From: Pseudoxanthomonas sp. YR558
GTDB lineage: Bacteria > Pseudomonadota > Gammaproteobacteria > Xanthomonadales > Xanthomonadaceae
Length of the DNA: 64,000 bases
Reading direction: 5' to 3'
NCBI RefSeq assembly: GCF_900116385.1
Contig: NZ_FPCI01000001.1
Span: 186,001 to 250,000, forward strand
Within the stretch, counting starts at the first letter, position 1. Every line of letters begins with the position of its first letter. Below, one piece after another: positions 1 through 64,000 of this stretch. A program made the translations under genes and the position numbers. The notes under the pieces were generated by a model that was not told the origin of the DNA, did not search any database, and saw nothing but the letters and a program-made list of their open reading frames with translations.

Positions 1-277
1 GTGCGGCGCGATCGGCGCGCTGCGTGGACTGCATGCGGATGCGTGCCTGCTCGCGTGCGGCCTGCATGTCCTGCTGCAGTTCGAGCTGCGCGCGTAGCAA
101 GGTAGCCAGGGCGTCGTACCCGGCGCTGCGCCCGCCATCGGCATGCAGGAACGCGCGTACGTCGCGGTCATGGCGGTTGAGCAGGGCTTCCACGCCATCC
201 AGTTCGTCGGCATGCAGCGCAGCGCGCATCGCATCCAACTGGTCGAACAGGTCGGCGAGGGCCGGTGTGTCGTTCAT
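1..277 (-). CDS. FliT-like flagellar chaperone, partial (C-terminus outside window)
   Basis: The reading frame starts at ATG 275-277 and runs off the left edge, leaving 92 visible residues. Its ATG overlaps the fliS stop in an ATGA junction, so the two are translationally coupled. The visible part is short-helical and acidic, rich in Leu, Ala, Arg and Gln (begins MNDTPALADLFDQLDAM), as expected of a small helical export chaperone. No diagnostic motif is visible. FliT is inferred from the fliD-fliS-x gene order, where FliT-type chaperones of FliD usually sit; it could instead be an unrelated small flagellar protein of the family. Confidence 0.5.
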   Translation of the reverse strand, partial: MNDTPALADLFDQLDAMRAALHADELDGVEALLNRHDRDVRAFLHADGGRSAGYDALATLLRAQLELQQDMQAAREQARIRMQSTQRADRAA

Positions 278-690
278 CGCGCGGCCGCCATGGCCGGTAC
301 CTGCCGTTGTTCGGTGGGAATCGCGTTCCACGCCGATTCGATCTCGCCCAGCAGCTCCAGCGATTCGCGCAACGCGGAGGCGTCGTTATGCAGGTTGGCT
401 TCGATCAGGCGGGTTTGCACGTAGTCGTACAGCGACGACAGGCTGCCGGCGATCTCGCCGCCGGCCTCATGGTCCAGGGAGCCGTTGAGGTGGCCGATGA
501 TCGCGCTGACTTCGCCGATCGCCTTGCCCTTGCGCGCCAGGTCGCCGCGCTCCACGCAGGCTTCCGCCAGGCGCAGGCGCTCGCAGGCGCCGCCCAGGAG
601 CAGGGCGACGAGGCGATGCGGGTCGGCCTCCATCACGGCGCTGCTGAGGCCGGTGTTGCGGTACTGCGCGGCATACGATTGAAGTGACAT
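274..690 (-). CDS. fliS: Flagellar export chaperone FliS
   Basis: This 138-residue protein is the flagellin-specific export chaperone, which holds the flagellin C-terminus unfolded in the cytoplasm. It shows the family opening (SLQSYAAQYRNTGLSSAVMEADPHR cut short here to the recognisable YAAQYRNTGLSSA region) and the LVALLLGGACERLRLAEA helix typical of FliS. I start at ATG 688-690 because an AGGAG lies 8 bases upstream; a 10-codon in-frame extension lacks a site. The gene lies between fliD and a FliT-like frame and shares an ATGA overlap with the latter. Its clients are presumably the four flagellins encoded upstream. Confidence 0.93.
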   Translation of the reverse strand: MSLQSYAAQYRNTGLSSAVMEADPHRLVALLLGGACERLRLAEACVERGDLARKGKAIGEVSAIIGHLNGSLDHEAGGEIAGSLSSLYDYVQTRLIEANLHNDASALRESLELLGEIESAWNAIPTEQRQVPAMAAAR

Positions 691-747
691 TCCATTTCTC
701 CTGGGGTCCCGGCGCCGCACGGGCGCTCCGGCGGACCCGGCGGGGGC

Positions 748-2112
748 TTATCCGGTCTGGTTGGCGAGCGAGGCCAGCTGTTGAGCGAGGGCGCTGCTGG
801 TGGTGTTCATCTGCGAAATCATGCTGTCCAGCGCGACGAACTGCGCCTTGTAGCGGTTACCCACGGCCTCCATGCGCGCATCCAGGGCGGTGCGCTGGGT
901 GGCGACATCCTTGATCTGCGCGTTCAGGCCGTTGCTACGCAGGGTGAAGGCGCCATCGGTACCGACATAACTGCTGACCGCCTTCTGCAGCGTGCCCGCG
1001 AACGCGGTATCGCCGGTGAACGCGGCGCGGATCTTCTCGGGATCAGCGGTCAGGGCGGCGGTGAACTTGCTGCTGTCGAAGACCAGGGTGCCGTCGGACG
1101 AGGGATAGCCCTTCGTCTGCAGGCCCAAGGTCTTCGCATCCAGGCCCTGCGCGGCGAGGTCGCCCAACAGGTTGCCCATCAGGTTGCGAAGCTGGCCCGA
1201 GGCGCTGCGCATCTGCGCGTCGCCGGTCAGGGCCGAGGGTTCGTTGTTCTCGGCGTCATACTTGGTGGTGGCGTTGATCGCGCCGATTGCCGTGTTGTAC
1301 GCCGTCACGAAGTCCTGGATCAGCTTGCTGGCCGCGGCCGTGTCGGTGGACACGGTGACGGTGCTGGTGCCTTCGGTCTTCAGGTCCAGGGTGAGGCCCG
1401 GGACCGCATCGGTGATCTTGTTGGTGCTGGCGGTGACGGTCAGTCCATCGATCGTCACTTCGGCGTCCGCGGCCGGCACGCGTTCCTGCAGGCTGGTCAC
1501 AAGGTTTTGCAGATCGCTGCCGCCCGAGGCAAAGGCGAGGGTGAGGCCGTTGGCCGCGCCGGTCTTGTCGGAGGACACCGACAGGTACTGGCCATCGTTG
1601 GAGGTCATGACGGCGGCCTGCACGCCCTTGCTGCGCGCGGCAGTGTTGATGGCGCTGCGCACGTCCTGCAGGGTCGCACCTTCGGCGATATCGATGGCGA
1701 GCGACTCGCCGCCGACGGTCAGCGTCAATTGGCCGGCGCCGAAGGTGGTGCCGGCGGCGACCGGGGTATTGGTGATCCACTTGTTGGCGGTAGCGAGCGA
1801 GCCCACTTCCACGTTGTAGATGCCGTTGGGCGTGCCGCTGGCGACACTGGCGCCCACCACGGTGTCCGTGCCGGACTTGACCGTGCGGACGTCGAAGGCG
1901 GTGGCCGACTTCAATGCCTTGAGCGCGGTGTCCAAGCTGCTGAATGCGGAACTGACGGTGCCGATCGCCGACAGCTTGAACTTGGCCTGGGTCTCGATAC
2001 GGTTCAGGCGGTTGTCGGCGGGCTTGCGGTCGGCCGCGACCAACTGTTCGACCATGCCGGTGATATCCAGCCCCGAACCGATGCCGCCGTAACCGAGCGA
2101 GTAATCTGCCAT
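748..2112 (-). CDS. fliD: Flagellar hook-associated protein 2 (filament cap) FliD
   Basis: FliD, 454 residues, is secreted through the flagellar export apparatus and forms the cap under which flagellin polymerises. The N-terminus (GYGGIGSGLDITGMVEQLV) is the FliD_N signature, and the C-terminal heptad-rich stretch ending SALAQQLASLANQTG matches FliD_C coiled coil. A middle region rich in Thr, Ala and Gly forms the variable D2/D3 part. GGAGAAACGGCA precedes the ATG. A sigma-28 type promoter lies about 90 bases upstream, and an 11-bp hairpin sits in the 5' untranslated region. The gene is followed by fliS. Confidence 0.96.
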   Translation of the reverse strand: MADYSLGYGGIGSGLDITGMVEQLVAADRKPADNRLNRIETQAKFKLSAIGTVSSAFSSLDTALKALKSATAFDVRTVKSGTDTVVGASVASGTPNGIYNVEVGSLATANKWITNTPVAAGTTFGAGQLTLTVGGESLAIDIAEGATLQDVRSAINTAARSKGVQAAVMTSNDGQYLSVSSDKTGAANGLTLAFASGGSDLQNLVTSLQERVPAADAEVTIDGLTVTASTNKITDAVPGLTLDLKTEGTSTVTVSTDTAAASKLIQDFVTAYNTAIGAINATTKYDAENNEPSALTGDAQMRSASGQLRNLMGNLLGDLAAQGLDAKTLGLQTKGYPSSDGTLVFDSSKFTAALTADPEKIRAAFTGDTAFAGTLQKAVSSYVGTDGAFTLRSNGLNAQIKDVATQRTALDARMEAVGNRYKAQFVALDSMISQMNTTSSALAQQLASLANQTG

Positions 2113-2153
2113 TGCCGTTTCTCCTGTCGCGCCCTTTCCGCAAAAGGGGTGGC

Positions 2154-2192
2154 CGGGCGGGCCGTCATCCGTTGGCGAATGCGGCCCGCCCG
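2154..2192 (-). other. Hairpin in fliD 5' untranslated region
   Basis: CGGGCGGGCCG (2154-2164) is the exact reverse complement of CGGCCCGCCCG (2182-2192), separated by 17 bases. The stem lies between the fliD sigma-28 promoter and its ribosome binding site, so it is inside the leader transcript. No U tract follows, so it is not a classic terminator; mRNA stabilisation or a translational control role is inference. Confidence 0.5.
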
Positions 2193-2202
2193 TACAGTTC
2201 CA

Positions 2203-2229
2203 GTAACGGCCTGCGGACGCCGTTCTTTA
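2203..2229 (-). promoter_or_regulatory. Sigma-28 (FliA) promoter of fliD
   Basis: On the minus strand TAAAGAAC is followed by 11 bases and GCCGTTAC. This matches the FliA consensus TAAAGTTT-N11-GCCGATAA at TAAAG and at six of eight -10 positions, with exact spacing. It lies about 90 bases before the fliD ATG and after the flagellin terminator, so fliD-fliS-(fliT) form a separate late (class 3) unit. Confidence 0.75.
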
Positions 2230-2335
2230 GCCCACATTTCTCCGTCTCCCACCGCCGCCGTGAGTCCGGCGGCTGGTGAGAAATGCAGGCCGGCAGGCTG
2301 ATGCAGGATTTGTGCCGGATCGTCGGAACGGGCAT

Positions 2336-2364
2336 AAAAAAACCCCTCCGTTGCCGGAGGGGTT
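2336..2364 (-). terminator. Rho-independent terminator after the flagellin cluster
   Basis: A 10-bp perfect stem (AACCCCTCCG / CGGAGGGGTT) with a 4-base loop is followed on the minus strand by a run of seven T. It lies about 80 bases after the stop of the last flagellin gene and upstream of the fliD promoter, separating the two transcription units. Confidence 0.9.
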
Positions 2365-2378
2365 GGGGTACTGCCAAA

Positions 2379-2400
2379 CGGAGGGAGACGAATCCGTCCG
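2379..2400 (-). repeat. 22-base direct repeat copy A, flagellin 3' untranslated region
   Basis: A 22-base sequence (starting CGGAGGGAGACG on the plus strand) recurs exactly at 3761-3782. Each copy lies shortly after a flagellin stop codon and before a hairpin, suggesting that the duplicated unit included part of the 3' untranslated region. Confidence 0.8.
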
Positions 2401-2446
2401 TGGACGACAGAGAACTAGGAGGACTGCGGGTCTTGCGGGCCGCGCA

Positions 2447-3646
2447 TCAGCGCAGCAGGGACAACACGTTCTGCGGCACCTGGTTGGCCTGGGCCAGCAT
2501 GGCCGTGCCGGCCTGCTGCAGGATCTGGGTGCGGGTCAGTTCGGCGGTTTCCTTGGCGAAGTCCGTGTCGCGGATGCGGCTGCGCGACGCGGCCAGGTTT
2601 TCCGAGCTGGTCTGCAGGTTGCCGACCACCGAGGTGAAGCGGTTCTGGATCGCGCCGAGGTCGGCGCGGGCCGAATTCACGGCGGTGAGCGCCTTGTCGA
2701 CGATGGTCACCGCGCGGGACGCGTTGAGAAAGGTGGTCACGTCCAGGTCGGACAGGCCCTTGACCTCACCGGCGCCCGGTGCGCCGCCGGTAACGCCGAC
2801 GCCCGAGGTGATGCCCGCCGCACCGCTGGTGCCGTAGACGATGGTGATGCCGGCCGCCGCGCCGCTGCCGTTCAATGCGTCGCCAACGGTGTAGTACGAG
2901 CCCGTTGTGCCGGTCGATTCGGCATAGACGCCGGTTTCGCCCATCTTGGCGTTGATCGCGCCCATGATCCGGGCCGTGACCTGTGCGCCGGTATCGCCGA
3001 CCTTCACGTCGACATCGTCGATCGCGACGGTCTTGCCCATCGGGTTGGTCACCGAGATGCCCGTGATCTTGCCGTCGGCGGTGGCCGTGCCGGTCGCGAC
3101 GCCGACACCGGAGGTCGAGCCGAACTGTACTTTGCCCAGGGCCGTCGAGCGCGCATCGACAGTCTTGTCGATGGCGATGGCCTGGCCGGCGTTGGCGCCG
3201 ACCTGGAACAGCTGGCTGGAGAACGATCCGTCCAGCAGCTTGGTGCCGTTGAAGTCCGACTGCTTGGCCACGCGATCGATCTCGGCGGTCAGTTGCTTGA
3301 CCTCGGCGTTCAGCGCGGCGCGGTCGGAGGAAGAGTTGGTCGCGTTGGACGATTGCACGGCCAGTTCGCGGATGCGTTGCAGGTTATTGCCGATTTCGGT
3401 CAGCGAGCCTTCGGCGACCTGGGCCAGCGAGATGCCGTCGTTGGCATTGCGCACGGCGACATCGAGGCCGCGGATCTGCGTGCTGAAGCGCTCGGAGATA
3501 GCCAGCCCGGCGGCGTCGTCCTTCGCGCTGTTGATGCGCAGGCCGGACGAGAGGCGCTGGATGGTGGTGGCGAGCGAGGCGCCGCTGGTGCTCAGGTTGC
3601 GCTGGGCATTCAACGAGATCGTGTTCGTGTTGATGACCTGTGCCAT
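2447..3646 (-). CDS. fliC: Flagellin, paralogue 4 of 4 (promoter-distal)
   Basis: This 399-residue flagellin is a structural subunit of the filament. The N-terminal D0/D1 region (MAQVINTNTISLNAQRNL, then SSGLRINSAKDDAAGLAI) and the C-terminal D1/D0 region (ending QVPQNVLSLLR) are nearly identical to the other three copies, while residues of about 170-300 differ strongly and are Gly/Thr/Ala-rich. It is the last gene of the tandem array and is followed by a 22-base element shared with its neighbour and by a strong terminator. No sigma-28 promoter is visible directly upstream, so it probably depends on read-through from the first copy or on a promoter I could not recognise. Confidence 0.95.
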   Translation of the reverse strand: MAQVINTNTISLNAQRNLSTSGASLATTIQRLSSGLRINSAKDDAAGLAISERFSTQIRGLDVAVRNANDGISLAQVAEGSLTEIGNNLQRIRELAVQSSNATNSSSDRAALNAEVKQLTAEIDRVAKQSDFNGTKLLDGSFSSQLFQVGANAGQAIAIDKTVDARSTALGKVQFGSTSGVGVATGTATADGKITGISVTNPMGKTVAIDDVDVKVGDTGAQVTARIMGAINAKMGETGVYAESTGTTGSYYTVGDALNGSGAAAGITIVYGTSGAAGITSGVGVTGGAPGAGEVKGLSDLDVTTFLNASRAVTIVDKALTAVNSARADLGAIQNRFTSVVGNLQTSSENLAASRSRIRDTDFAKETAELTRTQILQQAGTAMLAQANQVPQNVLSLLR

Positions 3647-3725
3647 GGCGCTTACCTGGAAGAGAGGGTGTTGCGGTCAGAAACAGAAGGAACGCCCGGC
3701 GCCCGCCACCAAGCCGGTGGAGGGC

Positions 3726-3750
3726 GGATGGATGGCAAGGCCATCCATCC
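3726..3750 (-). other. Intergenic hairpin between flagellins 3 and 4
   Basis: GGATGGATGG (3726-3735) pairs with CCATCCATCC (3741-3750) around a 5-base loop, or 11 bp with a C-G closing pair. It holds the same relative position as the terminator after the last flagellin (stop, 22-base repeat, hairpin) but has no U tract, so it may pause or protect RNA rather than terminate. Confidence 0.5.
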
Positions 3751-3760
3751 CGGCGCCAAT

Positions 3761-3782
3761 CGGAGGGAGACGAATCCGTCCG
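3761..3782 (-). repeat. 22-base direct repeat copy B, flagellin 3' untranslated region
   Basis: Exact second copy of the element at 2379-2400. It lies 38 bases after the stop of the flagellin gene ending at 3820 and precedes the hairpin at 3726-3750. Confidence 0.8.
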
Positions 3783-3819
3783 GGACGCCCGCGTCGGGCA
3801 ACGATTCCTGTGAAGCGGT

Positions 3820-5025
3820 TTAGCGGAGCAGCGACAACACGTTCTGCGGCACCTGGTTGGCCTGGGCCAGCATGGCCGTACCGGCCTGCTGCAGGATCTG
3901 GGTGCGGGTCAGTTCGGCGGTTTCCTTGGCGAAGTCCGTGTCGCGGATGCGGCTACGCGAAGCGGCCAGGTTTTCCGAACTGGTCTGCAGGTTGGCGACC
4001 ACCGAGGTGAAGCGGTTCTGCACCGCACCCAGGTCGGCGCGGGCCGAGTTGACCGAGGTCAGCGCCTTGTCGACGATTTCCAGCGCCTGCTGCGCGCCCT
4101 TGAACGTGGAGATGTCCAGGTTGGAGGCGTACTGCTTGGTGGTGGCCACGGTGCTGGCGGTGACGTCGGCCGGGGCGGTGCCGCCGGTCCACGTGCCGGT
4201 TTCGATCGCGATGCCCTTGAACGCGCCGTTGGTGCCCACGCTGTCCTTGACCGAGGTCAGGCTAACCGCGCCCGCCGCGCCGAGTTCGGCGTACACGCCG
4301 CTCTCGCCGATCTTGGCGTTGATGGCCGTGACCAGTGCCTTGGCGGCGGCGTCGCGGGTGCCCGCGGCCGTGCCCTGCGCGGCGACATCGACGGTGTCGA
4401 TGGTGACCGTGGCGCCGTCGGCGTTGGTCAGCTGCAGGCCTTCGATCTTCAGCGCAGTCACGCCGTCGGCCGGCGTAGCGGTGGTGAAGGTGGCGGTGGC
4501 GAACATCGCGCCGCCCAGCGAGCCGGCCTTGGCGTCGACGACCTTGTCGATCGCGATGGCCTGGCCGGCATTGGCGCCGACCTGGAACAGCTGGCTGGTG
4601 AACGAGCCGTCCAGCAGCTTGGTGCCGTTGAAGTCGGCCTGCTTGGCGACACGGTCGATTTCGGAGGCCAACTGCTTGACTTCGGCGTTCAGCGCGGCGC
4701 GGTCGGACGAAGAGTTCGTCGCGTTGGCCGACTGGACCGACAGCTCACGGATGCGCTGCAGGTTGTTGCCGATTTCCGTCAGCGAACCTTCGGCGACCTG
4801 AGCCAGCGAGATGCCGTCGTTCGCATTGCGAACGGCGACGTCCAGGCCGCGGATCTGGGTGGAGAAGCGCTCGGAGATGGCCAGACCGGCGGCGTCGTCC
4901 TTGGCGCTGTTGATGCGCAGGCCGGACGAGAGGCGCTGGATGGTGGTGGCGAGCGACGCGCCGCTGGTGCTCAGATTGCGCTGAGCATTCAGCGAGATGG
5001 TGTTGGTGTTGATGACCTGTGCCAT
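3820..5025 (-). CDS. fliC: Flagellin, paralogue 3 of 4
   Basis: This is a 401-residue flagellin with the conserved N-terminal and C-terminal D0/D1 helices shared by all four copies and a unique central domain (about residues 170-305) with runs such as ATATFTTATPADGVTALK. The conserved ends are almost identical at the DNA level to the next copy, pointing to recent duplication or gene conversion. It lies 173 bases upstream of the last flagellin and 83 bases downstream of the second. No own sigma-28 box is visible. The different centre should give a surface-exposed domain distinct from its paralogues. Confidence 0.95.
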   Translation of the reverse strand: MAQVINTNTISLNAQRNLSTSGASLATTIQRLSSGLRINSAKDDAAGLAISERFSTQIRGLDVAVRNANDGISLAQVAEGSLTEIGNNLQRIRELSVQSANATNSSSDRAALNAEVKQLASEIDRVAKQADFNGTKLLDGSFTSQLFQVGANAGQAIAIDKVVDAKAGSLGGAMFATATFTTATPADGVTALKIEGLQLTNADGATVTIDTVDVAAQGTAAGTRDAAAKALVTAINAKIGESGVYAELGAAGAVSLTSVKDSVGTNGAFKGIAIETGTWTGGTAPADVTASTVATTKQYASNLDISTFKGAQQALEIVDKALTSVNSARADLGAVQNRFTSVVANLQTSSENLAASRSRIRDTDFAKETAELTRTQILQQAGTAMLAQANQVPQNVLSLLR

Positions 5026-5108
5026 GGGAAAGTCCTGGAGTGGAGCGAGGAAGGAATGCCTGGCCGGAGCGGGCGGGAGAGACGCCCGCCCCGGTGCCTA
5101 GCGCCGCG

Positions 5109-6257
5109 TTAGCGGAGCAGGCTGAGCACGTTCTGCGGCACCTGGTTGGCCTGGGCCAGCATGGCCGTACCGGCCTGCTGCAGGATCTGGGTGCGGGTCA
5201 GTTCGGCGGTTTCCTTGGCGAAGTCCGTGTCGCGGATGCGGCTGCGCGAAGCGGCCAGGTTTTCCGAGCTGGTCTGCAGGTTGGCGACCACCGAGGTGAA
5301 GCGGTTCTGCACCGCACCCAGGTCGGCGCGGGCCGAGTTGACCGAGGTCAGCGCGGCGTCGACGATTTCCAGGGCCTTCTGCGCGCCTTCGAACGTGGTG
5401 ATGTCCAGGTCCTTGGCGAACGAAGCGGTGGCGGTGGCGGCCGCCGTCGTGGTGGCGGCGGTCAGGCCCGAGCCGGTCACCGTGCCACCGACGACCAGAT
5501 CCTTGCCGGCCTTCACCGAGTTCAGGGTCACCTGGTCGGCGGTCACCGAGGCGTACACGCCGGTCTCGCCCATCTTCGCGTTGATCGCCGTGGCCAGACC
5601 CTTGGCGATGTCGTCGCCGGTGGTGCCGGTGGTGTAGGCGACGGTGTCGATGGCCACCGAGTTGATCGTCAGGCCGGCGATGCTGCCGTTGGCGGCGGCG
5701 TCGGCGATGGCCGTGCCGGTCACGTCGGCAGCGAACTTCACGTTGCCCAGCGACTGCGAGCGGGCATCGACGACCTTGTCGATGGCGATCGCCTGGCCGG
5801 CATTGGCGCCGACCTGGAACAGCTGGCTGGTGAACGAGCCGTCCAGCAGCTTGGTGCCGTTGAAGTCGGCCTGCTTGGCGACGCGGTCGATTTCCGAGGT
5901 CAGCTGCTTGACTTCGGCGTTCAGCGCGGCGCGGTCGGACGAAGAGTTCGTCGCGTTGGCCGACTGGACCGACAGCTCACGGATGCGCTGCAGGTTGTTG
6001 CCGATTTCCGTCAGCGAACCTTCGGCGACCTGAGCCAGCGAGATGCCGTCGTTCGCATTGCGAACGGCGACGTCCAGGCCGCGGATCTGGGTGGAGAAGC
6101 GCTCGGAGATGGCCAGACCTGCGGCGTCGTCCTTGGCGCTGTTGATGCGCAGGCCGGACGACAGCCGCTGGATCGTGGTCGCCAGCGAGGCGCCGCTGGT
6201 GCTCAGATTGCGCTGGGCATTCAGCGAGATGGTGTTGGTGTTGATGACCTGTGCCAT
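5109..6257 (-). CDS. fliC: Flagellin, paralogue 2 of 4 (shortest)
   Basis: This is a 382-residue flagellin. The terminal regions match the paralogues (MAQVINTNTISLNAQ... and ...QVPQNVLSLLR); the central variable segment is about 20 residues shorter than in the others and contains a Thr/Ala-rich stretch. It begins 81 bases downstream of the first flagellin and ends 83 bases before the third, so it probably belongs to a single polycistronic transcript. A GGAGT lies upstream of the ATG. Confidence 0.95.
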   Translation of the reverse strand: MAQVINTNTISLNAQRNLSTSGASLATTIQRLSSGLRINSAKDDAAGLAISERFSTQIRGLDVAVRNANDGISLAQVAEGSLTEIGNNLQRIRELSVQSANATNSSSDRAALNAEVKQLTSEIDRVAKQADFNGTKLLDGSFTSQLFQVGANAGQAIAIDKVVDARSQSLGNVKFAADVTGTAIADAAANGSIAGLTINSVAIDTVAYTTGTTGDDIAKGLATAINAKMGETGVYASVTADQVTLNSVKAGKDLVVGGTVTGSGLTAATTTAAATATASFAKDLDITTFEGAQKALEIVDAALTSVNSARADLGAVQNRFTSVVANLQTSSENLAASRSRIRDTDFAKETAELTRTQILQQAGTAMLAQANQVPQNVLSLLR

Positions 6258-6338
6258 GAGTTCGACTCCTTAGGCGTTTTCTGCACGGGGGATGATGTTG
6301 TCCAACGATTCCCCGCCGTGCCGCCGGGGACGCTAGGT

Positions 6339-7550
6339 TCAGCCTTGCAACAAGCTCAATACGCCCTGCGGCGCCTGGTTGGCCTGGGCCAGCATGGCCG
6401 TACCGGCCTGCTGCAGGATCTGGGTGCGGGTCAGTTCGGCGGTTTCCTTGGCGAAGTCCGTGTCGCGGATGCGGCTACGCGATGCGGCCAGGTTTTCCGA
6501 GCTGGTCTGCAGGTTGGCGACCACCGAGGTGAAGCGGTTCTGGATCGCGCCCAGGTCGGCGCGCGCGCCGTTGACCGAGGTCAGTGCCTTGTCCACCACT
6601 TCCAGGGCGCGCTGGGCGCCGGCGAAGGTGGTGATGTCCAGGCCCTGGACGAAGCTGTTCGTGGTGGCGAGGTCGCCGCCGTTGGTGCTGGTTTCGGTCA
6701 GGCCGAGGTTCGCCGCCGTCGACACCGTGGCGCCGGTGACGGCGGGGCCGCCGAAGGCCAGTGCGAATTCCTGGCCACCCTTGACCGAGGTCAGGTTGAT
6801 GACACCGGCCTTGACCTCGGCGTACACGCCGGTCTCGCCCAGCTTGTTATTGATGGCAGCGGCGGCAGCCTGCGTGATCGACTGGCCGGCCTTCACGTCG
6901 AAGGCGCCGATGTTGACGGCCGTCGCGCTGCCGCCGGTCGGGGTGACCGAGATCTGCAACTGCGAGTAGGTCGTGTCGGCGGCAGCGGCGTCGACGCCCA
7001 GCGCGGTGCCGGCATAGACGTTGGCGAAGGTCACACCGCCCAGGGTCTGCGCACGGGCGTCGACGACCTTGTCGATGGCGATCGCCTGGCCGGCGTTGGC
7101 GCCGACCTGGAACAGCTGGCTGGTGAAGGTGCCGTCCAGCAGCTTGGTACCGTTGAAGTCGGCCTGCTTGGCGACGCGATCGATTTCCGAGGTCAGCTGC
7201 TTGACTTCGGCGTTCAGCGCCGCGCGGTCGGAAGCGGAGTTGCTGGCGTTGGAGGACTGCACGGCCAGTTCGCGGATGCGCTGCAGGTTGTTGCCGATCT
7301 CGGTCAGCGAGCCTTCGGCGACCTGGGCCAGCGAGATGCCGTCGTTCGCGTTGCGGACGGCGACGTCGAGGCCGCGGATCTGCGTGCTGAAGCGTTCGGA
7401 GATGGCCAGACCGGCCGCGTCGTCCTTCGCGCTGTTGATGCGCAGGCCCGACGACAAGCGCTGGATGGTGGTGGCCAGAGAGGCGCCGCTGGTGCTCAGG
7501 TTGCGCTGAGCGTTAAGCGACATCGTGTTCGTGTTGATTACCTGTGCCAT
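6339..7550 (-). CDS. fliC: Flagellin, paralogue 1 of 4 (promoter-proximal)
   Basis: This 403-residue flagellin is the first of the array and the only one directly preceded by a sigma-28 promoter. It differs slightly from the other three even in conserved ends: it has Met at residue 10 (NTNTMSLNAQ) and ends QAPQGVLSLLQG instead of QVPQNVLSLLR, so it is the most diverged copy or escaped conversion. GAGGAGACGAAC precedes the ATG. The central domain covers roughly residues 170-310. Being promoter-proximal, it may be the most highly expressed filament subunit. Confidence 0.96.
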   Translation of the reverse strand: MAQVINTNTMSLNAQRNLSTSGASLATTIQRLSSGLRINSAKDDAAGLAISERFSTQIRGLDVAVRNANDGISLAQVAEGSLTEIGNNLQRIRELAVQSSNASNSASDRAALNAEVKQLTSEIDRVAKQADFNGTKLLDGTFTSQLFQVGANAGQAIAIDKVVDARAQTLGGVTFANVYAGTALGVDAAAADTTYSQLQISVTPTGGSATAVNIGAFDVKAGQSITQAAAAAINNKLGETGVYAEVKAGVINLTSVKGGQEFALAFGGPAVTGATVSTAANLGLTETSTNGGDLATTNSFVQGLDITTFAGAQRALEVVDKALTSVNGARADLGAIQNRFTSVVANLQTSSENLAASRSRIRDTDFAKETAELTRTQILQQAGTAMLAQANQAPQGVLSLLQG

Positions 7551-7643
7551 GTTCGTCTCCTCTTATTTGGATTCACGGCGTTGAAGGGAAAAGACGCTGC
7601 CGGTTTGTTTTGTTGGGCTAGTCGTCTTCGTGTTGCGAAATGA

Positions 7644-7670
7644 ATAACGGCGCTGCCAAAAAAACCTTTA
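7644..7670 (-). promoter_or_regulatory. Sigma-28 (FliA) promoter of the flagellin array
   Basis: On the minus strand TAAAGGTT, 11 bases, then GCCGTTAT: five of eight matches at -35 and six of eight at -10 to the FliA consensus with exact spacing. The leader to the first flagellin ATG is roughly 90 bases. No comparable box was found between the flagellin genes. Confidence 0.85.
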
Positions 7671-7891
7671 GGGCAGCTGCAAAAAAATGTGTTAGGGACT
7701 CGAAACCCGTGCGGCGCAAGGGTTCGCGGGAAACGTCCGAAACGTGACATCGGCCCTAAAGATGGTCCGGGACGTGCCGTTAAGGCCGCCCCGCGGGCAC
7801 GCCAAGACACACCGGGCCGGTCACGATGCGCCGTGCGAGCGGTTTGAGCAGAAGGAGGGTGGTGTCGTGCGCCCTGAGCGCAGGTATCGGG
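7671..7891. other. Non-coding gap upstream of the flagellin promoter
   Basis: Between the flagellin sigma-28 promoter and the end of the next gene I see no supported gene, no strong hairpin and no further promoter. The frames here are short and lack ribosome sites. Confidence 0.4.
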
Positions 7892-8464
7892 CTACGGCGT
7901 CGGCGTACGCCAGGCGTCGTCCGGATTGGCGAGCAACGAGAGTCCAGGCATGCGGTACTCGCATCCGATCAACGTGCGTTGCTGCATGCCGGGATGCTCG
8001 CCGGCGTAGACCACCAGCGCATGCAGGTCATCGAGCGCGCCGGAGAGTGGCGTGTCGCGGCTGTCCGCCAGCGACTGCTCCAGGCGCGCGCTGGCCGTGT
8101 CGATGGGTGCATCGACCAACAACAGCACACGGTTGTCGGTGACGACGATCGCATCGCCTTCGTTGCCCCAGGCGTCCACGGATTCGTCGAGCCGGTAGAG
8201 ATCCATCGTCGGCGTGCCGTACTGACGCTCGGTCTGGATGAATTCGGCGGGCCGTTCGCGCCGCAGTCTGCTCAGCAAGCCGGCGATGTCGCCAGCCGAC
8301 GTCCTGCAGGTCAGGGCGTCGACCAGCGTATCCGTCGCCTGCGCGGGCGACGGCGGAGCAGGAGAGGGAGGCGCGATGACCTGCGCCTCCAGCGTCGCGC
8401 TCGCGGCCAGCAGCGCCGATGCGAGCGCGAGGGCGGCGTTCCTATTCGATCTGCGCATTGGCAT
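7892..8464 (-). CDS. Secreted hypothetical protein
   Basis: This is a protein of 190 residues, or 188 if the second ATG at 8456-8458 is used. It has a basic start and a hydrophobic stretch (ALALASALLAASATLEA) that looks like a signal peptide, followed by a Pro-rich linker and a soluble domain with two Cys that could form a disulphide (near residues 53 and 168). I do not recognise the family. The start overlaps the 3' end of the upstream TPR-like gene by 17-23 bases and has no clear ribosome site of its own, so it is probably translated by coupling. Function is unknown. Confidence 0.7.
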   Translation of the reverse strand: MPMRRSNRNAALALASALLAASATLEAQVIAPPSPAPPSPAQATDTLVDALTCRTSAGDIAGLLSRLRRERPAEFIQTERQYGTPTMDLYRLDESVDAWGNEGDAIVVTDNRVLLLVDAPIDTASARLEQSLADSRDTPLSGALDDLHALVVYAGEHPGMQQRTLIGCEYRMPGLSLLANPDDAWRTPTP

Positions 8465-9296
8465 GCGCCGCGTCCAACGCTTCCATCGCGTCGCGGGGCT
8501 TGAGTTTGCCGGCCTTCTCGTAGGCGGCGGCAGCGGCGTCTTCCTTCTTGTCCCCGTGCAGGAGCAGCAATACGTTGGCGTGCTCGACGTGCGCGATCGG
8601 GGAGTCGGGCGTCAGTTTCAGTGCGGTCTTGATGTGGGATTCTGCTTCGCTCGCCTTGGCGCCATAGGTCAGGCCGCCGATCATCGCGCCGATCTTGCCG
8701 ATGATCTCCGCGTGGTAGAGCGCCAGCGCGGTGTGCGCCTCGGCGTGCTTCGGGGCCAATTCGAGTGCGGCGTCCAGCGAGGTGCGCACCTTGCCGGCGA
8801 TGCCCTGTTTGAGCGCCTTGGCGATGCTGAGTCCCTGGCTGTAGCGGCCGAGCGCGAAGGAGTGGCGGTAGTGGCTGTTGGCGTCATCGGGCAATGCCTT
8901 GATCGCGGCCTCGGCGAGCTTGGCGCCCTGTTCGAAGCGCTTGAGTTGTTCGGCTTCGTCGTCCACCAGGTACGTGGCGTGGATGCCGATGGCTTTCACC
9001 GCGACGGACGCGCCCAGGGGGCCGAGCGCCTCACCGGCCTCGTACGCCGCCTGGAAGTCGCCGCGATGGAACGCACGCCATGCGTCCTGCAGTTGCTGGG
9101 CTAGATCGTCGGCCGTGATGCCTTTGGCAGCCTTGCCGACCGCAACGATCAAGGCTTTGGCGCGCTTCTCGTCGGGGTAGGGCTCCTGGTCACCCGCATG
9201 CAGGGCAGGCCAGGCTTTCTTGAGCGCATCGCCGGCATAGGCATAGGCCTTGGCGTCGTGCGGAAACGGGGCCCACTTCGAAGACTTCGCTGCCAT
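8442..9296 (-). CDS. Tetratricopeptide-repeat-like protein
   Basis: This is a 284-residue cytosolic protein of helix-turn-helix pairs resembling TPR repeats (for example SLDAALELAPKHAEAHTALALYHAE and a later IKTALKLTPDSPIAHVEHANVLL region). I chose the ATG at 9294-9296 because GGGAGGGAC lies 8 bases upstream; a 34-codon extension to 9398 lacks a site. No signal peptide is visible. TPR proteins act as protein-interaction scaffolds; no partner can be named. The stop lies inside the following secreted-protein gene, so the two form a coupled pair. Confidence 0.8.
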   Translation of the reverse strand: MAAKSSKWAPFPHDAKAYAYAGDALKKAWPALHAGDQEPYPDEKRAKALIVAVGKAAKGITADDLAQQLQDAWRAFHRGDFQAAYEAGEALGPLGASVAVKAIGIHATYLVDDEAEQLKRFEQGAKLAEAAIKALPDDANSHYRHSFALGRYSQGLSIAKALKQGIAGKVRTSLDAALELAPKHAEAHTALALYHAEIIGKIGAMIGGLTYGAKASEAESHIKTALKLTPDSPIAHVEHANVLLLLHGDKKEDAAAAAYEKAGKLKPRDAMEALDAAHANAQIE

Positions 9297-9461
9297 CTGT
9301 CGTCCCTCCCAGGATGTCGCGAGCATGGCCGCGAACGCCGTCCTCAGGCAACCCCTACGCAATCCGTGCGCAGAGCGGCCAATAGTGTGATTGCTCAAGC
9401 CGCCGACGGCAGCATCGCATCAAGGAAGCCGGCCACCGTGGTGCGGCACGTGGAACTGAAC

Positions 9462-9869
9462 ATGGCCACCAAGAAGAACGCCCGCAAACCCCTCGAGCCG
9501 ACCCTGCGCCACGTGTGGCTGGCAGGTCTGGGCCTGATCGTCGTGGGCCGCCGCGAAGCCCTGGCCGCGGTCGCCGATGCGACCCAGCGCTTCGATGCCG
9601 CGCGCCAGCAGGCCGCCACGTTCGCCAGCACCACGCAGCGCGATGTGCTCGATCGCCTCGCCGATGCCCGTGAGCAAGGCGAAGCCCGCGTTGGCCAGTT
9701 CAGCGCCGACGTGGAAGCGCGCCTGGAGCCGGTGCTGGTGAAGCTGGGGCTGAAGAAGAAGCCCGCGCGGAAGGCGTCGCGCAGCCGCAAGGCGGCGCCT
9801 GTGCGCGCCAAGACGGTGCGCAAGCCCGCGCCGCGCAAACCCGCGGCCCGCCGCACGCGCCGCGCCTGA
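9462..9869 (+). CDS. Phasin-family (PhaI/PhaF-like) granule-associated protein
   Basis: This is a 135-residue protein with an N-terminal phasin segment (LRHVWLAGLGLIVVGRREALAAVADATQRFDAARQQ), a coiled-coil middle, and a Lys/Arg/Ala/Pro-rich basic tail over the last 40 residues. Phasins coat storage granules, and basic tails of this type in PhaF-like proteins bind DNA and tether granules to the nucleoid. The start is ATG 9462, with GGAA just upstream. It shares its layout with the phasin at 16154-16714. A terminator follows. The granule cargo is not evident, as no PHA synthase lies in the window. Confidence 0.85.
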   Translation: MATKKNARKPLEPTLRHVWLAGLGLIVVGRREALAAVADATQRFDAARQQAATFASTTQRDVLDRLADAREQGEARVGQFSADVEARLEPVLVKLGLKKKPARKASRSRKAAPVRAKTVRKPAPRKPAARRTRRA

Positions 9870-9897
9870 GCCTGAGCCTGAGGCCAGCACGACCCTG

Positions 9898-9926
9898 ACG
9901 CCCCGGTTCACCGGGGCGTTTTCGTT
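9898..9926 (+). terminator. Rho-independent terminator of the phasin gene
   Basis: ACGCCCCGG and CCGGGGCGT form a 9-bp stem with a TTCA loop, followed by TTTCGTT. It lies 28 bases after the phasin stop and ahead of the convergent GFA gene. Confidence 0.75.
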
Positions 9927-9929
9927 CAT

Positions 9930-10337
9930 CTAGAGGTGTCGTGTGACAGTGGGCTCGGAGAACCAGTCGTTGTCGCGACCGTTGAAATAACGGATCGGCA
10001 CCTGGGCCAAGGTCTCGGGCGCCACGTCGTCCAGGCAGGCCAGATTTACCGAGACGTATCGGCCGCCGAGGACCTCCAGTTCGCCCCGGCCGAAGGATTT
10101 GATGCCGCAGTGCCGGCAGAACAGGTGCTCCGTGGCGTGGGTGCCAAAGCGGTACCGCCCTAGGTCATCCTCGCCCTGAAGCAGGCGGAACGCCTCGGGC
10201 CGCACGACCACGCCCCAGAACCGCGTCTTGGTGCAGATGGAGCAATTGCATCGGCCGCTGCCTGCGGCCAGGTCGAGGTCCGCTTCGTAGCGGATGGCGC
10301 CGCAATGGCAGCTCCCGCGGTAGGTCTGGATGGCCAT
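9930..10337 (-). CDS. GFA (glutathione-dependent formaldehyde-activating-like) zinc protein
   Basis: This 135-residue protein has the GFA/Mss4-like fold signature with seven Cys in zinc-binding pattern: C10-x-C12, C30-x-C32-x2-C35 and C74-x2-C77. The name comes from a glutathione-formaldehyde adduct enzyme, but most members of this large family have no proven substrate, so only a zinc-containing, possibly glutathione-linked role can be inferred. The gene is divergent from the WYL regulator (start codons 84 bases apart), which may control it. Confidence 0.88.
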   Translation of the reverse strand: MAIQTYRGSCHCGAIRYEADLDLAAGSGRCNCSICTKTRFWGVVVRPEAFRLLQGEDDLGRYRFGTHATEHLFCRHCGIKSFGRGELEVLGGRYVSVNLACLDDVAPETLAQVPIRYFNGRDNDWFSEPTVTRHL

Positions 10338-10409
10338 GGACGGGTGCTCCCGGTGGATGAGTCGCCAGTGTGGCTGCCATCGAGGACAGAATCAGTCCGC
10401 AATAGGCGC

Positions 10410-10415
10410 CATACT
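10410..10415 (+). promoter_or_regulatory. Candidate -10 box giving a leaderless WYL-regulator mRNA
   Basis: CATACT ends 6 bases before the ATG at 10422. Transcription starting about 7 bases downstream would begin at or next to the start codon, and no Shine-Dalgarno sequence is present. The -35 region is not recognisable. Confidence 0.35.
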
Positions 10416-10421
10416 GCGCCC

Positions 10422-11375
10422 ATGCTCAGCACCTCCAACCGCCTGCTCCGCCTGTTGTCGCTGCTGCAGTCGCGCCGTCATTGGACAGGCGCGGAACTGA
10501 GCCAGCGGCTGGACATCGATCGCCGTACGTTGCGCCGCGATGTGGAGCGGCTGCGCGAACTCGGCTACCCGATCGACGCTTCCCCGGGCTTGGGCGGCGG
10601 ATATCGACTGGGATCCGGAAGCGCGATGCCTCCCGTCCTGCTGGAAGACGACGAGGCGGTCGCCGTAGCCGTGGCGCTGCGGACCGCCGCCGCCAGCGTG
10701 GGGCGGATGGAAGACACCTCGTTGCGGCTGCTGTCGAAGCTGGATCAGTGGCTGCCGGCGCGCCTGCGCAAGCGCGCCAGCGCGCTCTACTCGGTGACGC
10801 TCTCGCTGGCGGGCGGTGCGCCGACCTCGGATGTGGACGCGCTGTTGCGTATCGCCGGCGCCTGTCGGGACGGCTTCAGGCTGCGCATGCAGTACCGCGA
10901 CCGCAGCCAGAAGGCGAGTGAACGGCTGATCGAACCCTTGCGACTCGTGCACACCGGCAGTCGGTGGTATCTGGTGGCCTGGGACCTCAAGCGCGAGGAC
11001 TGGCGGACGTTCCGGGTCGATCGTGTGCAGGCGCTGCACGACACCGGCATGCAGTTCCCGCCGCGCCCGTTCCCGGGCGATGTAGTCGACTATGTCGCCA
11101 AGTCGATCACCCAGCCGTTCACCCGCTTCCAGGTGCGGTTGCGCCTGCCGGGATCGATCGAAGAGCAGGCCACGCGCGTACCGCCCTGGTGCGGCATCCT
11201 CGAGGCCGGCGACGCGCACCACTGCGTGTTGGAGCTGGGCGCGGAGTCAGTGGAAGCCTTGCTCGCGCTGATGGCTCTGGTGGGGCCTGACTTCGAAATA
11301 CTCGATGATCGCGGCCTGCTGCCGCAGCTGCGCGCGGCGTCGACCCGTCTGGGCGACGTACTGGCGGCCGCGTAG
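10422..11375 (+). CDS. YafY/DeoR-type WYL-domain transcriptional regulator
   Basis: This is a 317-residue regulator: a winged HTH at residues 1-60 (LSQRLDIDRRTLRRDVERLRELGYPI) and a WYL ligand-sensing domain with the name motif SRWYLVAWDL near residue 180, followed by a WCX-type C-terminal extension. Many WYL proteins sense nucleic acids or small ligands; the effector is unknown here. The ATG at 10422 starts homology at once; the longer in-frame extension overlaps the divergent GFA gene. The likely target is the divergent GFA gene and itself. Confidence 0.9.
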   Translation: MLSTSNRLLRLLSLLQSRRHWTGAELSQRLDIDRRTLRRDVERLRELGYPIDASPGLGGGYRLGSGSAMPPVLLEDDEAVAVAVALRTAAASVGRMEDTSLRLLSKLDQWLPARLRKRASALYSVTLSLAGGAPTSDVDALLRIAGACRDGFRLRMQYRDRSQKASERLIEPLRLVHTGSRWYLVAWDLKREDWRTFRVDRVQALHDTGMQFPPRPFPGDVVDYVAKSITQPFTRFQVRLRLPGSIEEQATRVPPWCGILEAGDAHHCVLELGAESVEALLALMALVGPDFEILDDRGLLPQLRAASTRLGDVLAAA

Positions 11376-11382
11376 GCGCGCT

Positions 11383-12009
11383 TCAGTCGGTGTAGGCCTG
11401 CGTCAGCGTGTTGAGATGCACGCGCTCGGCGTCGCGCAGGAACGGCGCCACCAGCATCATCACCTGGACGATGCCCTGGCGGATCGCGGCCTGTTCGTCC
11501 TTTTCGCCACGGGTGGCTGCGTAGTTCAACCAGAACGTGGAAATGACCAGCACGTTGGTCGCCGTGGCCGCGAGCTCGGCGGCCGAGGCGCGCATCACGC
11601 CGGCATGGCCCAGCCCGCGCATCACCGCCAGCGCACTGTCGTCGGCGCGCTTGAGGATGCGAGCGAAGCGCAGGCGCAGGCGACGGTTGCGGCTCAGGAT
11701 CTCGACCAGGTCGCGGTACAGGAAGCGGTAATCCCAGATGCACTCGAACACCAGGTGCAGCTGCAGCCAGATGTCTTCCAGCCCGGGCAAGCGATCAGTG
11801 GGCGGCGTCAGGGCGGCATCCATGCGCTCTTCGTAGCGGGCGAAGAGCTGCTCGATGATGTCGTCCTTGTTGCGGAAGTGGTAGTACAGGTTGCCGGGGC
11901 TGATCTCCAGCTCGTCCGCGATGTGATTGGTCGTGACGTGAGGCTCGCCCTGCGTGTTGAACATCGCCAGGGCGGCTTCGAGGATGCGCTGGCGTGTATC
12001 GCGCGCCAC
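11383..12009 (-). CDS. TetR/AcrR-family regulator coupled to the acyl-CoA-binding protein gene
   Basis: This is a 208-residue protein with an N-terminal TetR HTH (TRQRILEAALAMFN... TTNHIADELEISPGNLYYHFRNKDDII) and a helical C-terminal ligand domain. The GTG start immediately follows the stop of the acyl-CoA-binding protein gene (TAAGTG), which indicates translational coupling. The divergent gene 150 bases away encodes a fatty acyl-CoA reductase. Since FadR/FabR-like members of this fold sense acyl-CoAs, control of the reductase and ACBP by long-chain acyl-CoA is a reasonable inference, not shown by sequence. Confidence 0.92.
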   Translation of the reverse strand: MARDTRQRILEAALAMFNTQGEPHVTTNHIADELEISPGNLYYHFRNKDDIIEQLFARYEERMDAALTPPTDRLPGLEDIWLQLHLVFECIWDYRFLYRDLVEILSRNRRLRLRFARILKRADDSALAVMRGLGHAGVMRASAAELAATATNVLVISTFWLNYAATRGEKDEQAAIRQGIVQVMMLVAPFLRDAERVHLNTLTQAYTD

Positions 12010-12267
12010 TTACGCGGTGAGTTTCTTCACCAGGTCCACGTACTTCTTCTGGGCGTCTTCGGGCGCGGTGCCCTTGAGTTTGGCCCAGGCTTCGTACTTG
12101 GCGGTGCCGACGAAGTCGAAGAAACCGGGCTTGTCGCCCTTGACGTCGCCTTCTGAGCCTTGCTTGTACAAGCCATAAAGTCGAAGCAGGGTGTCGTTGT
12201 CCGGGCGCTCGGACAGCGTCTGGATGTCCTTGGATGCCTGGTCGAACGCGGTCTTCAGATCTGCCAT
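12010..12267 (-). CDS. Acyl-CoA-binding protein (ACBP)
   Basis: This is an 85-residue stand-alone ACBP with the hallmark LLRLYGLYKQGSEGD segment and KYEAWAKLKG motif. ACBPs bind medium to very long acyl-CoA in the cytosol and buffer or deliver it to enzymes. They are universal in eukaryotes but patchy in bacteria. The ATG at 12265-12267 has GGGAGGG about 7 bases upstream. The gene is divergent from a fatty acyl-CoA reductase and directly followed by a TetR gene, suggesting that it supplies or protects the reductase substrate. Confidence 0.95.
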   Translation of the reverse strand: MADLKTAFDQASKDIQTLSERPDNDTLLRLYGLYKQGSEGDVKGDKPGFFDFVGTAKYEAWAKLKGTAPEDAQKKYVDLVKKLTA

Positions 12268-12417
12268 GGATGATCCCTCCCAGTGATCGCGGCCATCACA
12301 CCACGGGTAGTGCAGGCGGTCAATCGGCGGCGGGATTGTCGAACCGCAACGGCTCTGGCAACGTAGGCTGCAGGGCGGTCGGAGGGGCTTGCCCACACAA
12401 TCGAGGGTTGGGTCGTC

Positions 12418-14406
12418 ATGAGCTATTTCGTCACGGGCGCCACGGGATTCATTGGCCGTTATCTGGTCGGCAACCTCCTCAAGCGCAGCGGGACGGTCTA
12501 CGTGCTGGTCCGGAAGGACTCGCAGAAGAAGTTCGACGCCATCGCCAAGAAGGCCGGCTGGGACATGAAGCGCGTGTCCGTGGTGCACGGCGACATGACC
12601 AAGCCGCGATGCGGGCTGACCCCCGCCCAGCTACGCACGCTGACCGGCAAGGTGAAACATTTCTTTCATCTCGCGGCCATCTACGACCTGACGGCCACCC
12701 GCGAATCGCAGCAGGCGGCCAACATCGACGGCACCCAGCACGCGCTGGACCTTGCCGCCGCGCTGAAAGCGGGCTGCTTCCACCACACCAGTTCCATCGC
12801 GGCCGCAGGCTTGTACCCCGGCATCTTCCGCGAGGACATGTTCGAGGAAGCCGAGGGCCTGGACGATCCCTACCTGCGAACCAAGCATGAGTCCGAAGGC
12901 CTCGTGCGCAACGAGAAGCGCATCAAGTGGCGCATCTACCGTCCCGGCATGGTGGTCGGCCACTCCAAGACGGGCGAGATCGATAAGATCGATGGCCCGT
13001 ACTACTTCTTCACCTTGATCAAGAAGCTGCGCGAGCTGCTGCCGCAATGGGTGCCGGTGCTCGGCATCGAAGGGGGGCGCATCAACATCGTGCCGGTGGA
13101 TTTCGTCGCCGACGCGATGGACCACATTGCGCACAAGCCGAAGCTGGATGGCCATACCTTCCATCTGACCGACCCGGAGCCGATGCGCGTCGGCGAAGTG
13201 CTCAACACGTTCTGCCGTGCCGGCCATGCGCCGGAGATGACCATGCGCATCGACGCACGCATGTTCGCCTTCGTGCCCGGCAGCATCCGCATGGCGGTGG
13301 GCAACCTGCCACCGGTGCGACGTTTCATCGGCATGCTCCTGCGCGACTTCAAGATCCCCAAGGAAGTGCTGAAGTTCATCACCTATCCGACGCGCTTCGA
13401 CAGCCGCGAAACGGAGCGGGCGCTGAAAGGTAGCGGCATCGCCGTGCCGCGCCTGGACGACTACGCATGGCGCCTGTGGGACTACTGGGAGCGCCATCTG
13501 GATCCGGACCTGTTCGTCGACCGATCGTTGAAGGGCAAGGTGCGCAACAAGGTGGTCGTCATCACCGGCGGTTCGTCCGGCATCGGCCTGTCCACTGCGC
13601 AGCGCGTCGCGGAAGCGGGCGCCACCACGATCATCGTGGCGCGCGGCGAGGAAGAGCTTTTCAAGGCTCGCGACGACATGAAGAAGGCGGGCGGCAAGGT
13701 GTTCGCCTATACCGCCGACCTTTCCGATATGGCGGACTGCGATCGGTTGGTGAAGACCGTGCTGGACGAACACGGACACGTGGACATCCTGATCAACAAT
13801 GCGGGCCGCTCGATCCGTCGCTCCATCGAGGCCAGCTACGATCGCTTCCACGATTTCGAGCGCACGATGCAGCTGAATTACTTCGGCAGTATCCGCCTGA
13901 TCATGGGCTTCCTGCCGAAGATGACCGAACGCCGGAAGGGCCACATCATCAACATCAGCTCGATCGGCGTGCTGGCCAATTCGCCGCGCTTCTCTGCGTA
14001 TGTGGCATCGAAGGCGGCCCTGGATGCCTTCAGTCGCTGCGCGCAGGGCGAGCTGTCGGGCAAGGGGATCAGCTTCACCACGATCAACATGCCGCTGGTG
14101 AAGACGCCGATGATCGCGCCCACCAAGATGTACGACAGCGTGCCCACGCTGTCCCCGGACGAGGCGGCCGACCTGCTGGTCAAGGCCATCATCGAGAAGC
14201 CCAGCCGCATCGCCACGCGCTTGGGTATTTTCGCCGCGCTGGTGAATGCCGTCGCACCGAAGGCTTACGAAGTGGTGATGAACACCGCCTTCGAACTGTT
14301 TCCCGATTCGGCCGCCGCCAAGGGCGACCGCAAGGCGCTCAAGGAATCGGCGCCGAGCCAGGAGCAGATCGCATTCGCCGCACTCATGCGGGGCGTGCAC
14401 TGGTAG
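12418..14406 (+). CDS. Two-domain fatty acyl-CoA reductase (SDR-SDR, Marinobacter type)
   Basis: This is a 662-residue fusion of two short-chain-dehydrogenase domains. The N-terminal extended domain has GATGFIGR at residues 7-14 and the Y152-x3-K156 pair. The C-terminal classical SDR has TGGSSGIG at 383-390, NNAG at 460-463 and Y528-x3-K532. Length, domain order and long identical stretches (GIFREDMFEEAE, PYLRTKHESE, EGGRINIVPVDF-like, NMPLVKTPMIAPTK, and the end FAALMRGVHW) closely match what I recall of the Marinobacter enzyme that reduces long-chain fatty acyl-CoA to fatty alcohol with NADPH in wax-ester synthesis. The ATG has a weak GGGTTGGGTC upstream. It is divergent from ACBP-tetR. The alcohol product and its fate here are inference. 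Confidence 0.88.
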   Translation: MSYFVTGATGFIGRYLVGNLLKRSGTVYVLVRKDSQKKFDAIAKKAGWDMKRVSVVHGDMTKPRCGLTPAQLRTLTGKVKHFFHLAAIYDLTATRESQQAANIDGTQHALDLAAALKAGCFHHTSSIAAAGLYPGIFREDMFEEAEGLDDPYLRTKHESEGLVRNEKRIKWRIYRPGMVVGHSKTGEIDKIDGPYYFFTLIKKLRELLPQWVPVLGIEGGRINIVPVDFVADAMDHIAHKPKLDGHTFHLTDPEPMRVGEVLNTFCRAGHAPEMTMRIDARMFAFVPGSIRMAVGNLPPVRRFIGMLLRDFKIPKEVLKFITYPTRFDSRETERALKGSGIAVPRLDDYAWRLWDYWERHLDPDLFVDRSLKGKVRNKVVVITGGSSGIGLSTAQRVAEAGATTIIVARGEEELFKARDDMKKAGGKVFAYTADLSDMADCDRLVKTVLDEHGHVDILINNAGRSIRRSIEASYDRFHDFERTMQLNYFGSIRLIMGFLPKMTERRKGHIINISSIGVLANSPRFSAYVASKAALDAFSRCAQGELSGKGISFTTINMPLVKTPMIAPTKMYDSVPTLSPDEAADLLVKAIIEKPSRIATRLGIFAALVNAVAPKAYEVVMNTAFELFPDSAAAKGDRKALKESAPSQEQIAFAALMRGVHW

Positions 14407-14440
14407 CAGCCCTGCTGGCGGAGTCGCTGGGGATGCGGCG

Positions 14441-14863
14441 TCAGGTGTCCTGTGGCTCAGACCACCGCAACGGCACCGCCTGCAGGTTGCGCATATGCAT
14501 CGCGAGCGGTTCGATCCGCGACCAGATGAAGTCGCGCAAGTCTGCGTCTTCCACCGTCTCGGTCATGGCGCCATGGAAACACGCCAGCCAGCCGCTGGCC
14601 TCGGCCATGCCGATCCGGAAAGGCAAATGGCGGGCGCGCAGCATCGGCGCACCGTGCTTCTGGGTGAACAACGGCGGACCGCCTAGCCAGCCGCTGAGGA
14701 ACTCGAACAGTTTCTGCTCGCTGCCATCGAGCGAGTCCGGATGTTGCGCGCGTACCGCGGCGGCTTCCGGCAAGGTATCCATCAGCGCGTACATGCGCTG
14801 CGTCATCCGGCGCAGGCCGACTTCGCCGCCGATGCGATCGTAGGGAGTTGGGGCGTCAGTCAT
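14441..14863 (-). CDS. Group 2 truncated haemoglobin
   Basis: This is a 140-residue globin with the start region PYDRIGGEVGLRRMTQRMYALMDT and the group 2 (GlbO-like) haem region from KLFEFLSGWLGGPPLF to the HLPFRIGMAEASGWLACFH segment, which carries a His and the conserved Trp. Such proteins bind oxygen or NO, or reduce ligands, in the cytosol; the role here is not known. It is convergent with the acyl-CoA reductase gene (34 bases between stops). No ribosome site is clear before the ATG. Confidence 0.92.
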   Translation of the reverse strand: MTDAPTPYDRIGGEVGLRRMTQRMYALMDTLPEAAAVRAQHPDSLDGSEQKLFEFLSGWLGGPPLFTQKHGAPMLRARHLPFRIGMAEASGWLACFHGAMTETVEDADLRDFIWSRIEPLAMHMRNLQAVPLRWSEPQDT

Positions 14864-14948
14864 CGAGGGGGCACGCGGAAATAAGACCGCGGAATCATCC
14901 GGTGACGAGGGCCAAGTGCACAGCGACCCAGTGTCGCAGTGCCCCGTC

Positions 14949-15899
14949 CTACATGGTCTTGCACTGGCGCCAGCGCACGGGCTCGCTGCTGCCGGGCGGT
15001 GGATTGAGCTGCACGCGGGTGGTGCGCAGGGCGGGGTAGCGCTCCAGTTCCAGGCAGATCCACGGCCAGACTTCCTTCTCGCTGGCGATGCGGTCCACGC
15101 TCAGGGTCAGCTTGGTCTGCCATACGCCACGGGTGATGCCGGGCGTCTTGGCGAGCGCCTTAAGCACCTCGCGCATCTGGGCTTCCAGTTCTTCGTCGGT
15201 GGGTTCCTTGAAGCTGCCCACTGTGGCCGGAGGCAGCGGGGTCGCTACAGGCGCGGGCGCTGCCGGCGTCGCGGCGGGGAGAGGGCGTTCGACGGAGGCA
15301 GAGCCGCTTTGCTGGCCGGACCATGTCGCCATGGCGGCCGCACCAAATGCGATGGCACCGAACCAGGCGATGCCGATATGGCGCTTGGCGCGAGCGGCCG
15401 CATAGGTCATCACTTGCTCGCGCAGGCTCGGTTCGATCAGATCGACGACCTCGGGCCACAGGCGGGGGCCGTCCAAGACTTCGATGTTGTTGCCCTGGGC
15501 CGCGTCGCGACCTTCCTTCTCCACGTTGCCTTCGGTGGCGAGAATGCCGCCGTGGGCCGTGCCCAAGCGGATGCTCGCGGCCAATTCCAGTACGGGAGCA
15601 GCAGCGATCCGATACGCCGAGCCGTGCTTGCAGGAGAGCAACCAGCGTTCATCGCCTCGGGATAGTAGGAAAGTCGATTGAGGTTCGCGGGATTCGTGCG
15701 GTTCCGGGCTGGCCTCCGCCAGGCCACGACGCTCCATCGCCGACAGCACCAGTTTGGAGAACTCGCGCCAGCGCAGCCCCGACAGGGCATGCAGGCCGTA
15801 GGACATTTCATCGCGGGGACGGCGGACCAACCAGAGGTAGGCGGTTGCCGCCATGCCGGTCACCAGGGTGACGGCCAGGCCAAGGAGCCAGATGGACAT
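14949..15899 (-). CDS. Membrane-anchored Mrr-like (type IV restriction endonuclease fold) protein
   Basis: This is a 316-residue protein: a TM helix at residues 4-24, a cytosolic Mrr_cat-like domain at about 40-135 (LRWREFSKLVLSAMERRGL; the catalytic-type beta strand WLLSCKHG; and GGILATEG), a second TM at about 172-190, and a Pro/Ala linker leading to a C-terminal domain outside the membrane (about 230-316, with two Cys). Mrr-family enzymes cut modified DNA, but membrane attachment and the lack of a partner methylase argue for another use. It may be a family-specific membrane protein that reuses the nuclease fold. Confidence 0.72.
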   Translation of the reverse strand: MSIWLLGLAVTLVTGMAATAYLWLVRRPRDEMSYGLHALSGLRWREFSKLVLSAMERRGLAEASPEPHESREPQSTFLLSRGDERWLLSCKHGSAYRIAAAPVLELAASIRLGTAHGGILATEGNVEKEGRDAAQGNNIEVLDGPRLWPEVVDLIEPSLREQVMTYAAARAKRHIGIAWFGAIAFGAAAMATWSGQQSGSASVERPLPAATPAAPAPVATPLPPATVGSFKEPTDEELEAQMREVLKALAKTPGITRGVWQTKLTLSVDRIASEKEVWPWICLELERYPALRTTRVQLNPPPGSSEPVRWRQCKTM

Positions 15900-16006
15900 G
15901 CGTCGCGGAGGCGCTTTTTGTTATTCGAAGCCGCGATTCTACCCGGCGCGCCGCGGAGTGTCTGTTGTCGCGTCGTTCCTGATGGACGATGCGATGTCGG
16001 CGGGCA

Positions 16007-16074
16007 TGGAAAAGCCCGCCAGTCCGAAGCCGTAAGGGGAGGGGAGCAAACGAACTTCAGTGGACTGGCGGGCT
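16007..16074 (-). terminator. Long-stem terminator after the second phasin gene
   Basis: AGCCCGCCAGTCC (16013-16025) and GGACTGGCGGGCT (16062-16074) form a perfect 13-bp stem with a 36-base loop. On the minus strand the stem runs into TTTTCC. It lies about 80 bases after the phasin stop. The rest of the 15900-16153 gap shows no gene. Confidence 0.65.
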
Positions 16075-16153
16075 GGAATGATTGTTACGCCATTCGATGG
16101 TGCTTCGCAACAAAATTTTGTTCAGGAAAGCACACGAAAAAGCATATGCAACC

Positions 16154-16714
16154 TTATGGTGCAGCCTTCTTGCGCGATGCACGCTTGGCGGGCGTTTTCT
16201 TCGCTGCCGGTGCCGGTTTTTTGGCGGCCGCGGCCTTGCGGGCCTTCGTCGGCTTCGCGACCGGAGCGCCGCCCAGCTTGCGCAGTTCGGCATTGAGCGC
16301 GTCGACGCGATCGATCAGGGCGGAGAGGTCTTCGCGGCTCGGCACTTCGAGACGGCGCAGTGCGCGATGCACGCGTTCTTCGAAAACCTTCTCAAGACGA
16401 TCCCACGTGTCCGAAGCGCGCTCGCGAGCCTGGCCCACGGTGGTCTCTACCGCATCGCGCATCGCTTGCGCCTTGCCGCCGGCGGTCTTGCGCGTGATCT
16501 GCTCCAGCGAGAGGCCTTCTTTCACGAGGGTCTCGAACAGCTTGGTGCCTTCGGCCTGCGCGCGCCCGAAAGCCCCCACGCCGGCGAGCCAGACCTGTTG
16601 CGCGGATTCGCCGAGGCGCTTGGAGAGCTGTTCGGCCTGGGCCTGCAGCTGTTCGTTGTTGGAGGAAGGAGCGGAAGCGGTCTTCTTGCGTGCGGATTTC
16701 TTCAACGTGGCCAT
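16154..16714 (-). CDS. Phasin-family granule-associated protein with basic tail
   Basis: This is a 186-residue protein with a Lys-rich N-terminus, a phasin core (QQVWLAGVGAFGRAQAEGTKLFETLVKEG), an amphipathic helix region with heptads and a C-terminal Ala/Lys/Pro tail from about residue 145 (repeated AKKP/AAKK units) like histone H1 or PhaF tails. Phasins bind the surface of storage granules, and the tail probably binds DNA and helps granule segregation. It is the second phasin in the window and is followed by a 13-bp stem terminator. It may coat PHA made elsewhere in the genome or another neutral lipid. Confidence 0.9.
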   Translation of the reverse strand: MATLKKSARKKTASAPSSNNEQLQAQAEQLSKRLGESAQQVWLAGVGAFGRAQAEGTKLFETLVKEGLSLEQITRKTAGGKAQAMRDAVETTVGQARERASDTWDRLEKVFEERVHRALRRLEVPSREDLSALIDRVDALNAELRKLGGAPVAKPTKARKAAAAKKPAPAAKKTPAKRASRKKAAP

Positions 16715-16810
16715 GGCGTTCCGTCGGCGATGTGGTGGCAGGGATTGCGCGCCAGAATCGGAGCGCTGTCTAGAGTTTTCACACCAGCCGGTGATGCACC
16801 CGTGATCGGA

Positions 16811-18055
16811 TCACGGGCGACGGGCGGCCCGGCGGCTGGAAACCAGTTGGTCCACGTCGTCCAGGGCGCGACGCAGGCGGGCCGTGGTTTCGGTCATGCG
16901 TGGGGTGACGTCTAGGCCGTCGAGGATCGAGCGGTGGCGGTCGTTGACGATGTCGTCGTTGTACCGGATGCCATGCGCCGCCAACATCGGCTTGAGCACG
17001 GCGGCGCGCTTGCGCAGGTCGGCCAGGGTGTTGCGGTAGGCGAGTTGGCAGACGCGGTGGCGCGAAGAGAAGCTGAAGAGATTGGTGAAGAAGAGCTCGC
17101 TGTCGTCCGAGTTGGGCTCGAACACCAACTGGTCGATGTCCGGATACCGGTGCGGGTACTTCTCCATGCCGATCTGCATGCGCGACTGCAGCAGGGTGCG
17201 CAGGGTCTGCGACAGGACGGCGGGCAATCCGCCGCTCGCCAGTCCGACCTGTTCGGCTTCGTCCGCCTGCGGGGCTGCCTGGTTGGCATCGAACGGCACC
17301 AGCGGATTGATGCCGATCATCAGGTCGATATCGCGGTCCAGTACGGTGCTGGCGTGCATCGTGCGGCGCAGCGCGCCGTCGAGGAAATGCCGCCCACCGA
17401 TTTCCACCGGCGGGTACAGACCGGGCAGGGCGGAACTGGCCTGCACGGCGCGCGAGATCGGGATGTCGTCCCAGCCTTGCTCGCCGAAGCGCACCGCTTC
17501 GCCGCTGTCCAGGTCCACCGCCACCACGAACAGGTCCGCGTCCAGCGTGCGGAAATCGTTGCTGCGGCCACGCCGGCTGAAGATGTCGCGCAGGAAACGC
17601 TCGACTTCCTCGTTGTCGAAGATGCCCGTCGGCACCAGGCCGCCGAAACGCAGGAACAGGTCGGACCAGCGCGTGGCCCGGCGCGGGTTTCGGACCAGGC
17701 GCGACAGCCAATCGGCGTACAGCCCGGGCAGGCTCGCGGCGCGCCGCAGGTATTCGCTGACGTTGGGGCGCAGGAAGGTCTCGGGCCGGAATTCGGCGTC
17801 GTCGCTGGTGCCGGTGATGAAGATGCGGCACATCTCGGCCGTACCCATCCGGTTGGCCAGGCCGGCAGCGAGGAAGGCGCCGGAGCTGACGCCCACGTAG
17901 CAGTCCATCCGGGTCAGGTCCAGGCCGTCGAGCGCTTCGTCGAGGGCACGCAGCGCGCCGAGTTCGTACATGCCGCCAATGGGGCCGCCGCCGGCGATGG
18001 CCAGCCCGATCTTGCCGTTGTGGCCCCGTTTCCGCGCGCTGTGGATCGAAAGCAT
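16811..18055 (-). CDS. Patatin-like phospholipase
   Basis: This is a 414-residue patatin-fold lipid acyl hydrolase. It has the oxyanion loop GGGPIGG (residues 22-28), nucleophile elbow G55-V-S57-S-G59 and the dyad motif D226-G-A228; the catalytic residues are all present. Ser57 and Asp226 are the predicted dyad. No signal peptide or TM is evident, so a cytosolic or membrane-peripheral role on phospholipid or granule lipid is likely. It lies between the phasin and the FFLEELY/PHA_gran_rgn genes, all of which lean towards lipid or storage-granule handling. Confidence 0.92.
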   Translation of the reverse strand: MLSIHSARKRGHNGKIGLAIAGGGPIGGMYELGALRALDEALDGLDLTRMDCYVGVSSGAFLAAGLANRMGTAEMCRIFITGTSDDAEFRPETFLRPNVSEYLRRAASLPGLYADWLSRLVRNPRRATRWSDLFLRFGGLVPTGIFDNEEVERFLRDIFSRRGRSNDFRTLDADLFVVAVDLDSGEAVRFGEQGWDDIPISRAVQASSALPGLYPPVEIGGRHFLDGALRRTMHASTVLDRDIDLMIGINPLVPFDANQAAPQADEAEQVGLASGGLPAVLSQTLRTLLQSRMQIGMEKYPHRYPDIDQLVFEPNSDDSELFFTNLFSFSSRHRVCQLAYRNTLADLRKRAAVLKPMLAAHGIRYNDDIVNDRHRSILDGLDVTPRMTETTARLRRALDDVDQLVSSRRAARRP

Positions 18056-18142
18056 GTACTACCCGTGATGACCTTGCCGCCCGAGTGTAGCCGACCGGCC
18101 TGCGGGTTGCGGGGCGCCCGGCCGGCCCGGATCATGTCACCC

Positions 18143-18859
18143 ATGGCCCGAGGAAATCCGCTGATCGAACGTGTGGGCAGGCGGCTAGCCTGGCATCAAG
18201 CGCTGCATGACCCGGACGTCGAGCCGCGGAACCGCCTGCGGTGGCTGCCCGAGCTGCGGCGCTGGCAGGCCGCACGGCTGGAAACTAGCTTCACCCATTT
18301 CCTGAACGATCCGAAGCGCCGCGCGGCGGCGATGTTCTTCCTGACCGATGTCTACGGCGACCATGACTTCAGCCGGCGCGATGCTAACGTCGCCAAAGTC
18401 ATGCCGATGATGCAGCGGCTGTTGCCGGGGGCCGTGCTGGGGACCGTCGCCCATGGCATCGAGCTGGGGGCGCTGACCCATGCCCTCGACATGCGGATGG
18501 CCGAGGCGTTGCATCGCTTGGCGCCCAGTCGCCGCAAGCTGGATGCGGACCTCTACGGCCGCGCATACCGCGAGGTCGGCCTGCCGCGCCTGCGTGGGCA
18601 CCAGATCGACCTGATCGCGGAAGTCGGTGTGGGCCTGGCGCAGGCCGTGAAGACGCCGGGCGTGGCCACCCTGCTCAAACTGTCGCGGGGACCGGCCAAG
18701 GCCACGGGCCTGGGCGAGCTGCAGGGATTCCTGGAGCGGGGGTTCGCGGCCTTCGCCGCGCTGGGCGACGGCAAGGCGTTCGTGCGCGACATCGAGAAGG
18801 CGGAGCGGACCATCTCGCGCCGCCTGTTCGCGGCCGATCCCGATCCGTTCCGCGATTGA
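18143..18859 (+). CDS. FFLEELY-motif family protein
   Basis: This is a 238-residue helical soluble protein. It carries a variant of the FFLEELY signature, F65-F-L-T-D-V-Y71-G followed by DHDFSRRDANVAKVMPMMQRLLP, which is characteristic of an uncharacterised family common in Xanthomonadaceae. The biochemical role is unknown. I use ATG 18143; ATG 18134 in frame would add three residues, and neither has a clear ribosome site. It is divergent from the patatin gene and ends 3 bases before the convergent PHA_gran_rgn gene. Confidence 0.8.
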   Translation: MARGNPLIERVGRRLAWHQALHDPDVEPRNRLRWLPELRRWQAARLETSFTHFLNDPKRRAAAMFFLTDVYGDHDFSRRDANVAKVMPMMQRLLPGAVLGTVAHGIELGALTHALDMRMAEALHRLAPSRRKLDADLYGRAYREVGLPRLRGHQIDLIAEVGVGLAQAVKTPGVATLLKLSRGPAKATGLGELQGFLERGFAAFAALGDGKAFVRDIEKAERTISRRLFAADPDPFRD

Positions 18860-18862
18860 TCC

Positions 18863-19138
18863 TCAGTCGAACTTGTCGCTCAGCACCCGGCGGATCTCCG
18901 CTTCGATCGGCCCCTTCATGGCCGACAGCAGGAACCCCAGATTTGCGGTGACCCGCAGTTTGTCAGCCAGCAGCGCGATCTTGCCTTCCACGCCGGAGCG
19001 GCTGAAGTTCAGCGTATCGCCGTCCCACCCGTAATCCATGTCGAAGCGTTCGGCCAGCTTCTTGGCGACGTCCTCGACGGCCTTGCGGGCCTGCTTCGGG
19101 GACTTGGAATGCGCGTGCTGGATATCGATGCTGGCCAT
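18863..19138 (-). CDS. PHA_gran_rgn family protein (polyhydroxyalkanoic acid system protein)
   Basis: This is a 91-residue protein matching the PHA_gran_rgn family (MASIDIQHAHSKSPKQARK at the start, a DYGWDGDTLNFSRSGVEG core, and an ending EIRRVLSDKFD). Members are associated by name and context with PHA granules; the biochemical role is not known. ATG 19136-19138 has GGGAG 8 bases upstream, which decides against a 25-codon extension. It supports the idea that this 9-19 kb region serves granule or lipid storage. Confidence 0.85.
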   Translation of the reverse strand: MASIDIQHAHSKSPKQARKAVEDVAKKLAERFDMDYGWDGDTLNFSRSGVEGKIALLADKLRVTANLGFLLSAMKGPIEAEIRRVLSDKFD

Positions 19139-19223
19139 GCGTGTGCTCCCTCGGTTCGTCGGTATTGTGCGCGGCAGCCGCGCGCGATGCCAAGCCGGGG
19201 CTGCCCTGCGCACGCCAACCTGA

Positions 19224-19229
19224 TAGGCT
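19224..19229 (+). promoter_or_regulatory. Candidate -10 box next to the FHA gene start (possible leaderless mRNA)
   Basis: TAGGCT lies 8 bases before the GTG at 19238. A transcript starting at the usual distance would have almost no leader, and no ribosome site is visible. The box is a weak match. Confidence 0.25.
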
Positions 19230-19237
19230 CACGCCGC

Positions 19238-20041
19238 GTGCAGAACCTCCGACTTCACTTCACCAACCGCCCTTCGCCCGACCGGCCGCTGACCACCGGC
19301 GTGCACCGCATCGTGCGCGAAGCGGCCGGCACCATCGGGGTCGGCGATGCCTTGCAAGGCGCACTGCTCGCGCAGATTTGCGTGGACCGCCGCGGCCTCT
19401 GGCTGCAGGTCGCCAATGGCATGCGCGGCGTGCACATCAACGGCCGGCCGGTGAAGCGCATGGCCGTGCTGCGTCCCGGCGATGCGGTTTACGTGGAAGG
19501 GGTTGAGTTGCTGCTGCAGTCCGGTTTCCAGTCCGCCACCGACGTGCGCGACGCCGATGCCGGTCAAGGCGACGCCCGCGTGGTCCTGCGAGGGCTGGGG
19601 GGCAAGTACCACGGCCGCAGCGTATCGCTGGAGCAACCCTGCATCGTGGGCCGTGGCCGCGATGCCGACATCCGCGTGGATGACCCGACCTTCGCCGAGC
19701 GGCACGCGCGGCTGGAGCTGCGTGGCGACCGCGTCCTGCTGCGCGACCTGGGTTCGGCCGACGGCTCCCGCGTGAACGGCATCGCCGTGCGCGATGCATT
19801 GTTGGTAGCGGGCGACCAGGTGGTGTTCGATGCGCAGCATCGCTTCGTGCTGGAGGTGCCGTGGGCACCCAGTGCGCAAGGGAACGATGCCCTCGCGGCG
19901 GACATGGACGATGAGGCGCTGGCGGACGAGGTCCGCACCCGGCCCGTGGTGCGATCGGCGCGGCGCTGGCCTTGGCTGCTCCTGGCCGCGTTGCTGATGG
20001 CGGCCGCGCTCAGCGCGCTGCTGCTGTTCGGCGCCGGCTGA
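19238..20041 (+). CDS. FHA-domain membrane protein
   Basis: This is a 267-residue protein started at GTG 19238, where homology begins (an in-frame extension overlaps the neighbouring gene). It has a degenerate FHA-like half at about residues 40-95 (HINGRPV near 67), then a canonical FHA domain at about 110-205 with GRGRDADI, ERH and LGSADGSRVNG motifs that bind phospho-Thr peptides. It ends with one TM helix (WPWLLLAALLMAAALSALLLF) that would anchor it in the inner membrane with the FHA domains in the cytosol. Its 3' end overlaps the convergent msrQ by 32 bases. Confidence 0.85.
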   Translation: MQNLRLHFTNRPSPDRPLTTGVHRIVREAAGTIGVGDALQGALLAQICVDRRGLWLQVANGMRGVHINGRPVKRMAVLRPGDAVYVEGVELLLQSGFQSATDVRDADAGQGDARVVLRGLGGKYHGRSVSLEQPCIVGRGRDADIRVDDPTFAERHARLELRGDRVLLRDLGSADGSRVNGIAVRDALLVAGDQVVFDAQHRFVLEVPWAPSAQGNDALAADMDDEALADEVRTRPVVRSARRWPWLLLAALLMAAALSALLLFGAG

Positions 20042-20639
20042 ACGATTTCCACACGCGCCATCCCAGCAGTGCCGCCAGGATGACCGCGTACAGCAGCGGC
20101 TCGCGGATGTCGGATTTCACCAGCCACCAGAAATGCAGCACGGCCAGCACGCCGATCGCATAGACCAACTTGTGCAGCTGGCCCCAGCGCCGGCCGAGGC
20201 GTCGCATCCAGCCCTGGGTCGAGGTGACCGCCAGCGGCACCAGCAGCAACCACGCGGTGAACCCGACGGTGATGTACGGGCGCTTGACGATTTCTTCGAA
20301 GATCTGCGTCCAGTAACCGCGCAGATCCAGCGCCAGGTACGCCGCCAGGTGCACGCTGGCATAGAAGAACGCATACAGTCCGATCATCCGGCGGAACCGC
20401 AACAACACCGGCTGGCCGGTCAGTTGGCGCAGCGGCGTGATCGCCAGCGCCACCATCAGCAGGCGTAACGCCCACAGGCCCGTGCGGTGTTCGATTTCCG
20501 CCACCGGGTCCGCACCCAGCGCATCGCTACCGGTCCGCCAGACATCGACGAACTGCCACGCCAGTATCCCGAGGGGCACCAAAGCGAGCGCATGGATGGC
20601 GGTCTTGGCGGCGATCAGGCCAACGGAGCTCTTACGCAT
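20010..20639 (-). CDS. msrQ: Protein-methionine-sulfoxide reductase haem-binding subunit MsrQ
   Basis: This is a 209-residue inner-membrane haem b protein with about six TM helices and conserved His (FFYASVHLAAY, LHKLVYAIGVLAVLHFWW). It passes electrons to MsrP for repair of oxidised Met in periplasmic proteins. It starts 9 bases after the msrP stop, in the standard msrP-msrQ operon. Its 3' end overlaps the convergent FHA gene by 32 bases. Confidence 0.95.
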   Translation of the reverse strand: MRKSSVGLIAAKTAIHALALVPLGILAWQFVDVWRTGSDALGADPVAEIEHRTGLWALRLLMVALAITPLRQLTGQPVLLRFRRMIGLYAFFYASVHLAAYLALDLRGYWTQIFEEIVKRPYITVGFTAWLLLVPLAVTSTQGWMRRLGRRWGQLHKLVYAIGVLAVLHFWWLVKSDIREPLLYAVILAALLGWRVWKSFSRRRTAAAR

Positions 20640-20648
20640 CGGTCCGGC

Positions 20649-21617
20649 TCAGTACCACTTCTTCAGGTCCAGGCCGGCGTACATCGAGGCAACCTGGTCG
20701 GCGTAGCCGTTGAACAGTCGCGTCGGGATGCGTTCGGCGAACAACTTGCTCTGCGTGCCGGCGATGCGCCGCTCGGTCTTCTGGCTCCAGCGGGGATGGT
20801 CCACGTTCGGATTGACGTTGGAGAAGAAGCCGTACTCGGATGGCTGCAGGTCGTGCCAGGCTGTCTCGGGCATGCGCTCGACGAACTTGATCTCCACGAT
20901 CGACTTGATGCTCTTGAAGCCGTACTTCCACGGCACCACCAACCGTAGCGGCGCACCGTTCTGCTGCGGCAGCGGTTTGCCATACAGCCCGGTGGCCAGC
21001 AGGGTGAGCGGGTGCATCGCTTCGTCGATGCGCAGGCCCTCGCGGTAAGGCCAGTTGATCGAGGAGTAGCGCACGCCCGGCATCTGCACCGGGTCGGCCA
21101 GGGTGGTGAAGGCGACGTACTTGGCCTTGGCGGTGGGCTGGAATTTCTTCAGCACCTCGCCCAGCGGCACGCCCAGCCACGGGATCACCATCGACCAGCC
21201 TTCCACGCAGCGGAGCCGGTACACGCGTTCTTCCGGCGTCAGTCCCTTCAGGAGGTCCTCGAGCGCGATACGTCCCGGCTTGGCGCATTCGCCCCCGACC
21301 ACCACCGACCACGGCGAAGTCTTCAGCGTCTCGCGCGCGGTCGACGGGTCGGCCTTGCCGGTGCCGAACTCATAGAAGTTGTTGTAGCTGGCGACGTCTT
21401 CGTAGCGGGTCAGCGTTTCAGCCGTCCGGAAACCCGACCGCGCCTGCTCCGGCGTCACCGTGACCTTGGGTGGTGCGGGGGGGTCTGCCTCGGCGCAGCC
21501 GGCGAGAGCGAGGGCCGGGACGGCCGCGAGCGTCTGCAGCAGGCGCCGGCGTTCCAGATAGACGGCTTCGTCAGTGATCTGCGAAGCAGGGATCCGCAAG
21601 GCATCGCGCAACGACAT
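20649..21617 (-). CDS. msrP: Protein-methionine-sulfoxide reductase catalytic subunit MsrP
   Basis: This is a 322-residue periplasmic molybdopterin enzyme. A Tat-type twin-Arg stretch [11 protein letters not shown] (residues 22-32) precedes the hydrophobic export segment, and the molybdenum-ligating Cys is C137 in [11 protein letters not shown]. The substrate is Met-sulfoxide in envelope proteins oxidised by HOCl or similar; electrons come from the adjacent MsrQ. AGGAGAAACCCTC precedes the ATG. Ends 9 bases before msrQ. Confidence 0.96.
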
Positions 21618-21790
21618 GAGGGTTTCTCCTGGGGTCCACGTTCGACCTGTGGACCAGCGAATGGTTCACGGGGCAAGGCAGTTTCCATAGGGTAGTACGC
21701 AGGGCGAGGGGAAAGAGATGCTTTCCGTGCTGGTTGCCCCTGCAACTGATGCACTGCGGCATACTAGGGATTCATTCTTTCAGGTGCCCC

Positions 21791-22876
21791 ATGACGCGCG
21801 CGTTCAATTTCAGTGCCGGCCCCGCCACCTTGCCCGAATCGGTGTTGCGGCAGGCTCAGGCCGAGATGCTCGACTGGAACGGCATCGGCGCGTCCATTGT
21901 GGAAATCAGCCACCGCAGCCAGGACTTCATCGCGGTCGCGGCAGAGGCCGAGGCAGACCTTCGCCGGCTGGTCGGCATCCCGGACGACTACGCGGTGCTG
22001 TTCCTGTCCGGTGGCGCCACTACCCACCAAGCCCTGCTGGCGCTGAACTTCGCCGGTCCCGGTCAGGTGGTGGACTACGTGGTCACCGGCCACTGGGGCA
22101 AGACCGCGATCAAGCAGGCCGCGCCCTACTGCACGGTCAACATCGCGGCCGACGGCGAGGTCGGTGGCTTCCACGACATCCCGCCACGCGACACCTGGAG
22201 GCTCACGCCCGGTGCTGCTTACGTGCACATCACCGCCAACGAGACCATCCACGGTGTCGAGTTCCGCGACACCCCGGATGTGGGCGAGGTGCCGTTGTTC
22301 GCCGATTTCAGCTCCTCGATCGCCTCTGAGCCGCTGGACGTATCGAAGTACGGCGTGATCTATGCTGGCGCGCAGAAGAACCTGGGTCCGGTCGGCGTGG
22401 CGGTAGTCATCATCCGCAAGGACCTGTTCGAGCGCAGCGGCCAGCCGCGCGCCGATATCTTCGATTACCGCTCGCATGCGGCGCGTGACTCCATGCTCAA
22501 CACGCCGCCGACCTGGAACTGGTATCTCGCCGGCCTGGTGTTCAAGTGGATGCTGGCCGAAGGCGGCGTGGCCGAGTTCGCGCGGCGCAATGCGGTGAAA
22601 TCGTCGCTCGTCTACGACGCCATTGACGCGTCCGGCGGATTCTACCGTAATGACGTGGCGCCAGCGGCGCGCTCGCGGATGAACATCCCGTTCTTCCTGC
22701 CGGACGACACCCTCAACGCGCGCTTCGTGGCTGAATCCAAGGCGGCCGGCCTGCTGGCGCTGAAAGGCCACAAGGCGGTCGGCGGCATCCGCGCCTCGCT
22801 GTACAACGCGCTGCCGGTGGAAGGCGCGCAGGCGCTGGTGCAGTTCATGCACGACTTCCAGCAACGCAACGGATGA
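21791..22876 (+). CDS. serC: Phosphoserine aminotransferase SerC
   Basis: This 361-residue PLP enzyme converts 3-phosphohydroxypyruvate with glutamate to phosphoserine (and serves in pyridoxine synthesis). The start [15 protein letters not shown], a GATTHQ motif near 75-80 and PLP Lys196 in [11 protein letters not shown] are diagnostic. ATG 21791 has an AGGTG 7 bases upstream; an in-frame 19-codon extension is not needed. The gene order serC-pheA-aroA is a familiar serine/aromatic amino acid cluster. A 67-base palindromic repeat separates it from pheA. Confidence 0.97.
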
Positions 22877-22895
22877 ATCGACCGCATCATCCCGA

Positions 22896-22962
22896 TGTGG
22901 GAGCGACGTAAGTCGCGATGAAGCGTTACCGGTAACCTTTCGCGACTTACGTCGCTCCCACA
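22896..22962. repeat. REPIN-like palindromic repeat between serC and pheA
   Basis: Perfect 23-bp inverted repeats (22896-22918 and 22940-22962, each beginning TGTGGGAGCGAC outwards) flank a 21-base spacer that itself contains the palindrome GTTACCGGTAAC (22925-22936). Each arm folds alone (GCGAC-GTAA-GTCGC). This is the layout of a REP doublet (REPIN) known to be mobilised by RAYT transposases; none is encoded in this window. It lies 20 bases after the serC stop and 27 before pheA. Confidence 0.85.
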
Positions 22963-22989
22963 GGGAGGCGACGGACTACGGAAAACCCT

Positions 22990-24141
22990 ATGGCCTCCAA
23001 ACCCAGCAAGCCGAAGAAGACCGCCAAGCCCGCTGCGGGCAAGAAAACCGAGGCGACGCCCGCCCCGGTGCTGTCCGACGTGCGCGCCAAGATCGACGGC
23101 ATCGACCGCCAGATCCAGTCGCTGATCGCCGAACGCGCCGTCTTTGCCCACCAGGTCGGCAAGGCCAAGGGCAAGCTGGCCGCCGCCGTGGACTACTACC
23201 GCCCGGAGCGCGAAGCCCAGGTGCTGCGCATGGTGGTGGACCGCAACGAAGGCCCGCTCAGCGACGAAGTGCTGGTGCACGTCTTCCGCGAAATCATGTC
23301 CGCCTGCCTGGCACAGCAGGAGCCGCTGAAGATCGGTTATCTCGGGCCGGAAGGTACCTTCAGCCAGCAGGCCGTGCTGAAGCACTTCGGCCGCTCGGCG
23401 CATGGCCTGCCACTGGCCAGCATCGAGGAAGTGTTCCAGGAAGTGGCCAGCGGCAACGCCGATTTCGGCGTCGTGCCGGTGGAGAACTCGGGACAGGGCA
23501 CCATCCAGATCACCCTGGACATGTTCCTGACCTCGGACCTGAAGATCTGCGGTGAAGTCGAGCTGCGGGTGCACCAGTTCCTGATGTCGCGCACCGGTCG
23601 CATCGACGATATCGAGCGCATCTACGCGCACCCGCAGTCGTTCGCGCAGACCGCGGGCTGGCTGCGCGCCAACCTGCCGAAGGTGGAGAAGGTGCCGGTG
23701 TCGAGCAACGCCGAGGGCGCCCGCCGCGCGCGTGGCAACGACGATGCCGCGGCCATCGGGGGCGAGAGTGCGGCGCACGTGTACGGCCTGAAGAAGGTCG
23801 TCATGAGCCCGATCCAGGACGACAAGGACAACACCACGCGCTTCCTGGTGATCGGCCGCAGCATCTTCCCGCCGTCGGGCCACGACCGCACCTCGGTGCT
23901 GGTCTTCATCCACGACAAGCCCGGCGCGCTGTTCGACGTGCTCAGCCCGTTCGCCCGCCACGGCATCAGCATGAACCGGATCGAGTCGCGGCCGTCGCAC
24001 CACGCGAAGTGGGAGTACGGCTTCTTCATCGATCTGGCCGGCCACATCGACGACGAGTCGATGAAGCAGGCACTGGCGGAACTGAAACAGCATTCGGCGC
24101 AGATCAAGGTGCTGGGGTCGTACCCCGTCGCGGTGCCCTGA
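22990..24141 (+). CDS. pheA: Bifunctional chorismate mutase/prephenate dehydratase PheA
   Basis: This 383-residue P-protein converts chorismate to prephenate and then to phenylpyruvate, for phenylalanine synthesis. It has a Lys-rich N-terminal extension (residues 1-25), a helical chorismate mutase at about 28-110, a prephenate dehydratase at 113-290 (GYLGPEGTFSQQA, VPVENSGQGTI and the TTRF motif near 283) and an ACT domain at about 300-375 with ESRPS, which binds Phe for feedback inhibition. Middle gene of serC-pheA-aroA. Confidence 0.97.
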   Translation: MASKPSKPKKTAKPAAGKKTEATPAPVLSDVRAKIDGIDRQIQSLIAERAVFAHQVGKAKGKLAAAVDYYRPEREAQVLRMVVDRNEGPLSDEVLVHVFREIMSACLAQQEPLKIGYLGPEGTFSQQAVLKHFGRSAHGLPLASIEEVFQEVASGNADFGVVPVENSGQGTIQITLDMFLTSDLKICGEVELRVHQFLMSRTGRIDDIERIYAHPQSFAQTAGWLRANLPKVEKVPVSSNAEGARRARGNDDAAAIGGESAAHVYGLKKVVMSPIQDDKDNTTRFLVIGRSIFPPSGHDRTSVLVFIHDKPGALFDVLSPFARHGISMNRIESRPSHHAKWEYGFFIDLAGHIDDESMKQALAELKQHSAQIKVLGSYPVAVP

Positions 24142-24186
24142 TCCGTTGCCCGGGCCCGTACATGGGCCGATGAACCGAGAGACCTG

Positions 24187-25497
24187 ATGAGCAGCAAGCA
24201 AGACTGGATCGCCTCCGCCGGCCGCGCGCTGGGCGGCACCCTGGATATCCCCGGCGACAAGTCGGTATCGCACCGTGCGGCGATGTTCGCCGCGCTGGCC
24301 GACGGCACGTCGACGATCGATGGCTTCCTGGAAGGCGAGGACACCCGCGCGACCGCCGCGATCTTTTCGCGCCTCGGCGTGCGGATGGAAACACCCTCGC
24401 CGTCGCGCCGCGTCGTGCACGGCGTTGGCGTCGACGGCCTGAGGGCCGCGGACGGCGCGCTGGACTGCGGCAACGCCGGCACCGGCATGCGCCTGCTCGC
24501 CGGCCTGCTGGCCGCGCAATCGTTCGACAGCGTGCTCATCGGTGACGAATCGCTGTCCAAGCGTCCCATGCGCCGCGTCACCGGCCCGCTGTCCACGATG
24601 GGTGCGCGCATCGACACCGAAGAGGGTGGCCTGCCACCGTTGCGCATCCATGGCGGACAAGCCCTTGCCGGTATCGACTACACGCTGGAAGTCGCCAGCG
24701 CACAGGTGAAATCGGCCGTGCTGCTGGCTGGCCTGTACGCAGAAGGCGAGACCGTGGTGCGCGAGCCGCATCCCACGCGCGACTACACCGAGCGCATGCT
24801 GAAGGCCTTCGGTGTCGACATCGACTTCTCGCCCGGCTTCGCACGCCTGCGCGGCGGGCAGCGCCTGAAGGCGACCGACATCGCCGTGCCGGCCGACTTC
24901 TCGTCGGCGGCGTTCTTCCTGGTCGCGGCCAGCATCATTCCCGGTTCGGAACTGCGCCTGCGCGCGGTCGGACTGAACCCGCGCCGCACCGGCCTGCTAC
25001 AGGCGCTGCGGCTGATGGGCGCGGACATCACCGAAGAGAACGCCAGCGAACACGGCGGCGAGCCGGTGGCGGACCTGGTCGTCCGCTACGCGCCGCTGCA
25101 GGGCATCGAGGTGCCGGAGGCGTTGGTGCCCGACATGATCGATGAGTTCCCGGCACTGTTCGTCGCGGCGGCTGCGGCAGACGGTCCCACCGTCGTGCGC
25201 GGCGCGGCGGAATTGCGAGTGAAAGAGTCCGACCGCCTCGCCAGCATGGCCAATGGCCTGCGCGCGCTGGGCCTGCGCGTGGAAGAAACGCCTGACGGCG
25301 CCACGATCTTCCCCGGTGCCTTGCAGGGCGGCACCGTCGATTCCCACGGCGACCATCGCATCGCGATGGCCTTCTCGATCGCCGGTCAGCTCGCTGCCGG
25401 CGAGGTGCGCATCGGCGACGTGGCGAACGTGGCCACGTCGTTCCCGAATTACGACGGGTTGGCGACGGGCGCGGGCTTCGCATTGCGAAAGGCCTGA
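24187..25497 (+). CDS. aroA: 3-phosphoshikimate 1-carboxyvinyltransferase (EPSP synthase) AroA
   Basis: This 436-residue enzyme joins phosphoenolpyruvate to shikimate-3-phosphate, giving EPSP in the aromatic amino acid pathway. Landmarks are GDKSVSHRAAM (residues 17-27), GNAGTGMRLL and RVKESDRL, all shared with active EPSP synthases. GAGAG precedes the ATG; it starts 45 bases after pheA and is followed by a strong bidirectional terminator. The class (glyphosate-sensitive or tolerant) is not assessed. Confidence 0.97.
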   Translation: MSSKQDWIASAGRALGGTLDIPGDKSVSHRAAMFAALADGTSTIDGFLEGEDTRATAAIFSRLGVRMETPSPSRRVVHGVGVDGLRAADGALDCGNAGTGMRLLAGLLAAQSFDSVLIGDESLSKRPMRRVTGPLSTMGARIDTEEGGLPPLRIHGGQALAGIDYTLEVASAQVKSAVLLAGLYAEGETVVREPHPTRDYTERMLKAFGVDIDFSPGFARLRGGQRLKATDIAVPADFSSAAFFLVAASIIPGSELRLRAVGLNPRRTGLLQALRLMGADITEENASEHGGEPVADLVVRYAPLQGIEVPEALVPDMIDEFPALFVAAAAADGPTVVRGAAELRVKESDRLASMANGLRALGLRVEETPDGATIFPGALQGGTVDSHGDHRIAMAFSIAGQLAAGEVRIGDVANVATSFPNYDGLATGAGFALRKA

Positions 25498-25515
25498 GTC
25501 CGAAAGCGGACGCAT

Positions 25516-25550
25516 AAAAAGGGGGACGCCTGCCCGCATCCCCCTTTCCT
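25516..25550. terminator. Bidirectional terminator between aroA and the TonB-like gene
   Basis: AAAGGGGGA (25518-25526) pairs with TCCCCCTTT (25539-25547), with a 12-base loop. T-rich runs follow on both strands (TTTCCTTTCC on plus, TTTTTATGC on minus), fitting the two convergent genes. Confidence 0.82.
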
Positions 25551-25586
25551 TTCCTCGTCAGCTCCGTGTTGGAAGCACTGCGGCGC

Positions 25587-26150
25587 TTAGATGGGCTTGA
25601 AGTCCACCGGGACCTTCACGCTGGTCGCGATCGCCTTGCCATTGCGCATGGCCGGCTCGAAGCGCCACTGGCGCACGGCGCTCACGGCAGCGCGATCAAG
25701 ATCGCGTTCACCGCTGCGCTCGACGACGCGCACGTCGATCGGATTGCCCTGGGCATCGACATCAGCAAGCACTACAACCGTGCCACCGACACCGGCGCGC
25801 AGCATCGAGGCGGGGTACTTCGGCTCGGCGTTGCCGGCCAGCGGGCGGGCATCGCGGCTGACCGACGCCGGGCGCGTGGCCGCAGTGCGTTCAGCGCGCT
25901 TGCGATCGGCGGCGGCAGCGCGTTCGTTGGCCGGCGCATTGGCAGCATCATCCGCCACCGGGGCGGGCAAGGCGGCGACCGGCGTTTCGGTGCCAGCATG
26001 GCGGGACTGCGTCCACCACATCAGGCCTGCCGCCGTGACCGCGAAGGCCAGCAGCATCAACAGCACGGGCGAGGTGGTGCGGCGCGGCTCCACCGTGGTG
26101 TCTTCGACGGTGTCCGGCGTGCGGTATTCGTTGTTGGTGGGCATCGACAT
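25587..26150 (-). CDS. TonB-family protein with single TM anchor
   Basis: This is a 187-residue TonB-type energy transducer: a short cytosolic N-terminus, TM at about 30-47 (LLMLLAFAVTAAGLMWW), a periplasmic Ala/Pro/Arg linker, and a C-terminal TonB domain at about 105-187 (PKYPASMLRAGVGGTVVV, WRFEPAMRNGKAI). A GGAGG 7 bases upstream fixes the ATG at 26148-26150. No exbB/exbD is nearby. The length is short for a true TonB, and it may act in a receptor- or signal-specific way. It is related to the protein at 26651-27298. Confidence 0.88.
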   Translation of the reverse strand: MSMPTNNEYRTPDTVEDTTVEPRRTTSPVLLMLLAFAVTAAGLMWWTQSRHAGTETPVAALPAPVADDAANAPANERAAAADRKRAERTAATRPASVSRDARPLAGNAEPKYPASMLRAGVGGTVVVLADVDAQGNPIDVRVVERSGERDLDRAAVSAVRQWRFEPAMRNGKAIATSVKVPVDFKPI

Positions 26151-26297
26151 ATGAACCTCCGTTTCGCGTTGTGGGTTCCGCGTTGGAACGGGGCCGAGTC
26201 TTTGCGCAGCGATGTTTGCGATGCGTGATCGAGCGATGAAGCGAGCAGGTTGGAGTTCAGCTATTGGAACGCGGGTTCAGACTTGTGCGCGGGATGT

Positions 26298-26600
26298 CTA
26301 GTTCCGCAGCATCACGGCGATGACTGTGATGAAGTACAGGAGAGTCAGCACGCGCAGAATCGTTCTCGCGTTGAACAGATACCAGTTGAACCATCGCGTA
26401 GTTTCTTCGGGTGCGAGCTGTTTGCGATAGGCGCGCAATTGAACGGTTGGCCAGTTGCGGAGGATCGGGTCCCACTCGTGCTCGTCCGTGATGACAATGC
26501 CGTCGTCTACCAGTCGCGTGCAGACCACCACGCCATACAGTAGCCAGAATCCCCCAAGAGCGACCGCGAAAATCGCGAACCCCGCCATCAACACGGTCAT
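26298..26600 (-). CDS. Small membrane protein of unknown function
   Basis: This is a 100-residue protein with TM helices at about 4-25 (AGFAIFAVALGGFWLLYGVVV) and 80-98 (VLTLLYFITVIAVML) and a charged loop containing several Trp. No family is recognised. A GGAGG lies some 12 bases upstream of ATG 26600; an internal Met at residue 5 is an alternative start. Base composition is less GC-rich than that of its neighbours, which may mean recent acquisition. Confidence 0.65.
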   Translation of the reverse strand: MTVLMAGFAIFAVALGGFWLLYGVVVCTRLVDDGIVITDEHEWDPILRNWPTVQLRAYRKQLAPEETTRWFNWYLFNARTILRVLTLLYFITVIAVMLRN

Positions 26601-26650
26601 GTCGCTGACAGGCCTCCGTGATGCATGCCGTGTCTACGGTTGCCGGATGC

Positions 26651-27298
26651 TCACCGCATCTTGAAATCGATCGGCACCGTCACTGCGCCGACCACGGCCT
26701 GGCCGTCCCGCTGGGCGGGCTGGAAGCGCCACTGGCGCACGGCGTCCACCGCGGCGCGATCGAGATCGCGCGATCCGCTGCGCTGGGCCACGTCGACCGA
26801 CAGCGGCACGCCATCGGTGCCGACTTCCACGCGCACCATCACCGTGCCCTGGTCTCCGTTGCGCATCGCAGCCTGCGGATATTCGGGGGCCGGGGTCTGG
26901 CCCGGGATCGGCACCGGCACATCGCCGGGGGCTAGGGAGACGACCAGTGTGGCTGGGGTGGCTTCCGTCGGCGCGATAGGCGCGGTCGTCTCGTCGACCG
27001 GGGTCGGCATCGGCTTTTCTTCGACCAGCTGCGGGCGCTCTTCGCTGGCCGGGCGTGGGGCCGGTTCTTCCATGCCACTGGCGCCGTCGCCGGTGGACAG
27101 CGGTTCGGGCAGCGCCTCGATGGGGGCGGCCTTGCCGGGAAGCGTGGGCTCGGCGGTGTAGAACCCGTCGTCGCGGCTGGCCCACCAGACGATCACGAAG
27201 AGCAGCAGGCCGGCGCCGAAGGCGATGGCGGCGTTGCGCAGGGCGGTGCGGGGCAGGCGGAAGGTGAAGTGCGGGTCGTTCTGTTGCGGGGCCGACAT
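26651..27298 (-). CDS. TonB-family protein with single TM anchor (second copy)
   Basis: This is a 215-residue TonB-type protein: cytosolic N-terminus, TM at about 22-40 (NAAIAFGAGLLLFVIVWW), a Pro/Glu/Thr-rich periplasmic linker, then a TonB C-terminal domain (PEYPQAAMRNGDQGTVMV, VDAVRQWRFQPAQRDGQAVV). I use the ATG at 27296-27298; upstream in-frame codons overlap the divergent serS gene. The C-terminal domain is very like the one at 25587-26150, so the two are paralogues separated by a small membrane-protein gene. Confidence 0.88.
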   Translation of the reverse strand: MSAPQQNDPHFTFRLPRTALRNAAIAFGAGLLLFVIVWWASRDDGFYTAEPTLPGKAAPIEALPEPLSTGDGASGMEEPAPRPASEERPQLVEEKPMPTPVDETTAPIAPTEATPATLVVSLAPGDVPVPIPGQTPAPEYPQAAMRNGDQGTVMVRVEVGTDGVPLSVDVAQRSGSRDLDRAAVDAVRQWRFQPAQRDGQAVVGAVTVPIDFKMR

Positions 27299-27313
27299 GG
27301 GAGTCACCGGTAA

Positions 27314-28690
<1,377 letters not shown>

Positions 28691-28716
28691 TCCGGGGCGC
28701 CTGCCGTTCGCGGGCG

Positions 28717-29451
28717 CTAAGCCTTCTTCGTGCGTCCCTTGGTGGCCTTCGCCACCTTCGTGCGTACGGCCGCACGTCCGAGATCGCGTAGCGCGTCCTT
28801 GCCGATCCAGCGCCGCGTTGCATCGTCGGACGCCGCCAGTTGTGTGGCCATCGCGATTGCCCGTGCATGCAGCGCCGCATTGCGATGGCCGATCGCGCGC
28901 AGTGCCCAGCTCACGCCTTTGCTGACGAAATTGCGGTCGTCGCTGGCCGCGGCATCCACCAAGGCGAGGCCGTCGAGGAAGGGAGCGTCGGGCGTATGGC
29001 GGTCATGCACCGCCATACCGGCGAGCAGTGCGAACGCCGCGCGTTTCTCGAACTCGCCGCGCTTGCGCGCCCATGCATCGATCCTGCCCCAGGCATGCGG
29101 ACTGCGATCGAACAGGTGCAGGCACAGCGTGTCGCAGACCGCCCAGTTGTCGAACTGGCGGCACCAACGGTCCATCTGGGCGGGAGTGACTTGCGCGGGA
29201 TCGGCGATGAAGGCGACCAGCAGGCGTGCTTCGTAGATGCCGCTGTCCCACAGCGATTGCGCCAGCGCGGGCTGGCGGCCGATGCGCTTGCCCAGCGCCT
29301 GGATGTCGCGCATCGGCACCCCGAGCGCATGCGTATCCGGAATCCCGTAACGCGCCAACCCCGTGCGGTGCACCGGGCTGGCAGCGGCCTTCAGCAAGGC
29401 GATGGCCTGGGCGGCGTCGATCTGTTCCGGGGGGGCTTTCCGGGCGGGCAT
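28717..29451 (-). CDS. AlkD-like DNA alkylation repair protein
   Basis: This is a 244-residue HEAT-like all-helical protein of the AlkC/AlkD DNA glycosylase class, which excises bulky or cationic alkylated bases such as 7-methylguanine. The family run DNWAVCDTLCLHLFD (with the conserved Trp and Asp) and the motif RNFVSKGVSWALRAIG with the basic DNA-binding patch are present. A Lys-rich tail ends the protein. I use the ATG at 29449-29451; the ribosome site is weak. It is convergent with serS and about 60 bases upstream of azoR on the same strand. Confidence 0.88.
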   Translation of the reverse strand: MPARKAPPEQIDAAQAIALLKAAASPVHRTGLARYGIPDTHALGVPMRDIQALGKRIGRQPALAQSLWDSGIYEARLLVAFIADPAQVTPAQMDRWCRQFDNWAVCDTLCLHLFDRSPHAWGRIDAWARKRGEFEKRAAFALLAGMAVHDRHTPDAPFLDGLALVDAAASDDRNFVSKGVSWALRAIGHRNAALHARAIAMATQLAASDDATRRWIGKDALRDLGRAAVRTKVAKATKGRTKKA

Positions 29452-29512
29452 CGGCAGGTAGGCAGGACGGATGCCGGCAGCATACCGGCCCCGTCCCGCC
29501 ACCCGCGGTAAC

Positions 29513-30091
29513 TCAGGCGGCCTTGCGCGCCGGGGTCGGGATGCTGGCCAGCGCCGCTTCGATCGCCTCGGCCTTGTGCTCGGGCGAGTAGGCCACGCGC
29601 TCGGCGCGGATGAATTCGACGTCGGTGATGCCCAGGAAGCCGAACACCTGCTTCAGGTAAGGCGCCACGAAGTCGATCGCGGTACCGGCGTATTCGCCAC
29701 CACTGGCCTCGGCCACGATCACTTTCTTGCCACCGGCCAGGCCCACGGGGCCGTTTTCGGTGTACTTGAAGGTGCGGCCGGCCACGGCGACGCGGTCGAT
29801 CCAGGCCTTCAACGTGGAGGGCACGCCGAAGTTGTAGCGGGGGGCGCCCAGGACGATGACGTCGGCGGCCAGGAATTCCTGCATGGCTGCTTCGCCGGCT
29901 TGTGCGGCGGCGGTGTCGCCCCCACCCAGTACGGCATTGGTCAGGTGGACCAGCGGGTCGGTGTCGAGGTCGCGATAGGTGACCTCCAGGCCGGGCACGC
30001 TGTCCTGCCAACGGGCTACGATGGCGGCGGTGAGCTGGCGGCTGACCGAATTGGCGGCCAAGGCGCTGCTGTCGATATGCAATAGTTTCAT
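29513..30091 (-). CDS. azoR: FMN-dependent NADH-azoreductase
   Basis: This 192-residue flavodoxin-fold quinone/azo reductase uses NADH and FMN (typical length about 200). It opens with KLLHIDSSAL and has the APRYNFGVPSTLKAWIDRV segment and the GGEYAGTAIDF region around the flavin. ATG 30089-30091 has GGAG 9 bases upstream; a 10-codon extension lacks one. It detoxifies quinones, nitro and azo compounds. A divergent LysR gene 115 bases away is the likely regulator. Confidence 0.92.
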   Translation of the reverse strand: MKLLHIDSSALAANSVSRQLTAAIVARWQDSVPGLEVTYRDLDTDPLVHLTNAVLGGGDTAAAQAGEAAMQEFLAADVIVLGAPRYNFGVPSTLKAWIDRVAVAGRTFKYTENGPVGLAGGKKVIVAEASGGEYAGTAIDFVAPYLKQVFGFLGITDVEFIRAERVAYSPEHKAEAIEAALASIPTPARKAA

Positions 30092-30206
30092 GGGGTGTCT
30101 CCGGTCGGGATGCGGCCTCAACCGCGTTGGAGCACACTCTAGGTCGTTGCATAAGTGGGATAAACGTGGTTCAACGTCACTGATTGTTCTATAGGCGGAA
30201 CTCTAG

Positions 30207-31214
30207 ATGCAGCACGACCTCAACGATCTCTATTACTTCGCCATGGTGGTGGACCACGGCGGGTTCGCCGCCGCCGAACGCGCGCTGGGCATTCCCAAGT
30301 CCCGTCTCAGCCGGCGCATCAGCCAGTTGGAGACGGATCTGGGCGTGCGCCTGCTGCAGCGTTCGACGCGTCGTTTCGCGGTGACCGACGTGGGTATGAG
30401 CGTGCACCGGCATGCGCAGACGATGCTGGCCGAGGCGCAGGCCGCACGCGAAGTGGTGGACCGCCTCAGCGCCGAGCCGCGCGGCGTGGTTCGCGTCAGC
30501 GTGCCGGTGGCGGTGGCGCAGATGCAGTTGCCGAAGATCCTGCCGGCCTTCCTCGACAAGTACCCGAAGGTGCGCCTGCAGCTGCACGTCAACAACCGCC
30601 GCGTCGACATCATCAACGAGGGCTACGACGTGGCCCTGCGCGTACGCGCCAAGCTCGACGACGACGGCAGCCTGGTGATGCGCAGCTTCGGCCAGATCCA
30701 GGAGCTGCTGGTCGCCAGCCCCAAGTACCTCAACCGCGCCGGCCGTCCCAAGGTGCCGGAAGACCTGGCCGACCACGTCACCCTGAGCATCAGCGAGGAC
30801 GAGGCGCGGCAGCGCTGGGAACTTCATGGTCCGGACGGCGAAGTGCGCCGGATCGAACTCAACCCGCGCCTGGCCGGGTTCGATTTCCCGCTGCTGCAGT
30901 CGATGGCGAAGGACGGCTACGGCATCACGCTGCTGCCGGAAACCGTCTGCGCCGAGGCCGTGCGCAAGGGCGAGCTCGAAGTCGTGCTGCCGGAATGGAG
31001 CCTGCCGCAGGGCATCTGCCACGCGGTGTTCGCCTCGCGCCGAGGCATGTTGCCGGCGGTGCGGGTGTTCATCGATTTCCTGGCCGAACACCTGCCGCAG
31101 CAGATCGAATCCTCGCGCCTGGATTGCGGCGGCAAATGCGCCGAGGAAAAGGAAAAGGCGATCGCGGTGGCCATCGACAACGCCAAGGCCGCCAAAGTGA
31201 AGAAAGCCTCGTAG
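30207..31214 (+). CDS. LysR-family transcriptional regulator, divergent from azoR
   Basis: This is a 335-residue LysR regulator: winged HTH at residues 1-60 (DLYYFAMVVDHGGFAAAERALGIPKSRLSRRISQLE), then an effector-binding domain from about 90 (PRGVVRVSVPVAVAQMQLPKILPAFL). It ends with an unusual Lys/Glu/Ala-rich tail after residue 305. The divergent arrangement with azoR is the classic LysR target layout. The intergenic 115 bases contain AT-rich patches (GATAAAC, TGTTCTATAG) but I cannot define a specific operator. Confidence 0.93.
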   Translation: MQHDLNDLYYFAMVVDHGGFAAAERALGIPKSRLSRRISQLETDLGVRLLQRSTRRFAVTDVGMSVHRHAQTMLAEAQAAREVVDRLSAEPRGVVRVSVPVAVAQMQLPKILPAFLDKYPKVRLQLHVNNRRVDIINEGYDVALRVRAKLDDDGSLVMRSFGQIQELLVASPKYLNRAGRPKVPEDLADHVTLSISEDEARQRWELHGPDGEVRRIELNPRLAGFDFPLLQSMAKDGYGITLLPETVCAEAVRKGELEVVLPEWSLPQGICHAVFASRRGMLPAVRVFIDFLAEHLPQQIESSRLDCGGKCAEEKEKAIAVAIDNAKAAKVKKAS

Positions 31215-31327
31215 GCCACGGCCGCGGGGTTCGTGCGAAAATGCGCACCGGCCTGCAAGGGGCCGGACGCGCCGCAGGGGTAGGGCGGTGATCCGCCGCG
31301 ACACGGTCGCACGCAGTTCCAGAAAAC

Positions 31328-31417
31328 GGAGAGATGGCCGAGTGGTTTAAGGCAGCAGTCTTGAAAACTGCCGTAGGTGTAAGCCTACCGTGGGTTCGAA
31401 TCCCACTCTCTCCGCCA
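31328..31417 (+). tRNA. tRNA-Ser (anticodon TGA)
   Basis: The 90-base gene includes the encoded CCA end. The acceptor stem is GGAGAGA / TCTCTCC with discriminator G. The anticodon loop CTTGAAA carries TGA, the long variable arm (GTAGGTGTAAGCCTAC) is typical of serine tRNA, and the T loop is GGTTCGAATCC. The anticodon reads UCA codons. Confidence 0.97.
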
Positions 31418-31474
31418 ACACGCTGTCCAAGCCAACGATCTTGCCAACGTCCGCGCCATCGTCGAGTGTCGGGC

Positions 31475-31502
31475 GCGGATCGGTGGGGCCGCTCTTTTTT
31501 TT
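31475..31502 (+). terminator. Terminator of tRNA-Ser
   Basis: A short GC stem (GCGG 31475-31478 / CCGC 31489-31492) is followed directly by TC and eight T. The stem is weak, but the T run 80 bases after the tRNA supports termination. Confidence 0.5.
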
Positions 31503-31673
31503 CCGTGCATCGGAGCGCGGCATCGCAAGCGGCCCTCGGCAGGAGCCGGGTCTGGTGAAGCAGGTAAGTGCGCCGCACTTACTTGAGTAAGGGGCTGGAG
31601 ATGACGTCGGAGGCTGGTCCGGGTAACGCCCCGGATCGCAGAGTGGCGATCCCCTCCGATCTACACCTTCATC

Positions 31674-33806
31674 ATGAGTGTCCTTCCCCCGCGTGCATCC
31701 CATGACAACCCCGTAAGCGTCACTTTTGGCCCCGCCAGCCGTCAGCCGTTGGCGTTATCGCGCACTTCTCTGCGAGGGCCGCTTGTCGGCCTCCTCTCGA
31801 TGGCCCTGGCGATCGCTCCTGTAACGCAGGCGGCCGCCGTCGAGCGCCTACCGATCCCCGATCAGGCGGCGCGGGCACCGTTGGCCGCCGACACCGGAAT
31901 GAGCACCGCAGGCGGCACCCGCTACATGGCGCCGGCGGGCTGGGCGGTCGAGCGGGGTGCCGACGTGACGTGGCTGATGCCGCCCGAAGACGATGCCTGG
32001 GTCGCGGTCGTCGATGCCCGCGGCGCCACCGCCGAGGCTGCGCTCGACGACGCATGGTCCAGGCTCGGGCGGTCCCCGGGTGTCGCGGTGCGCCTGGCGA
32101 CCACGAGCGCACCGCGCGATGGGTGGACGCATCTGGGCACCCATCTCTACGACACGCCGGCCGCGGAGAACCGCCTGCTGCGGGCGAGCGTGTTCGGCCG
32201 GGATGGCGCATGGACGGTCTTTGTGGCGCAGATGCCGCTGGAGGTCGCCGACCGCCGGCGCAGTCAGCTGGCCCTGATCGGTGGCCGCATCCTGCCGGCC
32301 GGACAGGTGCGGGAGTCGTTCGAGGGCCGCACGCCGCGGGCGATCGGCGCCCGCGAGATCGCGCAGCTCAACGCCTTCATCGCGGACGCGCGCGCGCGGC
32401 TCGGCATTCCGGGTGTCGCCATGGGGCTGCTGCAGGACGGCCGCGTGGTGTACGCCGGCGGCCAGGGCGTGCGCGAGCAGGGCCAGCCGGATCCGGTGGA
32501 CGAGAAGACGTTGTTCCTGGTCGCATCGAACACCAAGGCGATGACCACGATGATGCTGGCCAGGCTGGTCGATGCGGGGCGGCTGCAATGGGAGCGTCCG
32601 GTGAAGGACGTATGGCCCGCGTTCCGCCTCGGCAGCGAGGACGCCAGCAAGCGGGTGGAGATCCGGCATCTGGTGTGCGCGTGCACGGGCCTGCCGCGGC
32701 AGGACTATCCGTGGCTGATGGAATTCGCGGAGACGACGCCGGAGGATGTCGTCGCGCGCTTGCGCGACGTGGTGCCCACCACCGCCTTCGGCGAGCTCTA
32801 CCAGTACTCCAACGCGCTCGCCGCGGCGGGCGGCTACGTCGGCGCGCATCTCGCTCATCCGGGGCAGCCGCTCGGCACTGCCTACGACAGGCTGATGCAG
32901 GACGAAGTATTCGATCCGCTCGGCATGCGCAGCACCACCTTCGACTTCGATCGTGCGCTCTCCGTCGCTCACGCCAGCCCGCATGCGCAGGATGCGCAGG
33001 GGCGCGTGTCCGTCGTGGACATGGGCCTGAACCGCTCGATCGTGCCGTTGCGTCCCGCGGGTGGCGCGTGGAGCAATGTCGACGACATGCTGCGCTTCGT
33101 CGGCACCGAACTCGCGCGGGGTCAGCTGCAGGACGGGCGCCGCTATCTGTCGGCGGATGCGCTGACCGCACGCTGGAAGGCTCAGGTGGCCTTGGGCGCA
33201 GATGCGGCCTACGGCATGGGCTTGATGACCGACCGCAGCGGTGGCGTCACCAGCCTCCAGCATGGCGGCTCCATGCTGGGCTACCAGACGGGCATGCTCT
33301 GGCTGCCCGATCACGGGGTGGGGATCGTGCTGCTGACCAATGCGGACAATGGCGCGGCGCTGATGGGCCTGATGCGCAGGCGCCTGCTCGAAGTCCTGTT
33401 CGACGGCGAACCGCTGGCGGCACAGGAACTCGTCGCGACCGCCGCCCGCCTGGATGCCGCGGCGGCGGCCGCGCATCGCGGACTGCGCCTGCCGGCGGAT
33501 GGCATCGCGCGCGACCTCGTCGGCGACTACCGCAACCCCGAACTCGGCCCGATGCAGGTGCGGCGCGAGGGCGAGCGGACCTTCATCGACTTCGGCGAAT
33601 GGCGCAGTGAAGTAGGCACCCGCCAGGAGGCGGGAGGCGCGGCATCGCTCGTCACCGTCGCGCCGGGTGCCGAGGGTTACGAGTTCATCGTCGAAGCCTC
33701 ACCGACAGGCCCGCGGCTGGTCCTGCTCGAAGCGCAGCATCGCTATGTGTTCGAACAGGATCGCCGCGCTGCGGCAGCGGTCGCGTCGGCCGGAGCACGG
33801 CCTTGA
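31674..33806 (+). CDS. Serine hydrolase, beta-lactamase fold, with extra N-terminal domain
   Basis: This is a 710-residue exported protein: a long basic start, a signal-like hydrophobic stretch (LVGLLSMALAIAPVTQAAA, about residues 37-55), an unidentified domain at about 75-210, then a class C/esterase-type domain from about 225 with S285-x-x-K288 (SNTK), Y378-S-N380 and H530-G-G532. These are the three motifs of an active penicillin-binding/esterase enzyme. A C-terminal beta domain follows (about 600-710). No ribosome site is clear at ATG 31674, so the start is uncertain. The TGA stop overlaps the next gene TTG start. Confidence 0.85.
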   Translation: MSVLPPRASHDNPVSVTFGPASRQPLALSRTSLRGPLVGLLSMALAIAPVTQAAAVERLPIPDQAARAPLAADTGMSTAGGTRYMAPAGWAVERGADVTWLMPPEDDAWVAVVDARGATAEAALDDAWSRLGRSPGVAVRLATTSAPRDGWTHLGTHLYDTPAAENRLLRASVFGRDGAWTVFVAQMPLEVADRRRSQLALIGGRILPAGQVRESFEGRTPRAIGAREIAQLNAFIADARARLGIPGVAMGLLQDGRVVYAGGQGVREQGQPDPVDEKTLFLVASNTKAMTTMMLARLVDAGRLQWERPVKDVWPAFRLGSEDASKRVEIRHLVCACTGLPRQDYPWLMEFAETTPEDVVARLRDVVPTTAFGELYQYSNALAAAGGYVGAHLAHPGQPLGTAYDRLMQDEVFDPLGMRSTTFDFDRALSVAHASPHAQDAQGRVSVVDMGLNRSIVPLRPAGGAWSNVDDMLRFVGTELARGQLQDGRRYLSADALTARWKAQVALGADAAYGMGLMTDRSGGVTSLQHGGSMLGYQTGMLWLPDHGVGIVLLTNADNGAALMGLMRRRLLEVLFDGEPLAAQELVATAARLDAAAAAAHRGLRLPADGIARDLVGDYRNPELGPMQVRREGERTFIDFGEWRSEVGTRQEAGGAASLVTVAPGAEGYEFIVEASPTGPRLVLLEAQHRYVFEQDRRAAAAVASAGARP

Positions 33807-34744
33807 ACCGCGTCATCGAGCGCGCCGCGCACGGCGTGATGCTCCTGCTCGGCGCGGCTGTCGCCACCCCGGCCCGCAGTGCCGACAGTACGCCGGCAGG
33901 CGCGCCGCGGCGGCATGCGGCACCGTTGGATATCCCGGGATTCCAGCGCATCCAGCGACCGCAGCCCGATGCGGTGATCCCGTACGGGAGTGCCGCCACC
34001 CAGCAAGGCGACCTGTTCGTGCCGCGCGGACGCGGCCCGTTCCCGGTCGTCGCGATGATCCATGGCGGCTGCTGGAGCAGCAGGACCGCCGGACGCGAGC
34101 AACTGCGTCACCTCGGGGCCGATATGGCGGCGCGCGGCATCGCCGTGTGGAGTCTCGGGTACCGGCGCGCGGACGAGGAGGGCGGCGGTTATCCGGGCAC
34201 CTACCAGGACGTGGCCACCGGGCTCGACCATCTGCGCGAGCTGGCGAAGCACCATCCGCTGGATCTCGACCGCCTCGTGGTGATGGGCCACTCGGCCGGC
34301 GGACATCTGGCGCTGTGGGCGTCGGGCCGCGACCGCCTGGACCGTGCCAGCCCGCTGCGCACGGCCGACCCGCTCGTGCCACGACGCGTTGTCGTGCTCG
34401 GTGGCATCGGCGATCTCGAAACCTTCGCGCCGCTGATCCCCGGCCTGTGCGGTGAAGGGCTGGACGTGCGGCTTGTCGGCCAGGCGGATGCGGCGCGCCC
34501 GGATGTCTATCGCGACACCTCGCCCGCGCGGATCGGCACGAGTGCGGCGCGCGTGGTGATGGTGAGCGGCACGCTGGACCGCCTCGTGCCGCCCTACGTG
34601 GCGCACGACTACGCGAAGACCGTCGCGGACGGCGTGGAGATCAAGCGCGTGGACATCCACGATGCAGGCCACTTCGATCTTGTCGCGCAAGGTGCAGCGT
34701 GGCGGCTGGCGCGCGCCCACATCGAAGCGCTGCTGGCCCGGTGA
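33803..34744 (+). CDS. Secreted alpha/beta hydrolase (BD-FAE/esterase-like)
   Basis: This is a 313-residue protein with a signal-like N-terminus (VMLLLGAAVATPARSA) and alpha/beta-hydrolase features: oxyanion HGG at residues 87-89, nucleophile G162-H-S164-A-G166, and late Asp and His (TLDRLVPP, DAGHFDLV). It probably works on an ester in the periplasm or outside. The start is TTG at 33803-33805, overlapping the previous stop as TTGA; GGAG 7 bases upstream supports this rare start. It is thus coupled to the serine hydrolase and ends at a shared hairpin. Confidence 0.88.
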   Translation: MNRVIERAAHGVMLLLGAAVATPARSADSTPAGAPRRHAAPLDIPGFQRIQRPQPDAVIPYGSAATQQGDLFVPRGRGPFPVVAMIHGGCWSSRTAGREQLRHLGADMAARGIAVWSLGYRRADEEGGGYPGTYQDVATGLDHLRELAKHHPLDLDRLVVMGHSAGGHLALWASGRDRLDRASPLRTADPLVPRRVVVLGGIGDLETFAPLIPGLCGEGLDVRLVGQADAARPDVYRDTSPARIGTSAARVVMVSGTLDRLVPPYVAHDYAKTVADGVEIKRVDIHDAGHFDLVAQGAAWRLARAHIEALLAR

Positions 34745-34750
34745 ACGGGT

Positions 34751-34776
34751 CCCCGGCGCGCCTCAGCGCGCCGGGG
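34751..34776. terminator. Strong hairpin between convergent hydrolase and response-regulator genes
   Basis: An 11-bp perfect GC stem (CCCCGGCGCGC / GCGCGCCGGGG) with loop CTCA lies 6 bases after the hydrolase stop and overlaps the stop codon of the opposite gene. No long T run is present, so efficiency is uncertain. Confidence 0.55.
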
Positions 34777-35410
34777 GCAGCAGGCCTTCGCGTTGCGCCA
34801 GCAATGCGGCCTGTGTGCGGTCGGCCACGCCGAGTTTGTCGAGCACCTGGCTGACGTAGCCTTTCACCGTGCCCTCGGTCAGGGCGAGTCGGCGCGCGAT
34901 GTGCTTGTTGCTGTGGCCCTCCGCGATCAGCACGAGCACGGAGCGTTCGCGTTCGGTCAGGCTTTCGAGGACGGACGGCGGGCGCCGCATCCATTCCAGC
35001 ATCTGCCGCTGGGCCTGCGGGTCGAGCCAGGCGCGTCCCGCATGCACTTCGCGCACCGCGCGCAGCAGGTCTTCGCGCATCGCATCCTTGAGCAGGTAAC
35101 CGCTGGCGCCGGCGGTCAGCGCATCGCGCACCTGCGCATCCTCGGCATAACTCGTGAACACCAGGACCTGTGCCTGCGGTGCGGCCGCACGCAGGCCCGC
35201 GATGGTGTCGGCCGGTGCCGCACCGGGCATCTTCATGTCGAGGATGACCAGGTCCGGACGTTCCGCGGTCGCGATGCGCACGGCGGCTGCGCCGTCGCCG
35301 GCTTCGCCCACGACCACCATGCCGGGCTCCTGTTCGAGCAACCCCTTCAGGCCCTCTCTGACCACCGCGTGGTCGTCGACCAGCAGGATCCGGATCGTCG
35401 CGGTCGTCAT
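34763..35410 (-). CDS. NarL/FixJ-type response regulator
   Basis: This 215-residue regulator has a receiver domain with acidic D12-D13 pocket and phosphoacceptor D58 (VILDMKMPG), and a C-terminal LuxR HTH at about 150-210 (LTERERSVLVLIAEGHSNKHIARRL... TEGTVKGYVSQVLDKLG). Phosphorylation is expected to promote dimerisation and DNA binding. The ATG at 35408-35410 has AGGAAGA 6 bases upstream and overlaps the stop of the sensor-kinase gene (ATGA), so both form a coupled pair. Confidence 0.95.
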   Translation of the reverse strand: MTTATIRILLVDDHAVVREGLKGLLEQEPGMVVVGEAGDGAAAVRIATAERPDLVILDMKMPGAAPADTIAGLRAAAPQAQVLVFTSYAEDAQVRDALTAGASGYLLKDAMREDLLRAVREVHAGRAWLDPQAQRQMLEWMRRPPSVLESLTERERSVLVLIAEGHSNKHIARRLALTEGTVKGYVSQVLDKLGVADRTQAALLAQREGLLPPAR

Positions 35411-37041
35411 GGCGTCTTCCTGTCGGCGCGGGGCAGCACGGCGCGTATCCGGGTGCCGCGCGGCAGGCGCGGCGAGATGCGCAGGCGGCCACCGAGTTCG
35501 GCCAGCCGCCTGCGCATGTTGTCCAGGCCCCTGCCGCGACCGGGCGGGGCGGGCATGCCGCTGCCATCGTCGATGATGGTGAGCTCGAGGCGCTCCTCCG
35601 TCAGCCGCACGCGGATCCCGACCGCGGAGGGCGCGCCGTGCCGTATCGCGTTCGACACGGCTTCCTGGCACACCCGGACCAGCGCGTCCTCGTGCGCTTC
35701 GTCCTGCGCCACCAGGTTGCTGGCGCGGATCACCAGGCGGATATGGTCCGGCACCATCGCCGACAGCAGCGGCGTCAACCGTTGCTCGAAGGGTGCGCGC
35801 GGCCGGGCCCGCAGCGCGGTGTCCGGCGACAGCTCGTGCAGCAGGCCGCGCATCTCGCCGAAGGCGAGGCGGCAGAGTTCACCAAGGCGCTCGACCCGTC
35901 GGGCGCCTTCGTCGGGGTCCTGCCGCCAGGCATGCGCGAGCGATTGGGTGATCAGGCTCATCGAGGAGAGGATCTGGGTGACGTTGTCGTGCAGCTCGCG
36001 CGCCAGGCGCTGGCGTTCCTCCAGGATGGCGGCCCGCGTCGAGCGCTCGTACAGGCGCGCGTTGACGATCGCCACGGCCAGATGCTCGGCGACGATCTCG
36101 AGACTCGCGCCGTCGAGCTCGTCGAAGTGCAGGTCGCCTTCGACATTGAGCACGCCCAGCACCTCGCCGCCATGCAGGATGGGTACCGCCAGTTCCGCGG
36201 CCGGTGGCACGACCCCCGGCGGCGTCACGTAGCGAGGGTCGCGCGCGACATCGTTGACGCGTTGGGTCCGGCGCTCGCGCACCGCGGCGCCCATGATGCC
36301 CTGGCTGATCGGCAGGCGGTCTTCGTGCTGGATGAGGTGCTTGTACGACCCGCCCCGGATGCGGATCACCAACTCGTCCGGCATGGCCGGATCGATCAGC
36401 GGGATGTCGACGTTGGGATACGCGAGTGTGTCGTGGATGGCATCCGCGGCCTGCTGCAGCAGCGAGTCCAGGTCGGGGCCGGACGCGCCGATGGCGGCCA
36501 CGCGGGCGATCAGCGCGAAACGCGCGGCGCGCCGCTTCTCTTCTTCGTAGCGGCGGGCGTTCTCGATGGCGACACCGGCGTGGCGCGCGAACAGGGCGAG
36601 CATCGCTTCGGCCTCCGAATCCAGGGTGCGTCCGCCATGCACGCCCACGCCGAACACACCGACGAGCATGCCCCTCGCCAGCACCGGCATGCCGATGACA
36701 TACATGCCGGGCGGCGCATCGTCCGGCACCCTGGGCAGTGCGTCGTACCGGCCGCGGTAGGCGCGCCCGTGTTCGAGTACATAGCCGGTGAGGCCGTGGC
36801 CGCGCGGAACCGCCGAGGCCAGTTCGCCGGCAGGAATGTTGTGGCTGCTCACCGTGCGGATGACATCCGCCTCCGCGTCGTACAGCCCGATCAGGCCGTC
36901 GTCCGCGCCGATGAGGTGGCAGGCGCGTTCCACCAGGCGATCCAGCAGGGGTTCGAGCGCGAGTTCGCCTGAAATGTCCTCGATCATCTGCGCGAGCAGC
37001 GCAAACGACGGGTGGGTGGAAGCGGCGTCGGCGTCAGGCAT
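35407..37041 (-). CDS. Sensor histidine kinase with two GAF domains (HisKA_3 type)
   Basis: This is a 544-residue soluble kinase (no TM). GAF domains are at about 22-165 and 185-330, then HisKA_3 with phospho-His H351 in QRLARELHDNVTQILSS, and an HATPase domain with N box (QEAVSNAIRHG) and G box (DDGSGMPAPPGRGRGLDNM). GAF domains bind small ligands, haem, NO or cyclic nucleotides; the ligand is unknown. ATG 37041 is chosen; an upstream extension overlaps the divergent gene. It is coupled to the response regulator. The pair is divergent from a dihaem cytochrome c. Confidence 0.93.
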   Translation of the reverse strand: MPDADAASTHPSFALLAQMIEDISGELALEPLLDRLVERACHLIGADDGLIGLYDAEADVIRTVSSHNIPAGELASAVPRGHGLTGYVLEHGRAYRGRYDALPRVPDDAPPGMYVIGMPVLARGMLVGVFGVGVHGGRTLDSEAEAMLALFARHAGVAIENARRYEEEKRRAARFALIARVAAIGASGPDLDSLLQQAADAIHDTLAYPNVDIPLIDPAMPDELVIRIRGGSYKHLIQHEDRLPISQGIMGAAVRERRTQRVNDVARDPRYVTPPGVVPPAAELAVPILHGGEVLGVLNVEGDLHFDELDGASLEIVAEHLAVAIVNARLYERSTRAAILEERQRLARELHDNVTQILSSMSLITQSLAHAWRQDPDEGARRVERLGELCRLAFGEMRGLLHELSPDTALRARPRAPFEQRLTPLLSAMVPDHIRLVIRASNLVAQDEAHEDALVRVCQEAVSNAIRHGAPSAVGIRVRLTEERLELTIIDDGSGMPAPPGRGRGLDNMRRRLAELGGRLRISPRLPRGTRIRAVLPRADRKTP

Positions 37042-37217
37042 GTGCGCGTCCGGCCTGGGTTCGGGGCCATGGTACTCCGGGCGCGGATGGCCGCCGTCCC
37101 GCCGGAAGTGAGGGGTGGCCACTGACCTTCGGCAGGCCGCGCCGGACACCGTTGGCCGTGGTGCGTGCGGACGCCCGCTGCGAGCATCCGGGGCGACCCC
37201 TGGCTCTGGAAACGCCC

Positions 37218-38126
37218 ATGCCCCTCCTCCCCAACCGGCGCGTGCTCGTGCGTGTCGCCGCAGCGGCGAGCGCCGCCGTCTGCGTGCTCGTCCTTCTCGT
37301 CTACGCGCTCAGCGAAGTCCGGCTGCACCGCACCTATCCCGCGCCGCAGTCCTTGCCGGCGCCTTCGCCGGCGCTGGCATCGCGTGGCGCCGAACTGGCG
37401 CGGTCCCGTGGCTGCGCCGACTGTCACGGCGAGCGGCTGGACGGGAAGACGGTGATCGACGAAATGCCGTTCGCGCGCATCGTCGGCACGGCGCTGGGGC
37501 CGCGGCAGGGCGAAAGCCCGCAGGCCTTGCACGCGCGCATCTACCGGGCCTTGCACCACGGCGTGGACACGCAGGGCCGCTCGTTGCTGATGATGCCCTC
37601 CGCGCAGTTCGCGAGCCTGAGCCGGAACGAGATCGAGGCGATCGCGGCGCACGTGGCCGGCCTGCCGCGCGTCGGCGATCAGCGCGCATCGAGCACGCTG
37701 GGGCCGCTGGGCCGGGCGCTGCTCGTCGCAGGAAAGCTCGAGGGCTTCCTGCCCGCCGAGGTGATCGATCACGACGTCGCGCCGATCGCGATCGAGCCGG
37801 CTCCGGGTTCGATCGCGCATGGACAGCGGCTGGCACAGCTCTGCACCGGATGCCACCAGCCGAACCTCGCCGGTGGTCGGATGTCGCACGGGGGGCCCTC
37901 GGCGCCACCCGCCTCCAACCTCACGCCTGGGAACGTGCAGCTGGCCGCCTGGTCGCGCGAGGATTTCATCCACGCCATGCGGACCGGCGACAGACCGGAC
38001 GGCACTCCGATCAATGGCCGCTACATGCCCTGGCGCGCCATCGGACAATCGACCGACGAAGAGCTGGATGCGCTGTGGCGCTACCTGAAGACGGTACCGC
38101 CCGCGACGCCGGCACCGCAGAACTAA
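37218..38126 (+). CDS. Membrane-anchored dihaem cytochrome c
   Basis: This is a 302-residue protein. A TM anchor (about residues 12-32) holds two class I cytochrome c domains in the periplasm, with haem sites C66-ADCH70 and C209-TGCH213, and a conserved Met in each (MPFARI-like region and RYMPW near 275). This two-domain dihaem layout resembles electron carriers of periplasmic dehydrogenases. No partner dehydrogenase is adjacent. The ATG at 37218 gives a proper signal-anchor; an in-frame upstream extension is not needed. Divergent from the GAF kinase. Confidence 0.9.
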   Translation: MPLLPNRRVLVRVAAAASAAVCVLVLLVYALSEVRLHRTYPAPQSLPAPSPALASRGAELARSRGCADCHGERLDGKTVIDEMPFARIVGTALGPRQGESPQALHARIYRALHHGVDTQGRSLLMMPSAQFASLSRNEIEAIAAHVAGLPRVGDQRASSTLGPLGRALLVAGKLEGFLPAEVIDHDVAPIAIEPAPGSIAHGQRLAQLCTGCHQPNLAGGRMSHGGPSAPPASNLTPGNVQLAAWSREDFIHAMRTGDRPDGTPINGRYMPWRAIGQSTDEELDALWRYLKTVPPATPAPQN

Positions 38127-38312
38127 GTCCGGTCCGTATCCCAACAGGGCAACACGCACGCGCGTTTCATGCAGGCGTTTGGGTAGATAGCGCGGCCGGT
38201 TCCGGTGTCTGGTTGTGGGCGCTGAATGCGGGTGACATCATCTTGAGCCTCGAGGGGATGCACCCTTCGCCACGTTCGCAATGGCCCGAAGGTCGGGTAG
38301 GAGGAGAACCTC

Positions 38313-39101
38313 ATGCGTCGTTTCCTCATGCTTGCGTTGCTGCTGCTGCACGGCGCCGCCTGGGCCGCCGAACCGCCGGCGCGCGTGATCGTCATCGGCA
38401 CCTACCACTTCAGCAATCCGGGGCAGGACAAGGCCAACGTGGACGCGGTGGACGTCACCGTGCCCCAGCGGCAGGCGGAACTGCAGGCGGTGACCGATGC
38501 CCTTGCGACCTTCCAACCGACGTTCGTCGGCGTCGAGTGGCCCGCCGATGCCGCGCGCGAGCAATACGCGCGCCATCTTGCCGGCACGCTGCCGCCGTCC
38601 AGCAACGAAGTCGTGCAGCTGGGATTCCGGCTGGCCAAACAGGTGGGGCTCACGCAGGTCCACGGGTTGGACGTGCCGGGCGATTTTCCCTTCGAACCGT
38701 TGAGTGCATGGGCGCAGGCGAACGGGAAGGCGGGCGATCTGGACGCGTTGATGGCGCAGGCCCAGGGCATCACCGCGCGCATCACCGCGTTGCAGGCCAC
38801 GCACAGCATCGGCGGCGTGTTGCGCGAGATGAACACCGCGCGTGCCACCGAAGAGGCCGCGAGCTTCTACGCAGAGTTCCTGCGCTACGGCAGCGGCGAC
38901 CAGCAACCCGGTGTCGAGCTCAACGCCGCTTGGGCGAAACGCAACTACGCCATCTGCGCCCGCCTGCTGCAGGCGCTGAAGCCCGGCGATCGCGCGGTGG
39001 TCTTCTACGGGCAGGGCCACGTGCCGCAGCTGGCCGCCTGCCTGCGGTCGGCGCCGGGTGTCGAGCTTGTCGAGGCGGGGGCGTTTCTTCCGGCCTCTTG
39101 A
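38313..39101 (+). CDS. Exported DUF5694-like protein
   Basis: This is a 262-residue protein with a clear signal peptide (MRRFLMLALLLLHGAAWA, cut near residue 18-19) and the opening VIVIGTYHFSNPGQDKAN typical of DUF5694-like proteins, with GVEWPAD and late FYGQGHVPQL. His/Glu-rich segments recall TraB/ChaN-type metal-binding hydrolases, but catalysis is not shown. A strong GTAGGAGGAG precedes the ATG. Likely periplasmic. A 79-base palindromic repeat follows it. Confidence 0.82.
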   Translation: MRRFLMLALLLLHGAAWAAEPPARVIVIGTYHFSNPGQDKANVDAVDVTVPQRQAELQAVTDALATFQPTFVGVEWPADAAREQYARHLAGTLPPSSNEVVQLGFRLAKQVGLTQVHGLDVPGDFPFEPLSAWAQANGKAGDLDALMAQAQGITARITALQATHSIGGVLREMNTARATEEAASFYAEFLRYGSGDQQPGVELNAAWAKRNYAICARLLQALKPGDRAVVFYGQGHVPQLAACLRSAPGVELVEAGAFLPAS

Positions 39102-39112
39102 ATGCAGGAAAT

Positions 39113-39191
39113 GTAGGATGGGTTGAGCGCAGCGATACCCATCGCTCGGGAGCATCTGACGATGGGTATCGCTGTGCTCAACCCATCCTAC
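39113..39191. repeat. GTAG-headed REP doublet (REPIN-like) after the DUF5694-like gene
   Basis: Two 32-base arms (39113-39144 and 39160-39191), inverse complements with a single mismatch, flank a 15-base spacer. Each outer end begins GTAGGATGGG, so the tetranucleotide head is GTAG, as in REP elements of Stenotrophomonas and relatives. It lies 12 bases after a stop codon and is distinct in sequence from the palindrome at 22896-22962. Confidence 0.85.
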
Positions 39192-39252
39192 GGGGCTGTC
39201 GTGGCGTTCGTTGGTTCGTAATGGTGGCGTGGAATTTGAAGGGGGAGCTTCC

Positions 39253-39933
39253 TTGAAGACTGTTCGACTCCGTTGGATGCGCATCGTGTTCATGGCGATG
39301 GCAATCGGACTTCCTGTTTCATTGGCGGCGCTCGCACCCCTGGCTCAGCAAGCTCTGGAAGAGCGTCGACGGTCGGCATTGGAAGCCCGTTACGAAGATG
39401 GCTTGTCGCCGTGTCATCCATTTCAGCTCGACGATTACGAGCTCTTGCGTGACGAGCTTCCTCGTGCCGGGGTGTCCGCGATGATGGTGTTTCCGTCTTT
39501 CTCGGACCCCTATGCGATAAGCGTGTCGGGCGACGCGGCGTATTACCTGCAGATGGATCTGGTCCGGAACGTCAACGTTCCCGCAGAGGGATTCGTGTGC
39601 GGTAACGCACCGCCGCCACCGACCGTTCTTGTTGCGGGGCGGCCGGCGCACGTTGCGTCGGTGCCGACGCCCACTTTGGAGCGCGTGCGGTTGGTCGTGG
39701 ATGGCGACGTGCGGAATGCGCGAACCGAACTTCCATTGGGGTTGGACGGAACGACTTACGTCTTCAGAACGCCGGACGGACAATGTGCGCAAACCTCGTC
39801 CCCCAGCGCTGGCACGCGTGCAGAAGCGCTCGTCAGCATGTTCCATGCGTTGGGAGCCCGAGCTACCGGCAAGCATGAGTCAACACAGGCCGATGATGAC
39901 AAACTGGAGGCATTGCTCGAGCGTTTAGAGTAG
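39253..39933 (+). CDS. Hypothetical membrane-anchored protein
   Basis: This is a 226-residue protein with a signal anchor near residues 9-27 (VFMAMAIGLPVSLAALAPLA), then a mostly soluble domain with several Cys (CHPF, CGNAPPP, QCAQ). No family is recognised. I start at TTG 39253 because GGGGGAG lies 5 bases upstream; an ATG 14 codons earlier has none and lies within the repeat margin. Base composition is visibly less GC-rich than that of neighbours, hinting at transfer. Function unknown. Confidence 0.62.
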   Translation: MKTVRLRWMRIVFMAMAIGLPVSLAALAPLAQQALEERRRSALEARYEDGLSPCHPFQLDDYELLRDELPRAGVSAMMVFPSFSDPYAISVSGDAAYYLQMDLVRNVNVPAEGFVCGNAPPPPTVLVAGRPAHVASVPTPTLERVRLVVDGDVRNARTELPLGLDGTTYVFRTPDGQCAQTSSPSAGTRAEALVSMFHALGARATGKHESTQADDDKLEALLERLE

Positions 39934-40025
39934 GACGCTCCTTGCCCCCTACGACCATCCGCTATCCCCATCCCAGCACACCCACCGGCTAGACTGCGGT
40001 TTCCACCCGCCGGACACCGCCCCGC

Positions 40026-40304
40026 ATGAAGCTCACCCCCACGCCCGTCACTGCCGCCATCGCCGGTCTCTTTGCCGGGATCGTGATGCCGCTGGTCTGG
40101 CCGCGGCTGGGGGACGAGACCTTGAACTGGGTGTTCGCGTTCCTGCTGGTGATCGCGCTGCCGATGCATGTGCTGGTGGTCGGGTTCAACCAGCCACGCG
40201 AAGCGGGGCAATACGGATTGAACAGCGTGCTGATCAAGCGTGTCGCGGTGTGGTTGGCGGCGGCTGTGGCTGCCGTGGCCCTGATGCGGATCCTGTCGTT
40301 GTAG
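40026..40304 (+). CDS. Small three-helix inner-membrane protein
   Basis: This is a 92-residue protein with three TM segments (TAAIAGLFAGIVMPLVW, NWVFAFLLVIALPMHVLVVGF, VAVWLAAAVAAVALMRIL). No family is recognised by me. TAGACT at 39990-39995 is a plausible -10 box, giving a leader of about 25 bases. Placed before a promoter that serves the next gene. Confidence 0.72.
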   Translation: MKLTPTPVTAAIAGLFAGIVMPLVWPRLGDETLNWVFAFLLVIALPMHVLVVGFNQPREAGQYGLNSVLIKRVAVWLAAAVAAVALMRILSL

Positions 40305-40326
40305 CGCCTGTATTCGGGTCTATACT
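40299..40326 (+). promoter_or_regulatory. Sigma-70 promoter of the small exported protein gene
   Basis: TTGTAG, 16 bases, then TATACT: three to four of six -35 matches and five of six -10 matches. The leader to the ATG at 40356 is about 25 bases. The -35 box overlaps the stop codon of the upstream gene. Confidence 0.6.
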
Positions 40327-40355
40327 CGACTCACCCAAACGGATAGGGGAATTCC

Positions 40356-40625
40356 ATGCGCAAGATCGCCATCTTCCTTGCCCTGATGCTCGCCGCCGGT
40401 ACCGCACTGGCGGATACCTACGCTTTTGGTAACCGCGTGGTCAGTAGCGGGGACAGCATCGGCAGGCTCGTCGAGATCGCTGGCAAGCCCGACTTGGTGA
40501 CCCCGTTGGAGAACCAGTATGGGGCCCGTGAAGGCGAGAACTGGACTTACTTCCGCGACGGCAAGACCATCGTCTTCGCCATCAACACCAGCGGCAAGAT
40601 CCTCCGCATCACCGAAGCCCGCTGA
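40356..40625 (+). CDS. Small exported protein, DUF2845-like
   Basis: This is an 89-residue protein with a signal peptide (MRKIAIFLALMLAAGTALA, cut after residue 19) and a single small beta-rich domain. The pattern of GDSIGRLVEIAGKPD and a late YFRDGKTIVFAI resembles DUF2845/SmpA-like domains found in envelope proteins, but the match is weak. Probably periplasmic. A sigma-70 promoter lies directly upstream. An 8-bp hairpin (near 40650-40685) follows without a T run. Confidence 0.75.
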   Translation: MRKIAIFLALMLAAGTALADTYAFGNRVVSSGDSIGRLVEIAGKPDLVTPLENQYGAREGENWTYFRDGKTIVFAINTSGKILRITEAR

Positions 40626-40806
40626 TCGGCGCCACGTCTCGCGTGGGAGGCCACGACTACCGTTCCGGTATCCGTGGCCTTACGGCTGCATAAGCTTCGA
40701 GTTGCTGCCGCATGACCCGGCTGACGTCCAGCCCGGATAGTCCATGACTTCCGGCGCTTAAGTCGTGATGCCAGGCCCGTATGATTCACCTCATATAGGA
40801 GGGGTC

Positions 40807-41970
40807 ATGCGTGCCTTGATCGGAGTCTGTCTGCTCGCGCTGTTGCCGTTCGCCGCGATGGCGGCAGGGACGGTGCCTTCCATTCCCACCCGAGAGGCGC
40901 TCGACGCCGAAGTCGCGACCGCCATGAAGGCCGCGCAGGCCAACGGCTTGGCGATCGCCGTGATCGATCAAGGCAAGGTGGTGCATGTGGCCGCTTATGG
41001 CCAGCGCAACGCCCAAGGTGACCCCTTGCAGACAGCGACCGTCATGTATGGCGCGTCGCTGACCAAGACCGTGTTCGCTTATACCGTGCTGCAGCTGGTG
41101 GATGAAGGAGCGCTCGACCTCGACCGACCCATCGGCGAGTACTTCGACAAGCCGCTTACCGACTATCCCGCCGAAGACGGCTACGGCCCCTGGCCCGACC
41201 TGGCTGGCGACCTGCGCTGGAAAACCATCACCGCGCGTATGCTGCTGACCCACAGCAGCGGCTTCGCCAACTTCGCCTTCCTGGAGCCTGACGGGAAGCT
41301 GCGCATCCACTTCACCCCGGGCACGCGGTACGCCTATTCGGGCGAAGGATTGATCCTGCTCCAGTATGTACTCGAGCGCGGGTTGGGGCTGGACCTCGGC
41401 GCGGAGATGCAGCGCCGCGTGTTCGACCGTTTCGGCATGCCGAACACCAGCATGATCTGGCGTCCGGACTTCGCCACCAATCTCGCCGATGGCTGGATGG
41501 AGGACGGCACGGTCGAGCCGCACGACGAACGCGGCCGCGTGCGTGCAGCAGGTTCGATGGATACCACCGTCGCCGACCTGGCGAACTTCGCTGCAGCGCT
41601 GATCCGGGGCGAAGGCTTGTCGCCGGCCAGCGCCGCGGCGATGACGGCCGCGCAGTTGCCGATCACCACGCCCTCGCAGTTCCCCACGTTGCAGGATGAA
41701 CTGCCATCCGCACAACGCCGCAAGGACCTCGCTGCCGGCTTGGGCGTGGTGGTATTCGACGGCCCGCAGGGGCGCGGGTTCTACAAGGGCGGGCACAACG
41801 ATTCCACTGGCAATACCTGGGTGTGCGTACGCCAACGCCAACGCTGCGTGGTGATCCTGGGCAACGACGTGCGCGCGGAGCGCGCCTTCCCGCGGCTGGT
41901 GAAGTTCGTGCTGGGCGAGACCGGCGTGCCGTGGACGTGGGAGTACGGCGACAAGGTGTTCGTGCCCTGA
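40807..41970 (+). CDS. Exported serine hydrolase, beta-lactamase fold
   Basis: This is a 387-residue protein with a signal peptide (MRALIGVCLLALLPFAAMAAG) and the penicillin-recognition motifs: S-x-x-K as SLTK near residue 83, Y-S-G (YAYSGEG) near 180, and KGGHN, equivalent to the KTG box, near 328. Homologues include esterases, D-aminopeptidases and class C beta-lactamases, and substrate cannot be predicted. AGGAGG with a 6-base gap sets ATG 40807. It is not closely related to the hydrolase at 31674-33806. Confidence 0.92.
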   Translation: MRALIGVCLLALLPFAAMAAGTVPSIPTREALDAEVATAMKAAQANGLAIAVIDQGKVVHVAAYGQRNAQGDPLQTATVMYGASLTKTVFAYTVLQLVDEGALDLDRPIGEYFDKPLTDYPAEDGYGPWPDLAGDLRWKTITARMLLTHSSGFANFAFLEPDGKLRIHFTPGTRYAYSGEGLILLQYVLERGLGLDLGAEMQRRVFDRFGMPNTSMIWRPDFATNLADGWMEDGTVEPHDERGRVRAAGSMDTTVADLANFAAALIRGEGLSPASAAAMTAAQLPITTPSQFPTLQDELPSAQRRKDLAAGLGVVVFDGPQGRGFYKGGHNDSTGNTWVCVRQRQRCVVILGNDVRAERAFPRLVKFVLGETGVPWTWEYGDKVFVP

Positions 41971-42133
41971 AACGTGTGCGCACCACGATGGCGACGCGGA
42001 ACACCCCGTCGCTCAGGTAAAGTGCGCACCTGATCGCCATGCTGTTCCCTGTCAGGGAATGGCACCCTGGGGGAGGGCAGGCGAGGCGTTCTTCCATCGT
42101 GTCGGCGGTGTCGAAGGGGGCAGGTTGGCCAGC

Positions 42134-45100
42134 GTGGCAAACAGACAGATCGGGCGAGCCGGAGCGCCGCGCCGCACGCGCGTGCGTGCGTGGTGCGCCG
42201 CGCTGGCGTGCGCATGGCTGTTGGTGTGCTCGCAGGTGGCGCACGCGCTGGACCCGCAACGGCAGATCGCCCAGTTCCACCACACGTCGTGGACGGTGCG
42301 CGAGGGCGCGCCCGGGCAGATCACCGCGCTGGCGCAGACCACCGACGGTTACCTGTGGCTGGGTACGCAAGTGGGTCTGTATCGCTTCGACGGAGTGGCG
42401 TTCGAGCGCTACGATCCGCCGGGCGGTCAGGCCTTTCCGGCCACCAGCATTTCCACGCTGTATCCAACGCCTGACGGTGGCCTGTGGATCGGGTTCCGCT
42501 ATGGCGCCGTGAGTTTCCTGCGCGACCAGCAGGTCACCCACTACGGTGAAGCGCAGGGACTGCCGACGAGTACGGTATTCCGTTTCGCCCAGACACCCGA
42601 CGGCCGTCTGTGGGCCGCGACTTTCAGTGGGCTGGTGTACCTCCGCGAGGGGCGCTGGTACCGCGTGGAGGCCGAATGGCGCACGCCGGGCACTCAGGCG
42701 CGATCAGTGTTCACCGATCGCGAAGGCACGTTGTGGCTGGCCACGGAGGGTGCGCTGGCCCGCCTCAAGAAAGGTGCACGCACTTTCGAAACGCTGGATA
42801 TCCGCGTGGGGCGCATCAGCCAGATGGCGCAGGCGCCGGACGGCAGCCTGTGGATCGCTGAGAACGAGGCGGGTGTGCGTCGGGTGCCGCTCGACGGTGC
42901 GACCTCGCCACCGGTCATCGCGGCGCCCTCGGCCGGGCTGTTGTTCGACCGCGACGGCACGTTGTGGGCCGGTACGATGGGCGAGGGCGTGCAGCGCGTG
43001 GCGCAGCCGCTGCAGCCCGCACGCAACACCATGATCGAGCAGTTCCGCCAGGACGACGGGCTCAGTGCGGATTACCTGCTGCCGGTGCTGGAAGACCGCG
43101 AGGGCAACCTCTGGGCAGGCAGCAGCCGGGGGCTGGACCGTTTCCGCCACACCAACGTCATCCTCGCGATGCTGCCCGACGGTGCGCAGGATTTCGCGAT
43201 CGTCGCCGGCGCCGATGGCGCGCTGCTGGCCGGCAGCCGTAACCGCCCGTTGATGATCCTCGACCGTGGACCCCTTCGTGAACTCGACTTGCCGCCACCG
43301 CTCACTGCCGCGCATCGCGATCGCGACGGAACCGTGTGGCTGGGTGGGCCGGGCGGTCTGTGGGCGCTGCACGATGGCCGTCTGGCGCCGGTGACGCCGC
43401 TGCCGGTGTCGGGATATTCCGGTGTGCAGGCGATCGCGCACGACGGCGACGGCGTGCTGTGGGTGTCGTTGAACACGCCTGGCATCCATCGTCTCGCGAA
43501 TGGCCGCTGGCAACAGCTGCGTGGTCGCAAGGGGCTACCGCCCGGGTCATCGCCGCTGGTGATGCTGCCTACCCGCGACGGTGCGGTGTGGATGGGCTAC
43601 GCGCGCGATCAGATCGCGATTCTGCACGGCGATGACATTCGCGCGTTGGGGCGCGACGACGGCCTCGCGGTGGGTAATGTCACTGCACTGCTGGAAGGCC
43701 GCGACGGGGTATGGATCGGCGGCGAGCGCGCGCTGGCGCGCTTCGCCCAGGGACGGGTACGCAGTCTGCACCTGCCGGCCGATAGCCCATTTCGCGGGAT
43801 CACCGGCATCATCCAAACACGGACGGGTGACCTGTGGTTGAACGGCGCGCGCGGCGTACTGCATGTGCAGGCGCCGGACGTGGCGACACTCTTCGAAACA
43901 GCGACGCCGCGGTACGAACAGTTCGACTTCCTCGATGGCATGCCGGGCGTGCCGGCGCAGTTCCGGCCTATCCCGACTGCGGCCGAGGGTGGGGATGGCC
44001 GCTTGTGGTTCGCGACCACCAGCGGTGTAGTGTCGATCGATCCGGCGGCGATCCGTCGCAATCCTCTGGCGCCGCCTGTGACCATCCTCTCGCTGGTGGC
44101 CGATGGCCAAGCCCATCGCGCCACAGCGGGCACGATGCAATTGCCAGCAGGCACCCGCAACCTGCAGATCGCTTACACCGCGCTGAGCCTGTCCATCCCC
44201 GAGCGCGTGCGCTTCCGTTACAAGCTCGACGGCTACGATGCCGCATGGCAGGACGCGGGCACGCGCCGTACGGCTTTCTACAACGACCCTGGACCGGGGA
44301 CGTACACCTTCCGGGTGATCGCCGCGAACAACGACGGGGTGTGGAACGAGGTGGGCGCTGCTTTGCCGGTGGTGATCTCACCGCGTTACTACCAGACCGC
44401 CTGGTTCCTCGTGCTGTGCGTGCTGCTCGGCGTCGCGCTGCTGTGGATCGCCTACCTGTTGCGCCTGCGCCACCTGTCGGCGCAGATTCGCGAGCGCCTG
44501 CACGAGCGCCACCACGAGCGCGAACGCATCGCCCGCGAGCTGCACGACACGCTTCTGCAGAGCGTGCAGGGGTTGATCCTGCGCTTCCATGCGGTGTCGC
44601 AGTCGCTCGGTCGCGATGCGCCCGGGCATGCGGCGATGGAGCGCGTGCTGCAGCGGGCGGACGATGTCCTGGCCGAAGCACGCGACCGCGTCCTGGACCT
44701 GCGGCGCGCGCGCATCGCCGGCGACCTGCCCGACGCGCTGTCCGCGCTGGGCGAGGACCTGGTCCCGGACCATCCGACCGAATTCCGGCTGGCGGTGGAA
44801 GGCGAGCCCTGCGCGCTGGATGCGCTCGTGCGCGACGAGCTGTACAGGATCGCGCGCGAAGCGGTGTTCAACGCCTTCCAGCACGCGAAGGCTGGCCATG
44901 TCCAAGTGGAACTGGCCTACCAGCCGGAGGCGCTGCACCTGCGCATCCGGGACGACGGCGTCGGTCTGCCCGATGCCGTGGTGCGCGCGGGAGGACGACA
45001 GGGACACTGGGGTTTGTCCGGCATGCGCGAGCGCGCGCAACGCATCGGCGGCGTGCTGAGCTTCCCCGCCGGCGTCGGTACGACGGTGGCGTTGCGCGTA

Positions 45101-45190
45101 CCCGCTGATGTCGCTTATCGCGCGTCGCCGCGAACCTCGCGCTGGCACCGTCTGCGACGTTGGTGGCGTCGCGAACATCGGATGGAATGA
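42134..45190 (+). CDS. Two-component regulator-propeller sensor histidine kinase
   Basis: This is a 1018-residue sensor from GTG 42134 (ATG 42059 gives 1043). A signal peptide (ALACAWLLVCSQVAHA) leads to a large periplasmic beta-propeller built of Reg_prop repeats (DGYLWLGTQVGLYRFDG, DREGTLWLATEG, DREGNLWAGSSRGLDRF), a Y_Y_Y domain (about 680-750), a TM at about 757-778, then HisKA_3 with H804 in RIARELHDTLLQSVQG and an HATPase. Such kinases usually sense carbohydrates in the periplasm. No response regulator adjoins it; the next gene is ggpPS. Confidence 0.92.
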   Translation: MANRQIGRAGAPRRTRVRAWCAALACAWLLVCSQVAHALDPQRQIAQFHHTSWTVREGAPGQITALAQTTDGYLWLGTQVGLYRFDGVAFERYDPPGGQAFPATSISTLYPTPDGGLWIGFRYGAVSFLRDQQVTHYGEAQGLPTSTVFRFAQTPDGRLWAATFSGLVYLREGRWYRVEAEWRTPGTQARSVFTDREGTLWLATEGALARLKKGARTFETLDIRVGRISQMAQAPDGSLWIAENEAGVRRVPLDGATSPPVIAAPSAGLLFDRDGTLWAGTMGEGVQRVAQPLQPARNTMIEQFRQDDGLSADYLLPVLEDREGNLWAGSSRGLDRFRHTNVILAMLPDGAQDFAIVAGADGALLAGSRNRPLMILDRGPLRELDLPPPLTAAHRDRDGTVWLGGPGGLWALHDGRLAPVTPLPVSGYSGVQAIAHDGDGVLWVSLNTPGIHRLANGRWQQLRGRKGLPPGSSPLVMLPTRDGAVWMGYARDQIAILHGDDIRALGRDDGLAVGNVTALLEGRDGVWIGGERALARFAQGRVRSLHLPADSPFRGITGIIQTRTGDLWLNGARGVLHVQAPDVATLFETATPRYEQFDFLDGMPGVPAQFRPIPTAAEGGDGRLWFATTSGVVSIDPAAIRRNPLAPPVTILSLVADGQAHRATAGTMQLPAGTRNLQIAYTALSLSIPERVRFRYKLDGYDAAWQDAGTRRTAFYNDPGPGTYTFRVIAANNDGVWNEVGAALPVVISPRYYQTAWFLVLCVLLGVALLWIAYLLRLRHLSAQIRERLHERHHERERIARELHDTLLQSVQGLILRFHAVSQSLGRDAPGHAAMERVLQRADDVLAEARDRVLDLRRARIAGDLPDALSALGEDLVPDHPTEFRLAVEGEPCALDALVRDELYRIAREAVFNAFQHAKAGHVQVELAYQPEALHLRIRDDGVGLPDAVVRAGGRQGHWGLSGMRERAQRIGGVLSFPAGVGTTVALRVPADVAYRASPRTSRWHRLRRWWRREHRME

Positions 45191-45530
45191 GCGGCGCGGG
45201 AGCGATTTCACGACGCGCGCGCACACGTCGATGCATGAGCATTGACTGGGAAATAGGCTTTTTTTCGGCTGCTTTAACGTTCTTAACATCGCGTTGACTT
45301 TCGCGATGTCATTGCGGACTACAATGCTGCATCGCATCAGTCGATGCCTGCGTTCGCACCTGGGGATGGACGCGCATCTGCAGCGCTCTGCGCGCAGCGT
45401 GCCACGCACGCGGCCTTCCTCTTCGCACCCGCATTCGCGGTGCCTTCGATGCGATGACTCCCCGCCTGCGTCCTCTGACGCCTCGCGTCGTGCCTCGTGC
45501 GCGGCACACCACCCACTGGAGTGCATCTGC
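45191..45530 (+). other. Long leader region of ggpPS
   Basis: The 340 bases between the kinase stop and ggpPS contain no supported gene. TTGACT at 45294-45299 and TACAAT at 45320-45325 resemble promoter boxes, but the 20-base spacing is too long to trust. A second TTGACT lies at 45242-45247 with a run of seven T nearby (45259-45265). The T-rich, A-rich patch at 45240-45300 is the least GC-rich part of this region. The rest (45330-45530) is GC-rich with no strong hairpin recognised. Confidence 0.35.
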
Positions 45531-47834
45531 ATGAGCCTGTTGGAATCTTCTTCGCAACCGTTACTGCTCGCCACCGACCTGGATGGCACCTTCCTTGCCG
45601 GCGATGCCGATGCGCGCAAGCGCCTGTACCACCTGGTCGATGCGCATCCCGACGTGAAGCTCGCCTGGGTCACCGGTCGTGGGCGCGAAGCGATCCTGCC
45701 GCTGCTGGCCGATCCCGGTCTGCCGACGCCGGACTACGTGATCTGCGATGTGGGCGCCACCGTGTTGCGTACGGCCGACATGCAACCGATCCAACCGTTG
45801 CAGTCGCGCATCGAAGCCTGCTGGCCGGGCGAGCATGCCGTGGCCGAGGCGATGCGCCGTTTCCCGATGCTGGTACGGCAGGAAGTACCGCAGGAGCGGC
45901 GCTGCTCTTACTACTGCCACCCGGAACAACTGTCGACGTTGCGCGACGAGCTGGATGCCATTGCGGCATCGCTGGGCTGCGAAGTGCTGTACTCGGCCGA
46001 CCGTTACCTGGACATCCTGCCGCGTGGCATCCGCAAGGGCAGCACGCTGTCCGCCTTGGTGGACGAACTCGCGCTGACGCCGGCACGCGTGCTGGTGGCG
46101 GGCGATACGCTCAACGATCTGTCGATGTACGGCGAAGGCTTTCCCGGTGTATGCGTGGGCGATTCGGAGCCTGCGCTGCTGGCAGCGACGACCGGCATGG
46201 ACGACGTGCTGCATGCCGACGCCGCCGGCTGCGGAGGGATCCTGCAGGCGATGGCGCACTTCGACCTGCTGCAGGCCGACGACTACGCGCCGCCGCTGCA
46301 CCAGCCGGGCAAGGCGGAACTGGTGATGGTCTACCACCGTCTGCCGTACGAGGAGCACATCGTCGATGGCGAACGCGTGCGCAAGCCGCACAGTTCGCCC
46401 AACGGCATCATTCCCAGCCTGCTGAGCTTCTTCGCCGATGGACGTCCCGGTTCCTGGGTCGCCTGGACGGTGGAGGACGCCAAGGCGCCGCCGCTGCCCA
46501 CGCACGCGGTGGTGGACCGCGCCGCCTATCCGGGCCTGACCGCGACCCACGTGCCGCTGACGAAGCACGAGGTGGATGTGTTCTACAAGCGCTTTTCCAA
46601 GGAAGCGTTCTGGCCGGTGATCAACAGCTTCTGGGAGCGCGCGCGTTTCAGCGAGGAGGACTGGGCGCTGTTCAAGCGCGTCAATCGCCGCTTCGCCGAG
46701 GCCGCCGCCGCCGAAGCCGCTCCTAGCGCGACCGTATGGCTGCACGACTACAACCTGTGGATGGTGCCCTCGGTGCTGCGCGAGCTGCGACCAGACGTGA
46801 AGATCGCCTTCTTCCACCACACGCAGTTCCCGTCGGCGGACATTTTCGCGATCCTGCCGTGGCGGCGCGAGATATTGGGCAGCCTGCTGGCCTGCGACTA
46901 CGTGGGCTTCCACATCCCGCGCCATGCGGAGAATTTCACCGATGCGGTGCGCAGCACCTTCCCGGTGGAGGTGGTGGCGCGCGCGGCGTGCGCGCCGCGC
47001 TTCCTGACCTTCGGTTGTGCGGTCGGCGTGGAGGACATGGCCACCGAGCTGCGCATCGACGGACGCACCGTGCGCATCGGCGCGCATCCGATCGGTACCG
47101 ACGTGGCGCGCATCCGCGCCTGCCTGGAGACCGACGAGGTGGAGGCGGACATCGCGCGCATCCGCGAGGAGATAGGCGGGCGCCGGCTGGTGCTCTCCAT
47201 CGAACGGCTGGACTACACCAAGGGCATCCTGCAGAAGCTGCAGGCGTTCGAGCGCTTGCTGGATGAAGCGCCGGAACTGCAGGGCGAAGTGACGCTGGTG
47301 CTGGTCTGCGTGCCGGCCGCCAAGGAGATGACGATCTACCGGCCGCTGCAGCAGCAGATCGAGCAGGCCGTGGGCCGCATCAACGGCCGGCTTTCGCGGC
47401 TGGACTGGACGCCGGTGCGCTTCTTCGCCCGCGTGCTGCCGTTTGCCAGCGTGGTGGCGCATTACGCAGCCGCCGATGTCATGTGGATCACGCCACTGCG
47501 CGATGGCCTCAACCTGGTGGCGAAGGAGTTCGTCGCCGTGCAGGGACTGGTAGGCGGCGACGGCGCGCTGGTGCTGTCGGAATTCGCCGGTGCGGCGGCG
47601 GAGTTGAAGGGCGCGGTGCTGACCAACCCCCATGACCCGGCCGATCTCGCGCGCACGCTTCGACAGGCGCTGGTGATGTTGCCGACCGAGCGCGAGGACC
47701 GCCAGCGTCGCCTGTTCGGCATCGTGCGTCATCACGACCTGTCGCGATGGGGGCGCGAGTTCCTGGAGGCGGTGCAGTCGGGCGATGCGCGCGACGAGGT
47801 AAATGGAGCGAAGCACGCGGCCATCGCGGCGTGA
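45531..47834 (+). CDS. ggpPS: Bifunctional glucosylglycerol-phosphate phosphatase/synthase GgpPS
   Basis: This is a 767-residue fusion. Residues 10-255 are a sucrose-phosphate-phosphatase-like HAD domain (DLDGTF at 16-21, GDTLNDLSMYG). Residues 260-740 are a GT20 domain of the GgpS type rather than OtsA: SPNGIIPSLLSFFADG, SKEAFWPVINSF, LHDYNLW near 403, and FFHHTQFPS, which closely follow cyanobacterial GgpS. It makes glucosylglycerol, a compatible solute, from ADP-glucose and glycerol-3-phosphate; the phosphatase then removes phosphate. The fused form is known from Stenotrophomonas rhizophila. GGAG 9 bases before ATG 45531 sets the start. A trehalose role cannot be excluded by sequence alone. 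Confidence 0.88.
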   Translation: MSLLESSSQPLLLATDLDGTFLAGDADARKRLYHLVDAHPDVKLAWVTGRGREAILPLLADPGLPTPDYVICDVGATVLRTADMQPIQPLQSRIEACWPGEHAVAEAMRRFPMLVRQEVPQERRCSYYCHPEQLSTLRDELDAIAASLGCEVLYSADRYLDILPRGIRKGSTLSALVDELALTPARVLVAGDTLNDLSMYGEGFPGVCVGDSEPALLAATTGMDDVLHADAAGCGGILQAMAHFDLLQADDYAPPLHQPGKAELVMVYHRLPYEEHIVDGERVRKPHSSPNGIIPSLLSFFADGRPGSWVAWTVEDAKAPPLPTHAVVDRAAYPGLTATHVPLTKHEVDVFYKRFSKEAFWPVINSFWERARFSEEDWALFKRVNRRFAEAAAAEAAPSATVWLHDYNLWMVPSVLRELRPDVKIAFFHHTQFPSADIFAILPWRREILGSLLACDYVGFHIPRHAENFTDAVRSTFPVEVVARAACAPRFLTFGCAVGVEDMATELRIDGRTVRIGAHPIGTDVARIRACLETDEVEADIARIREEIGGRRLVLSIERLDYTKGILQKLQAFERLLDEAPELQGEVTLVLVCVPAAKEMTIYRPLQQQIEQAVGRINGRLSRLDWTPVRFFARVLPFASVVAHYAAADVMWITPLRDGLNLVAKEFVAVQGLVGGDGALVLSEFAGAAAELKGAVLTNPHDPADLARTLRQALVMLPTEREDRQRRLFGIVRHHDLSRWGREFLEAVQSGDARDEVNGAKHAAIAA

Positions 47835-47905
47835 CTGCATTTACCTTTGACACGTGAGGCGGGCGTCGGGATAGTCATCTCACAGGAACAGGGGATGACG
47901 TGCAC

Positions 47906-48013
47906 ATGCGCAGCTTGCTGATACGGAGCATGGGATGGCTGCTGGTCGCGGCGACCGCCTTGATGCTGCTCGGCCTGGCGCAGGTACCGGAGCTGTGGGC
48001 CGGCGCGCCGTGA
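47906..48013 (+). CDS. Putative 35-residue membrane miniprotein
   Basis: The frame MRSLLIRSMGWLLVAATALM continues to 35 residues with one clear TM (WLLVAATALMLLGLAQV) and a positive start. AGGGG lies 11 bases upstream, which is a poor distance. It sits 71 bases after ggpPS and has no family match that I recognise. It may be a real membrane miniprotein or chance. Confidence 0.35.
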   Translation: MRSLLIRSMGWLLVAATALMLLGLAQVPELWAGAP

Positions 48014-48030
48014 TCCGCGAGTCGCGGGCA

Positions 48031-48058
48031 AAAGAAAACCCGACCAAGAGCGGTCGGG
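48031..48058 (-). terminator. Minus-strand terminator after the ICL/PEPM gene
   Basis: CCCGACC (48039-48045) pairs with GGTCGGG (48052-48058) around a 6-base loop; on the minus strand the stem runs into TTTTCTTTT. It lies about 190 bases after the stop of the minus-strand gene 48250-49065. Confidence 0.7.
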
Positions 48059-48177
48059 CCTGAAGGGGGAGTCCCCGGCTCCGGCAGTGCTGCTTGCTCA
48101 AGGCAGCGCCCGTTTCCGTTGCAGAGCGGCCTTTCATGGCCTGCGCAGGGCGTGCTGCCGGGGACAGGGCTATCGTC

Positions 48178-48198
48178 GCGGATGTGAATCACATTCGC
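48178..48198. promoter_or_regulatory. 21-bp palindrome of unknown role (possible operator)
   Basis: Twenty-one bases (centre TGTGA-A-TCACA) form an inverted repeat with one mismatched pair. The half-site TGTGA resembles Crp/Clp half-sites but the spacing is far shorter than the usual 6 bases. It lies between convergent genes in a 236-base gap with no other gene. A GTAGGA/TCCTAC hairpin (48223-48238) follows. Confidence 0.35.
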
Positions 48199-48249
48199 AG
48201 TCGGGTGTAACCCCGATGCCGTGTAGGAAAAGTCCTACTCCGATCCGCC

Positions 48250-49065
48250 TCAACCGAACAGCGCGTTGATCGCGCTGTAACCCATGGCCTGCGGGTCGGG
48301 CAGCGTGGTGTGCGCGCCGTGCAGGAAGTCGTCCATCTGCCGGCCGACATGGCCGAACGCGGCTTCGGCCAGCGCAGAGCCTGCGCTGACGCGTCGCACG
48401 CCCCACGCAGCCAGCGCATCGAAATCGCGCAACTGCGGCCGCAGCATCACGTTGAGCGGCAAGCCCGCATCGCGGGCGAGCACGCGGATGTCGGCTTCCG
48501 TTACCACGGCGGGGACGAACAAGCCATCCGCGCCGGCTTCGCGATAGCGCGTGGCGCGCGCGAGGGTTTCGTCCACGCGCGCGGATTCCTCGACCAGTCC
48601 GCGCAGGTAGACGTCGGTGCGCGCGTTGATGAAGACATCGATACCCTGCGCACTGCACGTCTGCCGGATCGCGCGGATCTTGTCGGCAAGCAGCGCAGGG
48701 TCGCCGTTGCCGTCTTCCAGGTTGATGCCGGCAGCGCCCGCTTGCACGACGCGCAGTACCGTTTCCGCGACGCGCGCGGGATCATCGCTGTAGCCACCTT
48801 CTACATCGACCGTCAGGGGGATGTGGATGACACGCACGATGGCGGACACTGCATGAAGCAGCGCATCCACCGCGAGCTGATCGCCATCCGGGTAGCCCTG
48901 AGACCAGGCGAGACCGGCGCTGGTAGTGGCGACTGCAGGTGCGCCGTGGTGTTCTGCGAGTCGAGCCGTGCCGGCGTCCCACGCGTTGGCAAGCCGCAGC
49001 AGGCCTTCCTGATGCAGATGACGGAAGTGGGTGACGGCGTCGGGGAGGGCGGGCATGGTGGGCAT
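48250..49065 (-). CDS. Isocitrate lyase/PEP mutase superfamily protein
   Basis: This is a 271-residue TIM-barrel protein of the ICL/PEPM superfamily. The Mg-binding and substrate-binding motifs VDVEGGYSDDP and NLEDGNGDP, and the NARTDVYLRG motif, are present. The classical isocitrate-lyase Cys loop (KKCGH) is not seen, so it is closer to carboxy-PEP lyase or oxaloacetate-like hydrolase subgroups, and the C-C bond substrate is unknown. I use ATG 49065; ATG 49056 is an alternative three codons in. The gene stands alone. Confidence 0.88.
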   Translation of the reverse strand: MPTMPALPDAVTHFRHLHQEGLLRLANAWDAGTARLAEHHGAPAVATTSAGLAWSQGYPDGDQLAVDALLHAVSAIVRVIHIPLTVDVEGGYSDDPARVAETVLRVVQAGAAGINLEDGNGDPALLADKIRAIRQTCSAQGIDVFINARTDVYLRGLVEESARVDETLARATRYREAGADGLFVPAVVTEADIRVLARDAGLPLNVMLRPQLRDFDALAAWGVRRVSAGSALAEAAFGHVGRQMDDFLHGAHTTLPDPQAMGYSAINALFG

Positions 49066-49150
49066 CCGGGCAAGGGGCGCACAGCGTGCCACGCCAGCGT
49101 TGCGAAGACTCACCGTTTGCGGACAGCGACCTTCATGGCCGGCCCGCGGC

Positions 49151-49372
49151 TCAGGCGCACATGCGCCAGCCGTTGAACAGGCGCCAGCGGCCGTCGCCGC
49201 CCTCGATGTTGATGGCGTAATCCAGCCCCTGCTGGTGGCGCTGGTTGGCCAGCTTGACGGCGTATCCGAGGGCGGCGCCACGTGAATTGAAACGCAGCGG
49301 CGGCGACTCGTTGATCGAGAGCTCGTACGTGCCGTCCTCGGCAGGCGTATTGAACAGGTCGAAGGTCATCAT
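49151..49372 (-). CDS. Small hypothetical protein
   Basis: This is a 73-residue protein from ATG 49372 (11 more codons are possible from GTG 49405). It is a compact acidic/aromatic sequence (MMTFDLFNTPAEDGTYELSI, RFNSRGAALGYAVKLANQ, GRWRLFNGWRMCA). No TM or known domain. Codon use looks like that of its neighbours, so it is probably real. Function unknown. Confidence 0.55.
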   Translation of the reverse strand: MMTFDLFNTPAEDGTYELSINESPPLRFNSRGAALGYAVKLANQRHQQGLDYAINIEGGDGRWRLFNGWRMCA

Positions 49373-49405
49373 GACGACGGTGGCAATCAGGTCTCTGCCA
49401 TGCAC

Positions 49406-49772
49406 GGTAGGCGCGCATCCGTGACGTCGGTGCGAATTCAGGCGGGCCTGTTCGCGGGGGTTAAGTCATGTGCAGGCGGCGTTACGAAACCGTGCAGTCT
49501 GGCTGAACGATCTACACACCGTCTTCGCATCCGGCTCCGTACAACACGCGAAGTGGTCGGGCCGACGGATCCACCCCCTCTGTCTCCCGGACAACCCTGC
49601 TACCGAGTCGTCAGACTGACACCCAGGGCCCCACAAGAGAACCGAACGCAGCGCATCGGACACCCCCTGTTCCAATGCTGCGCCTGGCGGTGGACCGCGA
49701 GTCCGACACCGTCGCCGCCCGGAGAGCCAGGCGTGTTCTCGCTCACTACGGCCCCTTCGGGGGCCGTTCTTT
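49406..49772 (+). ncRNA. Candidate small RNA ending in a strong hairpin (no gene seen)
   Basis: This 340-base gap lacks a supported ORF but ends in a plus-strand terminator (ACGGCCCC-TTCG-GGGGCCGT-TCTTT, 49748-49772). It contains C-rich stretches (ACCCCCTCTG near 49572, ACACCCCCTGTTCC near 49660) that resemble the C-rich loops of Xanthomonas sRNAs. No promoter is recognised, and both flanking genes are on the minus strand. The terminator also overlaps the end of the FUSC gene. The ends given are outer limits only. Confidence 0.3.
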
Positions 49773-51602
49773 CATGCAAGCACGTACGGCCTGCAGTTCG
49801 GCCGCGAACAGCGATCCCGTGACCTCTGCTGTTGCCGGTAGCGGCGCGCCGCCCAGATGTTGCTCGAGATCGCGTAACGCGTGCTGCACCACGTGGGCAT
49901 CCGCTGGACCGAAGGCGTGCGCGGATTCGCCACCCTCATGGCTGCGTTGCCAGCAAGCAGCCAGCATCCTGTAGGCCAGTTGCTGGATCGCCGCCACCAG
50001 TGGCCACTGGTCCTCGGCTGCCGCACATTGCCGTGGCGAAGCGCCGATCGCCGATCCGTAAGCCTGCTCGAGCCCGAAGCTCATGCGCTGCAGGTCGCGG
50101 CGCGCTGTGCGTGCGTGCACATCGTCAACGTTGCCGGTCGCCAGGAGCGGCGCCAGCGCGGCGACGCCGTGCAGCACGCGCGCCATCGGTGGCGCGAGAC
50201 CCCGCCCATCGTCGCGTACGGGCAGGGCGCGATAGACCAGCAATGCCACCGCGCAGCCCACCAGGGTGTCCAGCCCGCGCGCCAAGAGATACTCGCCGGG
50301 TGCGTCCACGGGATGTCCGCCGCTGGCGAGGGTCAGCGCTGCGCCGGTGATGAACACCACCGCCAACGCGTAGTGGCGCACGACCAGCATTTCGACGACG
50401 AACTGCAGCAGCATGATCGTCGCCACCAGCCACAGGCCCTGCGGATGCCAGAGCAGGATGGCGCCCGCGATCAGCAGGCCCGCCCACGTGCCGAGCAACC
50501 GTTCGAGCGCGCGCAGGACGGTACGCGTCCAGTCGAAGCCCTGGTGGAGCATCAGCATCGCCGCCGCGACCGCCCAGTACGCACGTTCCAGATGGAAGAG
50601 CGCGCCGAGCCCGCCGGCGAGCAAGGCGGCCACACCCACGCGGACAATGACCTGCCGCGAAGTGGGTTCGGTCAGTGCGCCCTTCAACGCATGCCAGGCA
50701 CCGGGATGCCCGACGGGTACGCCGTGAGGAAGGGATAGCGCATCGGGCGGGCGACGGCGCGGCAGGGCGAGTGCCTGCGTCTCGATGCGGCGGACATCGT
50801 CGAAGAGCACGGGCGATGCGCGCTCGTTGCTTCCCAGTGCGCGCGCAAACACGAGATGCAGGTGGCGGTTGAGGCCACGCAGCGTCGCCAGTCGTCCGTT
50901 GGGCCGCGCCGCCACGGGTTGGTAGGTCACCAGCGCGGACCAGGCCTGATGCAGCGCGAGCGCGGCCTCGTGGCGCGCGGCGGCCTGCAGCGGCGTGCCG
51001 GTGGTTTCCAGATAGGCGAGCACCGTGCGCGCGGCATGTGCGACCGCGGCTTTCTCCGGTCCGCGCGGCCACGCCAACGCGCCGGCCATGTGCACGCACC
51101 AGGCGAAGGCGCCGCCCGCGAGCACGAGCAGTCCCGCGTGCCAGGGATCGAAAGGGGGCTTCAGCATCGACGCTGAGGCTGCGCACGCCATCAGGAACAG
51201 ATACCCGCCCGGTGGCCCGACCTGCAGTGCATTGCAGAACAAGGTGGCGAGCATCGCCATCATCGCGACGACCGGCACGGCGAGCGGCCAGCCGTAGGGC
51301 GCCACGGCCAGGCCAAGCGCGGTGACGGCGGCGAACGCGACCGCGATGAGCGCCAGTTCGCGTGCGCGGCTGAGGTAGGGGCGGCCACTGCCGTAGACGG
51401 CGGTGAAACCGCCCGTCGCGGCCATCAGTCCGGCGGCGGTATGGTCCGACAGCCAACCGACCAGCACCGGCACGCCCATGCAGGCGGCGGCACGCAGGGC
51501 GAACCGCCAGCGACCGGGTGGGCCGCGACGGACCTTCAGCAGGCCCGGCAGCGATTGCCGGAGCGACGGGGGAGCGGGAGGCGGGGGAAGAGGCAGGTTC
51601 AC
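49746..51602 (-). CDS. FUSC-family inner-membrane protein (YccS/AaeB-like)
   Basis: This is a 618-residue protein with two TM clusters: about six helices at residues 38-180 and again at about 330-470, separated by a cytosolic helical domain, the pattern of FUSC proteins such as YccS and AaeB. They are linked to export of aromatic acids or fusaric acid. The second half has LGTWAGLLIAGAILLW and FVVEMLVVRHYALAVVFITGAAL. The start is GTG at 51600-51602 without a clear ribosome site. Function is inferred only at family level. The C-terminus overlaps a plus-strand hairpin. Confidence 0.88.
   Translation of the reverse strand: MNLPLPPPPAPPSLRQSLPGLLKVRRGPPGRWRFALRAAACMGVPVLVGWLSDHTAAGLMAATGGFTAVYGSGRPYLSRARELALIAVAFAAVTALGLAVAPYGWPLAVPVVAMMAMLATLFCNALQVGPPGGYLFLMACAASASMLKPPFDPWHAGLLVLAGGAFAWCVHMAGALAWPRGPEKAAVAHAARTVLAYLETTGTPLQAAARHEAALALHQAWSALVTYQPVAARPNGRLATLRGLNRHLHLVFARALGSNERASPVLFDDVRRIETQALALPRRRPPDALSLPHGVPVGHPGAWHALKGALTEPTSRQVIVRVGVAALLAGGLGALFHLERAYWAVAAAMLMLHQGFDWTRTVLRALERLLGTWAGLLIAGAILLWHPQGLWLVATIMLLQFVVEMLVVRHYALAVVFITGAALTLASGGHPVDAPGEYLLARGLDTLVGCAVALLVYRALPVRDDGRGLAPPMARVLHGVAALAPLLATGNVDDVHARTARRDLQRMSFGLEQAYGSAIGASPRQCAAAEDQWPLVAAIQQLAYRMLAACWQRSHEGGESAHAFGPADAHVVQHALRDLEQHLGGAPLPATAEVTGSLFAAELQAVRACMKERPPKGP
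49748..49772 (+). terminator. Plus-strand terminator at the end of the FUSC gene
   Basis: An 8-bp stem ACGGCCCC / GGGGCCGT with TTCG tetraloop and TCTTT tail. It ends any plus-strand transcript of the 49.4-49.7 kb gap and also falls within the last codons of the opposing FUSC gene. Confidence 0.6.
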
Positions 51603-51684
51603 GCGGAAGAGTGGGCATGCGCGCGATGCGGCATGCCCATTCTAGTTCCGGTGCCGTGAACTGCCGATGCGACGAAGGGCGCGG

Positions 51685-52554
51685 TCAGGGCTTCGCGGTG
51701 GCGCCCTGGTCCCAGGCGCGCAGACCTTGCTCGACCACGCGCAGGGCATCGTCCACGCGCTGGCTGTCGAGTTCGGCCGTAGTGTCGCGCGGGCTGTGGA
51801 TCACCTGCATCACCTTGGGTACCTGCGCCGGCTTGCCGCCGCTGAAGACGTCCAGGATCGGGCCGATTTCATCACCACCGACCAGCGAGAACGACACCGC
51901 CGGCCACCCCGCCTTGAGGAAGGCCAGGTGATCGGTGGGCGGGTACTTGTCGCCCGGCGCGAAGGCGAGCTTTTCGTGTTGGCTCGACGCCCGCAACGAC
52001 GCGACCAGCAGGCTGTCAGCCTCCGGCGTCATCATCCACAGCGTGTCGCCCCAACCGAATACGTCGAAATTGACGTACAGCGCAGGCTTTTCACGCCCGG
52101 CGCTCGCGACCCAAGCGCGCGAGCCGAGCAGGCCTTTTTCCTCGAGATCCCAGAACACGACCTGCACGCGATGGCGCGCCAGCGGCGTGGCTTTCAGCGC
52201 GGCGGCCAGTTCCAGTACGGCGGCCACGCCGGAGGCGTTGTCGGTGGCGCCGTGGCCGACCTCCACCTGGTCGTAATGCGCGCCGATCAACAGCAACGGT
52301 GCGTCCTTGGGGCCACCGAGATCGGCCACGAGATTCTGGCCCGCCTGTCCATTCTGCTCGAAGGCCTCGCGCTTCCACGCGATGCCGAGCGTATCGAGCC
52401 GCTTGCCGATGGCATCGCCGCGGGCGGTGGTGTCGGCATGCGCGCTGATGTCGCCGACCTGGGTCTGCCAACGTTCCGATACGGTGTCGGCCCAGGCCGG
52501 ACCGGTGGCGAGCAGGGCGAGCAGCAGCACGGAGCGCAAGTGGACCTTCGACAT
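51685..52554 (-). CDS. Exported M28-family zinc peptidase
   Basis: This is a 289-residue exported protein with a signal peptide (VLLLALLATGPAWA, cut near residue 22). The M28 zinc-binding elements are visible: GAHYDQV (His-x-Asp), TDNASGVAAVLELA and FWDLEEKGLLGSRAWV (Glu-Glu), with the downstream HSPRDT and DHLAF parts. It cuts N-terminal residues of peptides or other amides in the periplasm or outside. GGGGA precedes the ATG. It is divergent from a GacA-like regulator. Confidence 0.92.
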   Translation of the reverse strand: MSKVHLRSVLLLALLATGPAWADTVSERWQTQVGDISAHADTTARGDAIGKRLDTLGIAWKREAFEQNGQAGQNLVADLGGPKDAPLLLIGAHYDQVEVGHGATDNASGVAAVLELAAALKATPLARHRVQVVFWDLEEKGLLGSRAWVASAGREKPALYVNFDVFGWGDTLWMMTPEADSLLVASLRASSQHEKLAFAPGDKYPPTDHLAFLKAGWPAVSFSLVGGDEIGPILDVFSGGKPAQVPKVMQVIHSPRDTTAELDSQRVDDALRVVEQGLRAWDQGATAKP

Positions 52555-52707
52555 GTGGAATCCCCGGTGGAAAGCCCGAGTATGCCGCAGTGCCGGTGGC
52601 GGCTCGATAGGCCGGAATGCATGTACCTGCATCGCGCCGATAGAATGTTAATTGCGCGGCGAGGGACAGCCACCTACGCTCGACCCGAGACCCCAGGCCC
52701 GTTCCCC

Positions 52708-53355
52708 ATGACCATCCGCGTTTTCCTGATTGACGACCACGCCCTCGTGCGCACGGGCATGCGCCTGATCCTGGGCACGGAATCCGACATCGAAGTCGTC
52801 GGCGAGAGCGAAACCGGCGAAGCCGCGTTGCCGCTTGTGCGCCAGCTGAAGCCCGACGTGGTGCTGTGCGACCTGCACCTGCCCGGCTACAGCGGCCTGG
52901 AAGTCACCGAGCGCATCGTCCGTGCCGATATCGGCGTGCGCGTCATCATCGTGTCGGTGCTGGAGGATGGCCCACTGCCGAAGCGCCTGCTGGAAGCCGG
53001 CGCGTCCGGCTACCTCGGCAAGGCCGGCGACGCGGCCGAACTGATCCGTGCCGTGCGCGATGTGGCGCGCGGCAAGCGCTACCTGGGCAGCAACGTGGCG
53101 CAGAACCTGGCGCTGCACACCGTGGGCGGCGATGCTTCGCCGTTCGATGCCTTGTCGCCTCGCGAACTGGAAGTGGCGATGCTACTCACGCAGGGCTTGC
53201 GCCAGGAAGAGATCGCGCGCCGGCTCAACCTCAGCGCGAAGACGGTGAACACGCACAAGACGCGGTTGTTCGAGAAGACCGGCGTGCAGGACAACATCGC
53301 CTTGGCGCGCCTGGCGGCCCAGTGGGGCCTGATGGATCCGACCCGCGCGCTCTGA
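52708..53355 (+). CDS. GacA/UvrY-like NarL-type response regulator
   Basis: This 215-residue regulator has a receiver domain (D9-D10 pocket, phosphoacceptor D55 in VVLCDLHLPG) and a LuxR HTH (LSPRELEVAMLLTQGLRQEEIARRLNLSAKTVNTHKTRLFEKTGV). The VFLIDDHALVRTGMRLIL start and this HTH resemble GacA/UvrY, which activates small RNAs controlling RsmA/CsrA. No kinase adjoins, as is usual for GacA. A TAGAAT at 52641-52646 is a candidate -10. The kinase is not identified. Confidence 0.9.
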   Translation: MTIRVFLIDDHALVRTGMRLILGTESDIEVVGESETGEAALPLVRQLKPDVVLCDLHLPGYSGLEVTERIVRADIGVRVIIVSVLEDGPLPKRLLEAGASGYLGKAGDAAELIRAVRDVARGKRYLGSNVAQNLALHTVGGDASPFDALSPRELEVAMLLTQGLRQEEIARRLNLSAKTVNTHKTRLFEKTGVQDNIALARLAAQWGLMDPTRAL

Positions 53356-53384
53356 TCCCGCGCGAATTCCACCGCGCTGAAACG

Positions 53385-53410
53385 ACACTGGCCGCTTTCG
53401 CGGCCAGTGT
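53385..53410. terminator. Hairpin between convergent gacA-like and rne genes
   Basis: ACACTGGCCGC and GCGGCCAGTGT form an 11-bp perfect stem with loop TTTC. T runs are weak on both strands (GTTGT on plus), so it may be a bidirectional but inefficient terminator or an end-processing stem. Confidence 0.5.
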
Positions 53411-53441
53411 GTTGTAGCGCCTCCCGAAAGGGCGCAGCGCG

Positions 53442-56400
53442 TCAGACGCTGCGTTCTTCCGAGGTGGTGTCGTCCTGCTTGTCGTCGGCAGGCGCGTCGG
53501 CCGGCTTGGCCGGAGTCACCGGTTCGAACAGGCTGCGCGTCACCGACGGCGGCGTGTCCGCATCGGCGACGAAGAACAGCGAACCCGTCGCCGGGGCAGG
53601 GGCGGGCTTCGGTGCCGGCTGAGGCGCAGTTGCGGGCGTCGGAGCTTCCACGGCGGCGACCGGCGCTTCCACCATAGGGGCTTCCGCCGTCGCTTCGTTC
53701 ACTGCATCGACCAGATCGATCTGCACCGGCTCGTTGCGCACGTCGGCGATTGTCTCGCTGACCTGCGCGATCTCGACCGGGGCCTCCACGACATCGGCCA
53801 CCACGGCAACAGGCGCTTCGGCAATGTCCGCCTTCACGGTCTCGACGATGGCGACGGCCACTGGTGCTTCCTGCTGCACGACGGCGGCGACCACCGGCTG
53901 CACGACCTCGGCTTCGGCCTTGACCTCTTCGATCACGGCGGCGACGTCGACCTGGGCCGGAAGGCGGGCGATCGTTTCGACGACGGGCGCCGGAATGGCC
54001 GGAGCAGCCACTTCGGCAGCGACGACCACCGGAGTCACGACGGCAACGGCGGCGGCAGGCGCGTTGGTGCGCGCGGGTGCAGGCTCTTCATCGTCGAAGT
54101 CGAACTCGGGCTGCGAGCGATCGGCCACCGGTGCGGCGTCTTCGTCGCTGCCTAGTTCGTCGATGGACAAACCCTCTTCGCCCTGTGCGGCTTCACCATT
54201 GCCACGACGGCGACGGCGCCCACCACGACGACCGCGACGGCGGCGGCTGCCGCCTTCACCGGCTTCACCGTCGGCGCCGGGTGCGGTCTCGCCTTCGATG
54301 GCAACGATGCCCGTCTCGACTTCCGACGCCTCGATCGGGGCAACGGGGGAGGGTGCCGGTGCGGCCCGCACGGCCTCTGTCGCCACCACAGTGGCGGCTG
54401 CGGCTGCCGTCACCACGTCGACATCGGCAACGACCGCGGGTGCGACGGGCTTGATGGCCTGGTCTGCCTGCGGCGCGCGCGGTGCTTGCTGGCGCTGCCC
54501 CTCCTGCGGCTTGTTGCCCGCCGGCTGCTGCACTTTGGGCGCCTTCGGCTGCTGCGGGTTCTGCTGGCCTTCGGCCTTGGGCTTGTTGGCCTTCTGGCCC
54601 TGCTGCTCGTTGCGCGGCTTCTGCTGCTGGGCGTTGCCGCCCTGCGGGTTCTGGCCCTTGTTGCGCTCGTCGCGGCGTTGACCGTCCTGCTTGCCGCCGC
54701 GGCCCTGATTCTGCTGGCCGCGGTTGTCACGGCCTTCGCGGTTGTCGCGATTCTCGCGGCGTCCGCTGTTGCGGTCGTTGCGCTGGCGGTTGTCCTGCTG
54801 CGGACGGGCCTGCGGTGCCGGTGCGGCGGCCGCAGACTCGCCGCCGAACAGGCGCTTGAAGAAGCCGACCACACCGCCGGAGGCGGGCGCGGTCACCGGG
54901 GCAGCCGCCACTGCGGCGACGGGCGCGACGACCGGCGCAGGCTGCTCGCGTTCCTCGCGCACAGGGGCGGGCTGGGCGTGCTTGACGTGGGTGACCGCCG
55001 GCGCCGGCGGAATGTTGAGCTGCGACTTGGTCAGCGCATGCACCGGCAGCTTGCGCGGCGTGCCGCGCTGGTAGCTGGGCTTGCTGGACTCTTCGCCCAG
55101 CTCGTTCTCGCGGATGCGGGTGACTTCGTAATGCGGCGTGTGCAGCGCTTCGTCCGCAACGATGATGATCGGCGCGTCGTGGCGCTGTTCGATCTCACGC
55201 AGGGCGCCGCGCTTCTCGTTGAGCAGGAAGTTGGCGATCTCCAGCGGCGCCTGGATCAGCACCTGCCCGGTGTTGTCCTTCATCGCGTGCTCTTCGGCCA
55301 CGCGGATGATCGACAGCGACAGCGACTCGACGCTGCGCATGCGGCCGTGGCCATCGCAGCGCGGACACACGATCTGGCTGGACTCGCCCAGGCTGGGGCG
55401 CAGGCGCTGGCGGCTCATTTCCAGCAGGCCGAAGCGCGAGATGCGGCCGATCTGGACGCGGGCACGGTCGTACTTCAGCGCGTTCTGCAGCTTGTTCTCG
55501 ACTTCGCGCTGGTGCTTGTTCGACGACATGTCGATGAAGTCGATCACCACCAGACCGCCCAGGTCGCGCAGGCGCAGCTGGCGGGCCACTTCTTCGGCCG
55601 CTTCCAGATTGGTGTGGAACGCCGTCTCCTCGATGTCGCCGCCCTTGGTGGCGCGCGCCGAGTTGACGTCGATGGCGGTCAGCGCTTCGGTCTGGTCGAC
55701 CACGATCGAGCCGCCGGAGGGCAAGCGGACGTTACGCTCGTAGGCGCCTTCGATCTGGGACTCGATCTGGAAGCGGTTGAAGAGCGGGATGTCGTCCTTG
55801 TAGTGCTTCAACTTGCGCAGGTTGTGCGGCATCACCTGCTGCATGAACTCGCGCGCGGTCTCGTGCAGCTCCTCGGTGTCGACCAGGATCTCGCCGACAT
55901 CATTGCGCAGGTAGTCGCGCAGGGCGCGCACGATCAGGCGGCTTTCCTGGTAGATCAGGAACGGCGCAGGCTTGGTCAGCGCGGCTTCGGCGATCGCGCG
56001 CCAGACGCTGAGCAGGTAATCGAGGTCCCACTGCAGCTCTTCGGCATCGCGGCCGACACCAGCGGTGCGGATGATCACCCCCATGTCGTCGGGGATGTTC
56101 AGCTTGTCCATGGCCTCTTTCAGTGCGGCGCGGTCGTCGCCCTCAATCCGGCGCGACACGCCGCCAGCGGTGGGCGAGTTGGGCATCAGCACCATGTAAC
56201 GCCCTGCCAACGAGATGAACGTGGTCAGGGCTGCGCCCTTGTTGCCGCGTTCGTCCTTGTCGATCTGGACGACGACTTCTTGGCCTTCCCGCAGCAGTTC
56301 GCGGATGCCGGCCTTATTGTGGTCCACGCCCGCCTGGAAGTAATCGCGAGAGATTTCCTTCAGCGGCAGGAAGCCATGGCGCTCGCCGCCGTAATCGACG

Positions 56401-56570
56401 AAGGCGGCTTCCAGAGAGGGTTCAAGCCGGGTGATGCGGCCCTTGTAGATGTTGGACTTCTTCTGTTCCTTCGACGGCTGTTCGATATCGATGTCGTACA
56501 GGGTCTGACCGTCGACGATGGCCACGCGCAGCTCTTCGGCCTGCGTGGCATTGATCAACATACGTTTCAT
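53442..56570 (-). CDS. rne: Ribonuclease E
   Basis: This is a 1042-residue endonuclease that starts mRNA decay and processes rRNA/tRNA and scaffolds the degradosome. It has the [20 protein letters not shown] start, an S1 domain at about 38-118, 5'-sensor and DNase-I-like catalytic parts (VVIDFIDM with the catalytic Asp, around residue 345), and the zinc-link CPRCDGHG near residue 404. The C-terminal half (about 520-1042) is disordered, with Arg/Asn/Gln-rich RNA-binding stretches and Ala/Pro/Val-rich runs. ATG 56570 has GAGGA 8 bases upstream, abutting a GC hairpin. Confidence 0.97.
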
Positions 56571-56960
56571 TGTGCGTTCCTCGCGCGCTGCTACCGCGCG
56601 GAACGCCATGGCGTTTCGCCTCTGGAATGTTGCACCACCCCTTGCGCAGGCGCAGCGGGGCAGGTCGGGCTTCCAGCGCTACGACACCACGGCAGGCCGC
56701 GGGAGCGCTTGTTCTAATGGGGTGTTGCGGGCCGGCGGCAGCTTCCCTCGAGAGGTCGCGCCGCACGGGACATGTTCAGCACAGGTGCCGTCACGCACCC
56801 GGCGGTATCCGGGCCTGCCGATGAGCCGCTAACATGGCCGCCCCTGGGGCGGTGGCCGCGCACTTGCCGGAATCGCGGGGAGACGGGCTTCTGGCCCAAC
56901 TGCAACTCCCAGCGAAATCAAACCCTTATCTCGCCCCCCGAGTTTAACAGATTAGCGTTC
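56571..56960. promoter_or_regulatory. Divergent rne/rluC control region with rne leader hairpins
   Basis: No gene is supported in these 390 bases. On the minus strand the rne leader contains a 6-bp all-GC stem (CGCGCG 56582-56587 / 56595-56600, 7-base loop) whose base touches the rne Shine-Dalgarno at 56577-56582, and a 14-bp palindrome AACGCCATGGCGTT (56602-56615). RNase E controls its own mRNA through leader structures in other bacteria; that this applies here is inference. AT-richer DNA (TTTAACAGATTAG) lies just before rluC. Confidence 0.5.
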
Positions 56961-57950
56961 ATGACCCCTAGCCCCCCGTCCGACAAACCGGCGGCCCCGC
57001 CCAAGACCGCCGTGCGCACCGTCACCGTGCCTGAAGACCGGGGCGGGCAGCGGCTGGACAACTTCCTGCTCGGCCAACTGAAGGGGGCGCCGCGCAGCTT
57101 GGTCTACAAGCTGGTCCGCAGCGGCCAGGTGCGGGTCAACGGCGGACGGGCGAAGGCTGAGCGCAAGCTGGAGGGCGGGGACGAGGTCCGCATCCCGCCG
57201 GTCAGTCTCAGTGAGGCAGGAGAAAAGGTCGGGCCACCGGCCGGCTTCTTGAAACGCATGGAGGCGGCCATCGTCTTCGAGGATGCGCGCCTGCTGGTCA
57301 TCAACAAGCCTTCCGGCGTCGCCAGCCATGGGGGCAGCGGCATCAGCCATGGCGCGATCGAAACCATGCGCGTGCTCCGCCCCAACCAGACGCTGGAACT
57401 GGTGCACCGGCTGGACCGCGACACCTCGGGCCTGCTGGTGATGGCCAAGAAGCGCTCGGCGTTGTCCGAACTGCAGGCGCTGCTACGCGAAGACAGCGAG
57501 GGCGGGGCACGCGGGATCGAGAAGCGCTACCTCACGTTGCTGGTCGGCCGCATGCCCGATGGCGTGATGAGCGTCGAGGCGCCGCTGCACATCGGCCTGC
57601 GCCAGGGCGGCGAGCGCCATGTCCAGGTGCATCGCGACGGCAAGGCGTCGCTGAGCCATTTCAAGGTGCTGGAACGCCGTGGCGGGCATTCGTATTGCGA
57701 AGTCCGGATCGAGACCGGCCGCACCCATCAGATCCGCGTGCACGCCCAGCACATCGGCCATCCGGTGGCGGGCGACGACAAGTACGGCGATCCGGCGGCG
57801 AACAAGCGCCTGCGCGAGCAGGCGGGACTGAAGCGCCTGTTCCTGCATGCGGCGTCATTGCGGTTCGCCCTGGACGGCGGCAAGACGCCTTACGTGTTGA
57901 ACGCGCCGCTGGCGGAGGAACTCGTCGAGGCGCTGGACAACCTGCGCTGA
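56961..57950 (+). CDS. rluC: 23S rRNA pseudouridine synthase RluC
   Basis: This 329-residue enzyme makes pseudouridines 955, 2504 and 2580 of 23S rRNA. It has an N-terminal S4 RNA-binding domain (about 30-95, RLDNFLLGQL... RVNGGRAKAERKL) and a catalytic domain with the HRLDRDTSGLLVMAKK motif, whose second Asp (near 154) is the nucleophile, and later RTHQIRVHAQHIGHP. The position beside and divergent from rne is conserved in gammaproteobacteria. ATG 56961 gives the usual length. Confidence 0.96.
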   Translation: MTPSPPSDKPAAPPKTAVRTVTVPEDRGGQRLDNFLLGQLKGAPRSLVYKLVRSGQVRVNGGRAKAERKLEGGDEVRIPPVSLSEAGEKVGPPAGFLKRMEAAIVFEDARLLVINKPSGVASHGGSGISHGAIETMRVLRPNQTLELVHRLDRDTSGLLVMAKKRSALSELQALLREDSEGGARGIEKRYLTLLVGRMPDGVMSVEAPLHIGLRQGGERHVQVHRDGKASLSHFKVLERRGGHSYCEVRIETGRTHQIRVHAQHIGHPVAGDDKYGDPAANKRLREQAGLKRLFLHAASLRFALDGGKTPYVLNAPLAEELVEALDNLR

Positions 57951-57963
57951 GGTCGTCGCGACC

Positions 57964-58353
57964 TCAGTGCCAGAGGCCGAGCACGAGCCCGAACAGGGCG
58001 AACTGCACCGTGTGGTAGCCGCCGTCGATCAGCCACAGGCGCACGCCGCGCTGGGCGAACAGATAGTTGATGCCGAAGCTCGCCGCGACCAGACCGAACC
58101 CGACCAGCACGCCGCGGCACACGGCGAACGACAGCGGCGGTTGCGGCCCGAGGAACCAGGCAAACACCGCGGCCGCCAGCAGCGAAAAGACGAAGGCGCC
58201 ACCGAAGATTTTCGCCGGATGCCCCTGCTTCTGCGAGTCCATGCCGGCCGCCGCATTCCACGCCTTGCCGAACAGCGGGCCGTACCAGATGCCGCCAAGC
58301 AGGAAACTCGAAACGGCCGCCACCAGCACCGCCCACAGGTTGATTCCGTCCAT
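57964..58353 (-). CDS. DUF1761 membrane protein
   Basis: This is a 129-residue inner-membrane protein with four TM helices (including AAVSSFLLGGIWYGPLFGKAW, the family signature, and GYHTVQFALFGLVLGLW). The family has no known function. GAGGGG precedes the ATG. It follows a TonB-domain lipoprotein and phhB on the same strand. Confidence 0.9.
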   Translation of the reverse strand: MDGINLWAVLVAAVSSFLLGGIWYGPLFGKAWNAAAGMDSQKQGHPAKIFGGAFVFSLLAAAVFAWFLGPQPPLSFAVCRGVLVGFGLVAASFGINYLFAQRGVRLWLIDGGYHTVQFALFGLVLGLWH

Positions 58354-58377
58354 CGATGTCCCCTCGTTAACGATCGA

Positions 58378-58791
58378 TCAGTGGGCGCTGCCCTGCGCGA
58401 AGCAGCGGGTCGGCTTCTCAAGCACCGGCGGGAAGGTCACCGGCACGGTGATCGTATGCGTGACCGGCTGGCCATTCCGGGTCGCGGCGCGGAACGTCCA
58501 GGTACGCACCGCTTCGAGTGCGGCCTTGTCGAGCGCGTCGTTGCCGCTTCCCTGCGCCTGCGCGACCTGCGCGGGAACGCCGTCCTTCTCGATGGTCACG
58601 CGCAGGACGGTGGTGCCGCCTTCGCTGTTGCATTCGGCCTCGGGCGGATAAGCGGGCGGTGGCGTGTCGATTGCGGCCAGTTCGGTCGATGGAATGATCG
58701 GCGCGGCGGGCGCTTCGGTCTTGCCGCAAGCGACGAGCACGACGACGAGGGCCGGCAGCAACACCGGGCGTACGGCACGCAGCATGTCCAT
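58378..58791 (-). CDS. Lipoprotein with TonB C-terminal-like domain
   Basis: This is a 137-residue lipoprotein: signal peptide with lipobox LVAC near residue 22, then a short linker and a TonB C-terminal-like domain (PAYPPEAECNSEGGTTVLRV, VRTWTFRAATRNGQPVTH). A lipid anchor in place of a TM helix cannot couple with ExbB/ExbD in the way TonB does, so the domain likely has another role. The ATG shares its A with the phhB stop (TGATG), so they are coupled; MLRAV at 58785 is an alternative start. Confidence 0.82.
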   Translation of the reverse strand: MDMLRAVRPVLLPALVVVLVACGKTEAPAAPIIPSTELAAIDTPPPAYPPEAECNSEGGTTVLRVTIEKDGVPAQVAQAQGSGNDALDKAALEAVRTWTFRAATRNGQPVTHTITVPVTFPPVLEKPTRCFAQGSAH

Positions 58792-59138
58792 CAGGCTTCT
58801 CCCAACAGGGCGCTGGCTTTCGCCGCGCAGATGAAGTCGTTCTCGCTCAAACCGCCCACATCGTGCGTTGAGTAGCGCACGACGGCACGGTTGTAGTGCA
58901 CGCCCAGGTCGGGATGGTGGTCTTCCGCATGGGCGACGAAGGCGAGCGCGTTCACGAACGCCATCGTTTCGTAGTAGTTCTCGAACGGAAACGTGCGCAG
59001 CAGCGCGTGCCCGTCCTCCACCAGCTCCCAGCCTGGCACCTGCGGCAGCAGTTCGGCGATGCGGGCGGGCGGGAGCCGATGTTCGCTGCCGCGCAGCGGC
59101 ACGCAGTGCGCCTGGGCGAGGGGGATCAGGTCGGACAT
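58791..59138 (-). CDS. phhB: Pterin-4a-carbinolamine dehydratase
   Basis: This 115-residue PCD recycles the pterin cofactor of aromatic amino acid hydroxylases. The catalytic motif [25 protein letters not shown] (split here: E-D-H-H-P-D and the later H of STHDVGG) is intact. ATG 59136-59138 has GGAGATTCCCG upstream; a 68-codon extension is not needed. No phenylalanine hydroxylase is adjacent in the window. The stop overlaps the following lipoprotein start. Confidence 0.93.
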
Positions 59139-59219
59139 CGGGAATCTCCTGCGTGGCGGCCAGTCTGAACGAAGACCGACAATGGGCCCGTTAATGTGAA
59201 TGCCCGTGGGGCAGGGGGC

Positions 59220-59225
59220 TAGAAT
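59220..59225 (+). promoter_or_regulatory. Candidate -10 box giving a leaderless nfuA mRNA
   Basis: TAGAAT ends 6 bases before the nfuA ATG (59232). Initiation at the usual distance falls on or beside the A of ATG, and there is no Shine-Dalgarno. No clear -35 is present. Confidence 0.45.
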
Positions 59226-59231
59226 ACCCGC

Positions 59232-59828
59232 ATGATCCAGATTTCCGACAGCGCACAGGCGCACTTCCGCAAGCTGATCGAACGCGAGTCGCTCGCAGGG
59301 CTGGGCGTCCGTTTGAGCGCCGTGCATCCGGGCACCGCACAAGCGGACGCACGGCTGGAGTTCGCCGAGCCGCGCGACCTAGCAGGCGATGAATGGGCAG
59401 TGGACTGCGACGGCTTCACGCTCTACGTGGATGCCGGTAGCGTGCACTGGCTGGACGGCGCCGAGATCGATTACGTCGTGAAGGGCGCGGGTACCCAGCT
59501 GACGATCAAAGCGCCGCGCATCAAGGGCGAAGCACCCGGCGACAGCGCGTCGCTGGTCGAGCGCGTGCGTTGGGTGGTCGACAACGAAATCAACCCACAG
59601 CTCGCGGCCCACAAGGGCCGGGTAGCGGTGGAGGAAGTCGGCGGCGACGGCGTGGTTTGGCTGCGCTTCGGCGGCGGCTGCCACGGCTGCGGCATGGCCG
59701 ACGTGACCCTGAAACAGGGCATCGAGAAAACGTTGATGGCCCGCGTGCCCGGCATCACTGCTGTGCGTGATGCCACCGATCACGGGACCGGGGACGCCCC
59801 GTACATCCCGCGCGGCAACGCGGCCTGA
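59232..59828 (+). CDS. nfuA: Iron-sulfur cluster carrier NfuA
   Basis: This 198-residue carrier delivers [4Fe-4S] clusters to apo-proteins. It has an N-terminal degenerate A-type domain (residues 1-95) and a C-terminal Nfu domain with the cluster-binding CxxC in [17 protein letters not shown] (about 150-165). A -10 box TAGAAT ends 6 bases before ATG and no ribosome site is seen, so the mRNA may be leaderless. It is followed by a GTG-started gene on the same strand. Confidence 0.96.
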
Positions 59829-59843
59829 CGGACGCCAGCGCCG

Positions 59844-61508
59844 GTGACGAACGCCACCGACGTCATCGCGCACCTGCTGCCACGCAAGGCAGCGACCATC
59901 GTCGAGCGTCAAACGGGCCTGCCTTTCGGATGGGGTCTATGGCTGCGCGCCTTGCCCGAGCGCTTGGGCCGGATCACCCGCGAGCGGGCGGATTCGGTTG
60001 TCGTGCTGTTCGCCGCGCGCGCACCGCGCCCGGCAGATCCGGTGCCGCCTATTCCTGGACGCATCAGCGCGTTGCGTTCGTTGCTTTACCAGGGCTGGGG
60101 ACCGCCACCGCGCGAAGAGCGCTGGATGCGCTGGACGGCGGGCGTCACGAGCACGCTGATGCATGTGGCGTTCTTCCTGTTCCTGCTGTGGGTTGCGCTG
60201 GTGAAGATCCCACCGCCGGAGCCGGACACCGGTGACGACAGCATTCGCGTACGCCTGGAAATGATCGGCCAGGGATCGCCCGAAGAACCCGGAGCCGCCC
60301 CGCAGGCAGGCGCACCGGCAAGTGCCGTTTCTTCGCCGTCACAGGCTTCGTCTGCCGCGCCGGCAGCGTCCTCCCAGACCGCAGCCGCCTCGTCGGACGA
60401 GCAACCGGTGCCGGTTCCCTCCGAGGAACTCGCGGCTGCCGCGCCCGAGGTGGTCGTGGTGCAACCCGATGTGCGCATGCCCGAGCCAGCGCCAGCCGAG
60501 CCTGCCGCGCAGTCAGTGCAGGTGACCGAAGTGCCCGAACCCACGCGCGCCTACGTATTGCCGCCACCGACACCACGCGAGCCGCAGCTTCGTCAACCGG
60601 CCCCCCGCGAGGCCAGCGTGCGTGCGCGTGATGTCGCGGCGCCGGTCGAAGCGCCCGTGGTGCGGAATGCGACGCCTGCGCGCGTCGTCAACGCGGCGCC
60701 CGTGACTGCGCGACCGCTGGATGTGCGTGAGCGCGAGATGGTGGTGCCCGTACCGCAGCCGCGCACCGTAGCCGTGCCGACACGCGATGTCGCACCCCGT
60801 GCCGTCAACACGCCGCAGCGTGACGTCAGGCAGGCCCAGGTGAGCGAACCGTCCCCTGCGCCGCCTTCGCCCACGCCCTCCGTCGCGCCGGCTGCCAATG
60901 CCGCCGCATCGGCGCCCTCTCAAACGACCGCGCGTTCGAACACCCCGGCACCGTCGACGGCGCCCCGCGGGACGGCGACTGCGCCTGGCGCACCGGCCGT
61001 CGCGCCGACGACCAAACCCGGAGGCTGGACCGCACCGAATCGTGCAGACGACTGGGGCAATTCCCGCCGCAACGTCGCCGGCGACAGCGCGGCGAACGGA
61101 CAGGACAAGCCCGGCCTGTACAACGCCGACGGCAGCCTGCGCGTGCCGGGTGATGCGGGCGACAACACGGCGCAACGGGGCGCGCCCGGCGGCAACAACG
61201 ACCAGTGGACGCGCGAGCGCCTCGAGCAGTCCGGCACCTGGTTGCAGCGCCCGCCGTACGACTACGAGCCCACCAGTTTCGACAAGTACTGGGTGCCGAG
61301 CGAATCGCTGCTGGCCGAATGGGTGCGCCGCAACGTGAAGGAAATGGAGATCTCGATCCCGGGCACCAACCTCAAGCTGAAGTGCACGATCTCCGTGTTG
61401 CAGTTGGGGGGCGGCTGCGGCCTGGGCAACTTCTTCCCGGATCCGCCGGTCGCACGGCCGCCGCCGGAGATCCCGGTGAAGCGCAAACCGATCCCGACCG
61501 ACAGCTGA
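59844..61508 (+). CDS. Transmembrane repetitive protein (TonB-like layout), Xanthomonad family
   Basis: This is a 554-residue protein from GTG 59844. It has a cytosolic N-terminus (residues 1-95), one TM at about 100-122 (LMHVAFFLFLLWVALV), a very long Pro/Ala/Val/Arg-rich periplasmic region (about 125-440) and a compact C-terminal domain (about 470-554, SLLAEWVRRNVKEMEISIPGTNLKLKC with Cys). The layout is TonB-like but no TonB C-terminal domain is recognised. The family is common in Xanthomonads and uncharacterised. It lies 15 bases after nfuA and before a strong terminator. Confidence 0.8.
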   Translation: MTNATDVIAHLLPRKAATIVERQTGLPFGWGLWLRALPERLGRITRERADSVVVLFAARAPRPADPVPPIPGRISALRSLLYQGWGPPPREERWMRWTAGVTSTLMHVAFFLFLLWVALVKIPPPEPDTGDDSIRVRLEMIGQGSPEEPGAAPQAGAPASAVSSPSQASSAAPAASSQTAAASSDEQPVPVPSEELAAAAPEVVVVQPDVRMPEPAPAEPAAQSVQVTEVPEPTRAYVLPPPTPREPQLRQPAPREASVRARDVAAPVEAPVVRNATPARVVNAAPVTARPLDVREREMVVPVPQPRTVAVPTRDVAPRAVNTPQRDVRQAQVSEPSPAPPSPTPSVAPAANAAASAPSQTTARSNTPAPSTAPRGTATAPGAPAVAPTTKPGGWTAPNRADDWGNSRRNVAGDSAANGQDKPGLYNADGSLRVPGDAGDNTAQRGAPGGNNDQWTRERLEQSGTWLQRPPYDYEPTSFDKYWVPSESLLAEWVRRNVKEMEISIPGTNLKLKCTISVLQLGGGCGLGNFFPDPPVARPPPEIPVKRKPIPTDS

Positions 61509-61535
61509 GGGTTTGCGCGGTAACGGTGCTGGAAC

Positions 61536-61565
61536 GAAAAACGGAGCCTTGCGGCTCCGTTTTTT
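61536..61565. terminator. Bidirectional rho-independent terminator
   Basis: ACGGAGCC (61541-61548) and GGCTCCGT (61553-61560) form an 8-bp stem with TTGC loop; five A precede and five T follow, so it ends both the plus-strand repetitive-protein gene and the minus-strand cytochrome gene. Confidence 0.9.
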
Positions 61566-61592
61566 CTGCGTTACCCCTGGGGGACGTAACGC

Positions 61593-62051
61593 TTACTTGT
61601 GTACGCCGTGCAGATCGCGCAGCTGCGACGGGCGCGAGCCGAAGTACGCCGCCAGGTCGGAGATGTCCTGGTCGCTGAGCGAGGCCGCCTGCGGGCTCAT
61701 CAGCGCGTGCTGGCGATCGCCGCTGCGGTACGCCTGCAGGGCATGGGCGAGGTAGTCGCCGTACTGGCCGCCGAGCTTCGGATAGGTGTCGTCGATGGGC
61801 GCATTGCCTTCGGCACCGTGGCAGTCGATGCAGCTCTGGCCGGTGGCCTTGCCCTTGGCCTTGGCCAGTTCCTCGCCCTTGGCGATGTGGCCCTTGGGCA
61901 GGCCGGCGGACGAGCTGGAACCATGTTCACCGCTGGCGTGGCCGGGGTTCTCGGCCGAGACCTCGGTGTTTTCCACCTTCGAACATGCCACCAGGGCGAG
62001 GGCAGCGAGCAGGGCGATGGCTAGACGCTGGGCGTGCTTGGCGTTGGGCAT
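61593..62051 (-). CDS. Monohaem cytochrome c lipoprotein
   Basis: This is a 152-residue lipoprotein with lipobox LVAC (C23), a Ser/Gly linker, then a class I cytochrome c domain with haem motif C74-IDCH78 and a distal Met in ALMSPQAASLSDQD. It resembles one half of cytochrome c4 (YPKLGGQYGDYLAHALQAY). It probably shuttles electrons to terminal oxidases at the membrane. It follows, 7 bases away, the start of a second similar cytochrome gene upstream on the same strand. Confidence 0.92.
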   Translation of the reverse strand: MPNAKHAQRLAIALLAALALVACSKVENTEVSAENPGHASGEHGSSSSAGLPKGHIAKGEELAKAKGKATGQSCIDCHGAEGNAPIDDTYPKLGGQYGDYLAHALQAYRSGDRQHALMSPQAASLSDQDISDLAAYFGSRPSQLRDLHGVHK

Positions 62052-62058
62052 GGTGGTC

Positions 62059-62463
62059 TTACTTGACGGTGGAAAGGAATGCGGCGATGTCGGCGATGTC
62101 CTGGTCGCTGAAGCTCTGCGCCTGGGCCTGCATCGTGGGGTGCTTGCGGTTGCCGTTGCGGTACTCGGTCAGCGCATTGGCCAGGTAATCGGCAGACTGG
62201 CCGCCGATCCGCGGCACGTGGAAGTTCGGGTACGCGTTCTTGTAGCCCTCGATGCCGTGGCAGCCCTGGCAGGTGTAGGTCAGGGTGCGACCGGTGTCCG
62301 GGTTGCCGACCAGCGGCTTCGGCGTAGCGGCGGCGGGAGCCGCGGCAGGCGCCGCAGCATCGACCGGGGCCGGCGTGGCCGGGGTTTCCTGTTGGGCGGT
62401 CAGGGCGGCCAGCGGGAGGGCGGCCAAGGCAAGGCAAGCGGCGAGCGGCAGCAGTCGCATCAT
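62059..62463 (-). CDS. Exported monohaem cytochrome c
   Basis: This is a 134-residue exported cytochrome: signal peptide (LPLAACLALAALPLAALTA), Ala/Pro linker, haem motif near C64-QGCH68 and a Met in HPTMQAQAQSFSDQD. The core (IGGQSADYLANALTEYRNGNRKH) is related to cytochrome c4 halves and to the lipoprotein cytochrome 7 bases downstream, so the pair may act as a split c4. ATG 62463 or 62460 (MM); GAG before it fits the second better. Confidence 0.9.
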   Translation of the reverse strand: MMRLLPLAACLALAALPLAALTAQQETPATPAPVDAAAPAAAPAAATPKPLVGNPDTGRTLTYTCQGCHGIEGYKNAYPNFHVPRIGGQSADYLANALTEYRNGNRKHPTMQAQAQSFSDQDIADIAAFLSTVK

Positions 62464-62831
62464 TCTCGGGAAACTCTCAGGTTGCGCGCGCCGCGTACCA
62501 CCGCGGCGCTTGGCTGAACGCAAGTATAGCCTGCGACCGAATGTCGCGCACAGGCGCGGCAGGCCACCGCATGTCCGCGAAGCGTGCTCCCGCCGCCGGA
62601 CGGCTTCCGTCTTCGGTACGCGGATGACGTTGCGGATGGAGAATGCGGCCGCGCGTTGTCCGGCATCGCGCGCGGTCGGCGAAGCAACCTTCCATCGCCT
62701 CCGCGCATCGAATGCCGGAGCCCCGAACACGATGCCCGACGCAAGTCACCATGACCTTCGGCGCATGGAAGTTGTTCAGGGGTGATATACCTTCATACAA
62801 CACCACCACAACACCACCACGGTACCACCCC
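62464..62831. promoter_or_regulatory. Divergent control region of the cytochrome and RND efflux genes
   Basis: No gene is supported in these 368 bases. Plus strand: TTGTTC at 62772-62777 and CATACA at 62794-62799 (16-base gap) are a weak promoter candidate for the RND operon. Just after it lies an 11-base tandem repeat (ACAACACCACC at 62797-62807 and 62808-62818, and a third degenerate copy) that could be an operator or leader element. Confidence 0.35.
62797..62829 (+). repeat. 11-base tandem repeat in the RND leader
   Basis: ACAACACCACC occurs at 62797-62807 and 62808-62818, followed by the degenerate copy ACGGTACCACC at 62819-62829. It ends two bases before the RND adaptor start codon, so it lies in the leader of that gene. 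Confidence 0.6.
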
Positions 62832-63974
62832 ATGTCCCGACCCAGCCCCCTTTCCGGCCGTCCCTACCTGCGCCTGGCCCTGGTGCCTGTCCTGTGCAGC
62901 CTGCTGGTTCTGACCGCCTGCAAGGGCGGCGGCCCGACCCCGGAGGCCCAGGCCAAGAACGGCGAGGCCCCGAAAGAGCCCGATGCGGTGCCGGTCGAGG
63001 TCGCCAAGGCTACCCATCGCCCGGTCGCGGCCAGCTATAGCGGCACCGCGGCGCTGGAGGCGCTGGGCGAGTCCCAGGTCGTCGCCAAGACCTCCGGCGT
63101 GGCGCTGGCCGTCCTGGTGGAAGAAGGGCAGGTGGTGCGTGCCGGCCAGGCGCTGGTCCGGTTGGACCCCGATCGCCTCCGTTTGCAGGTGGCGCAAGCC
63201 GAAGCCCAGATGCGCAAGCTGGAGAACAACTACCGCCGCGCGCAACAGTTGGTCGAACAGCAGATGATCAGCGCCAACGACGTCGACCAGATCAAGTACG
63301 ACCTGGAGAACGCGCGTGCCGTCTATCGCGCCGCCGCACTGGAACTGTCGTACACCACGGTCACCGCGCCGATCTCCGGCGTGGTCGCCTCGCGCTCGAT
63401 CAAGACGGGCAACTTCGTCCAGATCAACACGCCGATCATCCGCGTCGTCGACCAGTCGCGCCTGGAAGCCACGCTCAACGTGCCCGAACGCGAGCTCTCC
63501 ACGCTGAAGGCCGGCCAACCGGTCGCGCTGGCGGTCGACGCGTTGCGTGGCAAGGTGTTCCAGGGCACTGTCGACCGCATCGCGCCGGTCGTCGATGCAG
63601 GCAGCGGCACGTTCCGCGTGGTGTGCTCGTTCGCCAGCGACGGCGTGCTGCAGCCGGGCATGTTCGGCCGCATCAAGATCGATTACGACCAGCGCGCGGA
63701 CGCGCTGGTGGTGCCGCGCGTCGCACTGCTCGACGATGGCGACCCGGCGGTCTACGCGGTGCGTAGCGGCAAGGCGACGCGCGTGCCGGTCAAGCTGGGC
63801 TATGTGGATGGCGAGTGGATCGAAGTGCGCGAAGGCCTCAAGGCCGGCGACCAGGTCGTGACCGCCGGCAAGGTGGCACTGCGTGAAGGCAGCACGGTGC
63901 AGGTGATCGGCGCCGAGCCGGCCAAGGTGGCCGCCAAGGCCGACGCCGACAAGACCGCCGGAACCAAGCAATGA
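62832..63974 (+). CDS. RND efflux periplasmic adaptor lipoprotein (membrane fusion protein)
   Basis: This is a 380-residue lipoprotein: lipobox LTAC near residue 30, lipoyl half (AALEALGESQVVAKTSGVALAVL), coiled-coil hairpin (VAQAEAQMRKLENNYRRAQQLVEQQM) and beta-barrel (SGVVASRSIKTGNFVQINTPI...), the layout of AcrA/MexA-type adaptors. It links an inner-membrane pump to an outer-membrane factor. The stop overlaps ATG of the next gene (ATGA), presumably the pump. The leader holds an 11-base tandem repeat. Confidence 0.93.
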   Translation: MSRPSPLSGRPYLRLALVPVLCSLLVLTACKGGGPTPEAQAKNGEAPKEPDAVPVEVAKATHRPVAASYSGTAALEALGESQVVAKTSGVALAVLVEEGQVVRAGQALVRLDPDRLRLQVAQAEAQMRKLENNYRRAQQLVEQQMISANDVDQIKYDLENARAVYRAAALELSYTTVTAPISGVVASRSIKTGNFVQINTPIIRVVDQSRLEATLNVPERELSTLKAGQPVALAVDALRGKVFQGTVDRIAPVVDAGSGTFRVVCSFASDGVLQPGMFGRIKIDYDQRADALVVPRVALLDDGDPAVYAVRSGKATRVPVKLGYVDGEWIEVREGLKAGDQVVTAGKVALREGSTVQVIGAEPAKVAAKADADKTAGTKQ

Positions 63975-64000
63975 GCGCGCCCGGCCACGCACCCGGGGAG
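63971..64000 (+). CDS. Start of a probable RND efflux pump gene (partial)
   Basis: Only ten codons (MSAPGHAPGE) are visible before the right edge. The ATG overlaps the adaptor stop as ATGA. The adaptor-pump order of RND operons makes an inner-membrane transporter the likely product, but the visible residues are not diagnostic. Confidence 0.4.
   Translation, partial: MSAPGHAPGE

Follow-up and report, generated by a model that had tools for sequence, protein, structure and literature searches.

The locus studied here raises the question of what a Marinobacter-like fatty acyl-CoA reductase (FAR) does opposite an acyl-CoA-binding protein (ACBP) and a TetR regulator in Pseudoxanthomonas sp. YR558. 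Wax-ester storage has been studied mostly in Marinobacter, Acinetobacter, and actinobacteria, and the initial annotation read the three genes as a compact acyl-CoA-to-alcohol unit. They belong to a real, recurring module of known chemistry that is wider than that annotation saw. In our judgment, this is likely a split module for wax-ester synthesis and lipid-body formation, with the activities and TetR control set out below.

Layout of the divergent locus and class of the reductase

The window, that is, the whole stretch of 64,000 nucleotides analyzed, lies on contig C1 of a 3.79-Mb genome assembled in 4 contigs. Read directly, the genes for TetR (11383 to 12009, minus strand; 208 residues) and ACBP (12010 to 12267, minus strand; 85 residues) diverge from the FAR gene (12418 to 14406, plus strand; 662 residues). 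ACBP starts with ATG at 12267, with GGGAGG upstream, and ends with TAA at 12012 to 12010; the GTG start codon of TetR abuts this stop, and the TAAGTG junction by which the two genes had been described as coupled is therefore right. A divergent intergenic region of 150 bp (12268 to 12417) separates ACBP from FAR. The enzyme facing the pair across this gap had been described as a 662-residue protein with two SDR domains, with which the coordinates and the Pfam matches (PF07993, 169 bits; PF00106, 185 bits) agree; the interval originally assigned to the unit, 12010 to 14406, takes in ACBP and FAR and leaves out the TetR gene.

The likeness of FAR to the Marinobacter enzyme holds. It matches the NF005539/PRK07201 profile over its full length (residues 1 to 662; 1011.1 bits against a cutoff of 549), and it is 63 to 64% identical to five Marinobacter proteins, Maqu_2507 not being among them. 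By its sequence, FAR is assigned to the PRK07201 (AcrB/Maqu_2507) class of fatty acyl-CoA reductases, and Maqu_2507 (AcrB) of Marinobacter aquaeolei VT8 shares with it the profile, the two SDR domains, and a length of about 660 residues; the Marinobacter genome likewise holds a WS/DGAT. Residues T6, G7, G10, G13, Y152, and K156, as well as T383, G384, G388, G390, Y528, and K532, are invariant, and we take these positions to be the Gly-rich and Y-x3-K motifs of SDR enzymes, which both domains keep in 26 of 26 sequences. It is the N-terminal domain that hits the thioester-reductase model, and among the matches listed to solved structures (60 chains), the best one extends over a single domain. 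In passages of PMC3522743, Acr1 of Acinetobacter (described there as yielding aldehyde only) and FCR2 align with part of the FAR class, and FCR2 is set opposite the C-terminal portion of FCR1. The 20 best homologues are 92 to 98% identical to FAR, and those with organism names are from Pseudoxanthomonas; a quick tree of 81 sequences broadly tracks taxonomy and places the window beside another Pseudoxanthomonas. The PRK07201 class is uncommon: in a sample of 274 genomes from the taxonomic class, 10 exceeded the family cutoff.

ACBP (PF00887, 100.7 bits; cutoff, 28.3) is the single match to its family in the genome. Tyr, Lys, Lys, and Tyr residues, presumably the ligand positions, are visible in its alignment to 2fdq. 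The conservation of neighbors in relatives, proposed earlier as a check, is found: ACBP is divergent from FAR and within 1 kb of it in 75 of the 92 family genomes carrying the two genes, so the arrangement is not due to chance. In the other 17, the two genes are on the same contig at distances of 2.3 kb to 272 kb (10 genomes) or on different contigs (7 genomes, including G041, in which a second FAR fragment does adjoin ACBP). Both ACBP and TetR were present in 30 of 30 family loci, a nonrandom set comprising the 30 best FAR matches. In genus g7, FAR and ACBP are separated by about 9 kb in four genomes and by 10.6 kb in a fifth; by eye, the frames of the G006 insert (L193, G006:C1:2903000-2920000, about 5600 to 14300) look like histidine utilization genes.

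The acyltransferase partner and the recurring gene neighborhood

A search for a wax ester synthase/diacylglycerol acyltransferase (WS/DGAT) had also been suggested, and the genome does contain one. It lies outside the FAR cluster, about 246 kb from FAR (about G000:C1:446162-447619; L192), has 486 residues, scores 415.2 bits with TIGR02946 (cutoff, 309.95), and carries the sequence HHSYADG, which conforms to the HHxxxDG motif. FAR and WS/DGAT also go together across the family, and this bears out the wax-ester link of the initial annotation: among 149 genomes, 93 have both, 54 have neither, and 2 are discordant (raw counts, kinship ignored). Since weaker SDR matches occur in every genome, we set our own cut for the presence of FAR (E value of 1.3e-119 or better), which yielded 88 full-length and 6 partial or broken genes. 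The discordant genomes are G142, which is 71% complete and is the sole one of the 94 to have FAR without WS/DGAT, and G114, which is 85% complete and 4% contaminated and has WS/DGAT only. Of the 54 genera, 35 have FAR and WS/DGAT in at least one genome and 19 have neither. Four genera are mixed for FAR; WS/DGAT switches along with it in g3, g19, and g28 and does not follow it in g54, to which G114 belongs.

These counts agree with the 94% of acrB genes found in WS/DGAT genomes according to the accessible text of PMC11948995, which describes acrB as almost exclusive to such genomes and defines AcrB by the same PRK07201 profile; judging from the references given there, this AcrB is of the Maqu_2507 type. 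The enzyme class behind the acyl-CoA-to-alcohol unit stands, and the unit as drawn stops one step short, because only a single one of the 94 FAR genomes, itself incomplete, lacks WS/DGAT. In the pathway that we propose, FAR would reduce long-chain acyl-CoA with NADPH to a fatty alcohol, ACBP would buffer or deliver acyl-CoA, and the distant WS/DGAT would esterify the alcohol with another acyl-CoA to form a wax ester; against this, WS/DGAT here may yield triacylglycerol instead.

The neighborhood of FAR is broader than three genes. On the far side of FAR, the window contains genes for a phasin (16154 to 16714, minus strand; 186 residues; PF05597, 154.3 bits against a cutoff of 28.8), a patatin-like lipase (16811 to 18055, minus strand; 414 residues; 98.2 bits against a cutoff of 27.7), an FFLEELY-motif family protein (18143 to 18859, plus strand; NF047641, 221.6 bits, scanned from 18173), and a PHA_gran_rgn protein (18863 to 19138, minus strand; 91 residues; PF09650, 105.5 bits; TIGR02610, 112.7 bits). 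The patatin-phasin gene order of the window is repeated in relatives. A globin gene (14441 to 14863, minus strand; PF01152, 129.7 bits) and an Mrr-like gene separate FAR from the phasin in the window, and a globin also adjoins FAR in three loci of the same genus (L003, L006, and L007). On the other side lies a second, weak phasin-like gene (9462 to 9869, plus strand), which scored 20.6 bits with TIGR01837, below the cutoff of 94.7 (scanned from 9483), and had no Pfam match in the family search; at the same place, several relatives (e.g., L101, L102, L104, L106, and L132) have a stronger phasin match. Its product has a Lys/Arg-rich, strongly basic tail, and we take it to resemble a PHA-granule protein with a histone-like tail fused to it.

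Neighbors were counted with profiles built from 1 to 31 sequences (a single window sequence each for PHA_gran_rgn, FFLEELY, and FAR), with thresholds chosen after the first profile scan had been seen, in the best 80 of 365 confirmed FAR candidates; the DNA scanned often ends at contig ends. Phasin was found near FAR in 50 of these 80 loci, TetR in 47, ACBP in 36, patatin in 35, PHA_gran_rgn in 18, WS/DGAT in 18, and FFLEELY in 17. In the 47 of these loci with full 10-kb flanks, the corresponding counts were 29, 29, 23, 21, 13, 11, and 10. None of the neighbor genes exceeded the threshold in the controls, 20 stretches of 20 kb each that were taken from eleven FAR-positive family genomes, while the test loci came from gamma- and betaproteobacteria and one alphaproteobacterium. 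In Lysobacterales, the order is often TetR-ACBP, FAR, phasin-patatin, FFLEELY, PHA_gran_rgn. In several betaproteobacteria, it is ACBP, WS, TetR-patatin-phasin, FAR, and others of that group are without ACBP and WS within the DNA scanned. The window holds all six recurring neighbors (TetR, ACBP, phasin, patatin, PHA_gran_rgn, and FFLEELY) and not WS/DGAT; in another genome of the family (L196, G036), WS, TetR-ACBP, FAR, phasin-patatin, FFLEELY, and PHA_gran_rgn lie within about 11 kb. The neighbors seen by the initial annotation are thus conserved, and the unit is not complete with three genes, since one or two phasins, patatin, PHA_gran_rgn, FFLEELY, and, in many relatives, WS/DGAT are added to it. 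In the likely module, the phasin or phasins, perhaps with PHA_gran_rgn, would coat the inclusion that forms, and the patatin-like lipase would act on its lipid.

Two further arrangements were observed. In L195 (G022:C1:960000-974000, genus g22), phasin, patatin, and FFLEELY adjoin WS/DGAT instead of FAR, which again ties them to wax-ester genes. In L200 (G081:C3:44000-53000), FAR, TetR, patatin, and FFLEELY are each split over several frames in a genome rated 100% complete; that so many adjacent genes are split together suggests assembly indels rather than decay.

Unlike the window, nine Marinobacter loci had none of the neighbors, including TetR, ACBP, phasin, and patatin, in the profile scan, and the same scan found none of them in several other loci, mostly from marine gammaproteobacteria; the neighbors are therefore not required for wax-ester synthesis everywhere. 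Published work (parts of PMC11948995 and PMC10351704) has already reported that FAR accompanies WS/DGAT, as well as some of the clustering. Passages of PMC10351704 describe beta- and gammaproteobacterial scaffolds from sediment metagenomes on which ACBP, a MAQU_2507-like SDR, and either a phasin or a PHA system protein occur close to WS/DGAT; in those passages, WS/DGAT is inside the cluster, whereas it is outside in our genome, no TetR or patatin is named, and the phasin is not tied to wax-ester bodies. As far as the accessible text of PMC11948995 goes, that survey does not cover the acrB neighborhood or its regulator, and the word "phasin" is not in the main text. Judged by their titles and abstract openings, none of the open-license papers listed describes the module in this family.

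TetR and the intergenic region

The regulator combines a TetR_N domain (48 bits) with PF13972 (145 bits), and its closest solved sequences are 3nnr and 3rh2. A plasmid search with it gave 31 records, all below 60% identity. Identity as a PsrA ortholog was rejected, as it scored 25.8 bits with the PsrA profile NF053516 (cutoff, 300). The PsrA-type regulator Smlt2053 of Lysobacteraceae resembles it in having a TetR fold and a link to fatty-acid metabolism and, in the portion of PMC10304680 concerned, belongs to a different operon.

We propose that TetR, acting on the shared 150-bp region, would repress FAR as well as the ACBP operon to which it belongs and that a fatty-acid or acyl-CoA ligand would free it and so relieve repression. 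The best hint that FAR is a target is its placement: in 44 of the 47 TetR-bearing loci among the best 80 of 365, TetR sits upstream of FAR and is read from the other strand, and as far as we searched, this recurring arrangement is new. The operon partners of TetR are lineage specific, ACBP in Lysobacterales and a patatin/phasin run in betaproteobacteria with TetR at its far end, so that the phasin, between TetR and FAR, is the immediate divergent neighbor of FAR there.

The alternative is that TetR does not control FAR and is a local repressor of ACBP or of other genes on its own strand or responds to an unrelated ligand. We regard this as somewhat unlikely, because the upstream, opposite-strand position is kept in 44 of 47 loci despite the changing partners; in its favor are the betaproteobacterial loci, where TetR is not next to FAR, the three loci with TetR on the strand of FAR (L109, L123, and L133), and the intergenic region itself, where the palindrome-like candidate overlaps the leftward promoter and not the rightward one. 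This region was examined in an alignment of 47 intergenic regions, kept from 51 loci tried by a spacing filter of 50 to 600 bp; the start codons are 119 to 243 bp apart in 46 of them, the exception (523 bp) being in an assembly with Ns. Promoter-like elements are seen in close relatives, namely, GGTCAAT (TTGACC leftward) and, rightward, ATTGTC with a CTCTGGCAACGTAG-like element, and they fade in more distant Lysobacterales. A GCATSACASCAYGC-like element sits over the presumed leftward -10 and is kept in close relatives, with 0 to 2 mismatches to the palindrome in most of them (5 in L026 and 3 in L097) and 3 to 7 in more distant Lysobacterales. It is a candidate TetR operator.

A TetR operator shared with WS/DGAT was also considered and rejected. 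We searched 31 regions upstream of WS/DGAT genes, 10 of which belong to divergent paralogues 25 to 29% identical to our WS/DGAT, for three consensus elements on either strand; the elements matched 1, 0, and 2 of these regions against backgrounds of about 0.9, 0.8, and 3.5 hits. Common control of WS/DGAT is therefore unsupported.

The ACBP-TetR pair appears to have another use, too, since L198 (G021:C33, g21) keeps it without FAR or WS/DGAT. ACBP is kept without either gene in six family genomes (genera g21 and g19), and a phasin and PHA_gran_rgn remain near ACBP in one such locus, L197 (G019:C21, g19).

Phasin, PHA synthase, and a proposed inclusion

Every one of the 94 FAR-positive genomes of the family has a strong phasin match (PF05597, E value under 1e-30, our own cut) at some position, compared with 30 of the 50 with PHA synthase and without FAR and 0 of the 5 with neither (kinship ignored). 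PHA synthase exceeds the cutoff in 133 of the 149 genomes. No match to it was found by PF07167 or TIGR01836 in 10 FAR genomes of two genera (g10 and g42), and all 10 have a strong phasin (few genera, kinship ignored). The locus was read in 9 of them, and the phasin is near FAR in each; its median dN/dS values of 0.17 and 0.31 in the two genera, from the same 9 of 10 genomes, point to purifying selection. As far as we searched, it is new that a phasin is present in all 94 FAR genomes, the 10 without a PHA synthase match among them.

We suggest tentatively, as a possibility rather than a probability, that the phasin, PHA_gran_rgn, FFLEELY, and patatin by FAR, most of which carry PHA-granule annotations, are the apparatus of a wax-ester body switched by a TetR that senses the acyl-CoA pool buffered by ACBP. 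In this view, the phasin would form the coat of inclusions of wax, or of wax and PHA, and the patatin would mobilize them. A PHA phasin placed in another host can coat triacylglycerol bodies (Hanisch 2006, as cited in a passage of PMC6273058). The TetR exceptions noted above lowered our estimate for this apparatus and raised that for a TetR that does not control FAR.

The phasin, PHA_gran_rgn, and patatin could instead serve PHA, with the region being a PHA-granule region and FAR and ACBP being chance or historical neighbors that handle acyl-CoA overflow. The names of the families (PF05597 and PF09650) suggest as much, as do the frequency of PHA synthase in the family and the strong phasin in most genomes that have PHA synthase and lack FAR. 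A class III PHA synthase is also encoded in this genome itself (TIGR01836, its sole PHA synthase match), and the phasin here may accordingly act in PHA storage; the argument that phasins must serve wax for want of a PHA synthase was rejected for this genome, where PF07167 had missed the synthase that TIGR01836 found, and its one remaining basis is the set of 10 genomes from g10 and g42. No PHA synthase was encountered in the FAR locus, however, the synthase being on contig C2 and the window on C1. In addition, phasin accompanies FAR in every FAR genome, PHA synthase or not, while it is absent from those with neither, and a phasin adjoins FAR in betaproteobacteria as well. We therefore consider the granule explanation improbable. 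It is more improbable still that FAR supplies alcohol or aldehyde for a nonstorage use (secreted or membrane lipid) while WS/DGAT makes mainly triacylglycerol: the published link between the two genes is statistical, WS/DGAT gives wax ester and/or triacylglycerol depending on the strain (as far as PMC11948995 was accessible), and ACBP persists without FAR, as does TetR in one locus, but the near-perfect joint presence in the family, the 94% association in the same source, and the clustering in 18 of the best 80 of 365 loci speak against it.

For the wax-ester module proposed here, the parts worth testing are the pairing of TetR with FAR and the phasin pattern. If the lipid-body interpretation is true, the phasin would be a dedicated lipid-body protein in the genera free of PHA synthase, a protein family taken to indicate PHA storage would, in some genomes, be a marker of neutral-lipid bodies as well, and the coat of bacterial wax-ester bodies would become testable through the localization of one phasin. 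If the module itself is right, it would have a named candidate regulator in TetR, and 35 of the 54 sampled genera of the family would hold species capable of making wax esters.
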